Shown: positions 1 through 64,000 of the stretch, in pieces
How positions within the stretch are numbered: position 1 is the stretch's first letter
Layout: every line of letters begins with the position of its first letter
DNA from: an uncultured Coriobacteriaceae bacterium
GTDB lineage: Bacteria; Actinomycetota; Coriobacteriia; Coriobacteriales; Atopobiaceae
DNA length: 64,000 bases
Reading direction: 5' to 3'
NCBI GenBank assembly: GCA_902793195.1
Contig: CADBCS010000017.1
Span: 1 to 64,000, forward strand
Made by a program: the position numbers and the translations under genes
The notes under the pieces: generated by a model
Databases searched by the model: none
Told to the model about the DNA's origin: nothing
What the model saw: the letters and a program-made list of their open reading frames with translations, nothing else

Positions 1-15
1 TTCGCCCAGAAGTAG
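1..15 (+). CDS. Possible last codons of an upstream gene
   Basis: The first 15 bases read Phe-Ala-Gln-Lys-stop on the plus strand. A strong hairpin follows 26 bases later, as expected at the end of a transcription unit. Too little is visible to name the product or to be sure that it is coding. Confidence 0.3.
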   Translation, partial: FAQK

Positions 16-41
16 CGACGACGCCCGCACAGCGACGCAGC

Positions 42-75
42 GGAGGCCCCGTCATCGCGCGATGGCGGGGCCTCC
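42..75. terminator. 34-base palindrome, probable terminator
   Basis: A 17-base arm at 42-58 pairs with 59-75, with one G-T wobble, leaving essentially no loop. It separates the left edge of the window from the minus-strand phosphofructokinase gene and could stop transcripts from both sides. There is no T run after it, so an intrinsic terminator is probable rather than certain. Confidence 0.55.
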
Positions 76-90
76 CTCATGGCGCAAACC

Positions 91-154
91 GTCGGGGACG
101 GTCCCTTCCGGTGCAGTCGCCGTCCGTCGGGGACCGTCCCTTCCGGTGCAGTCG
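91..154. repeat. Repeat family A: tandem GGGAC-GTCCC palindrome
   Basis: Two copies of a unit of about 29 bases lie at 91-119 and 126-154. Each carries the palindrome GGGACSGTCCC followed by CTTCCGGTGCAGTCG. The same core recurs in intergenic gaps at about 11.28, 30.46, 41.81, 45.05, 46.27 and 52.01 kb, and never inside a gene in this window. It lies just downstream of the phosphofructokinase stop codon. Confidence 0.75.
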
Positions 155-169
155 TCGTTCCCTGTGGCT

Positions 170-1423
170 TTAGGCCTGGGGGCCGTCGAGCGGGGTGATG
201 TGGTGCGGCACGCCGCCCATGTACGTTGACGAGACCTCGCCGTCGATGAGCGGGCGCGCATATCGCTCGAACGATGCCGTTACGTTCATGCCGTCGGCCG
301 AGATAAACTCACGCGGTACCATGCGCGACTTGTTGGCCACGTCGTTGATGGGCGTGAGCGTGGTGTCGAACAGATAGGGCTTGTCGAAGATGCGCTCGAT
401 GGCGCTCATCATGGCGGTCTGCCCGTCCCGTGCGGCCAACACGCCGGCGCCGCCGAGCGCGTATGCCTCGGCCAGGTCGGTGGCGCTGGCCACATGGCTG
501 GCGCAACGTTGCAGGGTGGAGAGCTCGACGGCGCGGGTCTTGCAGCCCAGTGCGTTGCGCGTGACGCTGGCGAGGTAGCGTCCGGTGCCCGAGAGCGAGG
601 CGACGTGCCCAAAGGCGTCCAACCTCGTGCCGTCGGCGGCCTCTGCGGCGGCTTCGCACAAAAGCGTTCCGTCGCGATGGCGCACTCCCTCGCTCACCGC
701 CACAACCACGGTGTTCTTTCTCTCGAGCAACAGCGACAGGCGGTTGAGCAGGGCCTCCTGGTCGAGCGTGACCTCGGGCAGCAGCACGAGGTCGGGGCAG
801 GGGCTGCCCTTCTCGCCGGCAAGGCAGGCCGATCCGGTGAGCCAGCCGGCATCGCGACCCATGATCTCCACAAAGGTGACGCTCTTGAGGTCGTACACGC
901 TGCTGTCCCGGTATATCTCGCGCATGGTTGTGGCTATGAACTTTGCTGCGCTGCCATAGCCTGGCGTGTGGTCGGTGCCCACGAGGTCGTTGTCGATGGT
1001 CTTGGGGATGCCGATAAAGCGAATGTCGCTGTTGTGCGCGGAGCCCCACCTGCTGAGCTTGTCGATGGTGTCCATGGAGTCGTTGCCGCCAATGTAGAGC
1101 ACCGCTCCCACGCGAGCATCGGCGAACTTCTGGAATGCGTCCTCAAAGAAGGCCGGGTCCTCGTCGGGTTGGGGGAGCTTGAAGCGGCAGCTGCCCAAGA
1201 AGCTCGACGGGGTGCGGCGTAGTAGCTCCACGTCCATGGGGTCTCCCAGCGTGCGGTCGAGGTGAACGATTCGACCGGCGAGGAACCCCTCTATCCCGTA
1301 GCGCATGCCCAAGACGTGGGCTCCTTGGTCTCGGGCGGTGTCGAACACGCCTGCCAGGCTCGCGTTGATTGCGGCGGTTGGGCCGCCGGACTGTCCTACC
1401 AGCACGTTGGTGTTCCATGCCAT
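170..1423 (-). CDS. pfp: Pyrophosphate-type 6-phosphofructokinase
   Basis: This 417-residue protein phosphorylates fructose 6-phosphate in cytosolic glycolysis. The N-terminus (VGQSGGPTAAIN) is the phosphate-donor loop. Residues 112-116 read GGNDS, where ATP enzymes have GGDGS; an Asp here is the known mark of PPi-using enzymes. Residues 140-146 read PKTIDND, also the PPi-type form (ATP enzymes have PGTIDND). MGRDAGW is the sugar-phosphate motif. The reading frame stays open 95 codons further upstream, but that part is translated repeat family B. ATG at 1423 follows GGGAGGAG at good spacing and matches the family's usual start. It is monocistronic in this window. PPi use is inferred from the motifs. 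Confidence 0.93.
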   Translation of the reverse strand: MAWNTNVLVGQSGGPTAAINASLAGVFDTARDQGAHVLGMRYGIEGFLAGRIVHLDRTLGDPMDVELLRRTPSSFLGSCRFKLPQPDEDPAFFEDAFQKFADARVGAVLYIGGNDSMDTIDKLSRWGSAHNSDIRFIGIPKTIDNDLVGTDHTPGYGSAAKFIATTMREIYRDSSVYDLKSVTFVEIMGRDAGWLTGSACLAGEKGSPCPDLVLLPEVTLDQEALLNRLSLLLERKNTVVVAVSEGVRHRDGTLLCEAAAEAADGTRLDAFGHVASLSGTGRYLASVTRNALGCKTRAVELSTLQRCASHVASATDLAEAYALGGAGVLAARDGQTAMMSAIERIFDKPYLFDTTLTPINDVANKSRMVPREFISADGMNVTASFERYARPLIDGEVSSTYMGGVPHHITPLDGPQA

Positions 1424-1527
1424 GGTCTCTCCTCCCTTTGTGTGCTCGTCTACCATGCTAGCAGACTGAACCAGACGGCAACGGCGAAGCAGGTGGGAGG
1501 TGTTATCCGAGCGTGGCGAGAATGGCC

Positions 1528-1695
1528 CGTCGCAGGTTGTCGCGTACGATTTCTGTACCACGCGGGTCCCTGCCGCGTACGATTCCGGGCCGAAGTAGGG
1601 CACCGCGCACGATTTTGCGACAAGTTCGGTCCCTGCCGCGTACGATAATCGGCCGGGATCGTGCGCGGTAGGGAGTGTTTTTGTCACAAAATCGT
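1528..1695. repeat. Repeat family B: inverted CGTACGAT elements
   Basis: The 457-base gap between the phosphofructokinase start and the subtilase is mostly several copies of a unit around GGTCCCTGCCGCGTACGAT, arranged in both orientations. The clearest hairpin pairs 1628-1646 with 1658-1674, with a few mismatches. The same unit occurs at 41.9-42.0 kb. No open frame here looks coding, and the rest of the gap (1696-1880) shows only a weak leader for the subtilase. Confidence 0.7.
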
Positions 1696-1880
1696 ACGCC
1701 GCGGTCACCCGGCGGGCACCCGGCGGTCACGCGGCGGGCACGCGCCGTGCACCCACACTCGCCGTGCGTCCAAAGCTTCGGACAACGAACCTGCGGGGAC
1801 GTATGATCTTGCGTTGTGGCTATCCAGCAGGAAGAGGTGGCATAATAGAGAGACCTCTCTCAAGATAGACTGGAGCAGAA

Positions 1881-4800
1881 ATGAACCGGAAACAGGGTAG
1901 GATATTGTTGATACTGGCAACCGTCGTTGCCGCGGTCGCGCTTGTATGGCATCTTCAGACGCCTGCGGTCGATGCGGGTTCCACGTACACGCAGACGGTT
2001 CGCGCGGACGAGCTGGCTGCCGATGCGCCGAACGACGCCGGCCACGTCGAGCAGGACAAGGCCGTGACTACGAACAAGACGGCTGCTCAGGACAAGGCCG
2101 CGCCTGTGACGGATATCGAAGCGGCGCCGGCAGCACCCGCCAAGACCCAGGTCTCCACGCAGGACGGCGATGCCTCGAGCGACGCGGCGGGGCAGGCGGA
2201 GCACACGACCGCGTCCGCAGGCGAGTCGAAGGCCGCCGGCAACGAGGATGCCTTCGTCATGCCGGCGGGGGCCGAGTGCGTGGAGAACGAGCTGCTCGTG
2301 CGCGTTGATCCCACTGCCAGGCCCGAGGACATCGACGCCGTGCTCGCGCAGACGCCGGGGGTCGCATCGCAGTCGGTGAGCGCCGAGGACGTCGCGTCGG
2401 GCATGGTCTCGGTTAGGCTGGAGGCAGGGACTTCGGTCGAGGATGCGGTCAACGCGATGCGCAGCGCAGGGTCGTCCCTCGTGCAGGACGCTCAACCCAA
2501 CTATGTGTATCACTTGGCCGAGGAGGTCGTGGCCGAGCTCGTAACGGGGGCAGGTGAGGAGGGTGCGCAGGGCGCCAAGGACGACACCGCTCCCGCGAGC
2601 GAAGCCGCCACAGACCGGGATACGGCCGAGGAGGGTGTCGCCACCAACGAGGGCGTGGTCACGGAAGCCGCGGAGGTTGCGCAGTCCGAGGAGGCCACGG
2701 AGGACGGGTCGGCCGCGCAACCCGCGCAGCCCGTATCCGCCAGCGACGTCGAGGGCGCAGGTCCTCTCGAAGTGCAGACTCCCCTCAAGGCGGCCACCAC
2801 GTCCGTCAACGACGCGCACGCCGACAAGCTTTGGAACCTCACGAGTGCCAGGATCTTCGATGCATGGGATCTTGCCAAGTGCGAGGGCAACGTGGCCGTG
2901 GCGGTGTTCGACAACGGCTTCTACGCGAATCACGAGGACCTCAAGGCGAACATCGTGGAGGGCAGTCCCTACGACACCATGGGACACGACAACGACGTCA
3001 CCCCCGACTACGCAAACAGCCATGGCACGCATGTGGCCGGCATCGTGGGCGCGGTGGCAAACAACGGCGTGGGAGTGGCGGGTGCCTCGTACAACGCCAA
3101 GATAGTGCCCGTAAAGGTCTTCGATAGCAGCGGCAGCGCGACAACGGAGTCGGTGAGCGAGGCCTATCGATACGTGATGGAGCATCGCGAATGGAACGTA
3201 AAGGTCGTAAACATCAGTCTTGGCGGAGGGGCTTCGAACGACAACTTTGCCGACGACGTGTTGTTGCGATCCATACAGGATGCCTACAACCAGGGAATCG
3301 TTACGGTTGGTGCCGCCTGCAACGAGTCGGGTTCAAACCATCCTCCCTTCTACGCCTACCCCAGCGACAATGAGTATGTGGTGAGCGTGATCAACCTCAC
3401 TGGTGAGCCAGTGGCCAATGGAAACGACGCGTCGGGATCGTACAACGTGAGCCGCAGCGCGAAATCGAACTACAACGTCGACGGGCAAGGTGGCGCAAAT
3501 ACGCGCAAGGGCAAGAACATCTCGGCACCGGGAAGCAACGTGTACAGCACGATAAGGGACGGGTATGGCGCCGATTCGGGCACGTCGATGGCCGCACCCC
3601 TCGTCTCCGGCGTCATTGCCCTTGAGTTTGTCGCCAACCCCAGCCTCACTGCGAGCAATGCGATAGACGTGCTGTATGTGAGCGCCCACGACATCGGCGA
3701 TCCGGGGTGGGATCGGGAGTTCGGTCATGGAGAGGTCGATGCCTATGCGGCGCTGCAAGTGGCCACCTCCACGTCGTCGGCGACCGCCGAGATTTCAGGT
3801 GTGGGAACGGTAACGGCAACTCTCGATCTTCCGTCCGAGGGCTATGTGTACGACGGCACGCAGCGGACGCCACCGGTTTCGGTCGTCCTCGTGCCGGACG
3901 GTGGCACGCAGCACACCTTGTCGAGCTCCGACTACACGGTGAGCTATGTTGGGAACACGGACGCCGGCCTGGCGTGCGTGCGCGTGGTGGGTGCAAATGC
4001 GTATGCGGGCAAGTTCGACCTGGTCCTGAGCTTTTCCATCGGACGGCGCGACCTCAACGACGAGCAGGTAACGGTGGAGCTTCCCCAAGAAAGCCGCCCC
4101 TACACGGGCTACCAGGTTTCGCCCGAGGTAACGGTCGCGTTTGGCGGCACGCCCCTAAAGAAGGACATCGACTACATGGTTGCCTACAAAAACAACGTGA
4201 ACGCCGGCGAGGCGACCGCCACGATCACTGGTTCGGGCAACTTCTGCGGCGTGGTAACCAAGACCTTTACCATAACGCCGGCCCCGATTTCCAACGAATC
4301 CGTATCGGTGAGTCCCATCGCCGACCAGCTGTACACGGGTAAGGCCGTCACTCCTGCGCCCGAGCTCACGTTGGACGACGACGCGCTCGAGGCGGGAGTC
4401 GACTACGACCTGTCCTACGAGAACAACGTCGAGCCAGGTACGGCAACGGTCGTGGCAACGGGCAAGGGCAACTACGCGGGATCGGTTCGCGCGACGTTTA
4501 GGATCGTGAGACCGCAGGCCAGCTATCGTGCCCACGTGCAACGCTTGGGTTGGCAGGACCGGGTAACCGGTGGCGCAACGAGTGGCACCACGGGTCGCTC
4601 GCTTCGCCTGGAGTCCATTGGCATCGAGCTCCCAAAGCTGCCCTGCACAGGTGGGATCACCTATCGCCTCCACCTGAGGAAGACTGGCTGGCAGGGCTGG
4701 AAGAGCGACGGCGACCTGGCCGGGACGACTGGCAAGGGCTGGAGGTCCGAGGCAATCGAAATAAAGCTCACGGGCGACCTGAGCAAGAGCTACGACGTGT

Positions 4801-4970
4801 ACTATCGCGCACACTGCCAGAGGTTCGGCTGGCTGGGCTGGGCTAGGAACGGCCAGAGTGCCGGAAGCGTGGGCTGCTCGCGGCGCCTGGAGGCGGTGGA
4901 GATCGTCCTCGTGCCCAAGGGCGCCGCCGCACCGGGTCCCACCAACGACGTGCTGCGCACCCGCGTGTGA
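1881..4970 (+). CDS. Secreted subtilisin-family protease with ChW repeats
   Basis: A 1029-residue exported serine protease. Residues 5-24 are a hydrophobic signal or anchor segment. An acidic Ala/Glu-rich linker follows, then an inhibitor-like prodomain (about 125-210) and a second acidic linker. The peptidase S8 domain spans about 315-630 with triad Asp344 (in FDNG), His381 (in NSHGTHVAG) and Ser569 (in GTSMAAP), and Asn481 as the oxyanion residue. Three immunoglobulin-like repeats, each starting near a Y-x-G pattern, cover about 650-875. Three ChW repeats (GW in each, about 881-1020) end the protein and are known as wall- or polysaccharide-binding modules. There is no LPXTG motif. ATG at 1881 precedes a normal signal sequence; the ribosome site (TGGAG) is weak. 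The same ChW triplet ends the protein at 36195. Confidence 0.9.
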   Translation: MNRKQGRILLILATVVAAVALVWHLQTPAVDAGSTYTQTVRADELAADAPNDAGHVEQDKAVTTNKTAAQDKAAPVTDIEAAPAAPAKTQVSTQDGDASSDAAGQAEHTTASAGESKAAGNEDAFVMPAGAECVENELLVRVDPTARPEDIDAVLAQTPGVASQSVSAEDVASGMVSVRLEAGTSVEDAVNAMRSAGSSLVQDAQPNYVYHLAEEVVAELVTGAGEEGAQGAKDDTAPASEAATDRDTAEEGVATNEGVVTEAAEVAQSEEATEDGSAAQPAQPVSASDVEGAGPLEVQTPLKAATTSVNDAHADKLWNLTSARIFDAWDLAKCEGNVAVAVFDNGFYANHEDLKANIVEGSPYDTMGHDNDVTPDYANSHGTHVAGIVGAVANNGVGVAGASYNAKIVPVKVFDSSGSATTESVSEAYRYVMEHREWNVKVVNISLGGGASNDNFADDVLLRSIQDAYNQGIVTVGAACNESGSNHPPFYAYPSDNEYVVSVINLTGEPVANGNDASGSYNVSRSAKSNYNVDGQGGANTRKGKNISAPGSNVYSTIRDGYGADSGTSMAAPLVSGVIALEFVANPSLTASNAIDVLYVSAHDIGDPGWDREFGHGEVDAYAALQVATSTSSATAEISGVGTVTATLDLPSEGYVYDGTQRTPPVSVVLVPDGGTQHTLSSSDYTVSYVGNTDAGLACVRVVGANAYAGKFDLVLSFSIGRRDLNDEQVTVELPQESRPYTGYQVSPEVTVAFGGTPLKKDIDYMVAYKNNVNAGEATATITGSGNFCGVVTKTFTITPAPISNESVSVSPIADQLYTGKAVTPAPELTLDDDALEAGVDYDLSYENNVEPGTATVVATGKGNYAGSVRATFRIVRPQASYRAHVQRLGWQDRVTGGATSGTTGRSLRLESIGIELPKLPCTGGITYRLHLRKTGWQGWKSDGDLAGTTGKGWRSEAIEIKLTGDLSKSYDVYYRAHCQRFGWLGWARNGQSAGSVGCSRRLEAVEIVLVPKGAAAPGPTNDVLRTRV

Positions 4971-4996
4971 TGCGCTTTGTGGGGGAGTCCCACGTT

Positions 4997-5034
4997 CCCA
5001 CGTCCTGCTGTGAGTCGTCCCAGCAGGACGTGGG
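4997..5034. terminator. 14-bp perfect hairpin after the subtilase
   Basis: The arm CCCACGTCCTGCTG (4997-5010) pairs perfectly with 5021-5034 across a 10-base loop, 27 bases after the subtilase stop. It lies before the ribosomal promoter and very likely ends the subtilase transcript. No T run follows. Confidence 0.65.
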
Positions 5035-5073
5035 GAGTATGTGAAGGATGGATACGCCCGGCCCCGTGGCTTT

Positions 5074-5102
5074 TTGACAACAGCTGCGCAGCGGCGTAAT
5101 CT
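5074..5102 (+). promoter_or_regulatory. Promoter for the rpsL operon
   Basis: TTGACA at 5074-5079 and TAATCT at 5097-5102 are separated by exactly 17 bases. They sit about 90 bases before rpsL, directly after the subtilase hairpin. This is the best sigma-70-type promoter match in the window. Confidence 0.7.
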
Positions 5103-5194
5103 ATCCAATTGCTGATTCAAGGCAGTGGTGCTGCGCTGTCTTTATCGATACATGCAAACGATAGGTACGAAGATAGGTACGAAGGAGAAACGCT

Positions 5195-5569
5195 TTGCCT
5201 ACCATTAACCAGCTCGTTCGTCAGGGACGCAAGTCCGTTGCGTCCAAGTCCAAGAACGCCGCACTCCAGCACAACCCCCAAAAGCGTGGCGTGTGCACGC
5301 GCGTGTTTACCACCACCCCCAAGAAGCCGAACTCCGCCCTGCGCAAGGTCGCCCGTGTGCGCCTGGTCAACGGCATCGAGGTTACGGCCTACATCCCCGG
5401 AGAGGGCCACAACCTGCAGGAGCACTCCATCGTGCTCATCCGCGGTGGCCGCGTGCGCGACCTCCCCGGTGTTCGCTACAAGATCATCCGCGGCGCCTAC
5501 GACTGCGCTGCCGTCCAGAACCGCAAGCGTGCCCGCTCCCGCTATGGCGCCAAGCGCCCCAAGGAGTAA
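5195..5569 (+). CDS. rpsL: 30S ribosomal protein S12
   Basis: A 124-residue small-subunit protein of the decoding centre, colinear with the family over its whole length ([11 protein letters not shown] start, [15 protein letters not shown] core, and [13 protein letters not shown] near the end). It starts with TTG at 5195 behind GAAGGAGAAA; no ATG is available at the family's normal start. The conserved Lys residues of [11 protein letters not shown], where streptomycin-resistance substitutions occur in other bacteria, are the usual ones. First gene of the rpsL-rpsG-fusA-rpsJ transcription unit. Confidence 0.97.
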
Positions 5570-5624
5570 CCGCAGGTTCCAAGAGCATTCAGGAGTAGTC
5601 GTTTCTATTTAGAGGAGATACAAC

Positions 5625-6095
5625 ATGCCGCGTCGTGCAGCAGCAGTCCGTCGCGAAGTTATGCCGGACGCAAAATACAACAACCGCCTCGTGACCCAGC
5701 TCATCAACAAGGTCCTTCTTGACGGCAAGAAGTCCGTTGCCGAGCGCATCGTGTACGATGCCTTCGACATCGTGGCCGCCCGCACCGAGCAGGATCCGCT
5801 GGCAGTCTTCAAGAAGGCCATGGACAACGTGCGCCCCACGCTCGAGGTCAAGCCCAAGCGTGTTGGTGGCGCCACCTACCAGGTGCCCATGGAGGTCAAC
5901 TCCCGTCGCGCCACCACGCTGGCCATCCGCTGGATGGTTAACTTCTCGCGTGCGCGCAAGGAGAAGAGCATGGCCCTGCGTCTTGCCAACGAGATCATGG
6001 ATGCCGCCAATGGCGTTGGTGCCTCCGTCAAGCGTCGCGAGGACCTCTTCAAGATGGCAGAGGCCAACCGCGCGTTCTCGCATTACCGCTTCTAA
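5625..6095 (+). CDS. rpsG: 30S ribosomal protein S7
   Basis: A 156-residue protein that nucleates assembly of the 30S head by binding the 3' domain of 16S rRNA. It begins [11 protein letters not shown] and keeps the family core ([31 protein letters not shown]) and the Arg-rich C-terminus ending SHYRF. ATG at 5625 follows AGAGGAG. It lies 55 bases after rpsL in the standard str-operon order. Confidence 0.97.
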
Positions 6096-6121
6096 TTCGG
6101 TGGGGTTTGGAGTTTCATTTT

Positions 6122-8215
<2,094 letters not shown>

Positions 8216-8266
8216 CAATGTCCGTAGCCTAGGTGGGGCAAAGGCCCCACACATATGGAGGTAACA

Positions 8267-8575
8267 GTGTCAAACCAGAAGATTCGTATCCGCCTCAAGG
8301 GCTACGATCACGAGGTGGTGGACCAGTCCGCTAAGCTCATCGTCGACACCGCCGTCAAGACGGGCGCGCGCGTGAGTGGCCCCATACCCCTGCCCACCGA
8401 GCGCAACCTGTACACCGTCATCCGCTCGCCGCACAAGGACAAGGACTCGCGCGAGCAGTTCGAGATGCGTACCCACAAGCGCCTCATCGACATCCTCGAT
8501 CCCTCGAGCTCCACGGTCGACAGCCTCATGCGCCTCGACCTGCCCGCGGGCGTCGACATCGACATCAAGCTCTAA
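8267..8575 (+). CDS. rpsJ: 30S ribosomal protein S10
   Basis: A 102-residue protein of the 30S head and NusE-type antitermination partner. It begins [18 protein letters not shown] and contains [10 protein letters not shown] and [12 protein letters not shown], colinear with the family. GTG at 8267 follows GGAGG by five bases and gives the standard length; an ATG at 8255 lies inside that ribosome site. In most bacteria rpsJ is the first gene of the S10 operon and rplC follows directly. Here rpsJ is the last gene of the str unit, closes on a strong hairpin, and rplC lies 38 kb downstream. Confidence 0.97.
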
Positions 8576-8591
8576 CGAGCGCAAACAGCAA

Positions 8592-8646
8592 CGTTGGGGA
8601 GTATCCCCCCTGTGGCAAAGTGCCGCAGGGGGGATACTTCCCAACG
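8592..8646. terminator. 26-bp hairpin after rpsJ (repeat family C)
   Basis: Bases 8592-8617 pair with 8621-8646 over 26 positions around the three-base loop AAG; the only two departures are G-U compatible. It starts 17 bases after the rpsJ stop. The left arm contains GGGGAGTATCCCC followed by GTGGCAAAG. A diverged copy of that left arm lies at 55472-55507, so this is probably a mobile or dispersed palindrome used as a terminator rather than a private site. No clear T run follows. Confidence 0.75.
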
Positions 8647-8696
8647 CGGCACCTCCATTTGCAATCCTCTTTCACGCCATGGAAACATTACTATGT

Positions 8697-8719
8697 TATA
8701 ATCTTCCTACGTATACGTA
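8697..8719 (+). promoter_or_regulatory. -10 box and TACGTATACGTA operator candidate
   Basis: TATAAT at 8697-8702 is followed by the perfect 12-base palindrome TACGTATACGTA at 8708-8719, immediately before the ribosome site of the XRE-cupin gene. A convincing -35 box is not visible. A palindrome at about +1 is where an autorepressor would bind, so the downstream regulator is the natural candidate. That is an inference. Confidence 0.5.
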
Positions 8720-8730
8720 AGGGAGGCACC

Positions 8731-9327
8731 ATGGAGTTCGTTGACGTAGACAATCGGTATGAGGTTGCCAATCGCATTCGTTCGTTGCGCGAGGACAACG
8801 ACTTTTCCATTGAGGAGATGGCCGAGGCTACGGGCCGCTCTGCTCAGGAATACGCCGCACGCGAGTCGGGCACGATGGACCTCACCTTTACGTTCGTGTA
8901 CAAATGCGCCAACAAGCTGGGCGTGGACGTGGTGGAGCTGCTCACGGGTGAGAGCCCGCGCCTGCGTCGCTACGAGGTCGTGCGGGCCGGCGAGGGTCTG
9001 CCACTGGAGCGCAACACCGACTTCCATTACCTGCACAAGGCACCGCACTTCCGCAACCGCCTCGGCGAGACGTTCCTCGTGGACGTGCCCTACCAGCGCG
9101 AGAGCCAGCACGAGCCCATACACCTGTCGTTCCACGAGGGCCAGGAGATGGATTACGTGCTCAAGGGGCGTCTGCGCTTTCGCTTTGAGGGCGACCGCTT
9201 CGAGGAGGTCGGTCCTGGCGACACGCTGTACTACGACTCCGGTCGCGGCCATGGCATGATTGCCATCGACGGCGAGGATGCCCAGATCCTTGCCGTGGTG
9301 TTTAAGCCCAAGGACGAGATTATCTAG
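8731..9327 (+). CDS. XRE-type regulator with C-terminal cupin domain
   Basis: A 198-residue cytosolic DNA-binding regulator. Residues about 10-65 form an XRE-like helix-turn-helix (RIRSLREDNDFSIEEMAE). Residues about 125-195 form a small cupin barrel (HLSFHEGQEMDYVLKGRLRF and the second cupin motif near PGDTLYYDSGRGHG), likely to sense a small ligand. The ATG at 8731 follows GGGAGGCACC. The acyl-CoA ligase starts 142 bases downstream on the same strand. From memory, XRE-cupin proteins paired with AMP-dependent synthetases recur in anaerobes, so it may control that gene. Function of the ligand is unknown. Confidence 0.8.
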   Translation: MEFVDVDNRYEVANRIRSLREDNDFSIEEMAEATGRSAQEYAARESGTMDLTFTFVYKCANKLGVDVVELLTGESPRLRRYEVVRAGEGLPLERNTDFHYLHKAPHFRNRLGETFLVDVPYQRESQHEPIHLSFHEGQEMDYVLKGRLRFRFEGDRFEEVGPGDTLYYDSGRGHGMIAIDGEDAQILAVVFKPKDEII

Positions 9328-9469
9328 GCATCGCCCCCTTCCTGGGACGGTGCCGTTAAAGCAAAGACTTCGTATATGCCATGTGGCATGGGCACCTATG
9401 TGCCGCTTTTCCTATCATTTTCCCATAAGTCTTTTCCAGCAATCAAATCTCTTGTCAGAGGGGCTACCT

Positions 9470-11266
9470 ATGCGATATTTGAGCGAGAACTACTTGTCCG
9501 AGAGCCGTGACCGAACCGGAGAGGTCGCGCACCTGTCCCTGCACTATCCCAAGACGTTCAACTGGGCCTACGACGTGGTGGACAACATAGCGGAGGCAGA
9601 ACCCGACCGTCCGGCCATGGTGTGGTGCAATCCCGAGGGCGAGGAGCATCGCTTTAGCTTTGCCGACATCAAGTTTTGGTCCGACAAGTGCGCGAACTTC
9701 CTGGTGGCCCAGGGCGTGCGCAAGGGTGACGCGGTGCTGGTGATCCTGCGACGTCACTACCAGTTTTGGATCACGGCAGTGGCCCTGCACAAGATTGGTG
9801 CCCTGCTGGTTCCGGCCACCTTCATGCTGCGCGAGCACGACCTGCGCTACCGCCTGGAGTCGGCGGGCATCAAGGCGATCATCTGCACCGACGCCGGCAC
9901 CATAGCCGATGTGTGCGACAACGTGGCACCGCAGTGCCCCGACCTCAAGATCAAGATCCTGGTGGCTTCCGGCGGCGCGGGACTTGCCGTCGACAAGGAG
10001 GGGTTCGACCCCGAGTTCCACCGCGCGTTGAGCGGACCCGAGCACATCTGCGAGCTCACGTGCGAACGCGAGGGATGGATCGACTACAACGCGGGCGTTC
10101 GTGCCGCGAGCGACTTTTGGGGTCGCATCTCCACCACGGTGGACGAGCCCATGATCATGTACTTCTCGAGCGGAACCTCGGGCAACCCCAAGATGGTCCT
10201 GCACGACTACACCTATGCGCTGGCCCACACCATCACCGCAAAGCTGTGGCACAACACGGTGGGCGACGGGGGCCTGCACTTTACCATTGCCGACACCGGC
10301 TGGGGCAAGGCCGTGTGGGGCAAGTTCTATGGCGCCTGGACCATGGAGTCCTGCGTCTTCACCTACGACTTCGACCGCTTCCACGCGCACGAGATCCTCT
10401 CGCACATCGACGATTACGGCATCACCACGCTGTGCTGCCCGCCCACGATGTACCGCCTGCTCATGCGCCACATGCAGCACGACGAGAAGGTCCAGTACCG
10501 ACTCACGTCGCTGGTGTACTGCACCACGGCCGGCGAGGCGCTCAACCCCGACCTCTACGACTTCTGGAAGCGCGAGACCGGCCTCACCATCTACGAGGGC
10601 TTTGGCCAGACCGAGACGCCGCTCACCATTGCCAACCTCAACGGCTCGCACCCCAAACCGGGTTCCATGGGCAAGATCGTGCCGCTCTACGACATCCGCA
10701 TCCTGCGCCCCGACCACACCGAGTGCGAGGACGGCGAGACGGGCGAGATCTGCATCCGCTACGATCCCGACCATCGCCCCGAGGGCATTATGGTGGAGTA
10801 CTACCGCGACCCCCAGAAAACCGCCGAGGCCATCCACGACGGTTGGTATCACACGGGCGACACGGCGTGGCGCGACGAGGACGACTACCTGTGGTACGTG
10901 GGTCGCAACGACGACGTGATCAAGAGCTCCGGCTACCGCATCGGTCCGTTCGAGATCGAGAGCGTGCTGCTCGAGCACCCGGCCGTGCGTGAGTGTGCCG
11001 TCACCGGCGTGCCAGACCCCGTGCGCGGAAAGGCCGTAAAGGCCACCATCGTGCTGCACTCGGCGTACGAGGGGACGCCCGAGCTCACCCGCGAGCTGCA
11101 GAACTTCGTCAAGCGCGAGACGGCGCCGTACAAGTACCCGCGCATCATCGACTACGTGGACGAGCTGCCCAAGACGGTAAACGGAAAGATCCGCCGCGTG
11201 GCCATTCGAAAGCAAGACGAGAAGAGAGCCGTGAACGTGCACGACAAGCGCGACGGACTCATCTAG
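9470..11266 (+). CDS. Acyl-CoA synthetase (AMP-forming), medium-chain type
   Basis: A 598-residue ANL-family enzyme that should activate a carboxylic acid with ATP and transfer it to coenzyme A. Visible motifs: the phosphate loop MYFSSGTSGNPK, YEGFGQTETP, the hinge region WYHTGDTAWRDEDDYLWYVG with GRNDDVIKSSGYRIGPFEIE, and the catalytic-lysine motif PKTVNGKIRR near the C-terminus. Overall layout resembles medium-chain (ACSM-like) and acetyl-CoA synthetases; the acid cannot be told from sequence by eye. ATG at 9470 follows AGAGGGG. Monocistronic or co-transcribed with the XRE-cupin gene; a family A repeat follows it. Confidence 0.87.
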   Translation: MRYLSENYLSESRDRTGEVAHLSLHYPKTFNWAYDVVDNIAEAEPDRPAMVWCNPEGEEHRFSFADIKFWSDKCANFLVAQGVRKGDAVLVILRRHYQFWITAVALHKIGALLVPATFMLREHDLRYRLESAGIKAIICTDAGTIADVCDNVAPQCPDLKIKILVASGGAGLAVDKEGFDPEFHRALSGPEHICELTCEREGWIDYNAGVRAASDFWGRISTTVDEPMIMYFSSGTSGNPKMVLHDYTYALAHTITAKLWHNTVGDGGLHFTIADTGWGKAVWGKFYGAWTMESCVFTYDFDRFHAHEILSHIDDYGITTLCCPPTMYRLLMRHMQHDEKVQYRLTSLVYCTTAGEALNPDLYDFWKRETGLTIYEGFGQTETPLTIANLNGSHPKPGSMGKIVPLYDIRILRPDHTECEDGETGEICIRYDPDHRPEGIMVEYYRDPQKTAEAIHDGWYHTGDTAWRDEDDYLWYVGRNDDVIKSSGYRIGPFEIESVLLEHPAVRECAVTGVPDPVRGKAVKATIVLHSAYEGTPELTRELQNFVKRETAPYKYPRIIDYVDELPKTVNGKIRRVAIRKQDEKRAVNVHDKRDGLI

Positions 11267-11281
11267 GCCAAAGCCGGCCGC

Positions 11282-11309
11282 GAGGGGACGGTCCCTTCGC
11301 GGCCGGTCG
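11282..11309. repeat. Repeat family A copy
   Basis: A single GGGGACGGTCCCTTC core with a GGCCGGTCG tail fills the gap after the acyl-CoA ligase stop. The palindrome GGGACGGTCCC matches the other intergenic copies. Confidence 0.65.
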
Positions 11310-11411
11310 CTTAGACAACACCAACTTTTTCGCAAAATATGCCCAACCAAACCAGCGAGATGCGCTACCTTGTGTTGTGTATGTCTAGGAGTAGGAGGTT
11401 GGCCCAAGATC

Positions 11412-13130
11412 ATGGAATCCATCAGAGACACCATAAACTATGTCTACGAGGACAAGCTCATACGCAAGAGCAGCTTTCACTACATCATCCCGGCCATCAT
11501 CGGGTTGGTGTTCGGTCAGATCTCACCTGTAATCGGCGGCATATGCATCTCGGCAAGTCTGGGCGAGGTCCCCTTCTCGGCACTCAGCACGATCGAGCCC
11601 ATCAACCTGGTCTTTAGCGCCATCGGCGGCCTGGGCGGCGTGGGATGCGGCATCACCATTGCCAAGTGCTCGGGATCGGGCGACAAGGACGCTGCCGCAC
11701 GCATCTTTACGCGCACCATCGTCGCCCTGTCGGCGGTGACGGTGGCCCTGTGCATCATCATGGCCATCTTTGCCGACCAGATCCTGCTGTTCCTGCGTGC
11801 GACGCCCGATAATCTGGCCTACGCGCGCGAGTATCTGCTGGTACTGCTGGCGGGATCGCTCGCGACCGTGCTCATGTTTGCCGGTGACTACATCCTCACC
11901 GACGACAACGACCCGGGCCTCGTGCTCGTGGGCAACGTGACTGCCGCCGTCGTCAACATCGTGGGCAACATCGTGGGCATGGAGGTCCTGCACTTCCACA
12001 TTGGGGCCAGCGCGTTTGCCATGGTGTTCGGCAACCTGTGCGCATGCCTCATCTTCCTGCGTCACTTCAAGAAGAAGGACAGCCTCTGCCGGTTCGTCAA
12101 GCCCGAGCGCAGGGAGGGCGACCCCAGCCTGTGGGCGTCGCTTAAGCCCGGCACGCCCATGGCCGCCATGTATGTGATGTTTGCGGTGCAAATGCTCGTG
12201 CAGAACCTCGTGCTTGCCAAGGAGAGCGGCACCAGCGGCTTGGGCAACTCCGCAGTCATCGACAACCTCGTGCTGTTCCTCACCATCTTTACCGCCTCGG
12301 CGAGCGAGCCGGTCATGCCGCTTGCCTCGTCCTACTTTGGCGAGGGCAACCGCTGCGGCATGCTGCTTGTCAAGCGCTCCATGTACCACCTGGGCCTGTT
12401 CGTCCTCGTCCCCATCATCGGCGTCCTGGTGCTCTTCCCGCAGCTGTTCATGGCCCTCTTCTCGGTGCAGGACAAGGTCATGCTCGAGACGCTGCCCTTC
12501 GCCATACGCATCGTGTGCCTCAACGCGCTGTTCACCTTCACCAACGACTCGATGGTCAACTACCTCGCGGCGACCGAGCGCGAGCACGTGGCAAACATCT
12601 CGTATGCCGTCCAGATTGCCGTTAACGTGGTCGCCACGCTGGGGCTGGCCGGGAGCGCGGGCATGGACGCGCCCTGGTACGGCACCATGATCTCCAACGT
12701 GTGCGCGTGCGCCTTCCTGCTGCTTGTGGGACGCCTCTTCCGGGGCTACTTGAAGCGCTACGCCGAGAACGCCCGGGTGCTGAGCGGCGGGCACGCCCAG
12801 ACGGAGGAGCTGGCCGAGTGGCGAAGCGAGTCCGCTCGGTTCCTCACGGAGTCGCAGGTGGCTACGGTGTGGGAGAAGGTCATAGAGCCCTTCCTTGCCG
12901 GAGACGGCGCGGAGCGCTCGCGGCTCTGCTCGTACACCGTGCTCGAGCGTGACAACGGAGACAAGGCCGCGATCCTGCGCTACGACTCGCACGTGCGGTT
13001 GCGCGACCTCCTGCTTGGGCAGGAGGGTGGCGAGGAGGACGAGGAGGAGCTCTCCCACGTGTACGGCGAGTGCATAGATTCCGAGTTCAACACCTTGCGC
13101 AGAAAGATGATCAACTTTAAGGCCGAATAG
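11412..13130 (+). CDS. MATE-family exporter with cytosolic C-terminal extension
   Basis: A 572-residue integral membrane protein with about twelve hydrophobic segments in two halves (roughly 15-225 and 250-450), as in multidrug and toxin extrusion antiporters that use H+ or Na+ gradients. After the last membrane helix about 110 hydrophilic residues follow, including an acidic EEDEEE stretch; these are not part of the usual MATE fold and are not recognised with confidence. ATG at 11412 lies 13 bases after GGAGG, a little far; in-frame upstream starts would add a poor leader. The NRPS starts 31 bases downstream, so the two are almost certainly one operon and this is the probable exporter of the peptide product. 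Confidence 0.85.
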   Translation: MESIRDTINYVYEDKLIRKSSFHYIIPAIIGLVFGQISPVIGGICISASLGEVPFSALSTIEPINLVFSAIGGLGGVGCGITIAKCSGSGDKDAAARIFTRTIVALSAVTVALCIIMAIFADQILLFLRATPDNLAYAREYLLVLLAGSLATVLMFAGDYILTDDNDPGLVLVGNVTAAVVNIVGNIVGMEVLHFHIGASAFAMVFGNLCACLIFLRHFKKKDSLCRFVKPERREGDPSLWASLKPGTPMAAMYVMFAVQMLVQNLVLAKESGTSGLGNSAVIDNLVLFLTIFTASASEPVMPLASSYFGEGNRCGMLLVKRSMYHLGLFVLVPIIGVLVLFPQLFMALFSVQDKVMLETLPFAIRIVCLNALFTFTNDSMVNYLAATEREHVANISYAVQIAVNVVATLGLAGSAGMDAPWYGTMISNVCACAFLLLVGRLFRGYLKRYAENARVLSGGHAQTEELAEWRSESARFLTESQVATVWEKVIEPFLAGDGAERSRLCSYTVLERDNGDKAAILRYDSHVRLRDLLLGQEGGEEDEEELSHVYGECIDSEFNTLRRKMINFKAE

Positions 13131-13161
13131 GACAGACATATCGCAACGGAGGCGAGGAAGC

Positions 13162-22302
<9,141 letters not shown>

Positions 22303-22332
22303 GACGCAAGCCGGACGCGCAATAGCGAAGAA

Positions 22333-22370
22333 CCCGCCCCCCAAAGGTTTGCGATCCTTTGGGGGGCGGG
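22333..22370. terminator. Bidirectional terminator between NRPS and SpoIIE gene
   Basis: CCCGCCCCCCAAAGG (22333-22347) pairs perfectly over 15 bases with 22356-22370 around an eight-base loop. It separates two convergent genes, so it can end the MATE-NRPS transcript and the opposing STAS-SpoIIE transcript. Confidence 0.8.
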
Positions 22371-22405
22371 CCTTGCTTTGCCGCGATCGGGTGCGTCCCT
22401 GTTCG

Positions 22406-24367
22406 CTACAGGTTAAAGCACATGGTGAGGACGTTCTGCCCGTCAGCGTACTCGTACGAGATGTCGTCGCACGACTTCTTGATAAACGCAATGCCCATCC
22501 CGCCAAACTCGAAGTCCTCGAACTCACGCTCTTCGGGCTGTTTGCTCAGCGGGTCAAAGGGCGTGCCGTCATCGCGCATGCACACGGCGATGCGATCGCT
22601 CGTGCGCGTAATCTCAACGGATGCGCGCGACGCCCCTGCGTAGTTGGCCACGTTGGCAAACGCCTCGTCGCAGGCAAGCGTAATGCGTGATTGCAGGGGC
22701 TTGTCAAGGTGCAGCTGATCCAGGAGCGCTCGTATCGAGGCGAAGGACGCAAGCTCTGGTTTCACTTCGACGCTCAGGTGCCGCGCCTCGCGCTTTTTGG
22801 CAACGAGTGCCAGGAGCGTGAGGTCGTCGAATTGCTCCTTGCCGGCAACAAAGCTATCCACGGCGTCGACGACGGTCCTAACGGTCTCCTCTGCGGTGGT
22901 GCAGCCAGAAACCGCCGTGGCCAATCGCTCCTCCCCAAAGAACTGCTTTGCCTCGTTGTTCGCCTCCACGGCTCCGTCGGTATAGAGCAGGATGCCTTGG
23001 CCGGGGTTGAGCGTTGTCGTTTCGTTTACGATTCCGGCGCCCTCAAAGAGCCCGAGCGCAATGCCGGGGTCGGGGTCGAGGAAGGTCCCGTCGGTGAGCA
23101 ACGGCGGAAGATGACCGGCATTCGCGTAGGTAAGCACGCCCGTGTCCTGGTTGAAGATGCCGGCAATAACCGTAACGAACATGTTCTCGGTGTTGTTTGA
23201 CTCCATGATGTCGTTTGCCTCATTGAGGGCGAGTGCCGGATCCATGGTGTCCTGCAGCTTCCTCCGTATGAGCGTAAGGCACATGGACATGTACAGCGCG
23301 GCGCTCACTCCCTTGCCGCTTACGTCGGCAACAATGACCAGCAGCTGGCCGTCGTCGAGCGGGGTGAGGGCGTAGAAGTCGCCGCCCACGGCTCGTGCGG
23401 TGCGGGCGAACGCGAAGGCGTCGTACCCATCGGTCTCCTCGTGACTCACCGACGGGACGAGGCTCTGCTGGATGCGCTGGGCAACCTGCAGCTCGGTGGT
23501 CGCGGCCACACGCTCCTCCGTCATCTCCTCGATGTGGGCAACATAGTGCTCGATGTCCGTGGTCATTTGGTTGAACGAGGTTACGATCTCGCCTATCTCG
23601 TCGTTATGCGGGGCCACGAGCGGTTCCTCGGGCGCCTTTCCTTCCTGGGCAAACGAACGCATGCTGGCCGACACGTTGCGAATGGGCTTTATGATGTAGC
23701 GGCTGAGCAGCACGAGCTCCATTATCGCAATCCCAAACACGGCCACGACTATGGGCACCGCAAACGCGAGCGTGTCTTCGCTTACGAGCGTGTCCGCAAA
23801 GTTGTAGTCGTAGTCGAGGCCAAGGATTGCATAACCGTTGTTTTCGGGCAGCACTATGCGGCGGTAGAAGCACAGGTCATTGCCAAACTGGTTCTTTACG
23901 GGTTCGGGCTCCTGTGGCTCGTCGCCCTGGAGCGCCTGTTTCTCGTATTCCGACAACGGCGCCGTGGAGATGGATCCCAGGCCGCGCTCTTCGGAAACCT
24001 GCGAATCGGACTCGATGTCCGTTGCGACGGTAAACAGGAACGTGCGCTCCGTGCGATCCGCGTTGACGGTGTACAGATACAGGTTGTCGGCGCCGCACTG
24101 GTCGCATATGTCGCGCATCTCTATGCGCAGCTGCTGGTAGGCCACGCTTGTGCTCGACGAGAAGTATTCGTCGTAGGGAACGTCCACGAGCTTGCTCTCA
24201 ACCATTCCCTTGGCGTAGTTGGCATACAGGTTGCCGTCGTTGCGAATGCTCCATACGTTGTAGTAATGCAGCAACGTATACGATACGGCAAAGCCGAGCG
24301 TCAGCGCGATTACCGTGATGATGGTGAATCGCGCGAGGATGGACTGCCGCTTTTGCCGTCTCTTCAT
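22406..24367 (-). CDS. Membrane SpoIIE-type phosphatase with fused RsbW-like ATPase
   Basis: A 653-residue membrane signalling protein. Residues about 12-33 are a transmembrane helix, about 40-215 an extracytoplasmic sensor, and about 220-245 a second helix. A HAMP linker (about 250-305) leads to a PP2C/SpoIIE phosphatase at about 315-520 with metal motifs GGDFYAL, VADVSGKGVSAAL and DDLTLLAL. The C-terminal about 125 residues form a GHKL ATPase like RsbW/SpoIIAB (ACDEAFANVANYA, DDGTPFDP, GGMGIAFI). Phosphatase and kinase-type ATPase in one chain is the layout of partner-switching regulators. ATG at 24367 is one base after the STAS stop. An alternative frame extension covers STAS and is rejected. 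Confidence 0.88.
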   Translation of the reverse strand: MKRRQKRQSILARFTIITVIALTLGFAVSYTLLHYYNVWSIRNDGNLYANYAKGMVESKLVDVPYDEYFSSSTSVAYQQLRIEMRDICDQCGADNLYLYTVNADRTERTFLFTVATDIESDSQVSEERGLGSISTAPLSEYEKQALQGDEPQEPEPVKNQFGNDLCFYRRIVLPENNGYAILGLDYDYNFADTLVSEDTLAFAVPIVVAVFGIAIMELVLLSRYIIKPIRNVSASMRSFAQEGKAPEEPLVAPHNDEIGEIVTSFNQMTTDIEHYVAHIEEMTEERVAATTELQVAQRIQQSLVPSVSHEETDGYDAFAFARTARAVGGDFYALTPLDDGQLLVIVADVSGKGVSAALYMSMCLTLIRRKLQDTMDPALALNEANDIMESNNTENMFVTVIAGIFNQDTGVLTYANAGHLPPLLTDGTFLDPDPGIALGLFEGAGIVNETTTLNPGQGILLYTDGAVEANNEAKQFFGEERLATAVSGCTTAEETVRTVVDAVDSFVAGKEQFDDLTLLALVAKKREARHLSVEVKPELASFASIRALLDQLHLDKPLQSRITLACDEAFANVANYAGASRASVEITRTSDRIAVCMRDDGTPFDPLSKQPEEREFEDFEFGGMGIAFIKKSCDDISYEYADGQNVLTMCFNL

Positions 24368-24368
24368 G

Positions 24369-24659
24369 CTAGGAGATGTCGAGGCGCTTGTCGAACCCTG
24401 CCATCTTGAATACCTGCATGACCTCGGCGGACACGTTGATAATGGCCAACGCACCGCGCATCTTCTTGTGTGCCGAGACAACCTGGCGCAGGCCCGCGGA
24501 CGAAATGTACTCTAGGCCGCAGAAGTCCAGGACGAGCTTGGTGCAGCCGGAATCAACCTGGCCAAGCGCGTCGCCCAGCTGTGGCGCGGTGCTGGTGTCG
24601 AGCCAGCCCTCGAGCGCGAGCGTCGTGGTGGTGCCGTCTATGGTGGAAGTAATGTTCAT
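24369..24659 (-). CDS. STAS-domain anti-sigma-factor antagonist
   Basis: A 96-residue single-domain protein of the SpoIIAA/RsbV type. The family motif is present as LDFCGLEYISSAGLRQV, whose Ser-Ser pair around residue 55 is the place where the partner kinase phosphorylates and the SpoIIE phosphatase dephosphorylates. ATG at 24659 follows AAAGGAG at normal spacing. The stop codon lies one base before the start of the SpoIIE gene, so they are translationally close and surely co-transcribed. No separate sigma factor or anti-sigma gene is present nearby, so the final target is unknown. Confidence 0.9.
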   Translation of the reverse strand: MNITSTIDGTTTTLALEGWLDTSTAPQLGDALGQVDSGCTKLVLDFCGLEYISSAGLRQVVSAHKKMRGALAIINVSAEVMQVFKMAGFDKRLDIS

Positions 24660-24949
24660 GCTAGGCTCCTTTGTAATTGGGACTGACTCTGTATTGTATC
24701 CCAATGTTCGCTGGGCGTTGGACTTACCCTCCCGTTGTTACGCGCGTGTGTCGTGCGTGCGCCCGCGCGGTGCGCGGGGGGAACAAAGGTGGTATAAAGG
24801 CACCCATGCATGCAAGCGTAGACATACATCCCTCCGTCCTGGGACTGCTGCTTCCTTAGGCGCTTCCGCGAGCAAGCGGTTGCGCCCATAACCCTTTTTG
24901 CAGTGTCTTGTCTTGCGTTCCCCAGTCTCAGAAACGGAGAAGTCCCGCT

Positions 24950-27553
24950 ATGAAACTCTCTTTCTCTACCATCGGTTGTCCCGCCTACGCATGGACCGAC
25001 ATCTATCCCATGGCCAAGGACCTGGGCTTCGACGGCATCGAGATCCGTGGCGTGGCCGGCAAGGCCTTCGCGCCCACGGCCCAGCCGTTCCTCCCGCGCC
25101 AGCGCCAGCGCACGCGCATGCAGCTCGAGCGCATCGGCCTAAAGATCTCGTGTTTCTCGAGTAGCTGCGAGTTGGGCACCGAGCAGGGTCGCGCCGAGGC
25201 CATCGGCGAGGTAACGGAATACCTCGAGCTCGCGAGCGAGATGGGCACCCCGTTCGTGCGTGTGCTTCTCTCGCGCGAGATCGAGCCTCTGGGCAACGTG
25301 GACGATACCGCCGTGATTGCCAGCCTGCGCCAGTTCGCCGAGCTGGCCGCCATCTACGACGTGACCGTGCTCATGGAGTCCGAGTCGGACTACGCCGACA
25401 CCGCACGCCTCGCCCGCGTGCTCGACGCGGTGGACTCTCCCTACGTGGGCGCCATCTGGGACATGCAGCACCCCTACCGCGTCTTTGGCGAGTCCCCCCA
25501 AACGTCCATCGCGAACCTGGGGAAGCACCTGCGCTACTGCCAGGTCAAGGACTCCGTCGTGGTGGACGGCGAGATACAGTACCGCATGATGGGGGAGGGC
25601 GACATGCCCCTTGCCCAGATGCTCGACGCGCTGCGCGAGCAGGGTTACGACGGCTACGTGTCGTTTGAGTGGCCGCGTCGCTGGGCGCGCAACGTGGCCA
25701 TTGGCGAGCCGGGCATCGTGTTCCCGCAGTTCATAAACTACATGCGCGACTACCTGGCCGGCGAGACTGCCCACGAGGCGACCGGGCACACCGAGGCCGA
25801 GGGCATCGAGGTGCCAGCCACCGCGGACGGGCTCACGGGCGAGTTGCAGGTGTCCCACAGCGGCGAGGGCACCTATCCCTGGCCCAAGGAGCACCTCATC
25901 GACCTCACGTTCCCGCAGGTGCTCGACCACCTGTGCGAGGTGTATCCCAACCAGCCCGCCTTCCGCTTTACCGAGTTCGACTACTCACGCACCTACGTCG
26001 AGTTCCGCGAGGACGTAAACGAGTTCGCGCGGGCGCTGGTGGCCATGGGCGTCATGCCGGGCGACAAGGTCGCCATCTGGGCGACGAACATTCCCGCGTG
26101 GTTCCTCACGTTCTGGGCGAGCGTCAAGATTGGCGCCGTGCTCGTTACGGTCAACACGGGCTACAAGATCCACGAGCTCGAGTACCTGCTGCGCCAGAGC
26201 GACACCTGCACGCTGGTGATGATCGACGAGTACAAGGGCACGAGCTACCTGGACATCGTCGACGAGCTCGTACCCGAGATGGGTGAGGCAGGCGAGGTGG
26301 GCACCTGGCACAGCGCCAAGCTGCCGTTCCTGCGCAACGTCATTACCGTCGACGGCCCGCATCCCGGCTGCTATTCCTGGGACGAGGCCCTGGCGCTCAG
26401 CTCCCGCGTCAAGCAGGCGGAGGTCGACTGGCGCTGCGCGCAGATTCGCAAGCACGACGTGTGCAACATGCAATATACCTCCGGCACCACCGGGTTCCCC
26501 AAGGGCGTCATGCTCACGCACTACAACGTGGTCAACAACGGCAAGGCCATCGGCGACTGCATGGACCTCTCGACCGCCGACCGCATGATGATCCAGGTGC
26601 CCATGTTCCATTGCTTTGGCATGGTGCTGGCCATGACGGCGTCCATGACGCACGGCGTAACCATGAGCCCCATCTCGGCCTTCTCGCCGCGAAAGGGCCT
26701 GGCCTGCATAAACAGGGAGAAGATAACCTGCTTCCATGGTGTGCCCACCATGTTTATTGCCATGATGAACACCCATCCCGCGTTCGAGGAGACCGACTTC
26801 AGCCACATGCGCACCGGCATCATGGCCGGAAGCCCTTGCCCCATCGAGAAGATGCGCGAGGTGATAGAACGCATGAACATGAAGGAGATATGCATCACCT
26901 ACGGCCAGACCGAGGCCAGTCCCGCCACCACCATGAGCAAGACCACCGACACGGTGGAGCAGCGCGTAACCACGGTGGGCCTGCCCATCTTTGGCGTGGA
27001 GACCAAGATTATCGACCCCGAGACGGGCACGGAGCTGGGTGACAACGAGCCGGGCGAGTTCTGCAGCCGCGGGTACAACACGATGAAGGGCTACTACAAG
27101 ATGCCCGAGGCTACCGCCGCCGCCATCGACGAGGACGGCTGGCTGCATTCCGGTGACATCCTGCTGCGACAGAGCGACGGGTACTATCGCGTGACGGGCC
27201 GCCTCAAGGACATGATCATCCGCGGCGGCGAGAACGTCTATCCCAAGGAGATCGAGGACTTCCTGTACACCTTCCCCAAGACCAAGGACGTGCAGGTAAT
27301 CGGCGTGCCCGACAAGGTGTACGGCGAGGCCGTGTGCGCCGAGATCATCCTGCGCGAAGGCGAGACGGCCACCGAGGAGGAGGTCAAGGAGTTCTGCCGC
27401 GCCCGCGTTGCCAAGGAGAAGATTCCGCAGTACGTGGTGTTCGTGGACGGCTATCCCATGAACGAGGCCGGCAAGATCCAGAAGTACAAGATGCGCGAGG
27501 AGGCCGTGGAGCTGCTCGGCCTGCAAGACGCCGCCTCCGTCGAGACGGCATAG
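24950..27553 (+). CDS. TIM-barrel (AP-endonuclease-2-like) / acyl-CoA ligase fusion
   Basis: An 867-residue two-domain protein. Residues about 1-270 are a sugar-isomerase-like TIM barrel (DLGFDGIEIRG, GAIWDMQHPYR, YVSFEWPRRW), a family usually acting on keto- or inositol-type sugars. After a linker of about 50 residues, residues about 320-860 are a fatty-acid-type AMP-forming acyl-CoA ligase with QYTSGTTGFPKGVM, ITYGQTEASP, GWLHSGDILL, GRLKDMIIRGGENVYPKEIE and the catalytic-lysine motif NEAGKIQKYK. No stop or frameshift lies between the halves, so the fusion is real in this sequence. ATG at 24950 follows CGGAGAAG. The pair of activities is not explained by a pathway I can name. Gap upstream (24660-24949) holds only divergent leaders. 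Confidence 0.85.
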   Translation: MKLSFSTIGCPAYAWTDIYPMAKDLGFDGIEIRGVAGKAFAPTAQPFLPRQRQRTRMQLERIGLKISCFSSSCELGTEQGRAEAIGEVTEYLELASEMGTPFVRVLLSREIEPLGNVDDTAVIASLRQFAELAAIYDVTVLMESESDYADTARLARVLDAVDSPYVGAIWDMQHPYRVFGESPQTSIANLGKHLRYCQVKDSVVVDGEIQYRMMGEGDMPLAQMLDALREQGYDGYVSFEWPRRWARNVAIGEPGIVFPQFINYMRDYLAGETAHEATGHTEAEGIEVPATADGLTGELQVSHSGEGTYPWPKEHLIDLTFPQVLDHLCEVYPNQPAFRFTEFDYSRTYVEFREDVNEFARALVAMGVMPGDKVAIWATNIPAWFLTFWASVKIGAVLVTVNTGYKIHELEYLLRQSDTCTLVMIDEYKGTSYLDIVDELVPEMGEAGEVGTWHSAKLPFLRNVITVDGPHPGCYSWDEALALSSRVKQAEVDWRCAQIRKHDVCNMQYTSGTTGFPKGVMLTHYNVVNNGKAIGDCMDLSTADRMMIQVPMFHCFGMVLAMTASMTHGVTMSPISAFSPRKGLACINREKITCFHGVPTMFIAMMNTHPAFEETDFSHMRTGIMAGSPCPIEKMREVIERMNMKEICITYGQTEASPATTMSKTTDTVEQRVTTVGLPIFGVETKIIDPETGTELGDNEPGEFCSRGYNTMKGYYKMPEATAAAIDEDGWLHSGDILLRQSDGYYRVTGRLKDMIIRGGENVYPKEIEDFLYTFPKTKDVQVIGVPDKVYGEAVCAEIILREGETATEEEVKEFCRARVAKEKIPQYVVFVDGYPMNEAGKIQKYKMREEAVELLGLQDAASVETA

Positions 27554-27695
27554 GGGTCCCGTGTGGGTCGTATCTGGGAGCGTGTCTCGCAAGGGCACGT
27601 CCCCGGGTGCGACCGCTCGGATGGGAGAATCGCTCCAATTCGTGCGCAAACCACACGAGTGATATAGTGTTCTCATATCGTACGCTGCTAACCTT

Positions 27696-27706
27696 GGGGG
27701 GGGGGG
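27696..27706 (+). repeat. 11-G homopolymer in the metalloprotease leader
   Basis: Eleven consecutive G residues lie nine bases before ATG at 27716, in the ribosome-binding position and about 28 bases after a TATAGT -10 candidate at 27663-27668. Slipped-strand changes in its length would alter translation start spacing. Confidence 0.8.
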
Positions 27707-27715
27707 TGCCGCTCT

Positions 27716-30070
27716 ATGAGACATACCATTGCCAACCGCATCCTTGCCGTCCTGCTTTCGGTGGCCACGGCCCTTTCCACATGCATGCCCGCCACCGTTG
27801 CCCTGGCAGAGTCGCGCGACGTGCAACTCCAGAACCACTGGCAGGCAGATGGACGAACGACGGTAAGCGGCGTGCTCATCGGTGACGTGCGTGCGCCCAG
27901 GGCAGGCGAGGCGCTCGATGACACGGCTCGAGTCGAGGCCGAGCCAAACGCGGCGTGGGACATTCCCGTGCTGTGGGTCTCCAACGACCTGGCGCTTGCG
28001 ACGAAGGCCGATGAGGGCAAGACCTATCTGCCCGTGCTTGCATTCTATGTGCCGCAGGACTATGCGCTTGCGGACGACACATGCACGGTCGGGCTCTCGG
28101 AATCGCTGGCCGAGCTCTTTGGCGGCAACCAGATCATCTCGGTGTACAACGCCGCAACGGGAATAACCTACATCATGCCCGCCGCTGCGCGAAGCCTCTT
28201 TGCCGCAGCCACGAGCAGCGAGCGGCAGGCAGACGAGAGCGCGGTCGAGACGTCCGACTCAGAGTCCCCTTCGGTGGCGGGAGAAGAGCCCGTGCCCAAC
28301 ACGGAATCGCCGGACAAGGCACGGTCACGCGAGGGCAAGCGCGATGATGCCAAACAGGGCGAGGAAAAGCAGGACGAGGGCAAGCAGGACGAGGCGCCCG
28401 TGCCCCCGCAAAAACCCTCCCTCATTGACATCTATTGCGGCCAGTCGGCAAGGGATGCGCTCACGGACGAGGACCTGGAGTGGCTCATCGACATCATCAT
28501 CAATACGATCGAGCCTCAAGCGGTCAACTATCTTGTCAACAAGTTCCCGGCGTTTGGCGCCGCTGCCCAAAATGGGGAGATCGGAAAGCAGATAGGTCTG
28601 TACATCTATTACAACAAGGGTGACAAGGACGGCGTGCGCGAGCATGAGACGGCACCGCAGGGTGCGCTTGCCTATGTCTCGGGGCATGCGGTCGAGCACG
28701 ATGGCGAGTACAAGTTCAGCTACATGATTGGCGTCAACATAGACGACCTGCTCATAAGGGACCTAAACGGGGATCCCGTGCGCGACGAGGACACGGGAAA
28801 ATTCAACCTCGTTCGCGTTGGCGAGAGCATGCACACCTTCGAGAACACCATGATCCACGAGTTGTTCCACGCGTTCATGGATGACTACAACCGGACGGGT
28901 ATGCTGGGCGTGACCAAGATCGGTGACTACGTGTTCGACAGCAACGGTGAGTTGATCTCCGACGCGCAGCGATACTACAAGCTGCACCTGCCCACGTGGT
29001 TTATCGAGGGAACGGCAAGCGCCGTGGAGAACGTCTTCCAGTTGCGCTTTGAGTGCTTTGATGCGTTGCGGATGGGGCCCGACGGCAAGCCGGGCGAATC
29101 CTTTACCCCTTCGACGCTCGTAGGCTGCTACCTCAATGGTACGTATGACGGAAAACCCGCGTACTTCGACTTGGCCAACTGCAACGCGAGCGTAAAGGAC
29201 AATGGGGTGGGCAACGCTATGTCCGCCTACGTCTGTGGTTACCTGGCCACGGTGTATCTTGCGAACCTTGCCAGCATAAGGGACACGGGCAGCTCCGCCA
29301 TCATCCTCAAGGACGGCAACGTCGACGACGTGTCGACCGATAGGTTGCGCATGGGACTCAACAGCATTCTTGAGCGCATGCACAAGGGCGAGTCCCTCGA
29401 CCAGATAATCGCAGACATTGCCCCCACCGACGCCTCTGGCAAAAAGCTCTACGCAGATACGGCGGACTTCCAGAACAAGTTCATCAAGGGCACGCCCACG
29501 ACGCTTCCCGGCGACATCTTGGAGTGGGAGTTGGAGGGCGACAAGAGCTCGAGCGCCTTCGTTGCGGATTATCTCAACTACCTAACCTACGTGAGCAATT
29601 TGCCAGACCGCAACTACAAGGCAAACGGGTCCATCCTGCTGCCGGTTGATGCGGACACGGGAAGCCCGCTTGACTACACCAAGTCAGCATCGTCCGAGTA
29701 CTATAAGGTCGTTGAGTCAAACAGGGAGGTGCCATCCACCGTTCCCGACTCGGCTGCGTTTGCGAGCGGCGGCAAGTCCGATCCCAATGGTCCGGCAACG
29801 ACATCGTCCGCCGAGCCCGTGGAGCCGCCGGTGCAGGCAGCGAATGCTCCCGCCGGTCCGCCGGTGCAGGCAACCGCAGCGCCCGCCGAGCCGCCTGCGT
29901 TGCAGGAGAGCGAGCCGAAGGCGGACGAGGCGGAGGCCAACGGTACGGCACGTGACGACGGTGCTGGCACAGAAGAGACCCCTGAGCCGACCGAAGAGGC
30001 CATCCCGGCACCAAGCGAGGCCACGGAGGAGCAGCCCTCCAATGGCCAGCCGTCCGATTCGGCCAACTAA
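27716..30070 (+). CDS. Secreted HExxH zinc metalloprotease
   Basis: A 784-residue exported protein. Residues 1-31 are a signal peptide ending near ATVALA-E. About 35-160 form an unrecognised domain, then a Glu/Lys/Gln-rich linker (about 165-235). The catalytic part, about 240-600, has HELFH at His381-His385 with Glu382, and a probable third zinc ligand Glu431 in WFIEGTAS, the gluzincin pattern. The C-terminal about 110 residues are Pro/Ala/Glu-rich and look like a wall-spanning stalk, but no LPXTG or membrane helix follows. ATG at 27716 is preceded by the G tract instead of a normal AGGAGG. The family is not one I can name; substrate unknown. Confidence 0.8.
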   Translation: MRHTIANRILAVLLSVATALSTCMPATVALAESRDVQLQNHWQADGRTTVSGVLIGDVRAPRAGEALDDTARVEAEPNAAWDIPVLWVSNDLALATKADEGKTYLPVLAFYVPQDYALADDTCTVGLSESLAELFGGNQIISVYNAATGITYIMPAAARSLFAAATSSERQADESAVETSDSESPSVAGEEPVPNTESPDKARSREGKRDDAKQGEEKQDEGKQDEAPVPPQKPSLIDIYCGQSARDALTDEDLEWLIDIIINTIEPQAVNYLVNKFPAFGAAAQNGEIGKQIGLYIYYNKGDKDGVREHETAPQGALAYVSGHAVEHDGEYKFSYMIGVNIDDLLIRDLNGDPVRDEDTGKFNLVRVGESMHTFENTMIHELFHAFMDDYNRTGMLGVTKIGDYVFDSNGELISDAQRYYKLHLPTWFIEGTASAVENVFQLRFECFDALRMGPDGKPGESFTPSTLVGCYLNGTYDGKPAYFDLANCNASVKDNGVGNAMSAYVCGYLATVYLANLASIRDTGSSAIILKDGNVDDVSTDRLRMGLNSILERMHKGESLDQIIADIAPTDASGKKLYADTADFQNKFIKGTPTTLPGDILEWELEGDKSSSAFVADYLNYLTYVSNLPDRNYKANGSILLPVDADTGSPLDYTKSASSEYYKVVESNREVPSTVPDSAAFASGGKSDPNGPATTSSAEPVEPPVQAANAPAGPPVQATAAPAEPPALQESEPKADEAEANGTARDDGAGTEETPEPTEEAIPAPSEATEEQPSNGQPSDSAN

Positions 30071-30079
30071 GGGTGATTG

Positions 30080-30400
30080 CTAAAGGGGATTGCCCTGCCC
30101 GCCGTCGTATTCCGTGTGCACCTCGTGGCTGGTCGCCGCTCCCGCACTCTCGGTGGCAACGCGCTGGCCAATCGCCTCAAAGTCCACCATGTCGCGAACG
30201 GCAACGCCCAGGCCCGCCGCAAGACGCTCCATCATCTCCAGCGTGGGGCTGGCTTGGCCCGCTTCGAGTTTTATAAGGTGGCGGCGACTGATTCCAACCA
30301 TCACGGAGAAGCGACTCTGCGAGAGGTTCTGCTCGGTGCGCAGGCGCTTGAGCTCGTAGGCAAAGAGTGCTCGGTGAGAGGTGTATTCAAGGGTGCTCAT
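30080..30400 (-). CDS. Small XRE-family transcriptional regulator
   Basis: A 106-residue helix-turn-helix protein (LRTEQNLSQSRFSVMVGISR then IKLEAGQASPTLEMMERLA). No ligand domain follows, and about 30 polar residues end the protein. It is convergent with the metalloprotease gene, nine bases apart. ATG at 30400 gives the usual start but has no clear Shine-Dalgarno; ATG at 30442 would add 14 residues and also lacks one, so leaderless translation is possible. Targets unknown; the neighbouring P-loop ATPase is divergent from it, with a family A repeat in the shared gap. Confidence 0.8.
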   Translation of the reverse strand: MSTLEYTSHRALFAYELKRLRTEQNLSQSRFSVMVGISRRHLIKLEAGQASPTLEMMERLAAGLGVAVRDMVDFEAIGQRVATESAGAATSHEVHTEYDGGQGNPL

Positions 30401-30458
30401 AGGGACAGGGTACGCACGCAAGGTGCCTTGACTGTGTACCATTGTTCACATGCCGCAC

Positions 30459-30502
30459 AGACCGTCCCCGCCCAGAAGGGACGGTCCCCGACGGGCGAGT
30501 CG
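30459..30502. repeat. Repeat family A copy in a divergent gap
   Basis: ACCGTCCCC and GGGACGGTCCCCGACGGG lie in inverted-repeat arrangement between the XRE regulator and the P-loop ATPase gene. The copy sits where the two genes' promoters must be. Confidence 0.65.
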
Positions 30503-30549
30503 CTGGAGCGCGGTATACTCTTGCATGCTGTCCAACAAAAGGAGGCAAC

Positions 30550-31245
30550 ATGGAGCTCAGTCCCATCACAGTGCTCGTAGGCCATGCCGGCGTGGGCAAG
30601 ACCAACGTTGCGTTGGGCCTCGCATTGGATGAGGCCAAGGCAGGACGCGAGGTAACGCTGGCGGACCTGGACGTCGTGAACCCCTACTTCCGCTCCAGCG
30701 ACTACCCTGAGCTTCTGAGCGAGTCGGGCATTCGCCTTATAGCGCCGGTGCTGGCGCGCACGACGCTCGACACCCCCAGCCTCTCGGGAGAGCTGGATGC
30801 GGTCATCGCGGCGGTGGCGGCCGATTCGGCCCATCGTCGCCTGATCATCGACGTGGGCGGAGACGACGACGGAGCCACCACCATCGGACGTTGGTCGGGC
30901 ATGCTGCGCGACGCCGGTAACAATGTGCAGGTGCTCTATGCGGTCTCGGCCTTCCGGGCGCTCACGCAGACGCCTGCCGAGGCTGCGGCCATGCTGCCCG
31001 ACATCGAGGAGCACGCACACCTGCGCGCCAACGCCATTCTCAACACGTCCAACCTGGGAGACGCAACCACCTTGGCAAACGTCGAACATGGCCGCGCCTT
31101 CGCAAAAGAGGTCGCACGACTCACGGGACTGCCCCTCGCGGCGACCATCGTCCCTGCCGTGGTGGGCGAGCTGCCAGCTGGGGATGGTCCAGAGCAGGAG
31201 TCCATGGTCCTCATGCCCCGCCACGTGCGTTTGCCGTGGGACTAG
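30550..31245 (+). CDS. P-loop ATPase (MinD/ParA-like)
   Basis: A 231-residue cytosolic nucleotide-binding protein. Residues 11-18 read HAGVGKTN, a Walker A loop; ADLDVVNPYFRSS follows like the switch of MinD/ParA-type ATPases; IIDVGGDDDG near residue 100 is the Walker B strand. No metal-cluster Cys residues are present. ATG at 30550 follows AAAAGGAGG. Its role is not known. From memory such ATPases can neighbour 2-oxoacid:ferredoxin oxidoreductase genes; here the two large surface-protein genes lie between them, so this is only a hint. Confidence 0.75.
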   Translation: MELSPITVLVGHAGVGKTNVALGLALDEAKAGREVTLADLDVVNPYFRSSDYPELLSESGIRLIAPVLARTTLDTPSLSGELDAVIAAVAADSAHRRLIIDVGGDDDGATTIGRWSGMLRDAGNNVQVLYAVSAFRALTQTPAEAAAMLPDIEEHAHLRANAILNTSNLGDATTLANVEHGRAFAKEVARLTGLPLAATIVPAVVGELPAGDGPEQESMVLMPRHVRLPWD

Positions 31246-31370
31246 CGCAGCCTCGAAAAACCCCGGCCACGACCGACGCCCGTGAGCCAAGCGCCGAGTA
31301 GTTGCAAAAGACGCAGGGCATGCTCATTTGCTACTATTAAAGCCAAGCAATGCTCCGCGGAGGTATTGTC

Positions 31371-34300
31371 ATGAGCCCACGTGTCACGCGTCGCCAATTT
31401 TTCAAGATAGCAACCGATGCCCTATGGGCTCTGCCTGTGGTCACCGGAGGCGTGCTGGCTACGACGCCACGCGAGGCACTGGCCGAGGAGGTGCCCCAAA
31501 GCGAGACCTCGGGCGGCACGGTTAACCCCGGTGCCCCCGGTGCGACGATCATCGTGCTGCAGCCCAACGAAGTGGGCTTCTATGTGGTGGACATGAGCTC
31601 CCAAAAGAAGACGCCCATTCCCGGCGCGCACGTGCGCATCACCTCTCGCTACAACGGAAAGACGGCTGAGGGCGACACCGACGACCTGGGCATGCTCTCG
31701 CTCGACATTGCAGAGCTCACCGAGAACCCCAACAACGAGCCCGTGCCCAAGGAGTACTGCTGCAACGCGTCGCTGGAGATCACCAAGAAGGGGTACCGCA
31801 ACTTCAAGACCGGCATCTTGCGCCTCCACGGTGCCAAGGGGCACTATGTCCCCACTCGTCCGGTCCAGCCCAACATGCCGTATCCGGAGCTCGTGACCTT
31901 CGACGACTGGGACGCGCTCTACACCCAGAATGTCTTCAACATCGGCGCAAAGAACACGCGCACCCACACGCTCCACATTCGCATCGTCAACATTGGCGAT
32001 GACGAAGACGGGCTGCTCATGCTCTACGACAAGACGAGCGGTCGCGTGCTCCATCAGATCGAGGACTTCTCGGACGACGGCGTGCTCGAGGGCGCCTTTA
32101 GGTATGACTTCCTGCTCTTGGGTAGTCGCAACGCGCTGACCAAGGACATGGATCTCGCCATACGCTTTGAGTGCCGCGACCTACTCTTCGAGTTTCCCCT
32201 TGCGATGCAGCTCGAGGAGGCCGTCTTCGACGAGCCCACCCAGGTCAAGGACATCGTTGCCAAGCCGCTCGACACCTTCTACACCGAGGGTGTGGATGTC
32301 CCGTTGTCGAACAACCTTTTGTTGCCAAACGACTTGCCGCTCTGTGGCGGCGTCTTCCAGATGTGGCTCCCGGAGTTTCCCGTCTCCATATTCTGCGACC
32401 CCTCCGGCTACGTGCAGCTCACCATGAAGTCGCCCTCCTTTGGGTACAAGACCGACTTTGGCGAATCGGATGACAATGGGTGGCAGTGCTTCCCACGCAG
32501 TACCGTTGCGGAGCAGTTCAGCGAGATAAAGGCGGGGTGGGAGAAGTCGCTCAACGAGACTGCTGCGGCGGGCGCCAAGGCGTCGGGCGCGCTCTCCCAC
32601 GCGAAGTTCTCCCCCAAGCTTCAGGCAACCGTAAACCTCCAGTTCATGGCCATCGCCAACTGGAACATGGAAGAGCAGTACTTCCAGGGCGACGCCGTCT
32701 TCCAGGTGTTGCTAAGCATGACCATCTCGCTCACCGAGCAGTTCTTTGCCGGCCCTGTGCCCATGTACATAAACTTCACCTTCGTCGGCCAGGCCATGGC
32801 AAACTACGCCGCGGGATTCACCGTGCCACTTCCCGAGGGCGACACGCGTCCCAACCTCGTGCACGTGATCTCGGCCATCGACAAGTATCAGTGGGACTAC
32901 ACCAACACGGGTGTCTCGTTCAAGTTTCTCATAAAGCCGAGCCTATCCGTTGGCGTTGGGGTCAAGGGCGTCGCCTCGGTGTGCCTGTATGGCGAGGTCT
33001 TGCTCACTTACTTCATTGGGGTCACATATCGCGGCAAATTGGACAAGAAGAAGCATCCGCTGCCGCACCGCATCGCGACCTACAGCTTCAAGGCCGAGGT
33101 GGTGATAGAGTTCCTCCTCTTCACGCGAAGGTGGACGCTCTGGCAGAAGAAGAACGACAACTGGTTCAACAACTGGAAGGACGGGGCATCGTCGCAGAGC
33201 GTCGGAGGGATTACCGCGCAAAGCATTTCCTCGGGGTCGCTTGAGGAGTTCCTGGCAGACATGCATGCGGTAGATGACAACATGCTGCGCGCGTCGCAGG
33301 AGTTCGTGACCAATACGAGTGCGGGTAGCCTGTCGACGCAAGGTATGGATGACTCGGATATGCCGCCAATGCCCATGGTCACCAGTGAGTACCGCGAGGA
33401 CGTTATGACGGGGCCGGGCGGCGAGCCCCTACCCTGCGTCGTGTACACGGTGTCCATGGCCGGAGGCCAACCCAGTGACCAATCCGCTCCCAAGGATGCG
33501 CAAGCCGAGCAGCCGAAGGACGTACAAACCGCTCAGCCGCAGGACGTGGTGGTTGAGGAGTCTCAGGACGTGGTGGTCGAGGAGGGAACCGACGCCGCCG
33601 TTGTGGTGACGTCCTCACCCGAGGAGCCACAGGGTAGGGAGAAAACGCCCGAGACGGGCGAAACCCCGGACGTGGTTGTCTCCGAGGAACCTGCGCAGGA
33701 TGAGGAGGTCACTGCGGCAGACATGCAGGATAAGCAAATCGCACAGAGCAAGGAGGTCGCCGCAGCAGGCACGGAGGTCGAGGACGAGCAGACGAAGAGT
33801 GTGCAGGCACCCGTCTCCTACGCGATTCCCTCATACGTGCCCCTGTGGGATCACGTGCCGGGTGGTAAGCTTCGTGCCATGACGGATGGCGACGATGACA
33901 CGCCAAGCGTCGACGATGCACCCGGCGTCGCGGGCCTTGGGAGCAGGGGCGGAGTCCGTCCCAGCCTGGATGTGCGCATGTTCGACGAACCCATCTATGG
34001 CAACCCGCGCGTGCAGGTGGTCGAGATGGAGGGTGAGACCATCGCGCTGCGCATTGGCAGCGTGCTGGTAAACGGCGAGCCGCGCACGCGTCTCATCGCC
34101 ACGGTCATAAAGGGCAAGTTTCGACCTACGGGCACAAGTCAGGTGCTGGACTTTCTCCTGTCGCAGAACATGCAGGGCCAAGGCTTTGCGCGAGAAGAGC
34201 TGTACGACTACGAGTTCTCGGCGGCGGCGTCGAAGTTGGAGACGTGGGATGGCAATGTCGGCGAGATGTTGTACACGCACTGCCTGCAAACCATTGTCGT

Positions 34301-36185
34301 CAGTGGAAAGCGCGGTGACGTTTCGGAAGTCTCCGACGTGGCCTCCAAGTTGGTGTTCTCGTATATTCAGTTCGAACACAACGGCCAAAAGGGCGGCAAC
34401 CCGTTTAAGGCAATCTATTCGTTCGTGAGTTGGCCCGGATCAAAGCTCTATCCTCCCGATAACGAGTTCGAGCATCACTGCATCACGAACGTGCACATTG
34501 AGCACACGTCGGACTACAACCACAACAACACCGAGTACGTCTTCTACCTTGATCGGGCGGGCAATTCGGAAGAAGAGGTCCTTAGTGAGGACGCGCACGT
34601 CCGTCTGGGAGTCATGCTCGTGCCCCACGCGACCGATGCAACTGATGCGACGACGTTTCAATGCATCCATCCCTCGCCCTCACGAATTCGTGAGCTGATA
34701 GGTCCCGACAACATAGACCCCACGGCGTTTGAGTTGGTGTTTTGGCCAACGGTCGAGGGCTACAGGTACTTCATGATACGAGGACTCAACAAAGCTGCGT
34801 ACTTCGCGATTTATCTCGATGCCAATGGTATTTACGACAAGGGAATATGCTGCTTTGGAACGACGGAGGGCAGCGAGGTGTTGCGCTACTGGAAGGCCCA
34901 GAAGTCCGAGGCCATCATATTTAACTTCCGCACACCAAAGTGCCTGTCCTGCAAGGCCGATGGCCAGCTCGCCTCCGTACATGTCCAGAATCCTTTCAGT
35001 ACCAGTAGCGACAACCTGCTGTATGCCAACATCGGACCGTCCAGCTTTGGCGCGGCGTCGTTTGGCATATGGGGCGACTTTGTCTACTGGCCCGTGGTGC
35101 GTAAGGTGGAGGAAGGCGAGGGCGTTGAGGTCGACGAGTATGGCGAGGTGAGCGCGGCGTCCGAGAGTTACGAGTACCGCATCATGTCGTCTCGCCTGTG
35201 GAACAACAAGTTCTCCGACCCGTTTATCTTGGCCGAGCTCGATCACAAGGTTGACAACATCGTGAGCGTGAGCGGCACCAGCGCTGCCCTCACCATGGTC
35301 TCGTCCGAGCTCGAGGACCTCGACACCAACGCGGGCACCATGTGGTACACCTCTATCCCGTTCGTGCGTACCGCCACCATCATCGCGGCCGACTGTGAGA
35401 TGCCCTTTGTGGTGCCGGGCGGCATCGCGGAGTTCTTCGTGACGATTCGCAACGACGGCAACACCTATATAAAGGGCTGCGTGGTAGAGATGTACGACGA
35501 TGCAGACGGGGACAATGTCGACGAGTGGGAGTCGTGTGGCTCCTCGCAGGTGGGCTTCGAGAACGAGCTGGTGGCGTCGATGTACAATCCGCCCGACGCG
35601 AAAGGCAATCCCACCAACGCCGAGGACGACGGCGCGCTGGCTCCTGGCAAGATCGGCGTGTACCGGGTGCTCATGATGGTTCCCATGGAGTGGGAGGGCA
35701 GCCACAGAATTACGTTCGTGGCAACCTATGCCTTCTACGACTTCGTGGAGGACTTCCAGTTCATCTCCAATTCGCAGGACGTCGACCAAGAGGCTCTGAA
35801 GGCGGCGGCCGTCGATACGGAAGCGGCGGAGAATATCGTGTTCTATCACGTGAAGCCGGGAGACATCCCCATGGACGTGCTCACGGTGCGAGCCTCTCGC
35901 ACGGATCCGGTTGCCATGGAGGATGCTCCCGTCTCGGTGGTTGGGAAGGCCGACGGCCAGGGCGGAAACGGCGGCAACCCGAGCGGCAACCCGAGCGGCA
36001 ACCCGAGCGGCAACCCGAGCGGCAACTCGGAAATCTATGGCAGCGGCTCGGCGGATGGCGACGTGCGCTCGGTCCTCCCGAACACGGCCGACAAGGGCGA
36101 TGGCGCGTTGGCGGGCGGTCTTGCCGTGGCAGGTGCGGCCCTGCTCGCCTACGAGCGCCGCAGGGCCAAGAACGAGGGGAAGTAG
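31371..36185 (+). CDS. Giant Tat-exported surface protein with LPNTA anchor
   Basis: A 1604-residue protein. Residues 7-12 read RRQFFK, a twin-arginine motif before a hydrophobic segment ending near EALA-EE. The C-terminus has LPNTA at 1569-1573, a hydrophobic stretch and a basic tail (RRRAKNEGK), a sortase signal with Ala in place of Gly. Between them are an early carboxypeptidase-regulatory-like beta domain (about 50-150), a large unrecognised region, a low-complexity Gln/Glu/Val linker (about 700-815), a second large beta-rich region (about 830-1500) with a CARDB-like part near FVVPGGIAEFFVTIRNDGN, and an Asn-Pro-Ser-Gly stalk. GGAGG precedes ATG 31371. No sortase is in the window. Tat export of a wall-anchored protein is uncommon and implies folding before export. 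Confidence 0.82.
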   Translation: MSPRVTRRQFFKIATDALWALPVVTGGVLATTPREALAEEVPQSETSGGTVNPGAPGATIIVLQPNEVGFYVVDMSSQKKTPIPGAHVRITSRYNGKTAEGDTDDLGMLSLDIAELTENPNNEPVPKEYCCNASLEITKKGYRNFKTGILRLHGAKGHYVPTRPVQPNMPYPELVTFDDWDALYTQNVFNIGAKNTRTHTLHIRIVNIGDDEDGLLMLYDKTSGRVLHQIEDFSDDGVLEGAFRYDFLLLGSRNALTKDMDLAIRFECRDLLFEFPLAMQLEEAVFDEPTQVKDIVAKPLDTFYTEGVDVPLSNNLLLPNDLPLCGGVFQMWLPEFPVSIFCDPSGYVQLTMKSPSFGYKTDFGESDDNGWQCFPRSTVAEQFSEIKAGWEKSLNETAAAGAKASGALSHAKFSPKLQATVNLQFMAIANWNMEEQYFQGDAVFQVLLSMTISLTEQFFAGPVPMYINFTFVGQAMANYAAGFTVPLPEGDTRPNLVHVISAIDKYQWDYTNTGVSFKFLIKPSLSVGVGVKGVASVCLYGEVLLTYFIGVTYRGKLDKKKHPLPHRIATYSFKAEVVIEFLLFTRRWTLWQKKNDNWFNNWKDGASSQSVGGITAQSISSGSLEEFLADMHAVDDNMLRASQEFVTNTSAGSLSTQGMDDSDMPPMPMVTSEYREDVMTGPGGEPLPCVVYTVSMAGGQPSDQSAPKDAQAEQPKDVQTAQPQDVVVEESQDVVVEEGTDAAVVVTSSPEEPQGREKTPETGETPDVVVSEEPAQDEEVTAADMQDKQIAQSKEVAAAGTEVEDEQTKSVQAPVSYAIPSYVPLWDHVPGGKLRAMTDGDDDTPSVDDAPGVAGLGSRGGVRPSLDVRMFDEPIYGNPRVQVVEMEGETIALRIGSVLVNGEPRTRLIATVIKGKFRPTGTSQVLDFLLSQNMQGQGFAREELYDYEFSAAASKLETWDGNVGEMLYTHCLQTIVVSGKRGDVSEVSDVASKLVFSYIQFEHNGQKGGNPFKAIYSFVSWPGSKLYPPDNEFEHHCITNVHIEHTSDYNHNNTEYVFYLDRAGNSEEEVLSEDAHVRLGVMLVPHATDATDATTFQCIHPSPSRIRELIGPDNIDPTAFELVFWPTVEGYRYFMIRGLNKAAYFAIYLDANGIYDKGICCFGTTEGSEVLRYWKAQKSEAIIFNFRTPKCLSCKADGQLASVHVQNPFSTSSDNLLYANIGPSSFGAASFGIWGDFVYWPVVRKVEEGEGVEVDEYGEVSAASESYEYRIMSSRLWNNKFSDPFILAELDHKVDNIVSVSGTSAALTMVSSELEDLDTNAGTMWYTSIPFVRTATIIAADCEMPFVVPGGIAEFFVTIRNDGNTYIKGCVVEMYDDADGDNVDEWESCGSSQVGFENELVASMYNPPDAKGNPTNAEDDGALAPGKIGVYRVLMMVPMEWEGSHRITFVATYAFYDFVEDFQFISNSQDVDQEALKAAAVDTEAAENIVFYHVKPGDIPMDVLTVRASRTDPVAMEDAPVSVVGKADGQGGNGGNPSGNPSGNPSGNPSGNSEIYGSGSADGDVRSVLPNTADKGDGALAGGLAVAGAALLAYERRRAKNEGK
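35973..36020 (+). repeat. Four perfect 12-base coding repeats
   Basis: GGCAACCCGAGC occurs four times head to tail and codes for (Gly-Asn-Pro-Ser)4 just before the sortase signal of the surface protein. Perfect DNA identity, not only protein identity, suggests recent expansion; copy number may vary between strains without breaking the frame. Confidence 0.85.
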
Positions 36186-36194
36186 GGGGGCGCC

Positions 36195-39100
36195 ATGCAA
36201 ACCCGGACGCGTGGGTGGCTGTTGTTATGCGTGCTTCTCGCGAGCCTGCTGGGCCTCGCGGTGCCGGCAAATGCCGCGGAACCCCAATTCGACGGAAACG
36301 CGGATGCGCTTACCGATGCGGACTGGATGTGCGGCATCGCCGGCGAGCGCTATCTGAGCGACATCGTTCTGCCCGGTTCGGCTGGCGCGGCGACCTCGAA
36401 TGTCTTCGACGCAAGCGCAACGGGCTCTACCTCGAGCGAGCTCAACTGCGTGAAGGCCCAAGACAGCACCATCGCCACACAGCTCACGTGCGGCGTGCGC
36501 CTGTTCGAGTTGCGCCTTACCGCCCAGGACCCCGGAATCGGCTGGAGTGGCAGCAAGGACACGTTGTGGGTTGCCGAACAGGGACGGACCGACGGCGGAA
36601 CGGCACTGTATTACACTCAGGACGCAAACGGCAACGCCATTTCGTTCAAGCGGGCCATCAACTACATGCGTTCCTTCTTGAAGAAGCATCCCTCCGAGAC
36701 CGTGGTGGTCGCGCTCAGCGAGACGGACGACGCCGCCCAGGTGTTTAGGAAGCTGCGTACCGAGCTTGATGACTACAAGAACTACCTGTACTTGGGCTCC
36801 GAGATGCCAAAGCTCAAGGACGTGCGTGGCAAGGTGGTGGTGTGCACGACCCATCCCGAGCTGCTGGGAGAGGACGGAGGCATGGCGTTTCCCGCGCGGG
36901 GGACAACCTCCTCGGTGAGCGTGGGCGGCGTGCAGTTCTCGCCGCTTTCGGCGACGAACGCGGCCGAGGCGCAGGGACTTGCGTTTGAGGATCCGGTGCC
37001 GCGAACCGGAGACGTGAATGCCGCTCACTCGAACGTGGTCTATGCGGGCGCGGTGGCCTCCGCTCAAGGCGAGCCCACGCCACGGGCGCAGGCCAACGAG
37101 GTGAACCCCATGCTCTTTGGCAACGGTGGGAAGTTTGCCACGCGCGGCACGCTGTATGGCTGGGTGCTCGCAGGCTATGTGGGTGCGAGCCAGGCAAAGC
37201 AGCTGTGGGAGGCGAACTATCCACCCGATTTGGAGTACTGGACGGTGGAGTTCTGGACCGATGAGCCGCAGACGCAGCGGATGGCGCAAACCCACCTGCT
37301 CAAGGGCGCACGCGCGTATGCACCTGCCATCAACGTTGAGGTTTCGGGAAAGTTCATCGACAAGTGGCGCAGCGAGGATGGGTCTGCTACGTACGAGGTG
37401 AACGAGGGCATACCCGTCTCGAGCAACGGCACGAAGGTGTGGGCCAACTGGAACATGACGTGGTCGAGCCTGGCGAGTTGGCTTCTTCGGCAGTCGGGCG
37501 CCACGGGCAAAGTCGTCACGTTGGATTCGAACCTCACGGCGACGCCGCTCGACGGTGCGCTCGTGATTCCCGCGTACGCAGACGTCACCATAGATCTTGC
37601 GAACCATACGCTCGACAGGGGTCTCTCAAAAAGAACCGAGGGCGTCGCAGACGGCTCGGTTATCCAGTTGGCCTCTGGTGCGACGCTCACCCTTACGGGT
37701 GGCGGCACGATCACCGGTGCCTACGCAAACGGGCCTGGCGGCGGCGTGCTCATGGGCGAAGACTCCACGCTCGTGCTTGGCGACGTGACGATTACCCAGA
37801 ACCGAGCCTCCGGGAACGGCGCTGGCGTATACGCGCCCGAAGGTGCGACGCTCAGGGCGTTAGGCACTCCCATAGTCAAGAAGAACAGCACGAAGCTCCC
37901 CGACGGGTCTTCGGTGGACAGCAATGTGTTCTTGGGCAAGGACACGACGATTGCCATAGACGACGCACTTACAAGTGAGGCCTGCATCGACGTGACGACG
38001 TACCAAAAGCCCAAGACGGGTGAGCCGGTCGTACTCACGCAGGGACTCGGGGGCAAGGGGTCCGTAACCAACTTTAGGAGCGATGATCGCGCGTGCAAGG
38101 TGGGCCAGAGTTCGGGTGAGGCGACCCTCTCCACGGGTGTGATTGTGACGTTTGACAGCACAGGTGGCTCCGACGTGCCCGACCAAAGAGTCGCGGAGGG
38201 CCTGCCCGTCAGCGTGCCCGACTATACTCCCGTAAAGTTCGACACGCGTCGCGTCTGGGTGGACAACCTCAACGGCAGCTTCGCATTCAAAGGATGGTAT
38301 GCCAATGAGGACTGCACGCAACCGTGGGACTTCTCTACGCCCGTGGAGCACAACATGACGCTGTATGCGAAGTGGTGCGTCCGCTACACGTTCGACAATA
38401 CCGGGGGCAAGCCTCCCGTGAGCAGCGACCCTGCGCATCCCATGGAATACGACAACATCAACAAGCTCTACTACATCGACCTCGAGATTGGCAAAACGAT
38501 TTCGGCGCCGACCGCAATATCACTCAACCCCGGCATGGAGCTGGAAGGGTGGGTGTACAAGACGTGGCGGGATGACCAGACGGGAAGGCTCTTCAACTTC
38601 GATATGCCAGCCACCTCGAGCATCGCCTTTACGGCACGGTGGCGCAAGCAAACGGAGCCGCCCCATACGGTATGGTTCGTTCCGTGCAACGGCACGTCAA
38701 ACATATCCTCGATTGAGGTGGCGCATGGGCAATACATTGCCTTGAGCCAGGTGCCAACTAACATCACGCGTGAGGGCTACGACCTCGAGGGCTGGTATAC
38801 CAGCGACTTCTTTACGAACAAGTGGGACTTCGCAGCGGATACGGTCACTTCCGACCTCAGGCTCTATGCCAACTGGACGCCCAAGACGCATACGGTGAAG
38901 TTTGTGGACGAGGATGGCACCACGCCTTTGGCGGCCGAGCAGCCCGTGGCGTATGGCGCGCAGGCCAAAAGACCAAGTCCCGATCCAGAAAAGGAAGGTT
39001 ATAAATTCAGCGGCTGGCATGCCCCGGGCGACAGGGATGGCTATTCGTACCAGTTTACGCGGCCCGTCTACGCGGACCTCACGCTTACGGCGATGTGGAC

Positions 39101-41807
39101 CAAGTTGTATACCGTGACGCTCGACGCAAACGGTGGCACGGTGAGCCCCACCTCGTACATCGTCCGAGATGGTCGGTGGATCTCCCACGAGTATGAGATC
39201 ACGGATTTGCCGACGCCCATGCGCAACGGCTACCTGTTCAAAGGCTGGTACTATCGCGTGGCGGACGAGTCTGCCGAGGGTTGGCACTACGGAAGCCGGT
39301 ACTCCGTGTCCTATCCCGTGCATGAGGACATCACCGTCGTTGCCATGTGGGAGCAGGAGTCAACGCCGGATCCGGGACCGAATCCCTCTACCAAAACATG
39401 GAAGGTCGTCTTCGACTCGAAGGGCGGGACGCCGGTCGATACGCAGACGGTTGAGGATGGACAATGCGCCACCGAGCCGGATTCGCCGGGAGGGCTTGCC
39501 GGCTTTACGTTCGACACATGGTATGCCGACGGGAAGGTCAATGCGTACGACTTTAGCCAGCCCGTGACGGGAGACCTCGTCCTGCGTGCCGGTTGGATGC
39601 CCGTCCAATGTAAGATCACCTATGTGACCAATAACGAAAACGGTGACGAGCCGTTTACCGAGTGGCTTACCTATGGCCAAAGTATTGGATCATATCCAAA
39701 TGAGGAGCCAGTGAGGGAGGGATACGTCTTCAAACATTGGGCCAAGTCCGGCGCGACGGTGCCCTACGACTTTACCCTGCCGGTCATGCAGGATATGACG
39801 CTCGAGGCAGTGTGGGCAAAGCTCCATGAGGTGACGTTTGACTCTGCCGGCGGTAGCGAGGTCGAGCTCCAGAAGGTCGAGGACGGCCAAACCGCGTTCG
39901 AGCCCGAAGATCCCACCAAGGAAGGGTATGTGTTTAGGTGCTGGTATCTCACCGATTCGGGCGTGCCGTACAATTTTGCGACACCGGTGGTGACAGACAT
40001 CGCGCTCCATGCCGCATGGGATGAGGCGCCAACTGCGTTCAACGTGGTCTTTGACTCTGCGGGCGGTACGCCGGTCGATTCTCAGCGCGTGAACGCGGGT
40101 GACACGGTGCAGCCTCCGCTTGACCCAACGCGAGATGGGCATAGGTTCGCCGGGTGGTATCTTGGGAATGCCGATGAGCCCTACGACTTCTCGTCAAAGG
40201 TGAACCAGGACCTCGTCCTCGTGGCACATTGGGTCGAACCGCATACGACGACGCACGAGGTAACGTTCGACCTCAATTGGCAGGCACCGTCTGCGATAGA
40301 TGCGCAGACCGTAGGCGATGGGGGGACCGCCACGCGACCAGCCGATCCCGTGCGCGAGGGCTACGACTTCGTTGGGTGGTACGAGCTGCTGCCGGACGGG
40401 ACCGTTTCCCAAGACGACTTGGACGCGGTGGGCGACGTGGTGTGGATCGACCGCAGCGACGACGTGGACCACATGCTGCTACCGTACGATTTCTCCACGC
40501 CCGTGACGAGCGACGTTCTGCTGCGCGCGCGGTGGCAGGCAAAGAAGCATGCGGTGACCTTCAACACCCAAGGTGGCAGCGAGCTGAGCCCCTTGGCCGT
40601 GAGCCACGGAGACAACCTCGCCTTCCTGAGCGATCCCGTAAGGAGGGGCTTCTCGTTTAGCGGGTGGTCCACGGACCCGGAGGGCAAGAACGGGTACGAC
40701 CTGGCCACGCCCATTACGGGCGACCTCCTGCTCTATGCCCAATGGAGGGAGAGCACGTTGCTTAGGGTGGACTTCGATGCCAACGGCGGCGGCGACGTGC
40801 CGTCGCAGGAGGTGCCGTACTACGGATTGGCCGCCGAGCCCACTGCTCTTTCGCGCGAGGGGCATGAGTTTGACGGCTGGTGGGAAGTCCTGCCCGAGGG
40901 ATACATAACGCGTGAGCAGGTGGCAGAGCTCGCAAACGATGATCCTACCGTCGTGGACAGCATGCGATTTGACGACGAGCGTGACGGCAAGGCACTTCGT
41001 CGCTACAACTTTGCAACGCCCGTGACGCACGACCTGGAGCTTCGTGCCAAATGGGAGGCCGTCCTGCTTGGCGTTAGGTTTATGAGCGGCGGCGAGCTGG
41101 TGGACGAGCAGGAGGTCGCCTGGGGCAAACGGGCGACGCCACCGCAAGATCCGTACCGGCACGGCTACGTGTTTGAGGGATGGTGCACGGACGAAGGGCT
41201 TACGACTCCATACGACTTTGGTGCGTCGGTCAACCAGAACCTCACGTTGTACGCTAAGTTCAAGGAGGCAGCGGGCACGAGTGACGATTTCGACGATTCT
41301 GGCACGCACCCAGCTCCAGTCTCGGTCCTGGCCCCAACCGTCACCGTCCACGTCCAACGCGTGGGCTGGATGCCTGCCGTGGCAAACGGTGGCGCGGCCG
41401 GCACCACGGGCAAGTCGCGCCGCATGGAGGCGCTCAAGCTCAGCCTGCCTAAGGGCGTCTCGGGCGGCATCGAGTATCGTTGCCACGTGCAGCGCTCCGG
41501 CTGGGAGAAGTCCTGGAAGGCCAACGGCAAGGTGAGTGGCACCACTGGCAAGTCGCGTCGCGTGGAGGCCGTGCAGATCCGCCTGACCGGCGCGGCAAAG
41601 GAGACCTACGACGTCTACTACCGCGTGCATTCCCAGCGTTACGGTTGGATGGCCTGGGCCAAGAACGGTGAGAAGGCCGGCACTTGTGGCATGTCCCGCC
41701 GCGTCGAGGCCGTGCAGGTCGTGCTCGTAAGGCGGGGCGACCCCGCGCCAAACGCCACCTACAAGGGTGTCACTCAGAACTACGCCAAGCCCTTCGCAAA
41801 GAAGTGA
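36195..41807 (+). CDS. Secreted PLC-like, InlB-repeat, ChW-repeat protein
   Basis: An 1870-residue exported protein, nine bases after the Tat surface gene and probably co-transcribed. Residues 1-27 are a Sec signal peptide. About 40-420 follow the layout of a phosphatidylinositol-specific phospholipase C X domain (IATQLTCGVRLFELRL; SFKRAINYMRSFLKKHPSET), but the catalytic-His site PGTHDS reads PGSAGA (Ala63) and the second His is not evident. About 480-560 form glycine-rich beta-helix-like turns. Thirteen InlB-type (Listeria-Bacteroides) repeats span about 650-1690, each ending like LYAKW. Three ChW repeats (about 1717-1860) end the protein. No LPXTG, so wall attachment is probably non-covalent through ChW. 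Likely a surface binding protein rather than an enzyme. Confidence 0.85.
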   Translation: MQTRTRGWLLLCVLLASLLGLAVPANAAEPQFDGNADALTDADWMCGIAGERYLSDIVLPGSAGAATSNVFDASATGSTSSELNCVKAQDSTIATQLTCGVRLFELRLTAQDPGIGWSGSKDTLWVAEQGRTDGGTALYYTQDANGNAISFKRAINYMRSFLKKHPSETVVVALSETDDAAQVFRKLRTELDDYKNYLYLGSEMPKLKDVRGKVVVCTTHPELLGEDGGMAFPARGTTSSVSVGGVQFSPLSATNAAEAQGLAFEDPVPRTGDVNAAHSNVVYAGAVASAQGEPTPRAQANEVNPMLFGNGGKFATRGTLYGWVLAGYVGASQAKQLWEANYPPDLEYWTVEFWTDEPQTQRMAQTHLLKGARAYAPAINVEVSGKFIDKWRSEDGSATYEVNEGIPVSSNGTKVWANWNMTWSSLASWLLRQSGATGKVVTLDSNLTATPLDGALVIPAYADVTIDLANHTLDRGLSKRTEGVADGSVIQLASGATLTLTGGGTITGAYANGPGGGVLMGEDSTLVLGDVTITQNRASGNGAGVYAPEGATLRALGTPIVKKNSTKLPDGSSVDSNVFLGKDTTIAIDDALTSEACIDVTTYQKPKTGEPVVLTQGLGGKGSVTNFRSDDRACKVGQSSGEATLSTGVIVTFDSTGGSDVPDQRVAEGLPVSVPDYTPVKFDTRRVWVDNLNGSFAFKGWYANEDCTQPWDFSTPVEHNMTLYAKWCVRYTFDNTGGKPPVSSDPAHPMEYDNINKLYYIDLEIGKTISAPTAISLNPGMELEGWVYKTWRDDQTGRLFNFDMPATSSIAFTARWRKQTEPPHTVWFVPCNGTSNISSIEVAHGQYIALSQVPTNITREGYDLEGWYTSDFFTNKWDFAADTVTSDLRLYANWTPKTHTVKFVDEDGTTPLAAEQPVAYGAQAKRPSPDPEKEGYKFSGWHAPGDRDGYSYQFTRPVYADLTLTAMWTKLYTVTLDANGGTVSPTSYIVRDGRWISHEYEITDLPTPMRNGYLFKGWYYRVADESAEGWHYGSRYSVSYPVHEDITVVAMWEQESTPDPGPNPSTKTWKVVFDSKGGTPVDTQTVEDGQCATEPDSPGGLAGFTFDTWYADGKVNAYDFSQPVTGDLVLRAGWMPVQCKITYVTNNENGDEPFTEWLTYGQSIGSYPNEEPVREGYVFKHWAKSGATVPYDFTLPVMQDMTLEAVWAKLHEVTFDSAGGSEVELQKVEDGQTAFEPEDPTKEGYVFRCWYLTDSGVPYNFATPVVTDIALHAAWDEAPTAFNVVFDSAGGTPVDSQRVNAGDTVQPPLDPTRDGHRFAGWYLGNADEPYDFSSKVNQDLVLVAHWVEPHTTTHEVTFDLNWQAPSAIDAQTVGDGGTATRPADPVREGYDFVGWYELLPDGTVSQDDLDAVGDVVWIDRSDDVDHMLLPYDFSTPVTSDVLLRARWQAKKHAVTFNTQGGSELSPLAVSHGDNLAFLSDPVRRGFSFSGWSTDPEGKNGYDLATPITGDLLLYAQWRESTLLRVDFDANGGGDVPSQEVPYYGLAAEPTALSREGHEFDGWWEVLPEGYITREQVAELANDDPTVVDSMRFDDERDGKALRRYNFATPVTHDLELRAKWEAVLLGVRFMSGGELVDEQEVAWGKRATPPQDPYRHGYVFEGWCTDEGLTTPYDFGASVNQNLTLYAKFKEAAGTSDDFDDSGTHPAPVSVLAPTVTVHVQRVGWMPAVANGGAAGTTGKSRRMEALKLSLPKGVSGGIEYRCHVQRSGWEKSWKANGKVSGTTGKSRRVEAVQIRLTGAAKETYDVYYRVHSQRYGWMAWAKNGEKAGTCGMSRRVEAVQVVLVRRGDPAPNATYKGVTQNYAKPFAKK

Positions 41808-41811
41808 CCAT

Positions 41812-41876
41812 CCCGTTGGGGACGTCCCCGACGGGCGACTACCCCAACGGGGACGGTCCCCGACGGGACGATTCTC
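41812..41876. repeat. Repeat family A, double copy
   Basis: Two head-to-tail units around GGGGAC-GTCCCCGACGGG directly follow the stop of the InlB-repeat protein. The first has lost one base of the palindrome centre (GGGGACGTCCCC). Confidence 0.7.
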
Positions 41877-41886
41877 TCCGTCGCTC

Positions 41887-41990
41887 GCCGCCGTGTACGA
41901 TTCGGTGACAAGATCGGTCCCTACCGCGTACGATTCTCGGCCATTATCGTACGCGGTAGGGTCCCGTTTGTGCCGGAAATTGTACGCGCC
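41887..41990. repeat. Repeat family B, inverted element
   Basis: The arm 41916-41934 pairs with 41946-41964 over 19 bases with one mismatch and is flanked by inverted fragments such as GTGTACGATTCGGTGACAAG and TTGTACGCG. The units match those at 1528-1695. Together with the family A copy it fills most of the 383-base gap before the oxidoreductase operon; the rest (41991-42190) holds the operon's leader. Confidence 0.75.
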
Positions 41991-42110
41991 GTCCCGAAAG
42001 GGCCTCCCAAATCGCTCTATGCGGTGGGCTTGCCACGCCGGCGAGGACCAAAGCCCTTTTCTCACGCACCACCCCCACCCCAACTCCCACACGTCGGTGC
42101 CACACAACTT

Positions 42111-42150
42111 TTGTTAACAATCCCTTGCGTACGGTATCTAGGCATATAAT
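42111..42150 (+). promoter_or_regulatory. Candidate promoter and TTGTTAACAA palindrome
   Basis: TATAAT at 42145-42150 lies 41 bases before the ferredoxin-like gene. The perfect palindrome TTGTTAACAA at 42111-42120 sits about 24 bases before it. It resembles the half-sites of redox regulators such as Rex or CRP/FNR-type proteins, but lacks their usual internal spacer. No well-spaced -35 box is visible. Confidence 0.4.
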
Positions 42151-42190
42151 GGCTCAATGCCAATGACCCTAGGAGAGAGAGGGAGGGAAT

Positions 42191-42397
42191 ATGGCACGTA
42201 TCATCGTCGACGACGTCTTTTGCAAGGGCTGCGGGCTCTGCGTCGCCGCCTGCCCCAAGGGGGTGCTTGCGCTCGACGAGGAGCGCATTACGCCCAAGGG
42301 CTATCATCCCGCTAAGTTGGTGGATCCAGACGGGTGCATCGGGTGCGCATCGTGCTACACCACCTGTCCCGACGTTGCTATTACGGTGGTGAAATAG
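42191..42397 (+). CDS. vorD: 2-oxoacid:ferredoxin oxidoreductase, 4Fe-4S subunit
   Basis: A 68-residue two-cluster ferredoxin-like subunit. CKGCGLCVAACPKG and CIGCASCYTTCPDV are complete CxxCxxCxxxCP motifs for two [4Fe-4S] clusters. It passes electrons from the thiamine subunit to soluble ferredoxin. GGGAGGGAAT precedes ATG 42191, and the stop touches the next start with no gap. First gene of a four-gene operon (delta, alpha, beta, gamma). Kor naming would fit equally. Confidence 0.93.
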   Translation: MARIIVDDVFCKGCGLCVAACPKGVLALDEERITPKGYHPAKLVDPDGCIGCASCYTTCPDVAITVVK

Positions 42398-43570
42398 ATG
42401 GCCGAGAATAACACCGCGCAGGAACGCGTTCTCATGAAGGGCAACGAGGTGCTGGCCGAGGCGGCCATGCGCGCCGGTTGCCGCTTCTTCTTTGGGTATC
42501 CCATCACGCCGCAGACCGAGCTTGCCGCCTACATGGCCAAGAAGCTGCCCACCATTGGTGGCACCTTCCTGCAGGCCGAGAGCGAGATCGCGGCAATCAA
42601 CATGGTGTATGGCGCCGCCGCCGCGGGCGCGCGCGTTATGACCAGCTCCAGCTCGCCTGGCGTCTCGCTCAAGGGCGAGGGCGTGTCGTACATGGCTGGC
42701 GCCGACTGCCCCGGCGTAATAGTCAACGTGCAGCGCGGTGGCCCCGGTCTCGGCGGCATCCAGCCGTCGCAGTCGGACTACTTCCAGGCCACGCGTGCGC
42801 TGGGCCACGGCGACTTCTATATGCCGGTGTTCGCCCCCTCCACGGTCCAGGAGATGGCCGACCTCATCTACGACGCGTTCGACCTGGCCGACGAGTATCG
42901 TACGCCCACCATGATCCTGGCAGACGGCATGATCGGCCAGATGATGGAGCCGGTGCTGCTGCCGCCCGAGCGCGACCTGTCCACGCTGCCCGCCAAGCCG
43001 TGGGCGACCAGTGGCTCGCGCATGGAGCGCAAGCACAACGTCATCAACTCGTTGTACCTCTCGCCCAACAAGCTGGAGGACACCAACTACGAGCGCTTCG
43101 AGCGCTACGAGCAGATTAAGGAGAAGCACCAGCGCCAGGAGCTCATGAGCTGCGACGATGCCCAGATCGTGGTCGTCGCCTTTGGCGCCGCGAGCCGCAT
43201 TGCCCGCACTGCCGTGCGCGACGCGCGCAAGAAGGGCATCAAGGCCGGCCTGCTGCGTCCCATCACGCTGTGGCCGTTCCCCACAAAGGCCATCGACGAG
43301 CTGTGCGATGGCGGCGCGTCTTCGTTCCTCTCGGTGGAACTCAACATGGGCCAGATGGTGCAGGACGTCCGCCTGGCCGTCAACGGCCGCGCGTCGGTGG
43401 ACTTCTACGGTCGCACCGGCGGCGTGCTACCCACGCCGGAGGAGGTATTGCAGGCAATCGAGAAGGTCGCGGCGGGCGAGCCGGTGGTCCAGTCGGCAGA
43501 GCCTGGTGCCGTGGGGTCGCTGCTTCCGCATCCCAAGCATCGCAAGAGCAGCTACGAGAGGGGTGAGTAG
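42398..43570 (+). CDS. vorB: 2-oxoacid:ferredoxin oxidoreductase, alpha subunit (VorB-type)
   Basis: A 390-residue subunit with the pyrimidine-binding fold of the 2-oxoacid oxidoreductase family (GCRFFFGYPITPQTEL, TSSSSPGVSLKGEG, GGPGLGGIQPSQSDYFQ). It forms the catalytic core with the thiamine-diphosphate subunit encoded two positions down. The complex oxidatively decarboxylates a 2-oxoacid to its acyl-CoA and reduces ferredoxin. The set of four small subunits in this order fits 2-oxoisovalerate (Vor) or 2-oxoglutarate (Kor) enzymes; substrate cannot be fixed by eye. Starts right at the previous stop. Confidence 0.92.
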   Translation: MAENNTAQERVLMKGNEVLAEAAMRAGCRFFFGYPITPQTELAAYMAKKLPTIGGTFLQAESEIAAINMVYGAAAAGARVMTSSSSPGVSLKGEGVSYMAGADCPGVIVNVQRGGPGLGGIQPSQSDYFQATRALGHGDFYMPVFAPSTVQEMADLIYDAFDLADEYRTPTMILADGMIGQMMEPVLLPPERDLSTLPAKPWATSGSRMERKHNVINSLYLSPNKLEDTNYERFERYEQIKEKHQRQELMSCDDAQIVVVAFGAASRIARTAVRDARKKGIKAGLLRPITLWPFPTKAIDELCDGGASSFLSVELNMGQMVQDVRLAVNGRASVDFYGRTGGVLPTPEEVLQAIEKVAAGEPVVQSAEPGAVGSLLPHPKHRKSSYERGE

Positions 43571-43571
43571 C

Positions 43572-44468
43572 ATGGCAAAGCCCAACAAGGCACTCATCAA
43601 GCTTCCCGCATACCAAGAGGAGCGCATTGGCACGCAGATCGCCGAGGGCGAGACCATTCGGGCTGCCCGTCCGCACGTGCTCACCGACGTGGTGACCAAC
43701 TACTGCCCGGGCTGCACGCACGGCATCGTCAACCGCCTGGTCGCCGAGTGCATCGACGAGCTGGGCATCGAGGGCAAGACCGTGGGCATCGCGCCCGTGG
43801 GCTGCTCCGTTATGATGTACGACTTCTTTAACTGCGACATGATCGAGGCCGCGCACGGTCGCGCCCCCGCGGTTGCCACCGGCGTAAAGCGCGTGCATCC
43901 CGAGAACGTGGTGTTCGCATACCAGGGCGACGGAGACCTTGCCTCCATCGGCACGGCCGAGACGGTCCACGCCGCCACCCGCGGCGAGAAGATCACCGTG
44001 ATCTTTATCAACAACGCCATCTATGGCATGACGGGCGGACAGATGGCGCCCACGTCGCTGCCCAACCAGGTCACGCAGACCTCGCCGTACGGCCGCGACG
44101 TGAGCAAGGTGGGCTATCCCGTGCGCATTTCCGAGCTCCTGGCCACGCTCGACGGCGTGGCGTACGTGGAGCGCGTCACCTGCGACTCGCGCCAGCACAT
44201 CATGCAGGCCAAGAAGGCGATTAAGAAGGCCTTCCAAAACCAGATCGACGGCATCGGCTACTCGCTGGTCGAGGTCGTGGCGACCTGCCCGACCAACTGG
44301 GGCATGACGCCGCTCGACGCCTTCCAGTGGCTGCGCGACAACATGCTGCCGTACTATCCGCTGGGCGTGTACAAGGACGTGGTGGCCGACGGCTTTGCCA
44401 CTGCTGCCGACGCCGCGCTCGAGCGCGCCAAGGATTGCCCCATAGCCCAGCAGAAGAAGGAGGACTAG
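43572..44468 (+). CDS. vorA: 2-oxoacid:ferredoxin oxidoreductase, thiamine diphosphate subunit
   Basis: A 298-residue beta subunit. The thiamine-diphosphate motif is visible as AYQGDGDLASIG followed by the Asn-rich NNAIYGMTGGQ, and YCPGCTHG near residue 45 is the family's N-terminal signature. One base separates it from vorB (TAG C ATG), and GAGGGGTGAG serves as ribosome site. It acts in the cytosol as part of the four-subunit complex. Full family length, no damage seen. Confidence 0.92.
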   Translation: MAKPNKALIKLPAYQEERIGTQIAEGETIRAARPHVLTDVVTNYCPGCTHGIVNRLVAECIDELGIEGKTVGIAPVGCSVMMYDFFNCDMIEAAHGRAPAVATGVKRVHPENVVFAYQGDGDLASIGTAETVHAATRGEKITVIFINNAIYGMTGGQMAPTSLPNQVTQTSPYGRDVSKVGYPVRISELLATLDGVAYVERVTCDSRQHIMQAKKAIKKAFQNQIDGIGYSLVEVVATCPTNWGMTPLDAFQWLRDNMLPYYPLGVYKDVVADGFATAADAALERAKDCPIAQQKKED

Positions 44469-44470
44469 CC

Positions 44471-45028
44471 ATGGCAGACTACAATCACGAGCTGCTTTGC
44501 GTGCTCTCGGGCTTTGGTGGACAAGGCCTCCTGTTTGCGGGCAAGATAATGGCCAACTGCGGCCTGATTGACGGCCGTCAGGTGTCATGGATGCCCAGCT
44601 ACGGACCCGAGATGCGCGGTGGTACCGCCAACTGCAGCGTTTCTTTGTCCGACGACGCCATCGGCACGCCGTTTATCACCAAGCCCACGGCGCTCATCGC
44701 CATGAACCAGCCCAGCGTGGAGAAGTTCGCGGCTTCCGTGCAGCCCGGCGGTGCCATTGTCATCGACACGACCCTGGCCATGAACGGCGCCGAGGGCGTC
44801 GAGCTGGCCGACGGTGTTGAGGTGGCGGCCTTCAAGGCGACCGAGATCGCCGAGGCCGAGGGCCTAAAGGGTCTGGCCAACATCATCTGCCTGGGCAAGC
44901 TGTGGTCGCTCACCAACTTCTGCGAGCGCGAAGTTGCGGACGCCGCCATCACCAAGTGCGTGCCGCCCAAGCGCCGGCATCTGCTCGAGCCCAACCTGCG
45001 CGCCTTCCAGCTCGGCATCGACGCCTAG
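44471..45028 (+). CDS. vorC: 2-oxoacid:ferredoxin oxidoreductase, gamma subunit
   Basis: A 185-residue gamma subunit recognised by LSGFGGQGLLFAGKIM and PSYGPEMRGGTANC. In this family it supports CoA binding. It starts two bases after vorA with AAGGAGGAC as ribosome site and is the last gene of the operon. A double family A repeat follows and may close the transcript. Confidence 0.92.
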   Translation: MADYNHELLCVLSGFGGQGLLFAGKIMANCGLIDGRQVSWMPSYGPEMRGGTANCSVSLSDDAIGTPFITKPTALIAMNQPSVEKFAASVQPGGAIVIDTTLAMNGAEGVELADGVEVAAFKATEIAEAEGLKGLANIICLGKLWSLTNFCEREVADAAITKCVPPKRRHLLEPNLRAFQLGIDA

Positions 45029-45047
45029 CAACCTAGCACCAACGCTG

Positions 45048-45120
45048 CGGGGACCGTCCGGAAGGGACGGTCCCCGACGGTGCAGTGCCGTCCGGAAGGG
45101 ACCGTCCCCGACGGGATAGT
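45048..45120. repeat. Repeat family A, double copy
   Basis: Two units with the core CCGTCCGGAAGGGACSGTCC followed by CCGACGG fill nearly all of the gap between convergent vorC and the AAA ATPase gene. Each unit can fold into a GGGAC/GTCCC hairpin. Confidence 0.75.
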
Positions 45121-45130
45121 CCCTTTTTCA

Positions 45131-46225
45131 TTACCGTCGAGCTTCCCGCTCACGCAGCAAAAAGTCCCTAAACCCCGGAATGTCGAACCCCAAGACGTTG
45201 CTTCTTCCGCGCTCTCCAATTACGCCCTGCGCGAGCAGACGAGACTTGTACTTGGTGGCATAGTTGCTCTTTACTCCCATGCGTCTCGAAATATGGGCAA
45301 GGCGGCTCTCGTAAGGGTCATCGAGCATCGCTTCCAAAAAGGCGATGTCCACGTCGGAGAGGTCACGGTATGTTGCGCGAAACATGTGCTCCTCCATGTC
45401 TAGGCGCGCCAGCTGTATTCCGCGATGTGCGTTCTCGCTCAGGACCGAAGGGCCGTTCGCCTCGTTCCACGTGTGGTATCCAACCAGCTGCAGCATATAG
45501 GCGAATCCTTCGGTGGCCGTAGTGCACAGGTCGAGCGCATCCTCATCAATGGGTTTTCCCGCCTGGTCAAAGGTAATGGCCAAGGCGCGTCGAACGTCCG
45601 TGGCCGAGATGCGTCCCAGCTGGTGTTGCATGGACCTTCGCAAGAACGACACCGCCTCGTCGTTGAGGAGCTGATGAACATGATAGGGGAGTCCCGCCAT
45701 CACCAGCGACACTCGTCGTCGCTCGACAACAAAGAGCTGAAACACCGAGGCCAGCTCTACCACCTCGGGCACCGAAGCCCGCACCTCATCGACGGTTATG
45801 AGTAGGCCGACATCATGTGCGGCCAAAGCATCCAGCACATCGCTCATGCGCGAGCGCCAATTTCCCTCGCGGTGTTCGGGAGCAGTCCATGCGGCAGACA
45901 CGGGACCTATGCTCATCGAGGTCACCTGCGCTGCACTTGGTTGCAGGAAGCCTTTGGACACGCGAATCGCCTGCTCGTAGATGTCCTCGAGCATGCCTGC
46001 TTTCGCGGTCGTGCGTACGGTAAGCCAACCGGACTTCAGTGCCTCGTCACCGATGCACGACATGCACACCGTTTTGCCCGTGCCACGTGCGCCAACAAGA
46101 ATCGTCGAGAGATTGGGGTTTCCCGGTCCGTCGCGAAAGGCCGTGCACATGTTGTGCAGCAGGTCCTCTCGTCCGGCAAGCACTAAGGGAACGGTGCCAA
46201 AGGCGGGGGTGAAGGGGTTTCTCAC
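45131..46225 (-). CDS. AAA-type ATPase of unknown role
   Basis: A 364-residue cytosolic ATPase of the type seen in archaeal-like ATPase_2/AAA_16 proteins. Walker A is VGARGTGKTV (about residue 35-45), Walker B is LLITVDEV, and a C-terminal winged-helix region (about 290-360, YATKYKSRLLAQGVIGERG) could bind DNA. GTG at 46225 follows AAAGGGG by five bases and is preferred. Three in-frame ATGs lie just upstream in a short GATGCGAAA repeat; using them adds only a charged leader. It is divergent from rplC across a family A repeat and shows no link to its neighbours. Confidence 0.75.
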   Translation of the reverse strand: MRNPFTPAFGTVPLVLAGREDLLHNMCTAFRDGPGNPNLSTILVGARGTGKTVCMSCIGDEALKSGWLTVRTTAKAGMLEDIYEQAIRVSKGFLQPSAAQVTSMSIGPVSAAWTAPEHREGNWRSRMSDVLDALAAHDVGLLITVDEVRASVPEVVELASVFQLFVVERRRVSLVMAGLPYHVHQLLNDEAVSFLRRSMQHQLGRISATDVRRALAITFDQAGKPIDEDALDLCTTATEGFAYMLQLVGYHTWNEANGPSVLSENAHRGIQLARLDMEEHMFRATYRDLSDVDIAFLEAMLDDPYESRLAHISRRMGVKSNYATKYKSRLLAQGVIGERGRSNVLGFDIPGFRDFLLREREARR

Positions 46226-46267
46226 GGTAACCCCTTTCGCATCTTTCGCATCTTTTCGCATTCTTCG

Positions 46268-46300
46268 CGACCGTCCGGAAGGGACCGTCCCCGACGAGAC
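46268..46300. repeat. Repeat family A copy before rplC
   Basis: CCGTCCGGAAGGGACCGTCC and CCGACGAGAC lie between the ATPase start and the rplC promoter candidate. The arms can form the GGGAC/GTCCC hairpin. Confidence 0.65.
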
Positions 46301-46322
46301 AGTTGGGGACAACACGAAGAGT

Positions 46323-46351
46323 TTGTGGAGACGCCCGGGGCGGTGTACACT
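46323..46351 (+). promoter_or_regulatory. Candidate promoter for the rplC operon
   Basis: TTGTGG at 46323-46328 and TACACT at 46346-46351 are 17 bases apart, about 130 bases before rplC. A long leader with a small hairpin (GGTGCAGGGTGCACC, about 46423-46437) follows, the usual place for ribosomal-protein feedback control. Since rpsJ is elsewhere, this half of the operon needs a promoter of its own. Confidence 0.5.
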
Positions 46352-46479
46352 ACAAAAGCTGCTGAAATTGGGGAGTGCTGTCTCCAAACAGGCAGTGACG
46401 TAGGATGTGGTCCGCTGGGGAGAGGTGCAGGGTGCACCTAGAGTTGCCGTCCCATGACCACCGAGGGTTAGGATTAGGT

Positions 46480-47100
46480 ATGGTCAGCACGATTCTTGGC
46501 CGCAAGATCGGGATGACGCAGGTGTGGGATGACGACGACAACGTCGTGCCCGTCACCGTCATTCAGGCAGGCCCCTGCACGGTGTCGCAGGTAAAGACCA
46601 AAGAGACCGACGGCTACGATGCCGTTCAGATCGGCTTTGGCGACATCAAGGCGAAGAAGGTCAACAAGCCCATGGCAGGCCACTTCGCAAAGGCTGGCGT
46701 TGAGCCCATGCGGTATCTCCGCGAGGTTCGCGTTGAGGACGGCTCCGAGTACAAGCCTGGCGACCAGGTGACGGTTGCCGACTTTGCCGAGGTCAAGTCC
46801 GTAGACGTTACGGGCACCTCCAAGGGCAAGGGCTTCCAGGGCACCATCAAGCGCTGGAACTTCGCACGCGGTCCCATGACTCACGGCTCTCGCAACCAGC
46901 GCAAGCCTGGTTCCATCGGTCAGTGCGCCTATCCCGCGCGCGTCCGCAAGGGTTTGCACATGGCCGGTCACATGGGCGACGAGCGCGTGACTGTTAAGAA
47001 CCTCAAGCTCGTGCGCGTGGACACCGACCAGAACCTCCTGCTCGTCAAGGGCGCGGTGCCTGGTTGCAAGAACGCACTCGTCCAGGTCCGCATGGCCTAA
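46480..47100 (+). CDS. rplC: 50S ribosomal protein L3
   Basis: A 206-residue primary binder of 23S rRNA. It starts [16 protein letters not shown] and keeps the long loop [23 protein letters not shown] at 46480 lies behind GGGTTAGGATTAGG; upstream in-frame codons are leader. First gene of the separated S10-type unit, 38 kb from rpsJ. Confidence 0.97.
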
Positions 47101-47111
47101 GGGAGGATAGA

Positions 47112-47738
47112 ATGTCCAAGATCGAAGTCAAGAACGTCGAGGGACAGGCCGTATCCGAGGCCGAGCTCTCCTCCGACGTGTTCGGCATCGAGCCGAACGT
47201 CTCGGCCATGCATCAGGTCGTCGTCGCGTACGAGGCCAGCATGCGCCAGGGTACCCACTCCGTCAAGAACCGCCACGCGGTCTCCGGCGGCGGTCGCAAG
47301 CCCTACCGCCAAAAGGGCACCGGTCGCGCCCGTCAGGGCTCCATCCGCGCACCCCAGTGGACTGGCGGCGGCGTCGTGTTCGGTCCTGTGCCTCACAGCC
47401 ACGAGAAGAAGGCGAACAACAAGGTCAAGAAGCTCGCCATGCGTTCGGCGCTCTCCGCGAAGCTTGCCGACTCCGAGCTCGTCCTTCTCGACGCACTCAC
47501 CATCGACGAGCCTTCCACCAAGAAGGCTGCCGCCATCCTCAAGGCGCTCGACCTCACCGGCAAGCGCGTTACGCTCATCGTGGACGACGAGGCCGTCGTC
47601 GAGTACCTCTCGTTCCGCAACATCCCCAAGGTCGAGGTCATCGCAGCCTCCGAGGCAAACACCAGGAACCTGCTCGACAACAGCGTTCTGGTTATGACCG
47701 TCGACGTTGCCAAGACATTTGAGGAGGCGCTCGCATAA
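47112..47738 (+). CDS. rplD: 50S ribosomal protein L4
   Basis: A 208-residue 23S rRNA-binding protein lining the exit tunnel; in other bacteria it also represses its own operon. The tunnel loop is visible (GGGRKPYRQKGTGRARQGS). GGGAGGATAG precedes ATG 47112. Its TAA overlaps the rplW ATG by one base (TAATG), showing tight coupling. Confidence 0.97.
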   Translation: MSKIEVKNVEGQAVSEAELSSDVFGIEPNVSAMHQVVVAYEASMRQGTHSVKNRHAVSGGGRKPYRQKGTGRARQGSIRAPQWTGGGVVFGPVPHSHEKKANNKVKKLAMRSALSAKLADSELVLLDALTIDEPSTKKAAAILKALDLTGKRVTLIVDDEAVVEYLSFRNIPKVEVIAASEANTRNLLDNSVLVMTVDVAKTFEEALA

Positions 47739-48037
47739 TGAACTCCCCGTACGAAGTCATCATTCGCCCGGTCGTCACCGAGCGCTCCTTCGACCTCATG
47801 GAGCAGGGCAAGTATACCTTTGAGGTTGCCCGTACCGCTCCCAAGGAGGAGATTCGCCTCGCGATCGAGAAGCTCTTTGACGTGCACGTGGTTAAGGTCA
47901 ACACCATCAACGTCAAGCCCAAGAACCGCCGCGTCCGCTACGTTGCGGGCAAGACGCGCCAGTGGAAGAAGGCCATCGTTACGCTCGCTCCCGGCGAGAC
48001 GATCGAGGTCTTTGCAGCCGACGGCGCAGCTAGTTAA
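47738..48037 (+). CDS. rplW: 50S ribosomal protein L23
   Basis: A 99-residue protein at the tunnel exit that docks trigger factor and SRP. It begins MNSPYEVIIRPVVTERS and ends in the basic loop region (VKPKNRRVRYVAGKTRQWKK). Overlaps rplD. The 144-base gap after it is the longest inside this ribosomal unit and contains no visible gene. Confidence 0.97.
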   Translation: MNSPYEVIIRPVVTERSFDLMEQGKYTFEVARTAPKEEIRLAIEKLFDVHVVKVNTINVKPKNRRVRYVAGKTRQWKKAIVTLAPGETIEVFAADGAAS

Positions 48038-48181
48038 GTAAGGTGCGTGCATCCTTTGGGGTGTGCGCAAACTTGCCGCGCACATAGATACGCGCGGTAC
48101 CGTGGTACATCCGGCGTCACTCCACCGAGGCAAAGCCTCAATCCCTGAGTGGGGTGGCCAACGGAAAGAAAGGGAAACGTA

Positions 48182-49018
48182 ATGGCAGTCAAGCACCTCA
48201 AGCCTACAAGCGCAGGGCGCCGCTTCCAGACGATTTCGGACTTTGCCGAGATCACGACGGACAAACCCGAGAAGTCGCTTCTCGAGCCCCTGCCCAAGAA
48301 GGCTGGTCGTAACAACAACGGCCGCATTACCACGCGCCACCAGGGCGGCGGCCACAAGCGTCGCTATCGTCGCATCGACTTCAAGCGCACGCACGACGAC
48401 GTGCCGGCAAAGGTCGCGAGCATCGAGTACGACCCCAACCGCTCCGCACGCATCGCGCTGCTGCACTATGCCGACGGCTTCAAGGCCTACATCCTCGCAC
48501 CTGCGGGCCTCAACGTGGGCGACACCGTGCTCTCGGGCGCCAAGAACGTCGACATCAAGCCGGGCAACGCAATGCCCCTCTCCGAGATTCCCGTGGGTAC
48601 GCTCGTGCACGCCGTCGAGTTCCAGCCCGGCAAGGGCGCGGCCATGGCACGTTCGGCCGGCACCTCGGTCCAGCTCATGGGCAAGGACAACGGCTACGCC
48701 GTGCTTCGCATGCCCTCCTCCGAGCTGCGTCGCGTGCTGCTCACCTGCCGCGCCACCGTGGGCGTCGTGGGCAACGCCGATCACGCAAACATCGTGGTGG
48801 GCAAGGCCGGCCGCAAGCGCTGGATGGGCGTCCGTCCCACCGTGCGTGGTACGGTCATGAACCCGGTCGACCACCCGCATGGCGGTGGCGAGGGCAAGAA
48901 CCACACCTCTGGTCGCCCGTCCGTCACCCCCTGGGGCAAGCCCACGAAGGGTTACAAGACGCGTGACCCCAAGAAGGGCAGCAACCGTCTCATCATCCGT
49001 CGTCGCAAGACGAAGTAG
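48182..49018 (+). CDS. rplB: 50S ribosomal protein L2
   Basis: A 278-residue protein needed for the peptidyl-transferase centre. It has the family core ([20 protein letters not shown], and [10 protein letters not shown] with the conserved His) and a normal C-terminus RRRKTK. ATG at 48182 follows GAAAGAAAGG. The protein is intact up to its stop, so the damage in the following rpsS begins after it. Confidence 0.97.
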
Positions 49019-49038
49019 TCGGCACACGAGAAGTAGAA

Positions 49039-49212
49039 GTCATCAAGACGTGGTCGCGCGCGTCCACCATCTTCCCCGAGATGGTCGGCCACACGATCGC
49101 CGTGCACGATGGCCGCAAGCATGTCCCCGTGTACATCACGGAGTCGATGGTCGGACACAAGCTGGGCGAGTTCGCCCCCACGCGCACGTTCCGTGGCCAC
49201 AAGGTCAAATAG
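49039..49212 (+). pseudogene. rpsS: rpsS (S19) lacking its first ~35 codons
   Basis: The frame from [20 protein letters not shown] to TFRGHKVK-stop is the last 57 or so residues of ribosomal protein S19 (normally about 93). The usual MSRSLKKGPF start and first 35 residues are missing: only 20 bases lie between the rplB stop and the point where S19 similarity begins. No ATG, GTG or TTG occurs in frame between 48970 and the homologous part, and the first internal ATG (at Met of EMVGH) would leave about 44 residues. A tandem AGAAGT (49029-49040) marks the junction. S19 is essential in known bacteria, so another copy or a sequence/assembly deletion must be considered. Confidence 0.85.
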
Positions 49213-49226
49213 GGGGTAGGAGCTAA

Positions 49227-49586
49227 ATGGCACAGAACACCAACATCAACGAGGCTCGCGCCTGCGCCAAGTACGTGCGCGTCGCTCCTCGCAAGGCCCG
49301 CCTCGTGGTGGACCAGATTCGTAACAAGTCCGTTGACAAGGCACTCGAGCTGCTGCAGTTCAACGCCCGCGCTGCAGCCGTGCCTGTGGCAAAGGTGGTC
49401 CGCTCCGCGGTGGCCAACGCCGAGAACAACCACGGACTGCGTGGCGAGCTCTACATCAAGAGCGCCTACGTGGACGAGGGTCCCACCATCAAGCGCTTCC
49501 GTCCGCGCGCCAAGGGTTCCGCTTCGCGCATCAACAAGCGCACGAGCCACATCACCGTCGTCGTCGCACCTCGAAAGGAGGCGTAA
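49227..49586 (+). CDS. rplV: 50S ribosomal protein L22
   Basis: A 119-residue 23S rRNA-binding protein of the exit tunnel. [20 protein letters not shown] and the basic hairpin [19 protein letters not shown] are diagnostic. GGGGGTAGGAG precedes ATG 49227, 14 bases after the rpsS remnant. Complete. Confidence 0.97.
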
Positions 49587-49591
49587 GGGGA

Positions 49592-50727
<1,136 letters not shown>

Positions 50728-50733
50728 GCAAGA

Positions 50734-50940
50734 ATGAAGTACAAGGAAATTCAGGCACTCAGCGACGCCGAGCTCGCTATGAAGCTCGAGGAGGGTCGCG
50801 CCGAGCTGTTCAATCTGCGCTTCCAGATGGCAACGAGCCAGCTCGACAACACGGCGCGCGTCAAGCTCGTCAAGCGCGACATCGCCCGCGTCCAGACCGA
50901 GATTCGCGCCCGCGAGATCGCGGCCAACGCCAAGAACTAG
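50734..50940 (+). CDS. rpmC: 50S ribosomal protein L29
   Basis: A 68-residue two-helix protein at the tunnel exit. [13 protein letters not shown]-type C-terminal helix and the [14 protein letters not shown] start are typical. Six bases after rplP with AGGAGGTG as ribosome site. Confidence 0.96.
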
Positions 50941-50959
50941 AGGGCAGGAGAGATACCAA

Positions 50960-51226
50960 ATGGCAGAAACCGCAATCAGGAACGCGCGTAAGATCCGCAC
51001 GGGTGTGGTTGTTTCGCTGTCCGGCGACAAGACCGTCACCGTAAAGATCAACTACCGCAAGCATCACCCTAAGTACGGCAAGATGATGACCATTTCCAAG
51101 AAGCTCCACGTTCACGACGAGAAGAACGAGTGCGGCCTCGGCGACACCGTTCGCGTCATGGAGACGCGTCCGCTCTCCAAGACGAAGCGTTGGCGCATGG
51201 TGGAGATCGTTGAGCGCGCCAAGTAG
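50960..51226 (+). CDS. rpsQ: 30S ribosomal protein S17
   Basis: An 88-residue OB-fold protein of the 30S body. [18 protein letters not shown] and [18 protein letters not shown] are the family signature. GGCAGGAGAG precedes ATG 50960. Confidence 0.97.
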
Positions 51227-51244
51227 CGATCGGAGGAACAGCGA

Positions 51245-51613
51245 ATGATTCAGATGGAAACCATGCTCAACGTCGCTGACAACAGCGGCGCGAGGCGCGT
51301 GAAGTGCATCAAGGTCATCGGTGGCTCCAAGAGGCGCTACGCCGGCATCGGTGACGTGGTAATCTGCGCAGTTCAGGAGGCAACTCCCAACAGCGCAGTC
51401 AAGAAGGGTGACATCGTGCGCTGCGTAATCGTGCGCACCAAGAAGGAGACCCGCCGCAAGGACGGCAGCTACATCCGCTTCGACCAGAACGCCTGCGTCG
51501 TCGTGGACAAAGAGGGCGAGCCCCGCGGCACCCGTATCTTCGGGCCCGTGGCACGCGAGCTGCGCGACCGCAAGTACATGAAGATCGTCTCGCTCGCACC
51601 CGAGACGCTGTAA
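51245..51613 (+). CDS. rplN: 50S ribosomal protein L14
   Basis: A 122-residue bridge protein. It starts [19 protein letters not shown] and ends [14 protein letters not shown], full length. ATCGGAGGAAC precedes the ATG. Confidence 0.97.
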
Positions 51614-51629
51614 AGGAGGCGACCGACAG

Positions 51630-51947
51630 ATGCCTAAGATGAACGTGAAGAAGGGCGACAAGGTCCAGGTCCTCTCCGGCAAGGATAGGGGTGCTCAGGG
51701 CGAGGTCCTGCGCGCCTTCCCTCGCGAGGGTAAGGTCATCGTCGAGGGCGTGGCTGTGGTCAAGAAGGCCCAGCGTCCCACGCAGGAGAACCAGAACGGT
51801 GGCTTCAAGGAGATGGAGTCCAAGATCGACGTGTCCAACGTCATGGTTGTTTGCCCCAGCTGCGGCAAGCCGACCCGCGTTGGCCATGCAGTCAACGCCG
51901 AGGGCAAGAAGGTCCGCGTCTGCAAGAAGTGCGGCGCCCAGTTCTAA
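51630..51947 (+). CDS. rplX: 50S ribosomal protein L24
   Basis: A 105-residue KOW-domain protein that starts 50S assembly ([21 protein letters not shown]). The C-terminus has [11 protein letters not shown] and CKKCG, four Cys that can bind zinc. AAAGGAGGCG precedes ATG 51630. In other bacteria rplE and rpsN follow; here a strong hairpin and an unrelated Fic gene follow, so the unit ends early. Confidence 0.96.
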
Positions 51948-51966
51948 GCCCAACCCAATCGATTGG

Positions 51967-51998
51967 CGAACGCCCCCTGCATCTGCAGGGGGCGTTCG
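51967..51998. terminator. 15-bp hairpin after rplX
   Basis: CGAACGCCCCCTGCA (51967-51981) pairs perfectly with 51984-51998 around a two-base loop, 19 bases after the rplX stop. It closes the ribosomal unit and may also stop the convergent fic transcript. Confidence 0.8.
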
Positions 51999-52010
51999 TG
52001 CATGTACCGC

Positions 52011-52068
52011 CCAAAAGGGACCGTCCCTTCCGGACTAGTCCAACGGGGACCGTCCCTTCTGGGCGGTT
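52011..52068. repeat. Repeat family A, double copy
   Basis: Two units with AAGGGACCGTCCCTTCCGG and ACGGGGACCGTCCCTTCTGG lie between the rplX hairpin and the end of the fic gene. The perfect GGGACCGTCCC palindrome occurs twice. Confidence 0.75.
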
Positions 52069-53116
52069 ACCGTATCCAGCGATACTTCGTGCCGCGGCCG
52101 CCACCGATTTTTTGAATCTTGCCGGCGCGTTGCAGGTTGGCAAGGGTACGATTTGCCGTAGTGGGGGAAATGTCGGGACATTCGTTAAGGATGTCAGATT
52201 TAGCGATATTCCCCAACGTGCGCCTGAATACCGCTTCGATGCGCTCTGGCTTCGACATGCGGGTCTCTACCACACCATTAAGACGATCCTCAAATATCCT
52301 GCTCGCGCCAATTAGGCAGCCAAGAAGGTACTTCACAAAGGCCAAATAGCTATGCGCTCCATCGCTCCATCCATAAGAGCTTCGCCTAAGTGCCTCATAA
52401 TACTGGTCTTTGCTCTTCTCGATTTCATGCTCTACAGACACATATCGTCCAACGAGATACCCACTGCGGTATAGCAAGAGGAGCGTAAGCAAGCGACTCA
52501 TACGACCATTGCCATCATTGAACGGGTGAATGCACACAAAGTCGAATGTAAAAATTGCCACGAGTAGGAGAGGGTCAACGATTTGCGCACGGGTCGCATC
52601 GTTGTACGCGTTGCAAAGTGATTCCATTGCGTCTGGAACTGCAATGGCGGGAAGTGGCTGGAAGCGCACTCGTCTATTCCCCTCTGAATCGATTTCGACG
52701 ATGCTGTTATCCACGTCCTTCCATTTTCCGCCGTAGGAGCGATCTGTGGCTTTAAAAAGATCCCTATGAAGCTGCAGAATGACGTTGGGAGTAACGTCAA
52801 TTGCATCATAGCTTTCGTGAATGAGCGAAAGCACGTTGCGATAACCAATGATTTCTTGCTCGTCCCGGTTTCGCGGCGCGACTTCGTCTGCCAGCAATTT
52901 TGCAAGACGACTTTCCGTAGTTGCAATCCCTTCAATACGATTTGACGAAGCAGTGCTTTGGATCTTAGCGACTTCCCGAAGAAACTCAAGCTCGGCTGGT
53001 CGTTGCTTAATATAGAGTGCCTGGCGCCCTTTGTGCTCGTGAAGAAGGGCAACAGAATTTAGCACGCCCTCTGTAAGGAGTTCATTGGGGGTGTGAGAGT
53101 AATCAAACGTCCGCAT
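52067..53116 (-). CDS. Fic-domain protein with self-inhibitory motif
   Basis: A 349-residue cytosolic protein that should transfer AMP from ATP to a protein target. The catalytic motif HPFNDGNGR starts at His197. The inhibitory motif is Ser58-Asn-Arg-Ile-Glu62-Gly63 (S/T-x-x-x-E-G/N) placed before the Fic core, the class II arrangement. A C-terminal winged-helix region (about 285-345) suggests DNA binding or regulation. A promoter-like pair TTTACT-17-TATACT on the minus strand (within about 53161-53195) predicts a transcript start just after the alternative TTG at 53155, favouring ATG 53116. Codon use is clearly more A+T-rich than in the neighbouring ribosomal genes, a sign of transfer. Confidence 0.88.
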   Translation of the reverse strand: MRTFDYSHTPNELLTEGVLNSVALLHEHKGRQALYIKQRPAELEFLREVAKIQSTASSNRIEGIATTESRLAKLLADEVAPRNRDEQEIIGYRNVLSLIHESYDAIDVTPNVILQLHRDLFKATDRSYGGKWKDVDNSIVEIDSEGNRRVRFQPLPAIAVPDAMESLCNAYNDATRAQIVDPLLLVAIFTFDFVCIHPFNDGNGRMSRLLTLLLLYRSGYLVGRYVSVEHEIEKSKDQYYEALRRSSYGWSDGAHSYLAFVKYLLGCLIGASRIFEDRLNGVVETRMSKPERIEAVFRRTLGNIAKSDILNECPDISPTTANRTLANLQRAGKIQKIGGGRGTKYRWIR

Positions 53117-53400
53117 ATCAGTCCAATCTGCATCATTTTCTAAAAATTTGGTCAAACAGTATACATATGACTAAGATAAAAGTAAATGACAAAGAATTTG
53201 GACATCTATCCGCTTGAGTCTCATGCAGAATCCGGGCAATCGCGATCAAATGGCGTTACTCCCCTGAGTGGAGCGAAGAACCGGAACCGCCCTCATGTAA
53301 AAAATGTGCCACGCGTTACCTCCGTTTGCGATGGGGCGTGCCATAATCAGATTCAAGAAGCCAATACGCAGCAACCTAACGTACACAAAGGACACCCAAT

Positions 53401-54135
53401 ATGGATCTTCTCGTCGCCATCGTTGATGATACGGATGATGATCGGTCCCGACTGTCGCAGGACGTGCGTTCCTTGCTCACGCAAAAGCAGTGTGACTGTA
53501 CGGTAGTCGCATACACGGGTGCCGAGGAGTTCCTGTCGGATGCCTCGCGTGGCAAGGTAGACATAGCCTTCTTGGATGTTCGCATGGGTGGCATGGATGG
53601 GATCGAGCTCGCCACCCGTCTTCGCGATGCCGACACCTCGCTTGTCATCGTGTTCGTTACCAGCTCGCGCGAGTACGCGCTCGACGCCTTTCCCACCCAT
53701 CCCTTCGACTACCTGGTAAAGCCCTACACGAGAGAGCGCCTGTCCACTGTGCTCGATGACATTCTGGCTGCGCTTCGCATGCGAGAGGGATCCAAGTCCA
53801 TCCAGGTGGACGTGCCCTACGGAAGCGTGGCCATTCCCTTGGATCGCGTGGTGGTCATTGAGGCACGAAGTCACAGCTCGGTGCTCACGCTGGAAGGCGG
53901 GCATGAGATACGTTCCACCCTGAGCTTTGCCAAGATCAATGCCCTTGTTGGCAGCGAACCACAGTTTCTATTGATTAACCGCGGCGTCGTGATCAACATG
54001 GACCGCGTGGTGAGCGTGGAGGAGGGCACCACCGTGATGGTGGGAGAGTTGCGGTTGCCCCTGCGAAGACGGGACCGAAGTGAGCTTGCCCGCACCATCA
54101 CCCAACACATGATCTCGCGCACGGCAAGGAGGTAA
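53401..54135 (+). CDS. LytTR-type response regulator (AgrA-like)
   Basis: A 244-residue transcription factor. The receiver domain (about 1-120) has acidic residues DDTDDD at the N-terminus, phosphoacceptor Asp59 in FLDVRMGG and Lys of LVKPYTR. The C-terminal about 100 residues form a LytTR DNA-binding domain (IEARSHSSVLTLEGG, LINRGVVINMDRV). ATG at 53401. The partner kinase starts one base after its stop. The 284-base gap before it (53117-53400) shows the leader only. Confidence 0.9.
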   Translation: MDLLVAIVDDTDDDRSRLSQDVRSLLTQKQCDCTVVAYTGAEEFLSDASRGKVDIAFLDVRMGGMDGIELATRLRDADTSLVIVFVTSSREYALDAFPTHPFDYLVKPYTRERLSTVLDDILAALRMREGSKSIQVDVPYGSVAIPLDRVVVIEARSHSSVLTLEGGHEIRSTLSFAKINALVGSEPQFLLINRGVVINMDRVVSVEEGTTVMVGELRLPLRRRDRSELARTITQHMISRTARR

Positions 54136-54136
54136 T

Positions 54137-55459
54137 ATGGACATCGTTGCCCTCAACATCTCCTATGCGCTCGAACTCTGCATGGCCATTCCCGCATTTG
54201 TAATGGCGTTGGCGCCCGTAAACAAGTCCCTTTCCATAGGAAAAAAAGAAGCATATGCGATGGCGGCCGCATACCTGGCACTGCTCATTGGAACAGGCGC
54301 AATCGTGTGCCGGCGACTGTATTTGCCCACCATTGTGGTTATGGTGCCAGGATCGCTCCTCCTCTTTCTTCCATATGCACAAACGGTCAACCTATCGTTG
54401 CCAAAGAAGATCTTCTGCTTCGCCAATGCCATGATGCTGTGCTCGTTTTCGACTATGTATGCCACCGTAATAATGGCAGCGTGGGAGTCAAACAATACCG
54501 CTAAGGTGGTTCTGCCGCAAACGGGGCTCTTGGCGCTCGTTATAGCTGCCATCTTGTGCCTGCTGTTCTACAAGACCTTGGTGGAAAAGCTCCCCGTGCT
54601 CCTCTTTCACGACGAGATAGACGACCTATGGCGTTGGCTCGTGCTTATTCCAGTGGCCCTTGCAGCCCTTATGCGGTGGATGATACCTCACGACCCGGCG
54701 CTCATTATGCTTGGGCGCACGGGGGCCATCATGCTGGTTACGACTGCGTTTATCCCCTTCGTGACGTGGCTTCTGTATCACATTGCATGGAACGTCATGT
54801 CGCGCGTGTGGGAAGAGGCCCAGTTGCGCCAGGAGGTCACGATTCTGCGGGCAGAAGAGCGGCGGTTCAACGAACTCAGCACATATATGAGTGAGGGCAG
54901 GGCGCTTCGCCACGATTTTCGCCACCACCTGCTGGCCATGCGCGGCATGTTGGAGGCAAACAAGATAAGCGAGCTCTCGGCGTATCTCGACCAACTCTCT
55001 AACATGGAGGCGGAGGGCCAGAGGCCGCAGCTGTGCCGAAACTTGGCCGTGGATTCGATAGCTGCCTATTACGATGCGATGGCTCAGGAAAAGCGTGTCA
55101 ACATGACCTGGTTCTTGGACTTGCCCGAGGAGCTTCCCGTTGGCGAGGTTGACTTCTGCGCGATTTTGGGCAACTTGGTGGAAAACGCCATCGTTGCCTC
55201 GGCGGAGCTGGAGGAACCCAAGCGCTGGGTCGAGGTTGTATCGCAAGAGGTTACCGACCATGCACTGGGCATAAACGTGCGCAACTCCTTTGCCGGCGAG
55301 GTGCACTTTGGCCGCGATGGGCTACCCAAGACTCGTAGACGCGGCCATGGCATCGGGCTTCCGTCGGTCGTTACCACCATACAGCGCTACAACGGTGGAT
55401 TCGACGTTCGCGCACAGGACGGCGAGTTTTTCTTTGGGGCAATGTTGTATCACGAGTAA
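54137..55459 (+). CDS. Membrane sensor histidine kinase (AgrC-like)
   Basis: A 440-residue kinase. Six or seven hydrophobic helices cover about 1-225, the usual polytopic sensor of peptide-sensing kinases. A short coiled linker leads to the H box with phosphoacceptor His259 (LRHDFRHH) and a GHKL ATPase with GNLVENAIVAS and RRGHGIGLPSV. AGGAGG precedes ATG 54137, one base after the regulator stop. No agrB- or agrD-like gene is adjacent, so the signal is unknown. Some stretches here are less G+C-rich than the core. Confidence 0.88.
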   Translation: MDIVALNISYALELCMAIPAFVMALAPVNKSLSIGKKEAYAMAAAYLALLIGTGAIVCRRLYLPTIVVMVPGSLLLFLPYAQTVNLSLPKKIFCFANAMMLCSFSTMYATVIMAAWESNNTAKVVLPQTGLLALVIAAILCLLFYKTLVEKLPVLLFHDEIDDLWRWLVLIPVALAALMRWMIPHDPALIMLGRTGAIMLVTTAFIPFVTWLLYHIAWNVMSRVWEEAQLRQEVTILRAEERRFNELSTYMSEGRALRHDFRHHLLAMRGMLEANKISELSAYLDQLSNMEAEGQRPQLCRNLAVDSIAAYYDAMAQEKRVNMTWFLDLPEELPVGEVDFCAILGNLVENAIVASAELEEPKRWVEVVSQEVTDHALGINVRNSFAGEVHFGRDGLPKTRRRGHGIGLPSVVTTIQRYNGGFDVRAQDGEFFFGAMLYHE

Positions 55460-55471
55460 CACAAAATCTGT

Positions 55472-55507
55472 GCCGCGATGGGGAGTATCCCCAAGGTGGC
55501 AAAGAGA
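55472..55507. repeat. Repeat family C, half copy
   Basis: GATGGGGAGTATCCCC and GTGGCAAAG match the left arm of the long hairpin after rpsJ (8592-8617), while the right arm is absent. GGGGA/TCCCC can still form a small hairpin after the kinase stop. A degraded copy is the simplest reading. Confidence 0.6.
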
Positions 55508-55612
55508 AGTAGGTACCTTAAAAAGTGCGGGTTTTGCGTTTGCGCCCAAACATGGTATGTAATACGTCGCTAGTGGTAAAATTTGTATAGCTGTGTAGAA
55601 GGGACAAATATC

Positions 55613-56089
55613 GTGTTGGCCATTCGAGACATACATCTGGGCGGAACAAAAGCCCGAGGACATAACAAGGACCTTCAACGACTGAGTCGACAGGACCTCC
55701 TTGAACTTTTGGTGGGCCAAATGCACGAGGGCGATGAGCTGCACGCCATCATCGAGCAAAGAGAGCGCGAGGTAGCAGACCTCAACGCCCTTGTGGATCG
55801 CCTTAAGGATAAGCTCGACCTCAAGGACGAGCAGATAGAGAACCTCAAAGAGAAGCTCAATCTCAAAGATGCGCAAATTGAGCATCTAAAGAAGCGGCTC
55901 GACCAAAAGGACAACACAATTTCCACGCTTAAGAGGCGCCTTGACTTTAAGGATTTGCTCATTGCGCGGTTGAGCGAGTCCCAAAACGTTGGTGCGGATG
56001 ATCTGGAGATCCTTGAGGCGCGCGAACGCGCATTGGAATACGCAGAGGCTCATGCGGAGGTCCAGGACGAGGAGTCACTGGATGAGTGA
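55613..56089 (+). CDS. Coiled-coil protein upstream of signal peptidase
   Basis: A 158-residue protein without signal peptide or known domain. Residues about 45-120 form a long coiled coil made of four 14-residue repeats on the pattern L-K-x-x-L-x-x-K-D-x-x-I, ending in a glutamate-rich tail. GTG at 55613 follows AGAAGGGA by nine bases; a TTG at 55583 is in frame but lacks a site. It overlaps the signal peptidase by eight bases (ATGAGTGA), so the two are co-translated. Function unknown; it might hold the peptidase or pilus proteins in place. Confidence 0.7.
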   Translation: MLAIRDIHLGGTKARGHNKDLQRLSRQDLLELLVGQMHEGDELHAIIEQREREVADLNALVDRLKDKLDLKDEQIENLKEKLNLKDAQIEHLKKRLDQKDNTISTLKRRLDFKDLLIARLSESQNVGADDLEILEARERALEYAEAHAEVQDEESLDE

Positions 56090-56882
56090 AGATATGAATG
56101 AAGAAGTATCCCGCGAGGACGAAGAACATGCTCCAAGCGCGGAGGCGCCCGAGGCCGAATCTGTCCGGGAGGGCGAAGAAGAGGCTCCAAGCATGGAGGA
56201 GCGCATAGCGGCGCTCGAGGCCGAGCTCGCCCGGGAGCGCCGCGAGGGCAAAGGAGACGCATCGGACGCACAAACGCTCGAGGCAGAACTTGCTCAGGAG
56301 CTTCACAAAGGTAAGAACGATGCTCCAAGCATAGAGATTCTTGAGGCTGAGCTTGGCCGTGTGCGTCACAAACGCAACTATCTCAAGGCATTGAAGAGCA
56401 CTGTTTTCAGCCTCATTATTGTGGCTGCGGCGGCTGTTCTCGTTGCCATGCTGGTGCTGCCTGTGCTTCAAATTACGGGTGCATCCATGACCAACACCCT
56501 GCAGGACCGCGACATAGTGGTCGCGCTGCGTGGCACAGATTTTAAAACGGGCGATGTGGTTGCGTTTTACTACAACAACAATATATTAGTGAAGCGCGTC
56601 ATCGCGAACGAGGGTCAGTGGGTAAACATTACCGAAGACGGTACGGTTTATGTCGACAACGTTGCCCTCGACGAGCCCTACATCAACGACAAGGCATTGG
56701 GCGACTGCAACATACAACTGCCGTATCAGGTGCCCGAAGGCAAGGTCTTCGTTATGGGCGACCACCGTAGTACGAGCGTGGACAGCCGAAGTACGGCGCT
56801 GGGATGTATAAGCAAAGAGATGTTCTTGGGGCGCATCCTGTTCCGGGTCTGGCCGCTTAACGCCTTGGGGCCGATAGGATAG
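56082..56882 (+). CDS. Signal peptidase I with acidic coiled N-terminus
   Basis: A 266-residue membrane serine peptidase of family S26. Catalytic Ser135 lies in ITGASMTNTL and Lys171 in NNILVKRVIA; GDHRSTSVDSR is box E. One membrane helix (about 105-127) precedes it, so the catalytic part is outside. The first about 100 residues are an unusual Glu/Ala-rich, probably coiled, cytosolic extension that normal enzymes lack, and it may pair with the coiled coil encoded upstream. Pilus loci often carry a dedicated signal peptidase; the LPXTG adhesin and pilin genes 2-7 kb downstream fit that idea. Confidence 0.88.
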   Translation: MSEDMNEEVSREDEEHAPSAEAPEAESVREGEEEAPSMEERIAALEAELARERREGKGDASDAQTLEAELAQELHKGKNDAPSIEILEAELGRVRHKRNYLKALKSTVFSLIIVAAAAVLVAMLVLPVLQITGASMTNTLQDRDIVVALRGTDFKTGDVVAFYYNNNILVKRVIANEGQWVNITEDGTVYVDNVALDEPYINDKALGDCNIQLPYQVPEGKVFVMGDHRSTSVDSRSTALGCISKEMFLGRILFRVWPLNALGPIG

Positions 56883-57067
56883 ACTGCCGTAGGCGCGGCA
56901 CCGACTGGCTTCGATTACGTTGGTGGTGTTTGATAGGCAAAAGGAGATGGGCCTATCGTCCAGCTTTAGGAGCCTCTGCCTGCGCTTCGGTGCCCTATCT
57001 CGGCTACGTCGCTTCTATATTTACTGGTCGGGTGGCTGGATTCGAAGGCTTTAAGGATTGCCTGGGG

Positions 57068-57412
57068 TCACTTTGCCAGCGAGAGCTTCTCTCTTACTGC
57101 CTCCTCTATAAAGCTGTTCAGGCTCTGGTTGTGCTCAATCGCGTAGATTGCGGCGCGGCGGTGGGTCTCCCTGTCGCGGAAACGAACGTTGAGGCTGCCC
57201 TTGTAGGCGACCTCCGGTGTCGTCCCGTCGTACTCGCACTGAACGAGGTAGTCGTCCACCGATCCGTGGAAGTCCTCCACGAGGCTGCGCGCGTCCACGC
57301 CCTCGTAGGAGATGAGCGAGCGAATGCCCAGCACCTTGCCAAAAAAGACCCCGTCCTCCTCCGAGAACTCGACGCTTCCCACGTAGCCCCTGTATTCCAT
57401 CGTGTTCCTCAT
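57068..57412 (-). CDS. hicB: HicB-type antitoxin
   Basis: A 114-residue antitoxin. The N-terminal half is the partly degraded RNase-H-like HicB fold (MEYRGYVGSVEFSEEDGVFF, GIRSLISYEG) and the C-terminal half a ribbon-helix-helix DNA-binding part (SLNVRFRDRETHRRAA, SLNSFIEEAVREKL). ATG at 57412 overlaps the HicA stop by four bases (ATGA) behind AGGAGG. It should neutralise HicA and repress the operon. Confidence 0.88.
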   Translation of the reverse strand: MRNTMEYRGYVGSVEFSEEDGVFFGKVLGIRSLISYEGVDARSLVEDFHGSVDDYLVQCEYDGTTPEVAYKGSLNVRFRDRETHRRAAIYAIEHNQSLNSFIEEAVREKLSLAK

Positions 57413-57666
57413 ATGAGGTCCTCCTGCTCCAATTGCTCCCTTAGCTGCTTGACCTGGTATGCCAGTAGCTCCTTTCGTGGGTGCGGCTTGTGGAGCAAAA
57501 TCTTAGTCGCGTGCTTGGCGCTTGAGAATAGCACCCTTGACCCGCTCGTCCTGCCCTTGTTCGCGCGCCTGTAGTCGAGGTGGCGCAGAAGCGTCTCCGC
57601 TTCCTCGAAGCTGAAGTCCCGGGGATTGGACTTCAGCTTGCGTATGAGCTTCTCCTTCTGCCCCAC
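57409..57666 (-). CDS. hicA: HicA-type toxin
   Basis: An 85-residue dsRBD-fold mRNA interferase. GQKEKLIRKLKSNPRDFSFE then SGSRVLFSS and ILLHKPHPRKEL match the family; the catalytic-His position after Gly-Ser reads Arg, as in a HicA subgroup I know from memory, with His in HKPHP close by. GTG at 57666 follows GAGGAG; an upstream ATG at 57735 would add a 23-residue leader with no match. Toxin precedes antitoxin, the usual hicAB order. Confidence 0.85.
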   Translation of the reverse strand: MGQKEKLIRKLKSNPRDFSFEEAETLLRHLDYRRANKGRTSGSRVLFSSAKHATKILLHKPHPRKELLAYQVKQLREQLEQEDLI

Positions 57667-57725
57667 GTACGCACTCCTCGTCCTTTCCGCTCTTCCCCAT
57701 GTACGGATACTACTCCATTCTGAGG

Positions 57726-57755
57726 TGATATGCAACTATATACAGTCGCATATCA
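57726..57755. promoter_or_regulatory. TGATATGC inverted repeat, hicAB operator candidate
   Basis: TGATATGC (57726-57733) and GCATATCA (57748-57755) are perfect 8-base arms 14 bases apart, 60-90 bases before hicA. TATAGT-like -10 sequence on the minus strand lies between the arms. HicB proteins with ribbon-helix-helix ends bind such sites, so autoregulation is likely. Confidence 0.5.
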
Positions 57756-57886
57756 TGACAGTCCGCGTCGCCAGCACAGGTACGCAATCGGCGCATGTGG
57801 CGCGGAAGGCCCCGTCTTCCAAAAAAGAATACATGTTCCCGAACTAATGTACTGTTATGATATACACATAGCGACGGCTGGATGGG

Positions 57887-58542
57887 GTGGTGCCTGTGGA
57901 TGCGGCAATCGACGTTGGCGGGAAGCGGCTGCGGGAGGACCTGGAGCGGCTGGAGCGGTTTAGGCTGCTGGACGACACGTTCATGAGGCAGGTGTTCCGG
58001 GGCCAGCTGGGACTCGCGCAGCACGTGTTGAGGATACTTACGGGTTTGGGCGGCCTTACGCTCGTGAGGGAGGAGACGCAGCACGACCTCAAGCGGGCGA
58101 CCAGGTCCAAGTCGCCCGTGCTCGACGTGTGGGGGACCGACGAGTCGGGTGACCAGTACGACATGGAGGTGCAGGCGGGGACGGATCTTGATCCGATGCG
58201 CTTTCGCTACTACGGTTCTGCCATGGATGTGGATGCTCTACCCGCCGGTAGGGACTTCGATGAATTGCCGCAGCGATGGGCCGTGGTGGTGCTTGAGCGC
58301 GACCCGGACGGGTGCGCGAGATGTGCAGGATCAGCGAGGAGATCTTCAACGAGGGCGTCGAGCAGGGCATAAAGCAGGGTATCGAGCAAGGCGTCGAGCA
58401 GGGCATCAGGCAGGGTGCCAGGGACAACTTGCTGGAGAACGTGCGGAGCATGGTGAGGAACCTCCAGATCACGGCCCAGCAGGCGCTGGACGCCTTGGAC
58501 GTGCCCGAGTCAGACCGGCCGGGAATCATCGCGATGCTTTAG
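57887..58542 (+). pseudogene. Broken Rpn-family PD-(D/E)XK nuclease/transposase-like gene
   Basis: Two frames carry the ends of one protein. The first (57887 to about 58310) has the nuclease core (FMRQVFRGQLGLAQHVL, LDVWGTDESGDQYDMEVQ with the Asp and Glu-x-Gln active-site pattern). The second (about 58312-58542) has the family's tail, EEIFNEGVEQGIKQGIEQG repeats. The junction after RDPDG shifts frame and lacks about 60 residues expected between them, so this is a deletion plus frameshift. It is probably inactive. The gap before it (57667-57886) is otherwise empty apart from the hicAB operator. Confidence 0.75.
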
Positions 58543-58693
58543 GCGCGGCCGCGCTCACTTGGCCTTGTCCTTGAGAAGCTGTTCTGCATTAGGCGTGCCG
58601 CAACACGTCTTTCGCTCATGGGCTTTCCCCGCATTCAACACACGCTCCGTTACTTCTTTCCCCGTTCGGGTAAAACTACTGCGTTTCGGGAAG

Positions 58694-58728
58694 AACCTAT
58701 TGAATCTGCTCGCCAGACGTAATAGGTT
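58694..58728. repeat. AACCTATT/AATAGGTT inverted repeat in adhesin leader
   Basis: Perfect 8-base arms at 58694-58701 and 58721-58728 with a 19-base spacer lie 65 bases before the adhesin start. They may be an operator or an mRNA hairpin. The rest of the 58543-58792 gap shows no convincing gene. Confidence 0.4.
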
Positions 58729-58792
58729 AGCTTCAGAGGACTATGCAAAGTAGAAGAAAAGTGCTGGATCGATAAGGAGAGGAGGCAGCACG

Positions 58793-61700
58793 ATGGCAGA
58801 AAACACCAATAATCGTCTTACCGGAATGCTGCTGTCCAAAAGCCGTCGCGCTCAGTACCTCAAGGTATTTGCGGTACTGGCGGCTTGCGTGGCGGTTGCG
58901 GTGGCGATTGTGCTTCACCAGAACGGCGTTGCCATGACGCACAAGGAGCAGGTGCTCACCTGTCCCGTTACGGGTGCGGTGGCGCACACGCATGACCAGA
59001 GCTGCTACGACAAGGACGGCAACCTGGTCTGCACGCTACCCGAGCGCGAGCTGCATGTCCATGACGATAGCTGCTACACAGAGACGCGCACGCTCATCTG
59101 TGGCCAGGAGGAGTCTGACGAGCACCAGCATACCGACGCGTGCTACAACGTCTCGCGCGACCTTACCTGCGGCAAGGAGGAAGTGACCGAGGAGCATGTG
59201 CATGGTCCTGGTTGCTTTACCACCGTTACGGTGCAGGATGCCGACGACAGCGACAATGCAAACGCAGGCGATGCCGAGGCAACCGTTCAACCCAGTGCGA
59301 ACACGACGGAGGGCGCCGCTGCCTCCCAGTCCGCCTTGCCGGCCCAGTCCTTTACGGGCTTGGTTAAGGATCAGAACGATAAGGTTGTGCTTCAGGTTGA
59401 GGTTACGGCTCCTGAGGGCGCGTTCCCCGCAAACACCACCATGAAGATCGCGGCCATTGACTCAAAGGACGTAAAGGACACCGTTGACAAGGCCGTAACG
59501 CAGAAGTCGGCGGATGAGGTTGTCAAGGACATTCAGGCAGTAGACATCACCTTCTTCAACGAGGCTGGCCAGGAGATTGAGCCGCTCTGTCCCATCACGG
59601 TGTCGATGATGTCCGACAAGATTGCCAACGAGAACACGAACCCCGTGCTTGTCCATGTGGACGACGAGGGTAAGGGCGAGGTCGTCGACCAGCTGAGCGA
59701 CAAGCAGGCGGCCGAGCGTAACGTCGAAACCAGCGACAACACGCTGGCTTTTGACGCCAATGCGTTCTCTGTCTACGTCATTGCCTATACGGTAGACTTC
59801 CATTACGACGTCGATGGTGAAACGTACGACTTCAGCATACCCGGTGGCGGTTTCGTGAGTCTCACGGATCTGATAGAAGTCCTTGGCGTAGCTGAGGGAA
59901 CGGGTTCCGAGGAAAATGCCGTAAATTCTGAGGAACTAGCGGGAGAAGATGCTCTCACGCTCAGTGGCATTCAGGTTAGCGATAAGACGAGAAAATTCGT
60001 CGCAGATGTGGAGAGCGTTCAGTTCTCGAGTCCTGACTTGGTTTGGGTTGGGAAGATTGAGTCCGACAGCACAGTTGGTGGCCTAAAGGAAGCCAACGGG
60101 TTGGACGTACAGTACTCCGCAGAACTGTCAAAAGAGCAGATTGAACAGATTAACGCGCAGACCGTGAAGGGCGGAGACTGGGTTCTGATTAGCAAACTTC
60201 CGTTCCTGAGCGAGGAGAGCCTGACCGTTACGATGAAGAACGGTGAGGTGTTCACCATCAAGGTTACGGACGCGCAACTTAAGCAGACTGTGATCAGCAA
60301 GAGCGGTGAGACATGGGAAATCACTGTGACCTATGATGACAGCGCCAAGATTCCGAATGGGGCGGAACTCAAAGCTACGGAGATTACTAAAGAAAACAGT
60401 GAATACTCGAATATCCGTCAGAGTATTAAAGACAATTTTGATGGGGACAAAGAGGACATCACTGGCGCGCCCATTCTGTTTGATATTTCCATATGGAATG
60501 GTGACCAGGAAATTGAACCTGCCGAAGGAAGCCAGGTTCAGGTTGAGGTAAAGCTCGTCTCTGACGCTGTAAAGGGCATGTATACCGCAGAGGATTCACC
60601 GCTGCTCATAGATGAACTGCCCGTCAATGATTCGCAGGCTAAAATGACCAAAGAGATGAAGGTCCTTCATCTTAAGGAAGATAAGAAAATCGACCTAGTG
60701 GAGTCTACGGACACCATTAGTGAAGGTGAAACGGTTTCTAGCTTCACTACAGATTCATTCTCGAACTGGCTGCTCTACTTGGATGAAGATTTGACATCTA
60801 TTAATGTGACGACTGGAGACAGTATCACATTAAGGCCATATTCCGAATGGATATGGAAGAAGAATGATGAGCTGGAACAATATCAGGGTGGCCAGTGGAC
60901 TTTCCCGAGTAGTGATTGGGAATCACGAAATACAAGAGAAGGAAATATCAATTACACATATTATACGCATAAGACAAATGGGTCAGTATTCCGTTCTTTT
61001 GAGAAGACGGATGACCAACTACATGAGACCTATATAGTCGTTACGAGCGTTTCTTTGAATGCGGGCACTTTTAACCTGCAGACAAATAAGGGAAAAACGA
61101 TCCAGGTGAATGTCACACAAGGCCAAGCGAGCGGTAAGCCAAAAACGGTTCCAGGCATCGAAGGACTTACAGTTAATCTATTTGACTATGATGTGCCGTA
61201 TGTTAATGGCCAACCCGACTTTAAGCGTTCCGGCAATCTGGACGTAGAAGGAAACAAGGCTACCACTCCGATAAATGAAACGGTCAATGTAGATCATGAT
61301 TTGAAGTTCCTTGGATGGGGATATGACGGCGCTAACCATGGCGTTAACAGTTACACGCAAGAAAATCCAGTACAAGGCGTTGTTAAAGATAGGCTTGGGA
61401 CTGATGGATACCCAGTATTGAACACTACAAGTAGCGAAAGCCTTGCGTATCTGTTTAACACGGATTCGCATAATAGTAGTGTCTTTGCGTTCCCGAACGC
61501 TGACGGCTTATTCCAGCAGGACGATCAGGGCTATTATTACTATAACAGCAATTCAAATTACGCAGAATATGATCAAACTTCTAATACCTTCACACTGTAT
61601 GAACATACATATTCGCAGAATACGGGTGGTTCCAACGGAGCTAACGCTAAGCCGATTGGCTTCTTCCCGTTCCATGAATACGACACAGTGAATACACAGC

Positions 61701-63682
61701 CAAGTATGAATCATAACAAAGATCTAAACCATCATTTTGGAATGAGCATGGCGGTGGACTTTGAGATACCACAAGACAGGATGGCTCCTGATCCAAGTGG
61801 AAACAGACAACCGATTATTTATGAATTCTCTGGCGATGATGACTTGTGGGTATTTATTGATGATGAGCTTGTACTGGATATAGGCGGACTTCATCAGCCG
61901 GTTACTGGAACGATTAACTTTACAACCGGAGTGATAAGCGTTCATGGCGTAAATGATAAAACGATGACCTTCGAGGTTGGTAGCCATACGTTAAAGATGT
62001 TCTATTTGGAACGCGGTGGCTGCGATTCCAACCTGTCGGTACGGTTCAACCTTCCGTTAATACTCGGTAAGGGTAGTGTGCGAGTTGTCAAGAAGAGCGA
62101 TGCAAGTGATCAGGCTAACCCTGATACACCATTGGTCGGTGCACTGTTTGGTATTTGGGACAGTCCAAACTGTGCAGGTGAGCCATACACCATAGTTACT
62201 TCTGATCAAAATGGCGTCATTAGCAAAGACCTTCCGATTCGTGATGAGGGACAAGAAGAGAGACAAAAGTTTTACATGAAGGAAATTGCTCCTCCTGGCG
62301 GGTATCTGCTCAATCACACCATATATACCTTGACTGCCGGAGATTTGGATGCCAATGGGAATTGCGTTTTTGAAATCAGCAGTGGGGACGGGGCTATCTC
62401 AGACAGAGATGTTAATGGTGATCCAATCATCCGTAATCAGGCAGTGGCACCAATTAATATAGAAGTTGAAAAAATATGGCAAAATTCAGATGGAACTCAA
62501 ATAAATGTTCCGGAAGGTGTTACAGCAAAGTTTGAGGTAAAGCGTTTGCGCACGTATAGCACTGACCCATTGTATACAGTCGTTTTGAGGAGCCAAGAAA
62601 ATAGCAACGTGAAGTTTGATACAATATTGGCCCACGCTGGAGATAAACTTACTATAAAGTATCGTCATCATGCGGATTCGAATGGTACTTCCGTGGATTG
62701 TGTCACCGCCAATGGTGCGCAAGGGGTATTGCATCTGCCTACAAACAACACCGGTGATGAAATCAGTGTCACATATACAGTGAATGCGAGCCATGCAGAC
62801 AATGGTGAAATTCAGATACTCATACCAAATTGGTTTACAGAATGGTGCCATGCCCCCAGTTATCGAGATGGATACAATCCAAAATTCGTGGGCATCCAGA
62901 CTACATCGCATAACACTGTAACGGAAATAGACCCCACATATAATCAGCAGGTTACACTGACTTCTCAGGATAACTGGAGAAAGACCTTAAGTGATCTGAT
63001 TGTTCAGGGAACGGACAGTGCAACCACGACACTCTATCATTACGAATATTATGTGGTTGAAACAAGTATTCCGAACGGATACCAAGCACTCTATCCTGGT
63101 TCTATCAACAATGAACCTTCAAGTCAGGCTTCTAACACCTCTGGAACTCAAACAGTAGTAAACAAACAATTGAACACGAATATCACTCTGAAAAAGGTCG
63201 CAAAAGACCAGCTGAATGCAGTTAATCCGCCGACACTAAAGAACGCGACGTTCAGAATAGAGAAATATACTTCAAATTCATACGATGGACTCGACACCTC
63301 TTGGGGAAATGACGGATGCAAGTCTCTAACAGATGATGATGACAATGGAGAGTTCTTGATTGAAGGGCTGTCTACAGGTTTCTATAAGATCGTAGAGACG
63401 AGATGTCCAGACGGGTATATTAAATGCTCCGAAGATCCGACATTTGAAGTCAAGATGAACGACACTACAAAAGAGCTAGAAATCGTTTTGCTCAATTCGA
63501 ATCAGTTAGGATTTGTAAAATACAACAAGAATGATGCAACACTTCTTTATGGTAACGAGCCTGGCGAAGCTCTCCCGAGCACCGGTGGGTTTGGGACAAC
63601 GTCCTTTACCATTATTGGATCCATGCTGGTTGCCGGAGCCGGAGCCATGTTGGTGATGAAGAAGCGGAGGTCGGCTGAATAA
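58793..63682 (+). CDS. LPXTG adhesin with fibro-slime and SpaA-like domains
   Basis: A 1629-residue wall-anchored protein. Residues about 23-45 are the export helix. About 55-140 hold four Cys/His-rich short repeats of the H-x-H-x-x-x-C-Y type (HTHDQSCY, HVHDDSCY, HQHTDACY, HVHGPGCF). A long beta-rich region follows. About 960-1085 is a fibro-slime/PA14-like lectin domain (FSGDDDLWVFIDDELVLDIGG). About 1090-1190 and 1460-1570 are SpaA-like prealbumin domains (KEIAPPGGYLL, ETRCPDGYIK). LPSTG at 1594-1598, a hydrophobic helix and KKRR end the protein. AGGAGG precedes ATG 58793. The first about 1.1 kb has normal high G+C; from near 59.9 kb the gene becomes A+T-rich with different codons, so it is a mosaic. 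Confidence 0.9.
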   Translation: MAENTNNRLTGMLLSKSRRAQYLKVFAVLAACVAVAVAIVLHQNGVAMTHKEQVLTCPVTGAVAHTHDQSCYDKDGNLVCTLPERELHVHDDSCYTETRTLICGQEESDEHQHTDACYNVSRDLTCGKEEVTEEHVHGPGCFTTVTVQDADDSDNANAGDAEATVQPSANTTEGAAASQSALPAQSFTGLVKDQNDKVVLQVEVTAPEGAFPANTTMKIAAIDSKDVKDTVDKAVTQKSADEVVKDIQAVDITFFNEAGQEIEPLCPITVSMMSDKIANENTNPVLVHVDDEGKGEVVDQLSDKQAAERNVETSDNTLAFDANAFSVYVIAYTVDFHYDVDGETYDFSIPGGGFVSLTDLIEVLGVAEGTGSEENAVNSEELAGEDALTLSGIQVSDKTRKFVADVESVQFSSPDLVWVGKIESDSTVGGLKEANGLDVQYSAELSKEQIEQINAQTVKGGDWVLISKLPFLSEESLTVTMKNGEVFTIKVTDAQLKQTVISKSGETWEITVTYDDSAKIPNGAELKATEITKENSEYSNIRQSIKDNFDGDKEDITGAPILFDISIWNGDQEIEPAEGSQVQVEVKLVSDAVKGMYTAEDSPLLIDELPVNDSQAKMTKEMKVLHLKEDKKIDLVESTDTISEGETVSSFTTDSFSNWLLYLDEDLTSINVTTGDSITLRPYSEWIWKKNDELEQYQGGQWTFPSSDWESRNTREGNINYTYYTHKTNGSVFRSFEKTDDQLHETYIVVTSVSLNAGTFNLQTNKGKTIQVNVTQGQASGKPKTVPGIEGLTVNLFDYDVPYVNGQPDFKRSGNLDVEGNKATTPINETVNVDHDLKFLGWGYDGANHGVNSYTQENPVQGVVKDRLGTDGYPVLNTTSSESLAYLFNTDSHNSSVFAFPNADGLFQQDDQGYYYYNSNSNYAEYDQTSNTFTLYEHTYSQNTGGSNGANAKPIGFFPFHEYDTVNTQPSMNHNKDLNHHFGMSMAVDFEIPQDRMAPDPSGNRQPIIYEFSGDDDLWVFIDDELVLDIGGLHQPVTGTINFTTGVISVHGVNDKTMTFEVGSHTLKMFYLERGGCDSNLSVRFNLPLILGKGSVRVVKKSDASDQANPDTPLVGALFGIWDSPNCAGEPYTIVTSDQNGVISKDLPIRDEGQEERQKFYMKEIAPPGGYLLNHTIYTLTAGDLDANGNCVFEISSGDGAISDRDVNGDPIIRNQAVAPINIEVEKIWQNSDGTQINVPEGVTAKFEVKRLRTYSTDPLYTVVLRSQENSNVKFDTILAHAGDKLTIKYRHHADSNGTSVDCVTANGAQGVLHLPTNNTGDEISVTYTVNASHADNGEIQILIPNWFTEWCHAPSYRDGYNPKFVGIQTTSHNTVTEIDPTYNQQVTLTSQDNWRKTLSDLIVQGTDSATTTLYHYEYYVVETSIPNGYQALYPGSINNEPSSQASNTSGTQTVVNKQLNTNITLKKVAKDQLNAVNPPTLKNATFRIEKYTSNSYDGLDTSWGNDGCKSLTDDDDNGEFLIEGLSTGFYKIVETRCPDGYIKCSEDPTFEVKMNDTTKELEIVLLNSNQLGFVKYNKNDATLLYGNEPGEALPSTGGFGTTSFTIIGSMLVAGAGAMLVMKKRRSAE

Positions 63683-63696
63683 ACGGGAGCTAGAAT

Positions 63697-63722
63697 AGCC
63701 CGAGTCCTGCGGGGCTTTCTTG
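63697..63722 (+). terminator. Hairpin plus T run after the adhesin gene
   Basis: AGCCC (63697-63701) pairs with GGGCT (63712-63716) and is followed by TTTCTT. Located 15 bases after the adhesin stop; weak stem, so it may be leaky. Confidence 0.5.
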
Positions 63723-63823
63723 GGGGTGAAGTGTGACAAGCGTGCATTTGGGCTATGCACATCGCACAAACCACCATGGATATAAAAGCGTGTAGTAACA
63801 GTTCGTTAAGAGAAAGGAACGAC

Positions 63824-64000
63824 ATGAAACAAGTAAGAAGACTATTTACGTTTGCCCTGGCGCTGTTCATGGCATTCGCGATCGCCCTCCCCGCATTTGC
63901 GGCCGACGGGGATCGTGATGTTGATGCAAAGGTCACGGTAACTGGGTTTGAAGAGGGAGATACCATCACGGCGTATCAGTTCATAACGTGGAAAGACGGA
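63824..64000 (+). CDS. Start of a secreted pilin-like protein (cut by window end)
   Basis: The first 59 codons are visible. Residues 1-26 form a Sec signal peptide (RRLFTFALALFMAFAIALPAFA) followed by a VDAKVTVTGFEEGDTITAYQ stretch, like the first domain of major fimbrial subunits with isopeptide bonds. AGAAAGGAAC precedes ATG 63824. It continues past the window, so the sortase motif and length cannot be seen. Position after the adhesin suggests a pilus locus with sortase genes further right. Confidence 0.75.
   Translation, partial: MKQVRRLFTFALALFMAFAIALPAFAADGDRDVDAKVTVTGFEEGDTITAYQFITWKDG

Follow-up and report, generated by a model that had tools for sequence, protein, structure and literature searches.

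The window, that is, the whole 64,000-nucleotide stretch of DNA analyzed here, belongs to a gut- or rumen-type Coriobacteriia bacterium. It contains a putative exported protease gene that is preceded by a long run of G, and the following features of this region are used below.

27660..27669, + strand: probable extended -10 element TGATATAGTG, with a conserved counterpart at the corresponding distance 5' of the nearest homologues
27675..27715, + strand: 5' untranslated leader of about 41 nt, its start (the transcription start) inferred from the position of the -10 element
27696..27706, + strand: tract of eleven G (G11), apparently a slippage-type expansion (+8 G) of the GGG in the Shine-Dalgarno (SD) sequence of homologues
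27702..27708, + strand: GGGGGTG, the predicted 7-base pairing register with the anti-SD CACCUCC (duplex computation with a generic bacterial anti-SD)
27716..30070, + strand: probable exported gluzincin-type metallopeptidase of 784 aa (open reading frame, conserved HExxH and WFxEGxA motifs, structure model)

The protease gene is an open reading frame of 784 codons that starts with the ATG at 27716 and ends at 30070. Its product has a signal peptide, recognized by inspection, the motifs HELFHAF and PTWFIEGTAS, and a tail rich in Pro, Ala and Glu. In an alignment of 22 sequences, the His, Glu and His residues and the WF-EG-A pattern are invariant, and the protein has both the HExxH motif and the downstream Glu ligand motif that characterize gluzincins. 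The original prediction had described the product as an exported metalloprotease of a virulence type. The signal peptide and the motifs conserved in the homologues support the first part of this description; the second is without support: the relatives are uncultured Coriobacteriaceae and include one rumen-style MAG. A structure model of the catalytic region has a pLDDT of 85, and VIA-align gave Z scores of 11.3 over 228 residues to the collagenase VhaC and 10.5 over 241 residues to lugdulysin; Foldseek alone gave no significant match for the model. The NCBIfam flagellinolysin model NF033876 matches the protein below its cut-off only. Judging from motifs and predicted fold, the most fitting description of the protein is that of an exported gluzincin metallopeptidase (M9/M30-like). 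The protein resembles the bacterial collagenases (M9) and lugdulysin (M30) in the predicted fold, the HExxH motif and the downstream Glu motif, but differs from them in that the 784-aa sequence has no Pfam match and no significant sequence match to a solved structure. The family is multi-copy, with members in 14 of the 16 genomes of the genus and in 24 of the 140 genomes of the family. Adjoining the protease gene, at 31350-36185 of the window, is the gene for a 1611-aa exported protein that carries an LPNTA-type sorting signal and matches nothing in Pfam or NCBIfam.

The tract is an uninterrupted run of eleven G at 27696-27706 on the forward strand, followed by the nine nucleotides TGCCGCTCT and then by the ATG at 27716, exactly as had been predicted. 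It is the only run of G or C of length 7 or more in the window. It had also been called the only long homopolymer noticed there; the sole other homopolymer of at least 7 is an A7 at 54241. In the 3.04-Mb genome, in which runs of at least 9 G occur at just three places, it is the longest G run, and when the SD zones of 293 crudely called genes are compared, the protease has the longest G run (11), followed by a run of 8. Base composition alone does not make such a run rare, since 1.4 runs of at least 11 are expected per 464 kb. For G/C runs of at least 7, 7 were observed in 464 kb versus 162 expected, that is, the genome strongly avoids long ones, and extrapolation of the tail of the run-length distribution gives 0.002 runs of at least 11 per window, or about 0.1 per genome. 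Because long G/C runs are under-represented and the extrapolated number is low, the tract is regarded as real and locally unusual; genome-wide it is not astronomically so. Note that the length of 11 is that of the assembly consensus, and that the genome resembles a metagenome assembly (64 contigs, 16S rRNA not found). A search for sibling alleles in viral_contigs using the exact flanks of the tract returned none.

The nearest homologues of the protease are 60-64% identical to it, and comparison with their upstream regions indicates how the tract is placed. The sequence TATAGTG of the probable -10 element is also present upstream of copies 1 and 2 in genome G015 and of the copy in G013; no -35 consensus was found upstream of the protease in a scan with both hexamers. 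The distance from the end of TATAGTG to the ATG is 46 nt in the window, compared with 38 nt in G015 copy 2 and 37 nt in G013. The SD sequences of both these homologues begin with GGG, and the interval consists of 26 nt, G11 and 9 nt in the window and of 26 nt, GGG and 9 nt in G015 copy 2. The distances from promoter to SD and from SD to ATG are thus unchanged relative to the nearest homologues, and the gain is exactly 8 G. Since this is the whole difference between the window and G015 copy 2, the tract amounts to eight additional G within the SD sequence and nothing else. Ordinary SD sequences precede the other homologues, among them the additional copy that this genome carries (L026), and no run of at least 9 G coincides with a protease copy elsewhere in the genus.

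Two familiar ways in which repeat tracts switch genes were considered and rejected for the window protease. The tract is located about 20 nt 3' of the inferred transcription start, within the mRNA leader and outside the promoter spacer, so it could not alter promoter spacing; phase variation in the style of porA or fetA was rejected because the tract is 3' of the conserved -10-like element. Frameshift switching was rejected because, at 11 G, an in-frame TAA (27689) stands just 5' of the tract, so that the tract is not coding, and because the ATG is conserved. That is, the tract does not have the placement of a typical contingency locus, in which a change of length alters the reading frame or the promoter spacing.

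The original prediction had placed the run at the SD position, and the duplex computation supports this placement: GGGGGTG at 27702-27708 is predicted to pair with the anti-SD 7 nt before the ATG, a few nucleotides from the start as an SD sequence should be. The computation uses the generic bacterial anti-SD, as the 16S rRNA of the genome itself was not found; a 16S rRNA was found in G060, where the motif used did not reveal the 3' end. The computed duplex energy is -6.0 kcal/mol at n = 3, where n is the number of G in the tract, -12.0 kcal/mol at n = 5, and -16.6 to -17.4 kcal/mol at n = 9-14; the SD sequences of the tested homologues give -6.5 to -9.8 kcal/mol. From n = 5 upward, the register GGGGGUG no longer moves: it occupies the 3' edge of the tract and leaves 7 nt to the AUG. 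Since the register is pinned at this edge and the pairing is saturated, a gain or loss of one or two G is predicted to change little. In ordinary secondary-structure folding, the leader shifts gradually with tract length. In contrast, a folding model that includes quadruplexes gives an abrupt change at n = 11 (-40 versus -28 kcal/mol), which depends on the model parameters; eleven is the minimum run for a two-layer RNA quadruplex with one-base loops.

Long-G SD sequences are also found at other genes of the same genome. Three of its seven distinct G runs of at least 8 are SD sequences, namely those of the protease, guaA and recF. That of guaA is a G8 three nt before the ATG (G000:C6:52433-52440; L172:12433-12440), and that of recF is a G8 five nt before the ATG (G000:C26:18322-18329; L163); the guaA SD sequences of sister species are ordinary mixed purines. 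As the guaA and recF examples show, the organism also acquires long-G SD sequences at housekeeping genes, and the idea of a tract placed for the switching of a surface gene is weakened accordingly. The protease G11 exceeds both in length.

For the genus as a whole, 47 distinct gap-free G runs of at least 9 were examined. Six of them (L048 in G002, L050 in G004, L055 in G009, L076 and L084 in G006, and L200 in G008) are within the signal-peptide codons of large exported proteins, where they have lengths of G9-10; by chance, 0.06 would be expected under the rough assumption of 300 exported genes with a target of 30 nt each. As assembled, L050, L055 and L200 are in frame, and L048, L076 and L084 are out of frame, such that one G more or fewer opens about 500 residues or more. 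According to Pfam, InlB-type repeats are present in L048 and L076 and ChW repeats in L050 and L076, while the ChW match of L084 is only sub-threshold and is truncated where the locus ends. The six genes are good candidates for contingency genes, and a poly-G phasome in the genus is likely. These tracts would act by frameshift, a mode that the reading frame precludes for the window tract, and contingency-type tracts are clearer in these other, surface-protein genes of the genus than at the window protease. A similar device is seen outside the genus: in L148 (G049, another genus of the family), the codons for the signal peptide of an exported protein contain a G9 that is out of frame as assembled, and one G fewer leaves the frame open for 508 residues or more. 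Genomes G006 and G007 (L078, L080, L082, L087 and L088) also contain G/C runs of 10-19, many of them beside N gaps or contig ends; they are apparently artefacts of assembly, and an automatic survey of phase variation would be misled by them. Across the family, G9 followed by ATG within 4-12 nt was matched 133 times in 73 genomes, versus 60 times in 33 genomes for the reversed control. This excess was discarded as evidence, because many matches are not at real starts and because the frequencies of ATG and GTA differ.

We lean towards the explanation that the tract is a strong SD sequence expanded by slippage, probably mutable in length, and functionally little affected by small changes of length. 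In this scheme, the short GGG of an ordinary GGGAG-type SD sequence would have grown to G11 by replication slippage in the window lineage. The run would act as a strong SD sequence through the best register, GGGGGUG:CACCUCC, anchored to its 3' edge at a distance of 7 nt from the AUG, and mutations that change its length by one or two G would shift expression only modestly. This explanation is favored because the TATAGTG-ATG interval differs from that of G015 copy 2 by exactly 8 G, the computed duplex is saturated at n = 9-14, guaA and recF also have G8 SD sequences, and the other protease copies of the genus have no run of at least 9. Several points argue against it: eleven G exceeds the G8 of the housekeeping genes and is, by analogy, within the range that switches genes elsewhere (uspA1, espR), the quadruplex folding model would place a sharp change at exactly n = 11, and the anti-SD in the duplex computation is a generic one. 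We consider it possible, but less probable, that the tract is a contingency locus, in which slippage would switch or grade the expression of the exported protease in the manner of the Moraxella uspA1 leader. Consistent with this possibility, the tract length is inside the mutable range; uspA1 mRNA in one strain and espR translation change with poly-G length; the quadruplex is predicted only for n of at least 11; and six exported proteins of the genus have G9-10 in their signal-peptide codons, with the frame disrupted in three. On the other hand, SD pairing is saturated and insensitive to a change of one G, the tract is outside the promoter spacer, housekeeping SD sequences of the same genome contain G8, the tract is conserved in no homologue, and the six signal-peptide tracts use frameshift, which the window tract cannot. 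The phase variation that was originally proposed thus retains a plausible basis in mutable length, poly-G of 7-8 or more being known to slip in other bacteria (PMC6321876); as for its effect, pairing hardly changes over n = 9-14, and the housekeeping G8 sequences and the absence of the tract from other copies in the genus also speak against it. The protease tract therefore remains a candidate on/off switch, in which small length changes are predicted to leave the SD sequence working.

A more specific version of switching is a quadruplex threshold, in which a run of 10 G or fewer would be a very strong SD sequence, while at 11 G or more a two-layer quadruplex would hide it. This depends on the folding model described above, and we regard it as improbable; since 5'UTR quadruplexes enhance translation in other constructs (PMC11087576), even the direction of the effect is not predictable, which also weighs against the contingency-locus explanation. 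If it were true, a single slippage event would flip the exported protease, and the tract would belong to a broader poly-G phasome, made up of surface genes of the genus that are mostly switched by frameshift in the signal peptide. It is somewhat less improbable, although still unlikely, that the tract exists but owes its length of 11 to an artefact of assembly, with a true length that may be shorter or mixed. The resemblance to a metagenome assembly and the G10-19 runs that cluster beside N gaps in G006 and G007 would fit such an artefact; however, there is no gap near the window tract, and the promoter and start codon flanking it align to the homologues at the expected distances. Least probable of all, to a degree that we would hardly expect it, is a start upstream of the tract, which would make the tract coding and a frameshift switch in the signal peptide like those of the other tract genes of the genus. 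According to hand translation, a GTG or TTG upstream would share the reading frame of the protease at one tract length in three, namely at 10 or 13 G. However, at 11 G the TAA precedes the tract, the ATG at 27716 aligns with the starts of the homologues, and the upstream GTG and TTG are located at the promoter and have no SD sequence. These comparisons leave the buffered, slippage-expanded SD sequence as the explanation that we prefer.

In the literature searched, we found no report of repeat-driven phase variation in the class Coriobacteriia. Should the tract vary, this class would have a leader switch based on poly-G; should it not, it would serve as a warning that a long run of G at an SD sequence, as also at guaA and recF, can be a by-product of a G-rich SD sequence. 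The by-product of the analysis carries more weight, namely the six surface genes of sister genomes whose signal peptides are encoded with a G9-10 tract. Three of the six are out of frame as assembled, and such a pattern is typical of contingency genes.

Several known poly-G systems can be compared with the window tract. In Campylobacter, poly-G runs of at least 7 are treated as hypermutable, and the window tract exceeds this length threshold of about 7-8 (PMC6321876); the tracts of the Campylobacter phasome are mostly in reading frames and act by frameshift, like the six sister-genome tracts and unlike the window tract. In Treponema pallidum, poly-G tracts (such as that of tprL) are found near or upstream of the starts of putative surface genes; they include promoter tracts and a tp0986 tract whose listed start is at -7 relative to the start codon (PMC7864442), but those studied experimentally affect the promoter from positions 5' of the transcription start. 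The espR 5'UTR of Mycobacterium tuberculosis, in which a change from G7 to G8 alters translation (PMC11898584), is similar in that a poly-G in an untranslated leader of an actinobacterium has a translational effect; however, the espR tract is 144 bp upstream, refolds the leader and regulates a transcription factor, while the window tract is the SD sequence itself. In Moraxella catarrhalis, uspA1 has a poly-G of 8-12 upstream of the reading frame of a surface protein, and in strain 195ME its mRNA level is low with G8-10 but high with G11-12 (PMC7302503). Its length has been shown to vary and to alter the mRNA level, while the window tract forms the SD sequence before a protease gene. The window tract resembles these known poly-G systems in kind, with length variability and an effect on expression as candidate properties.
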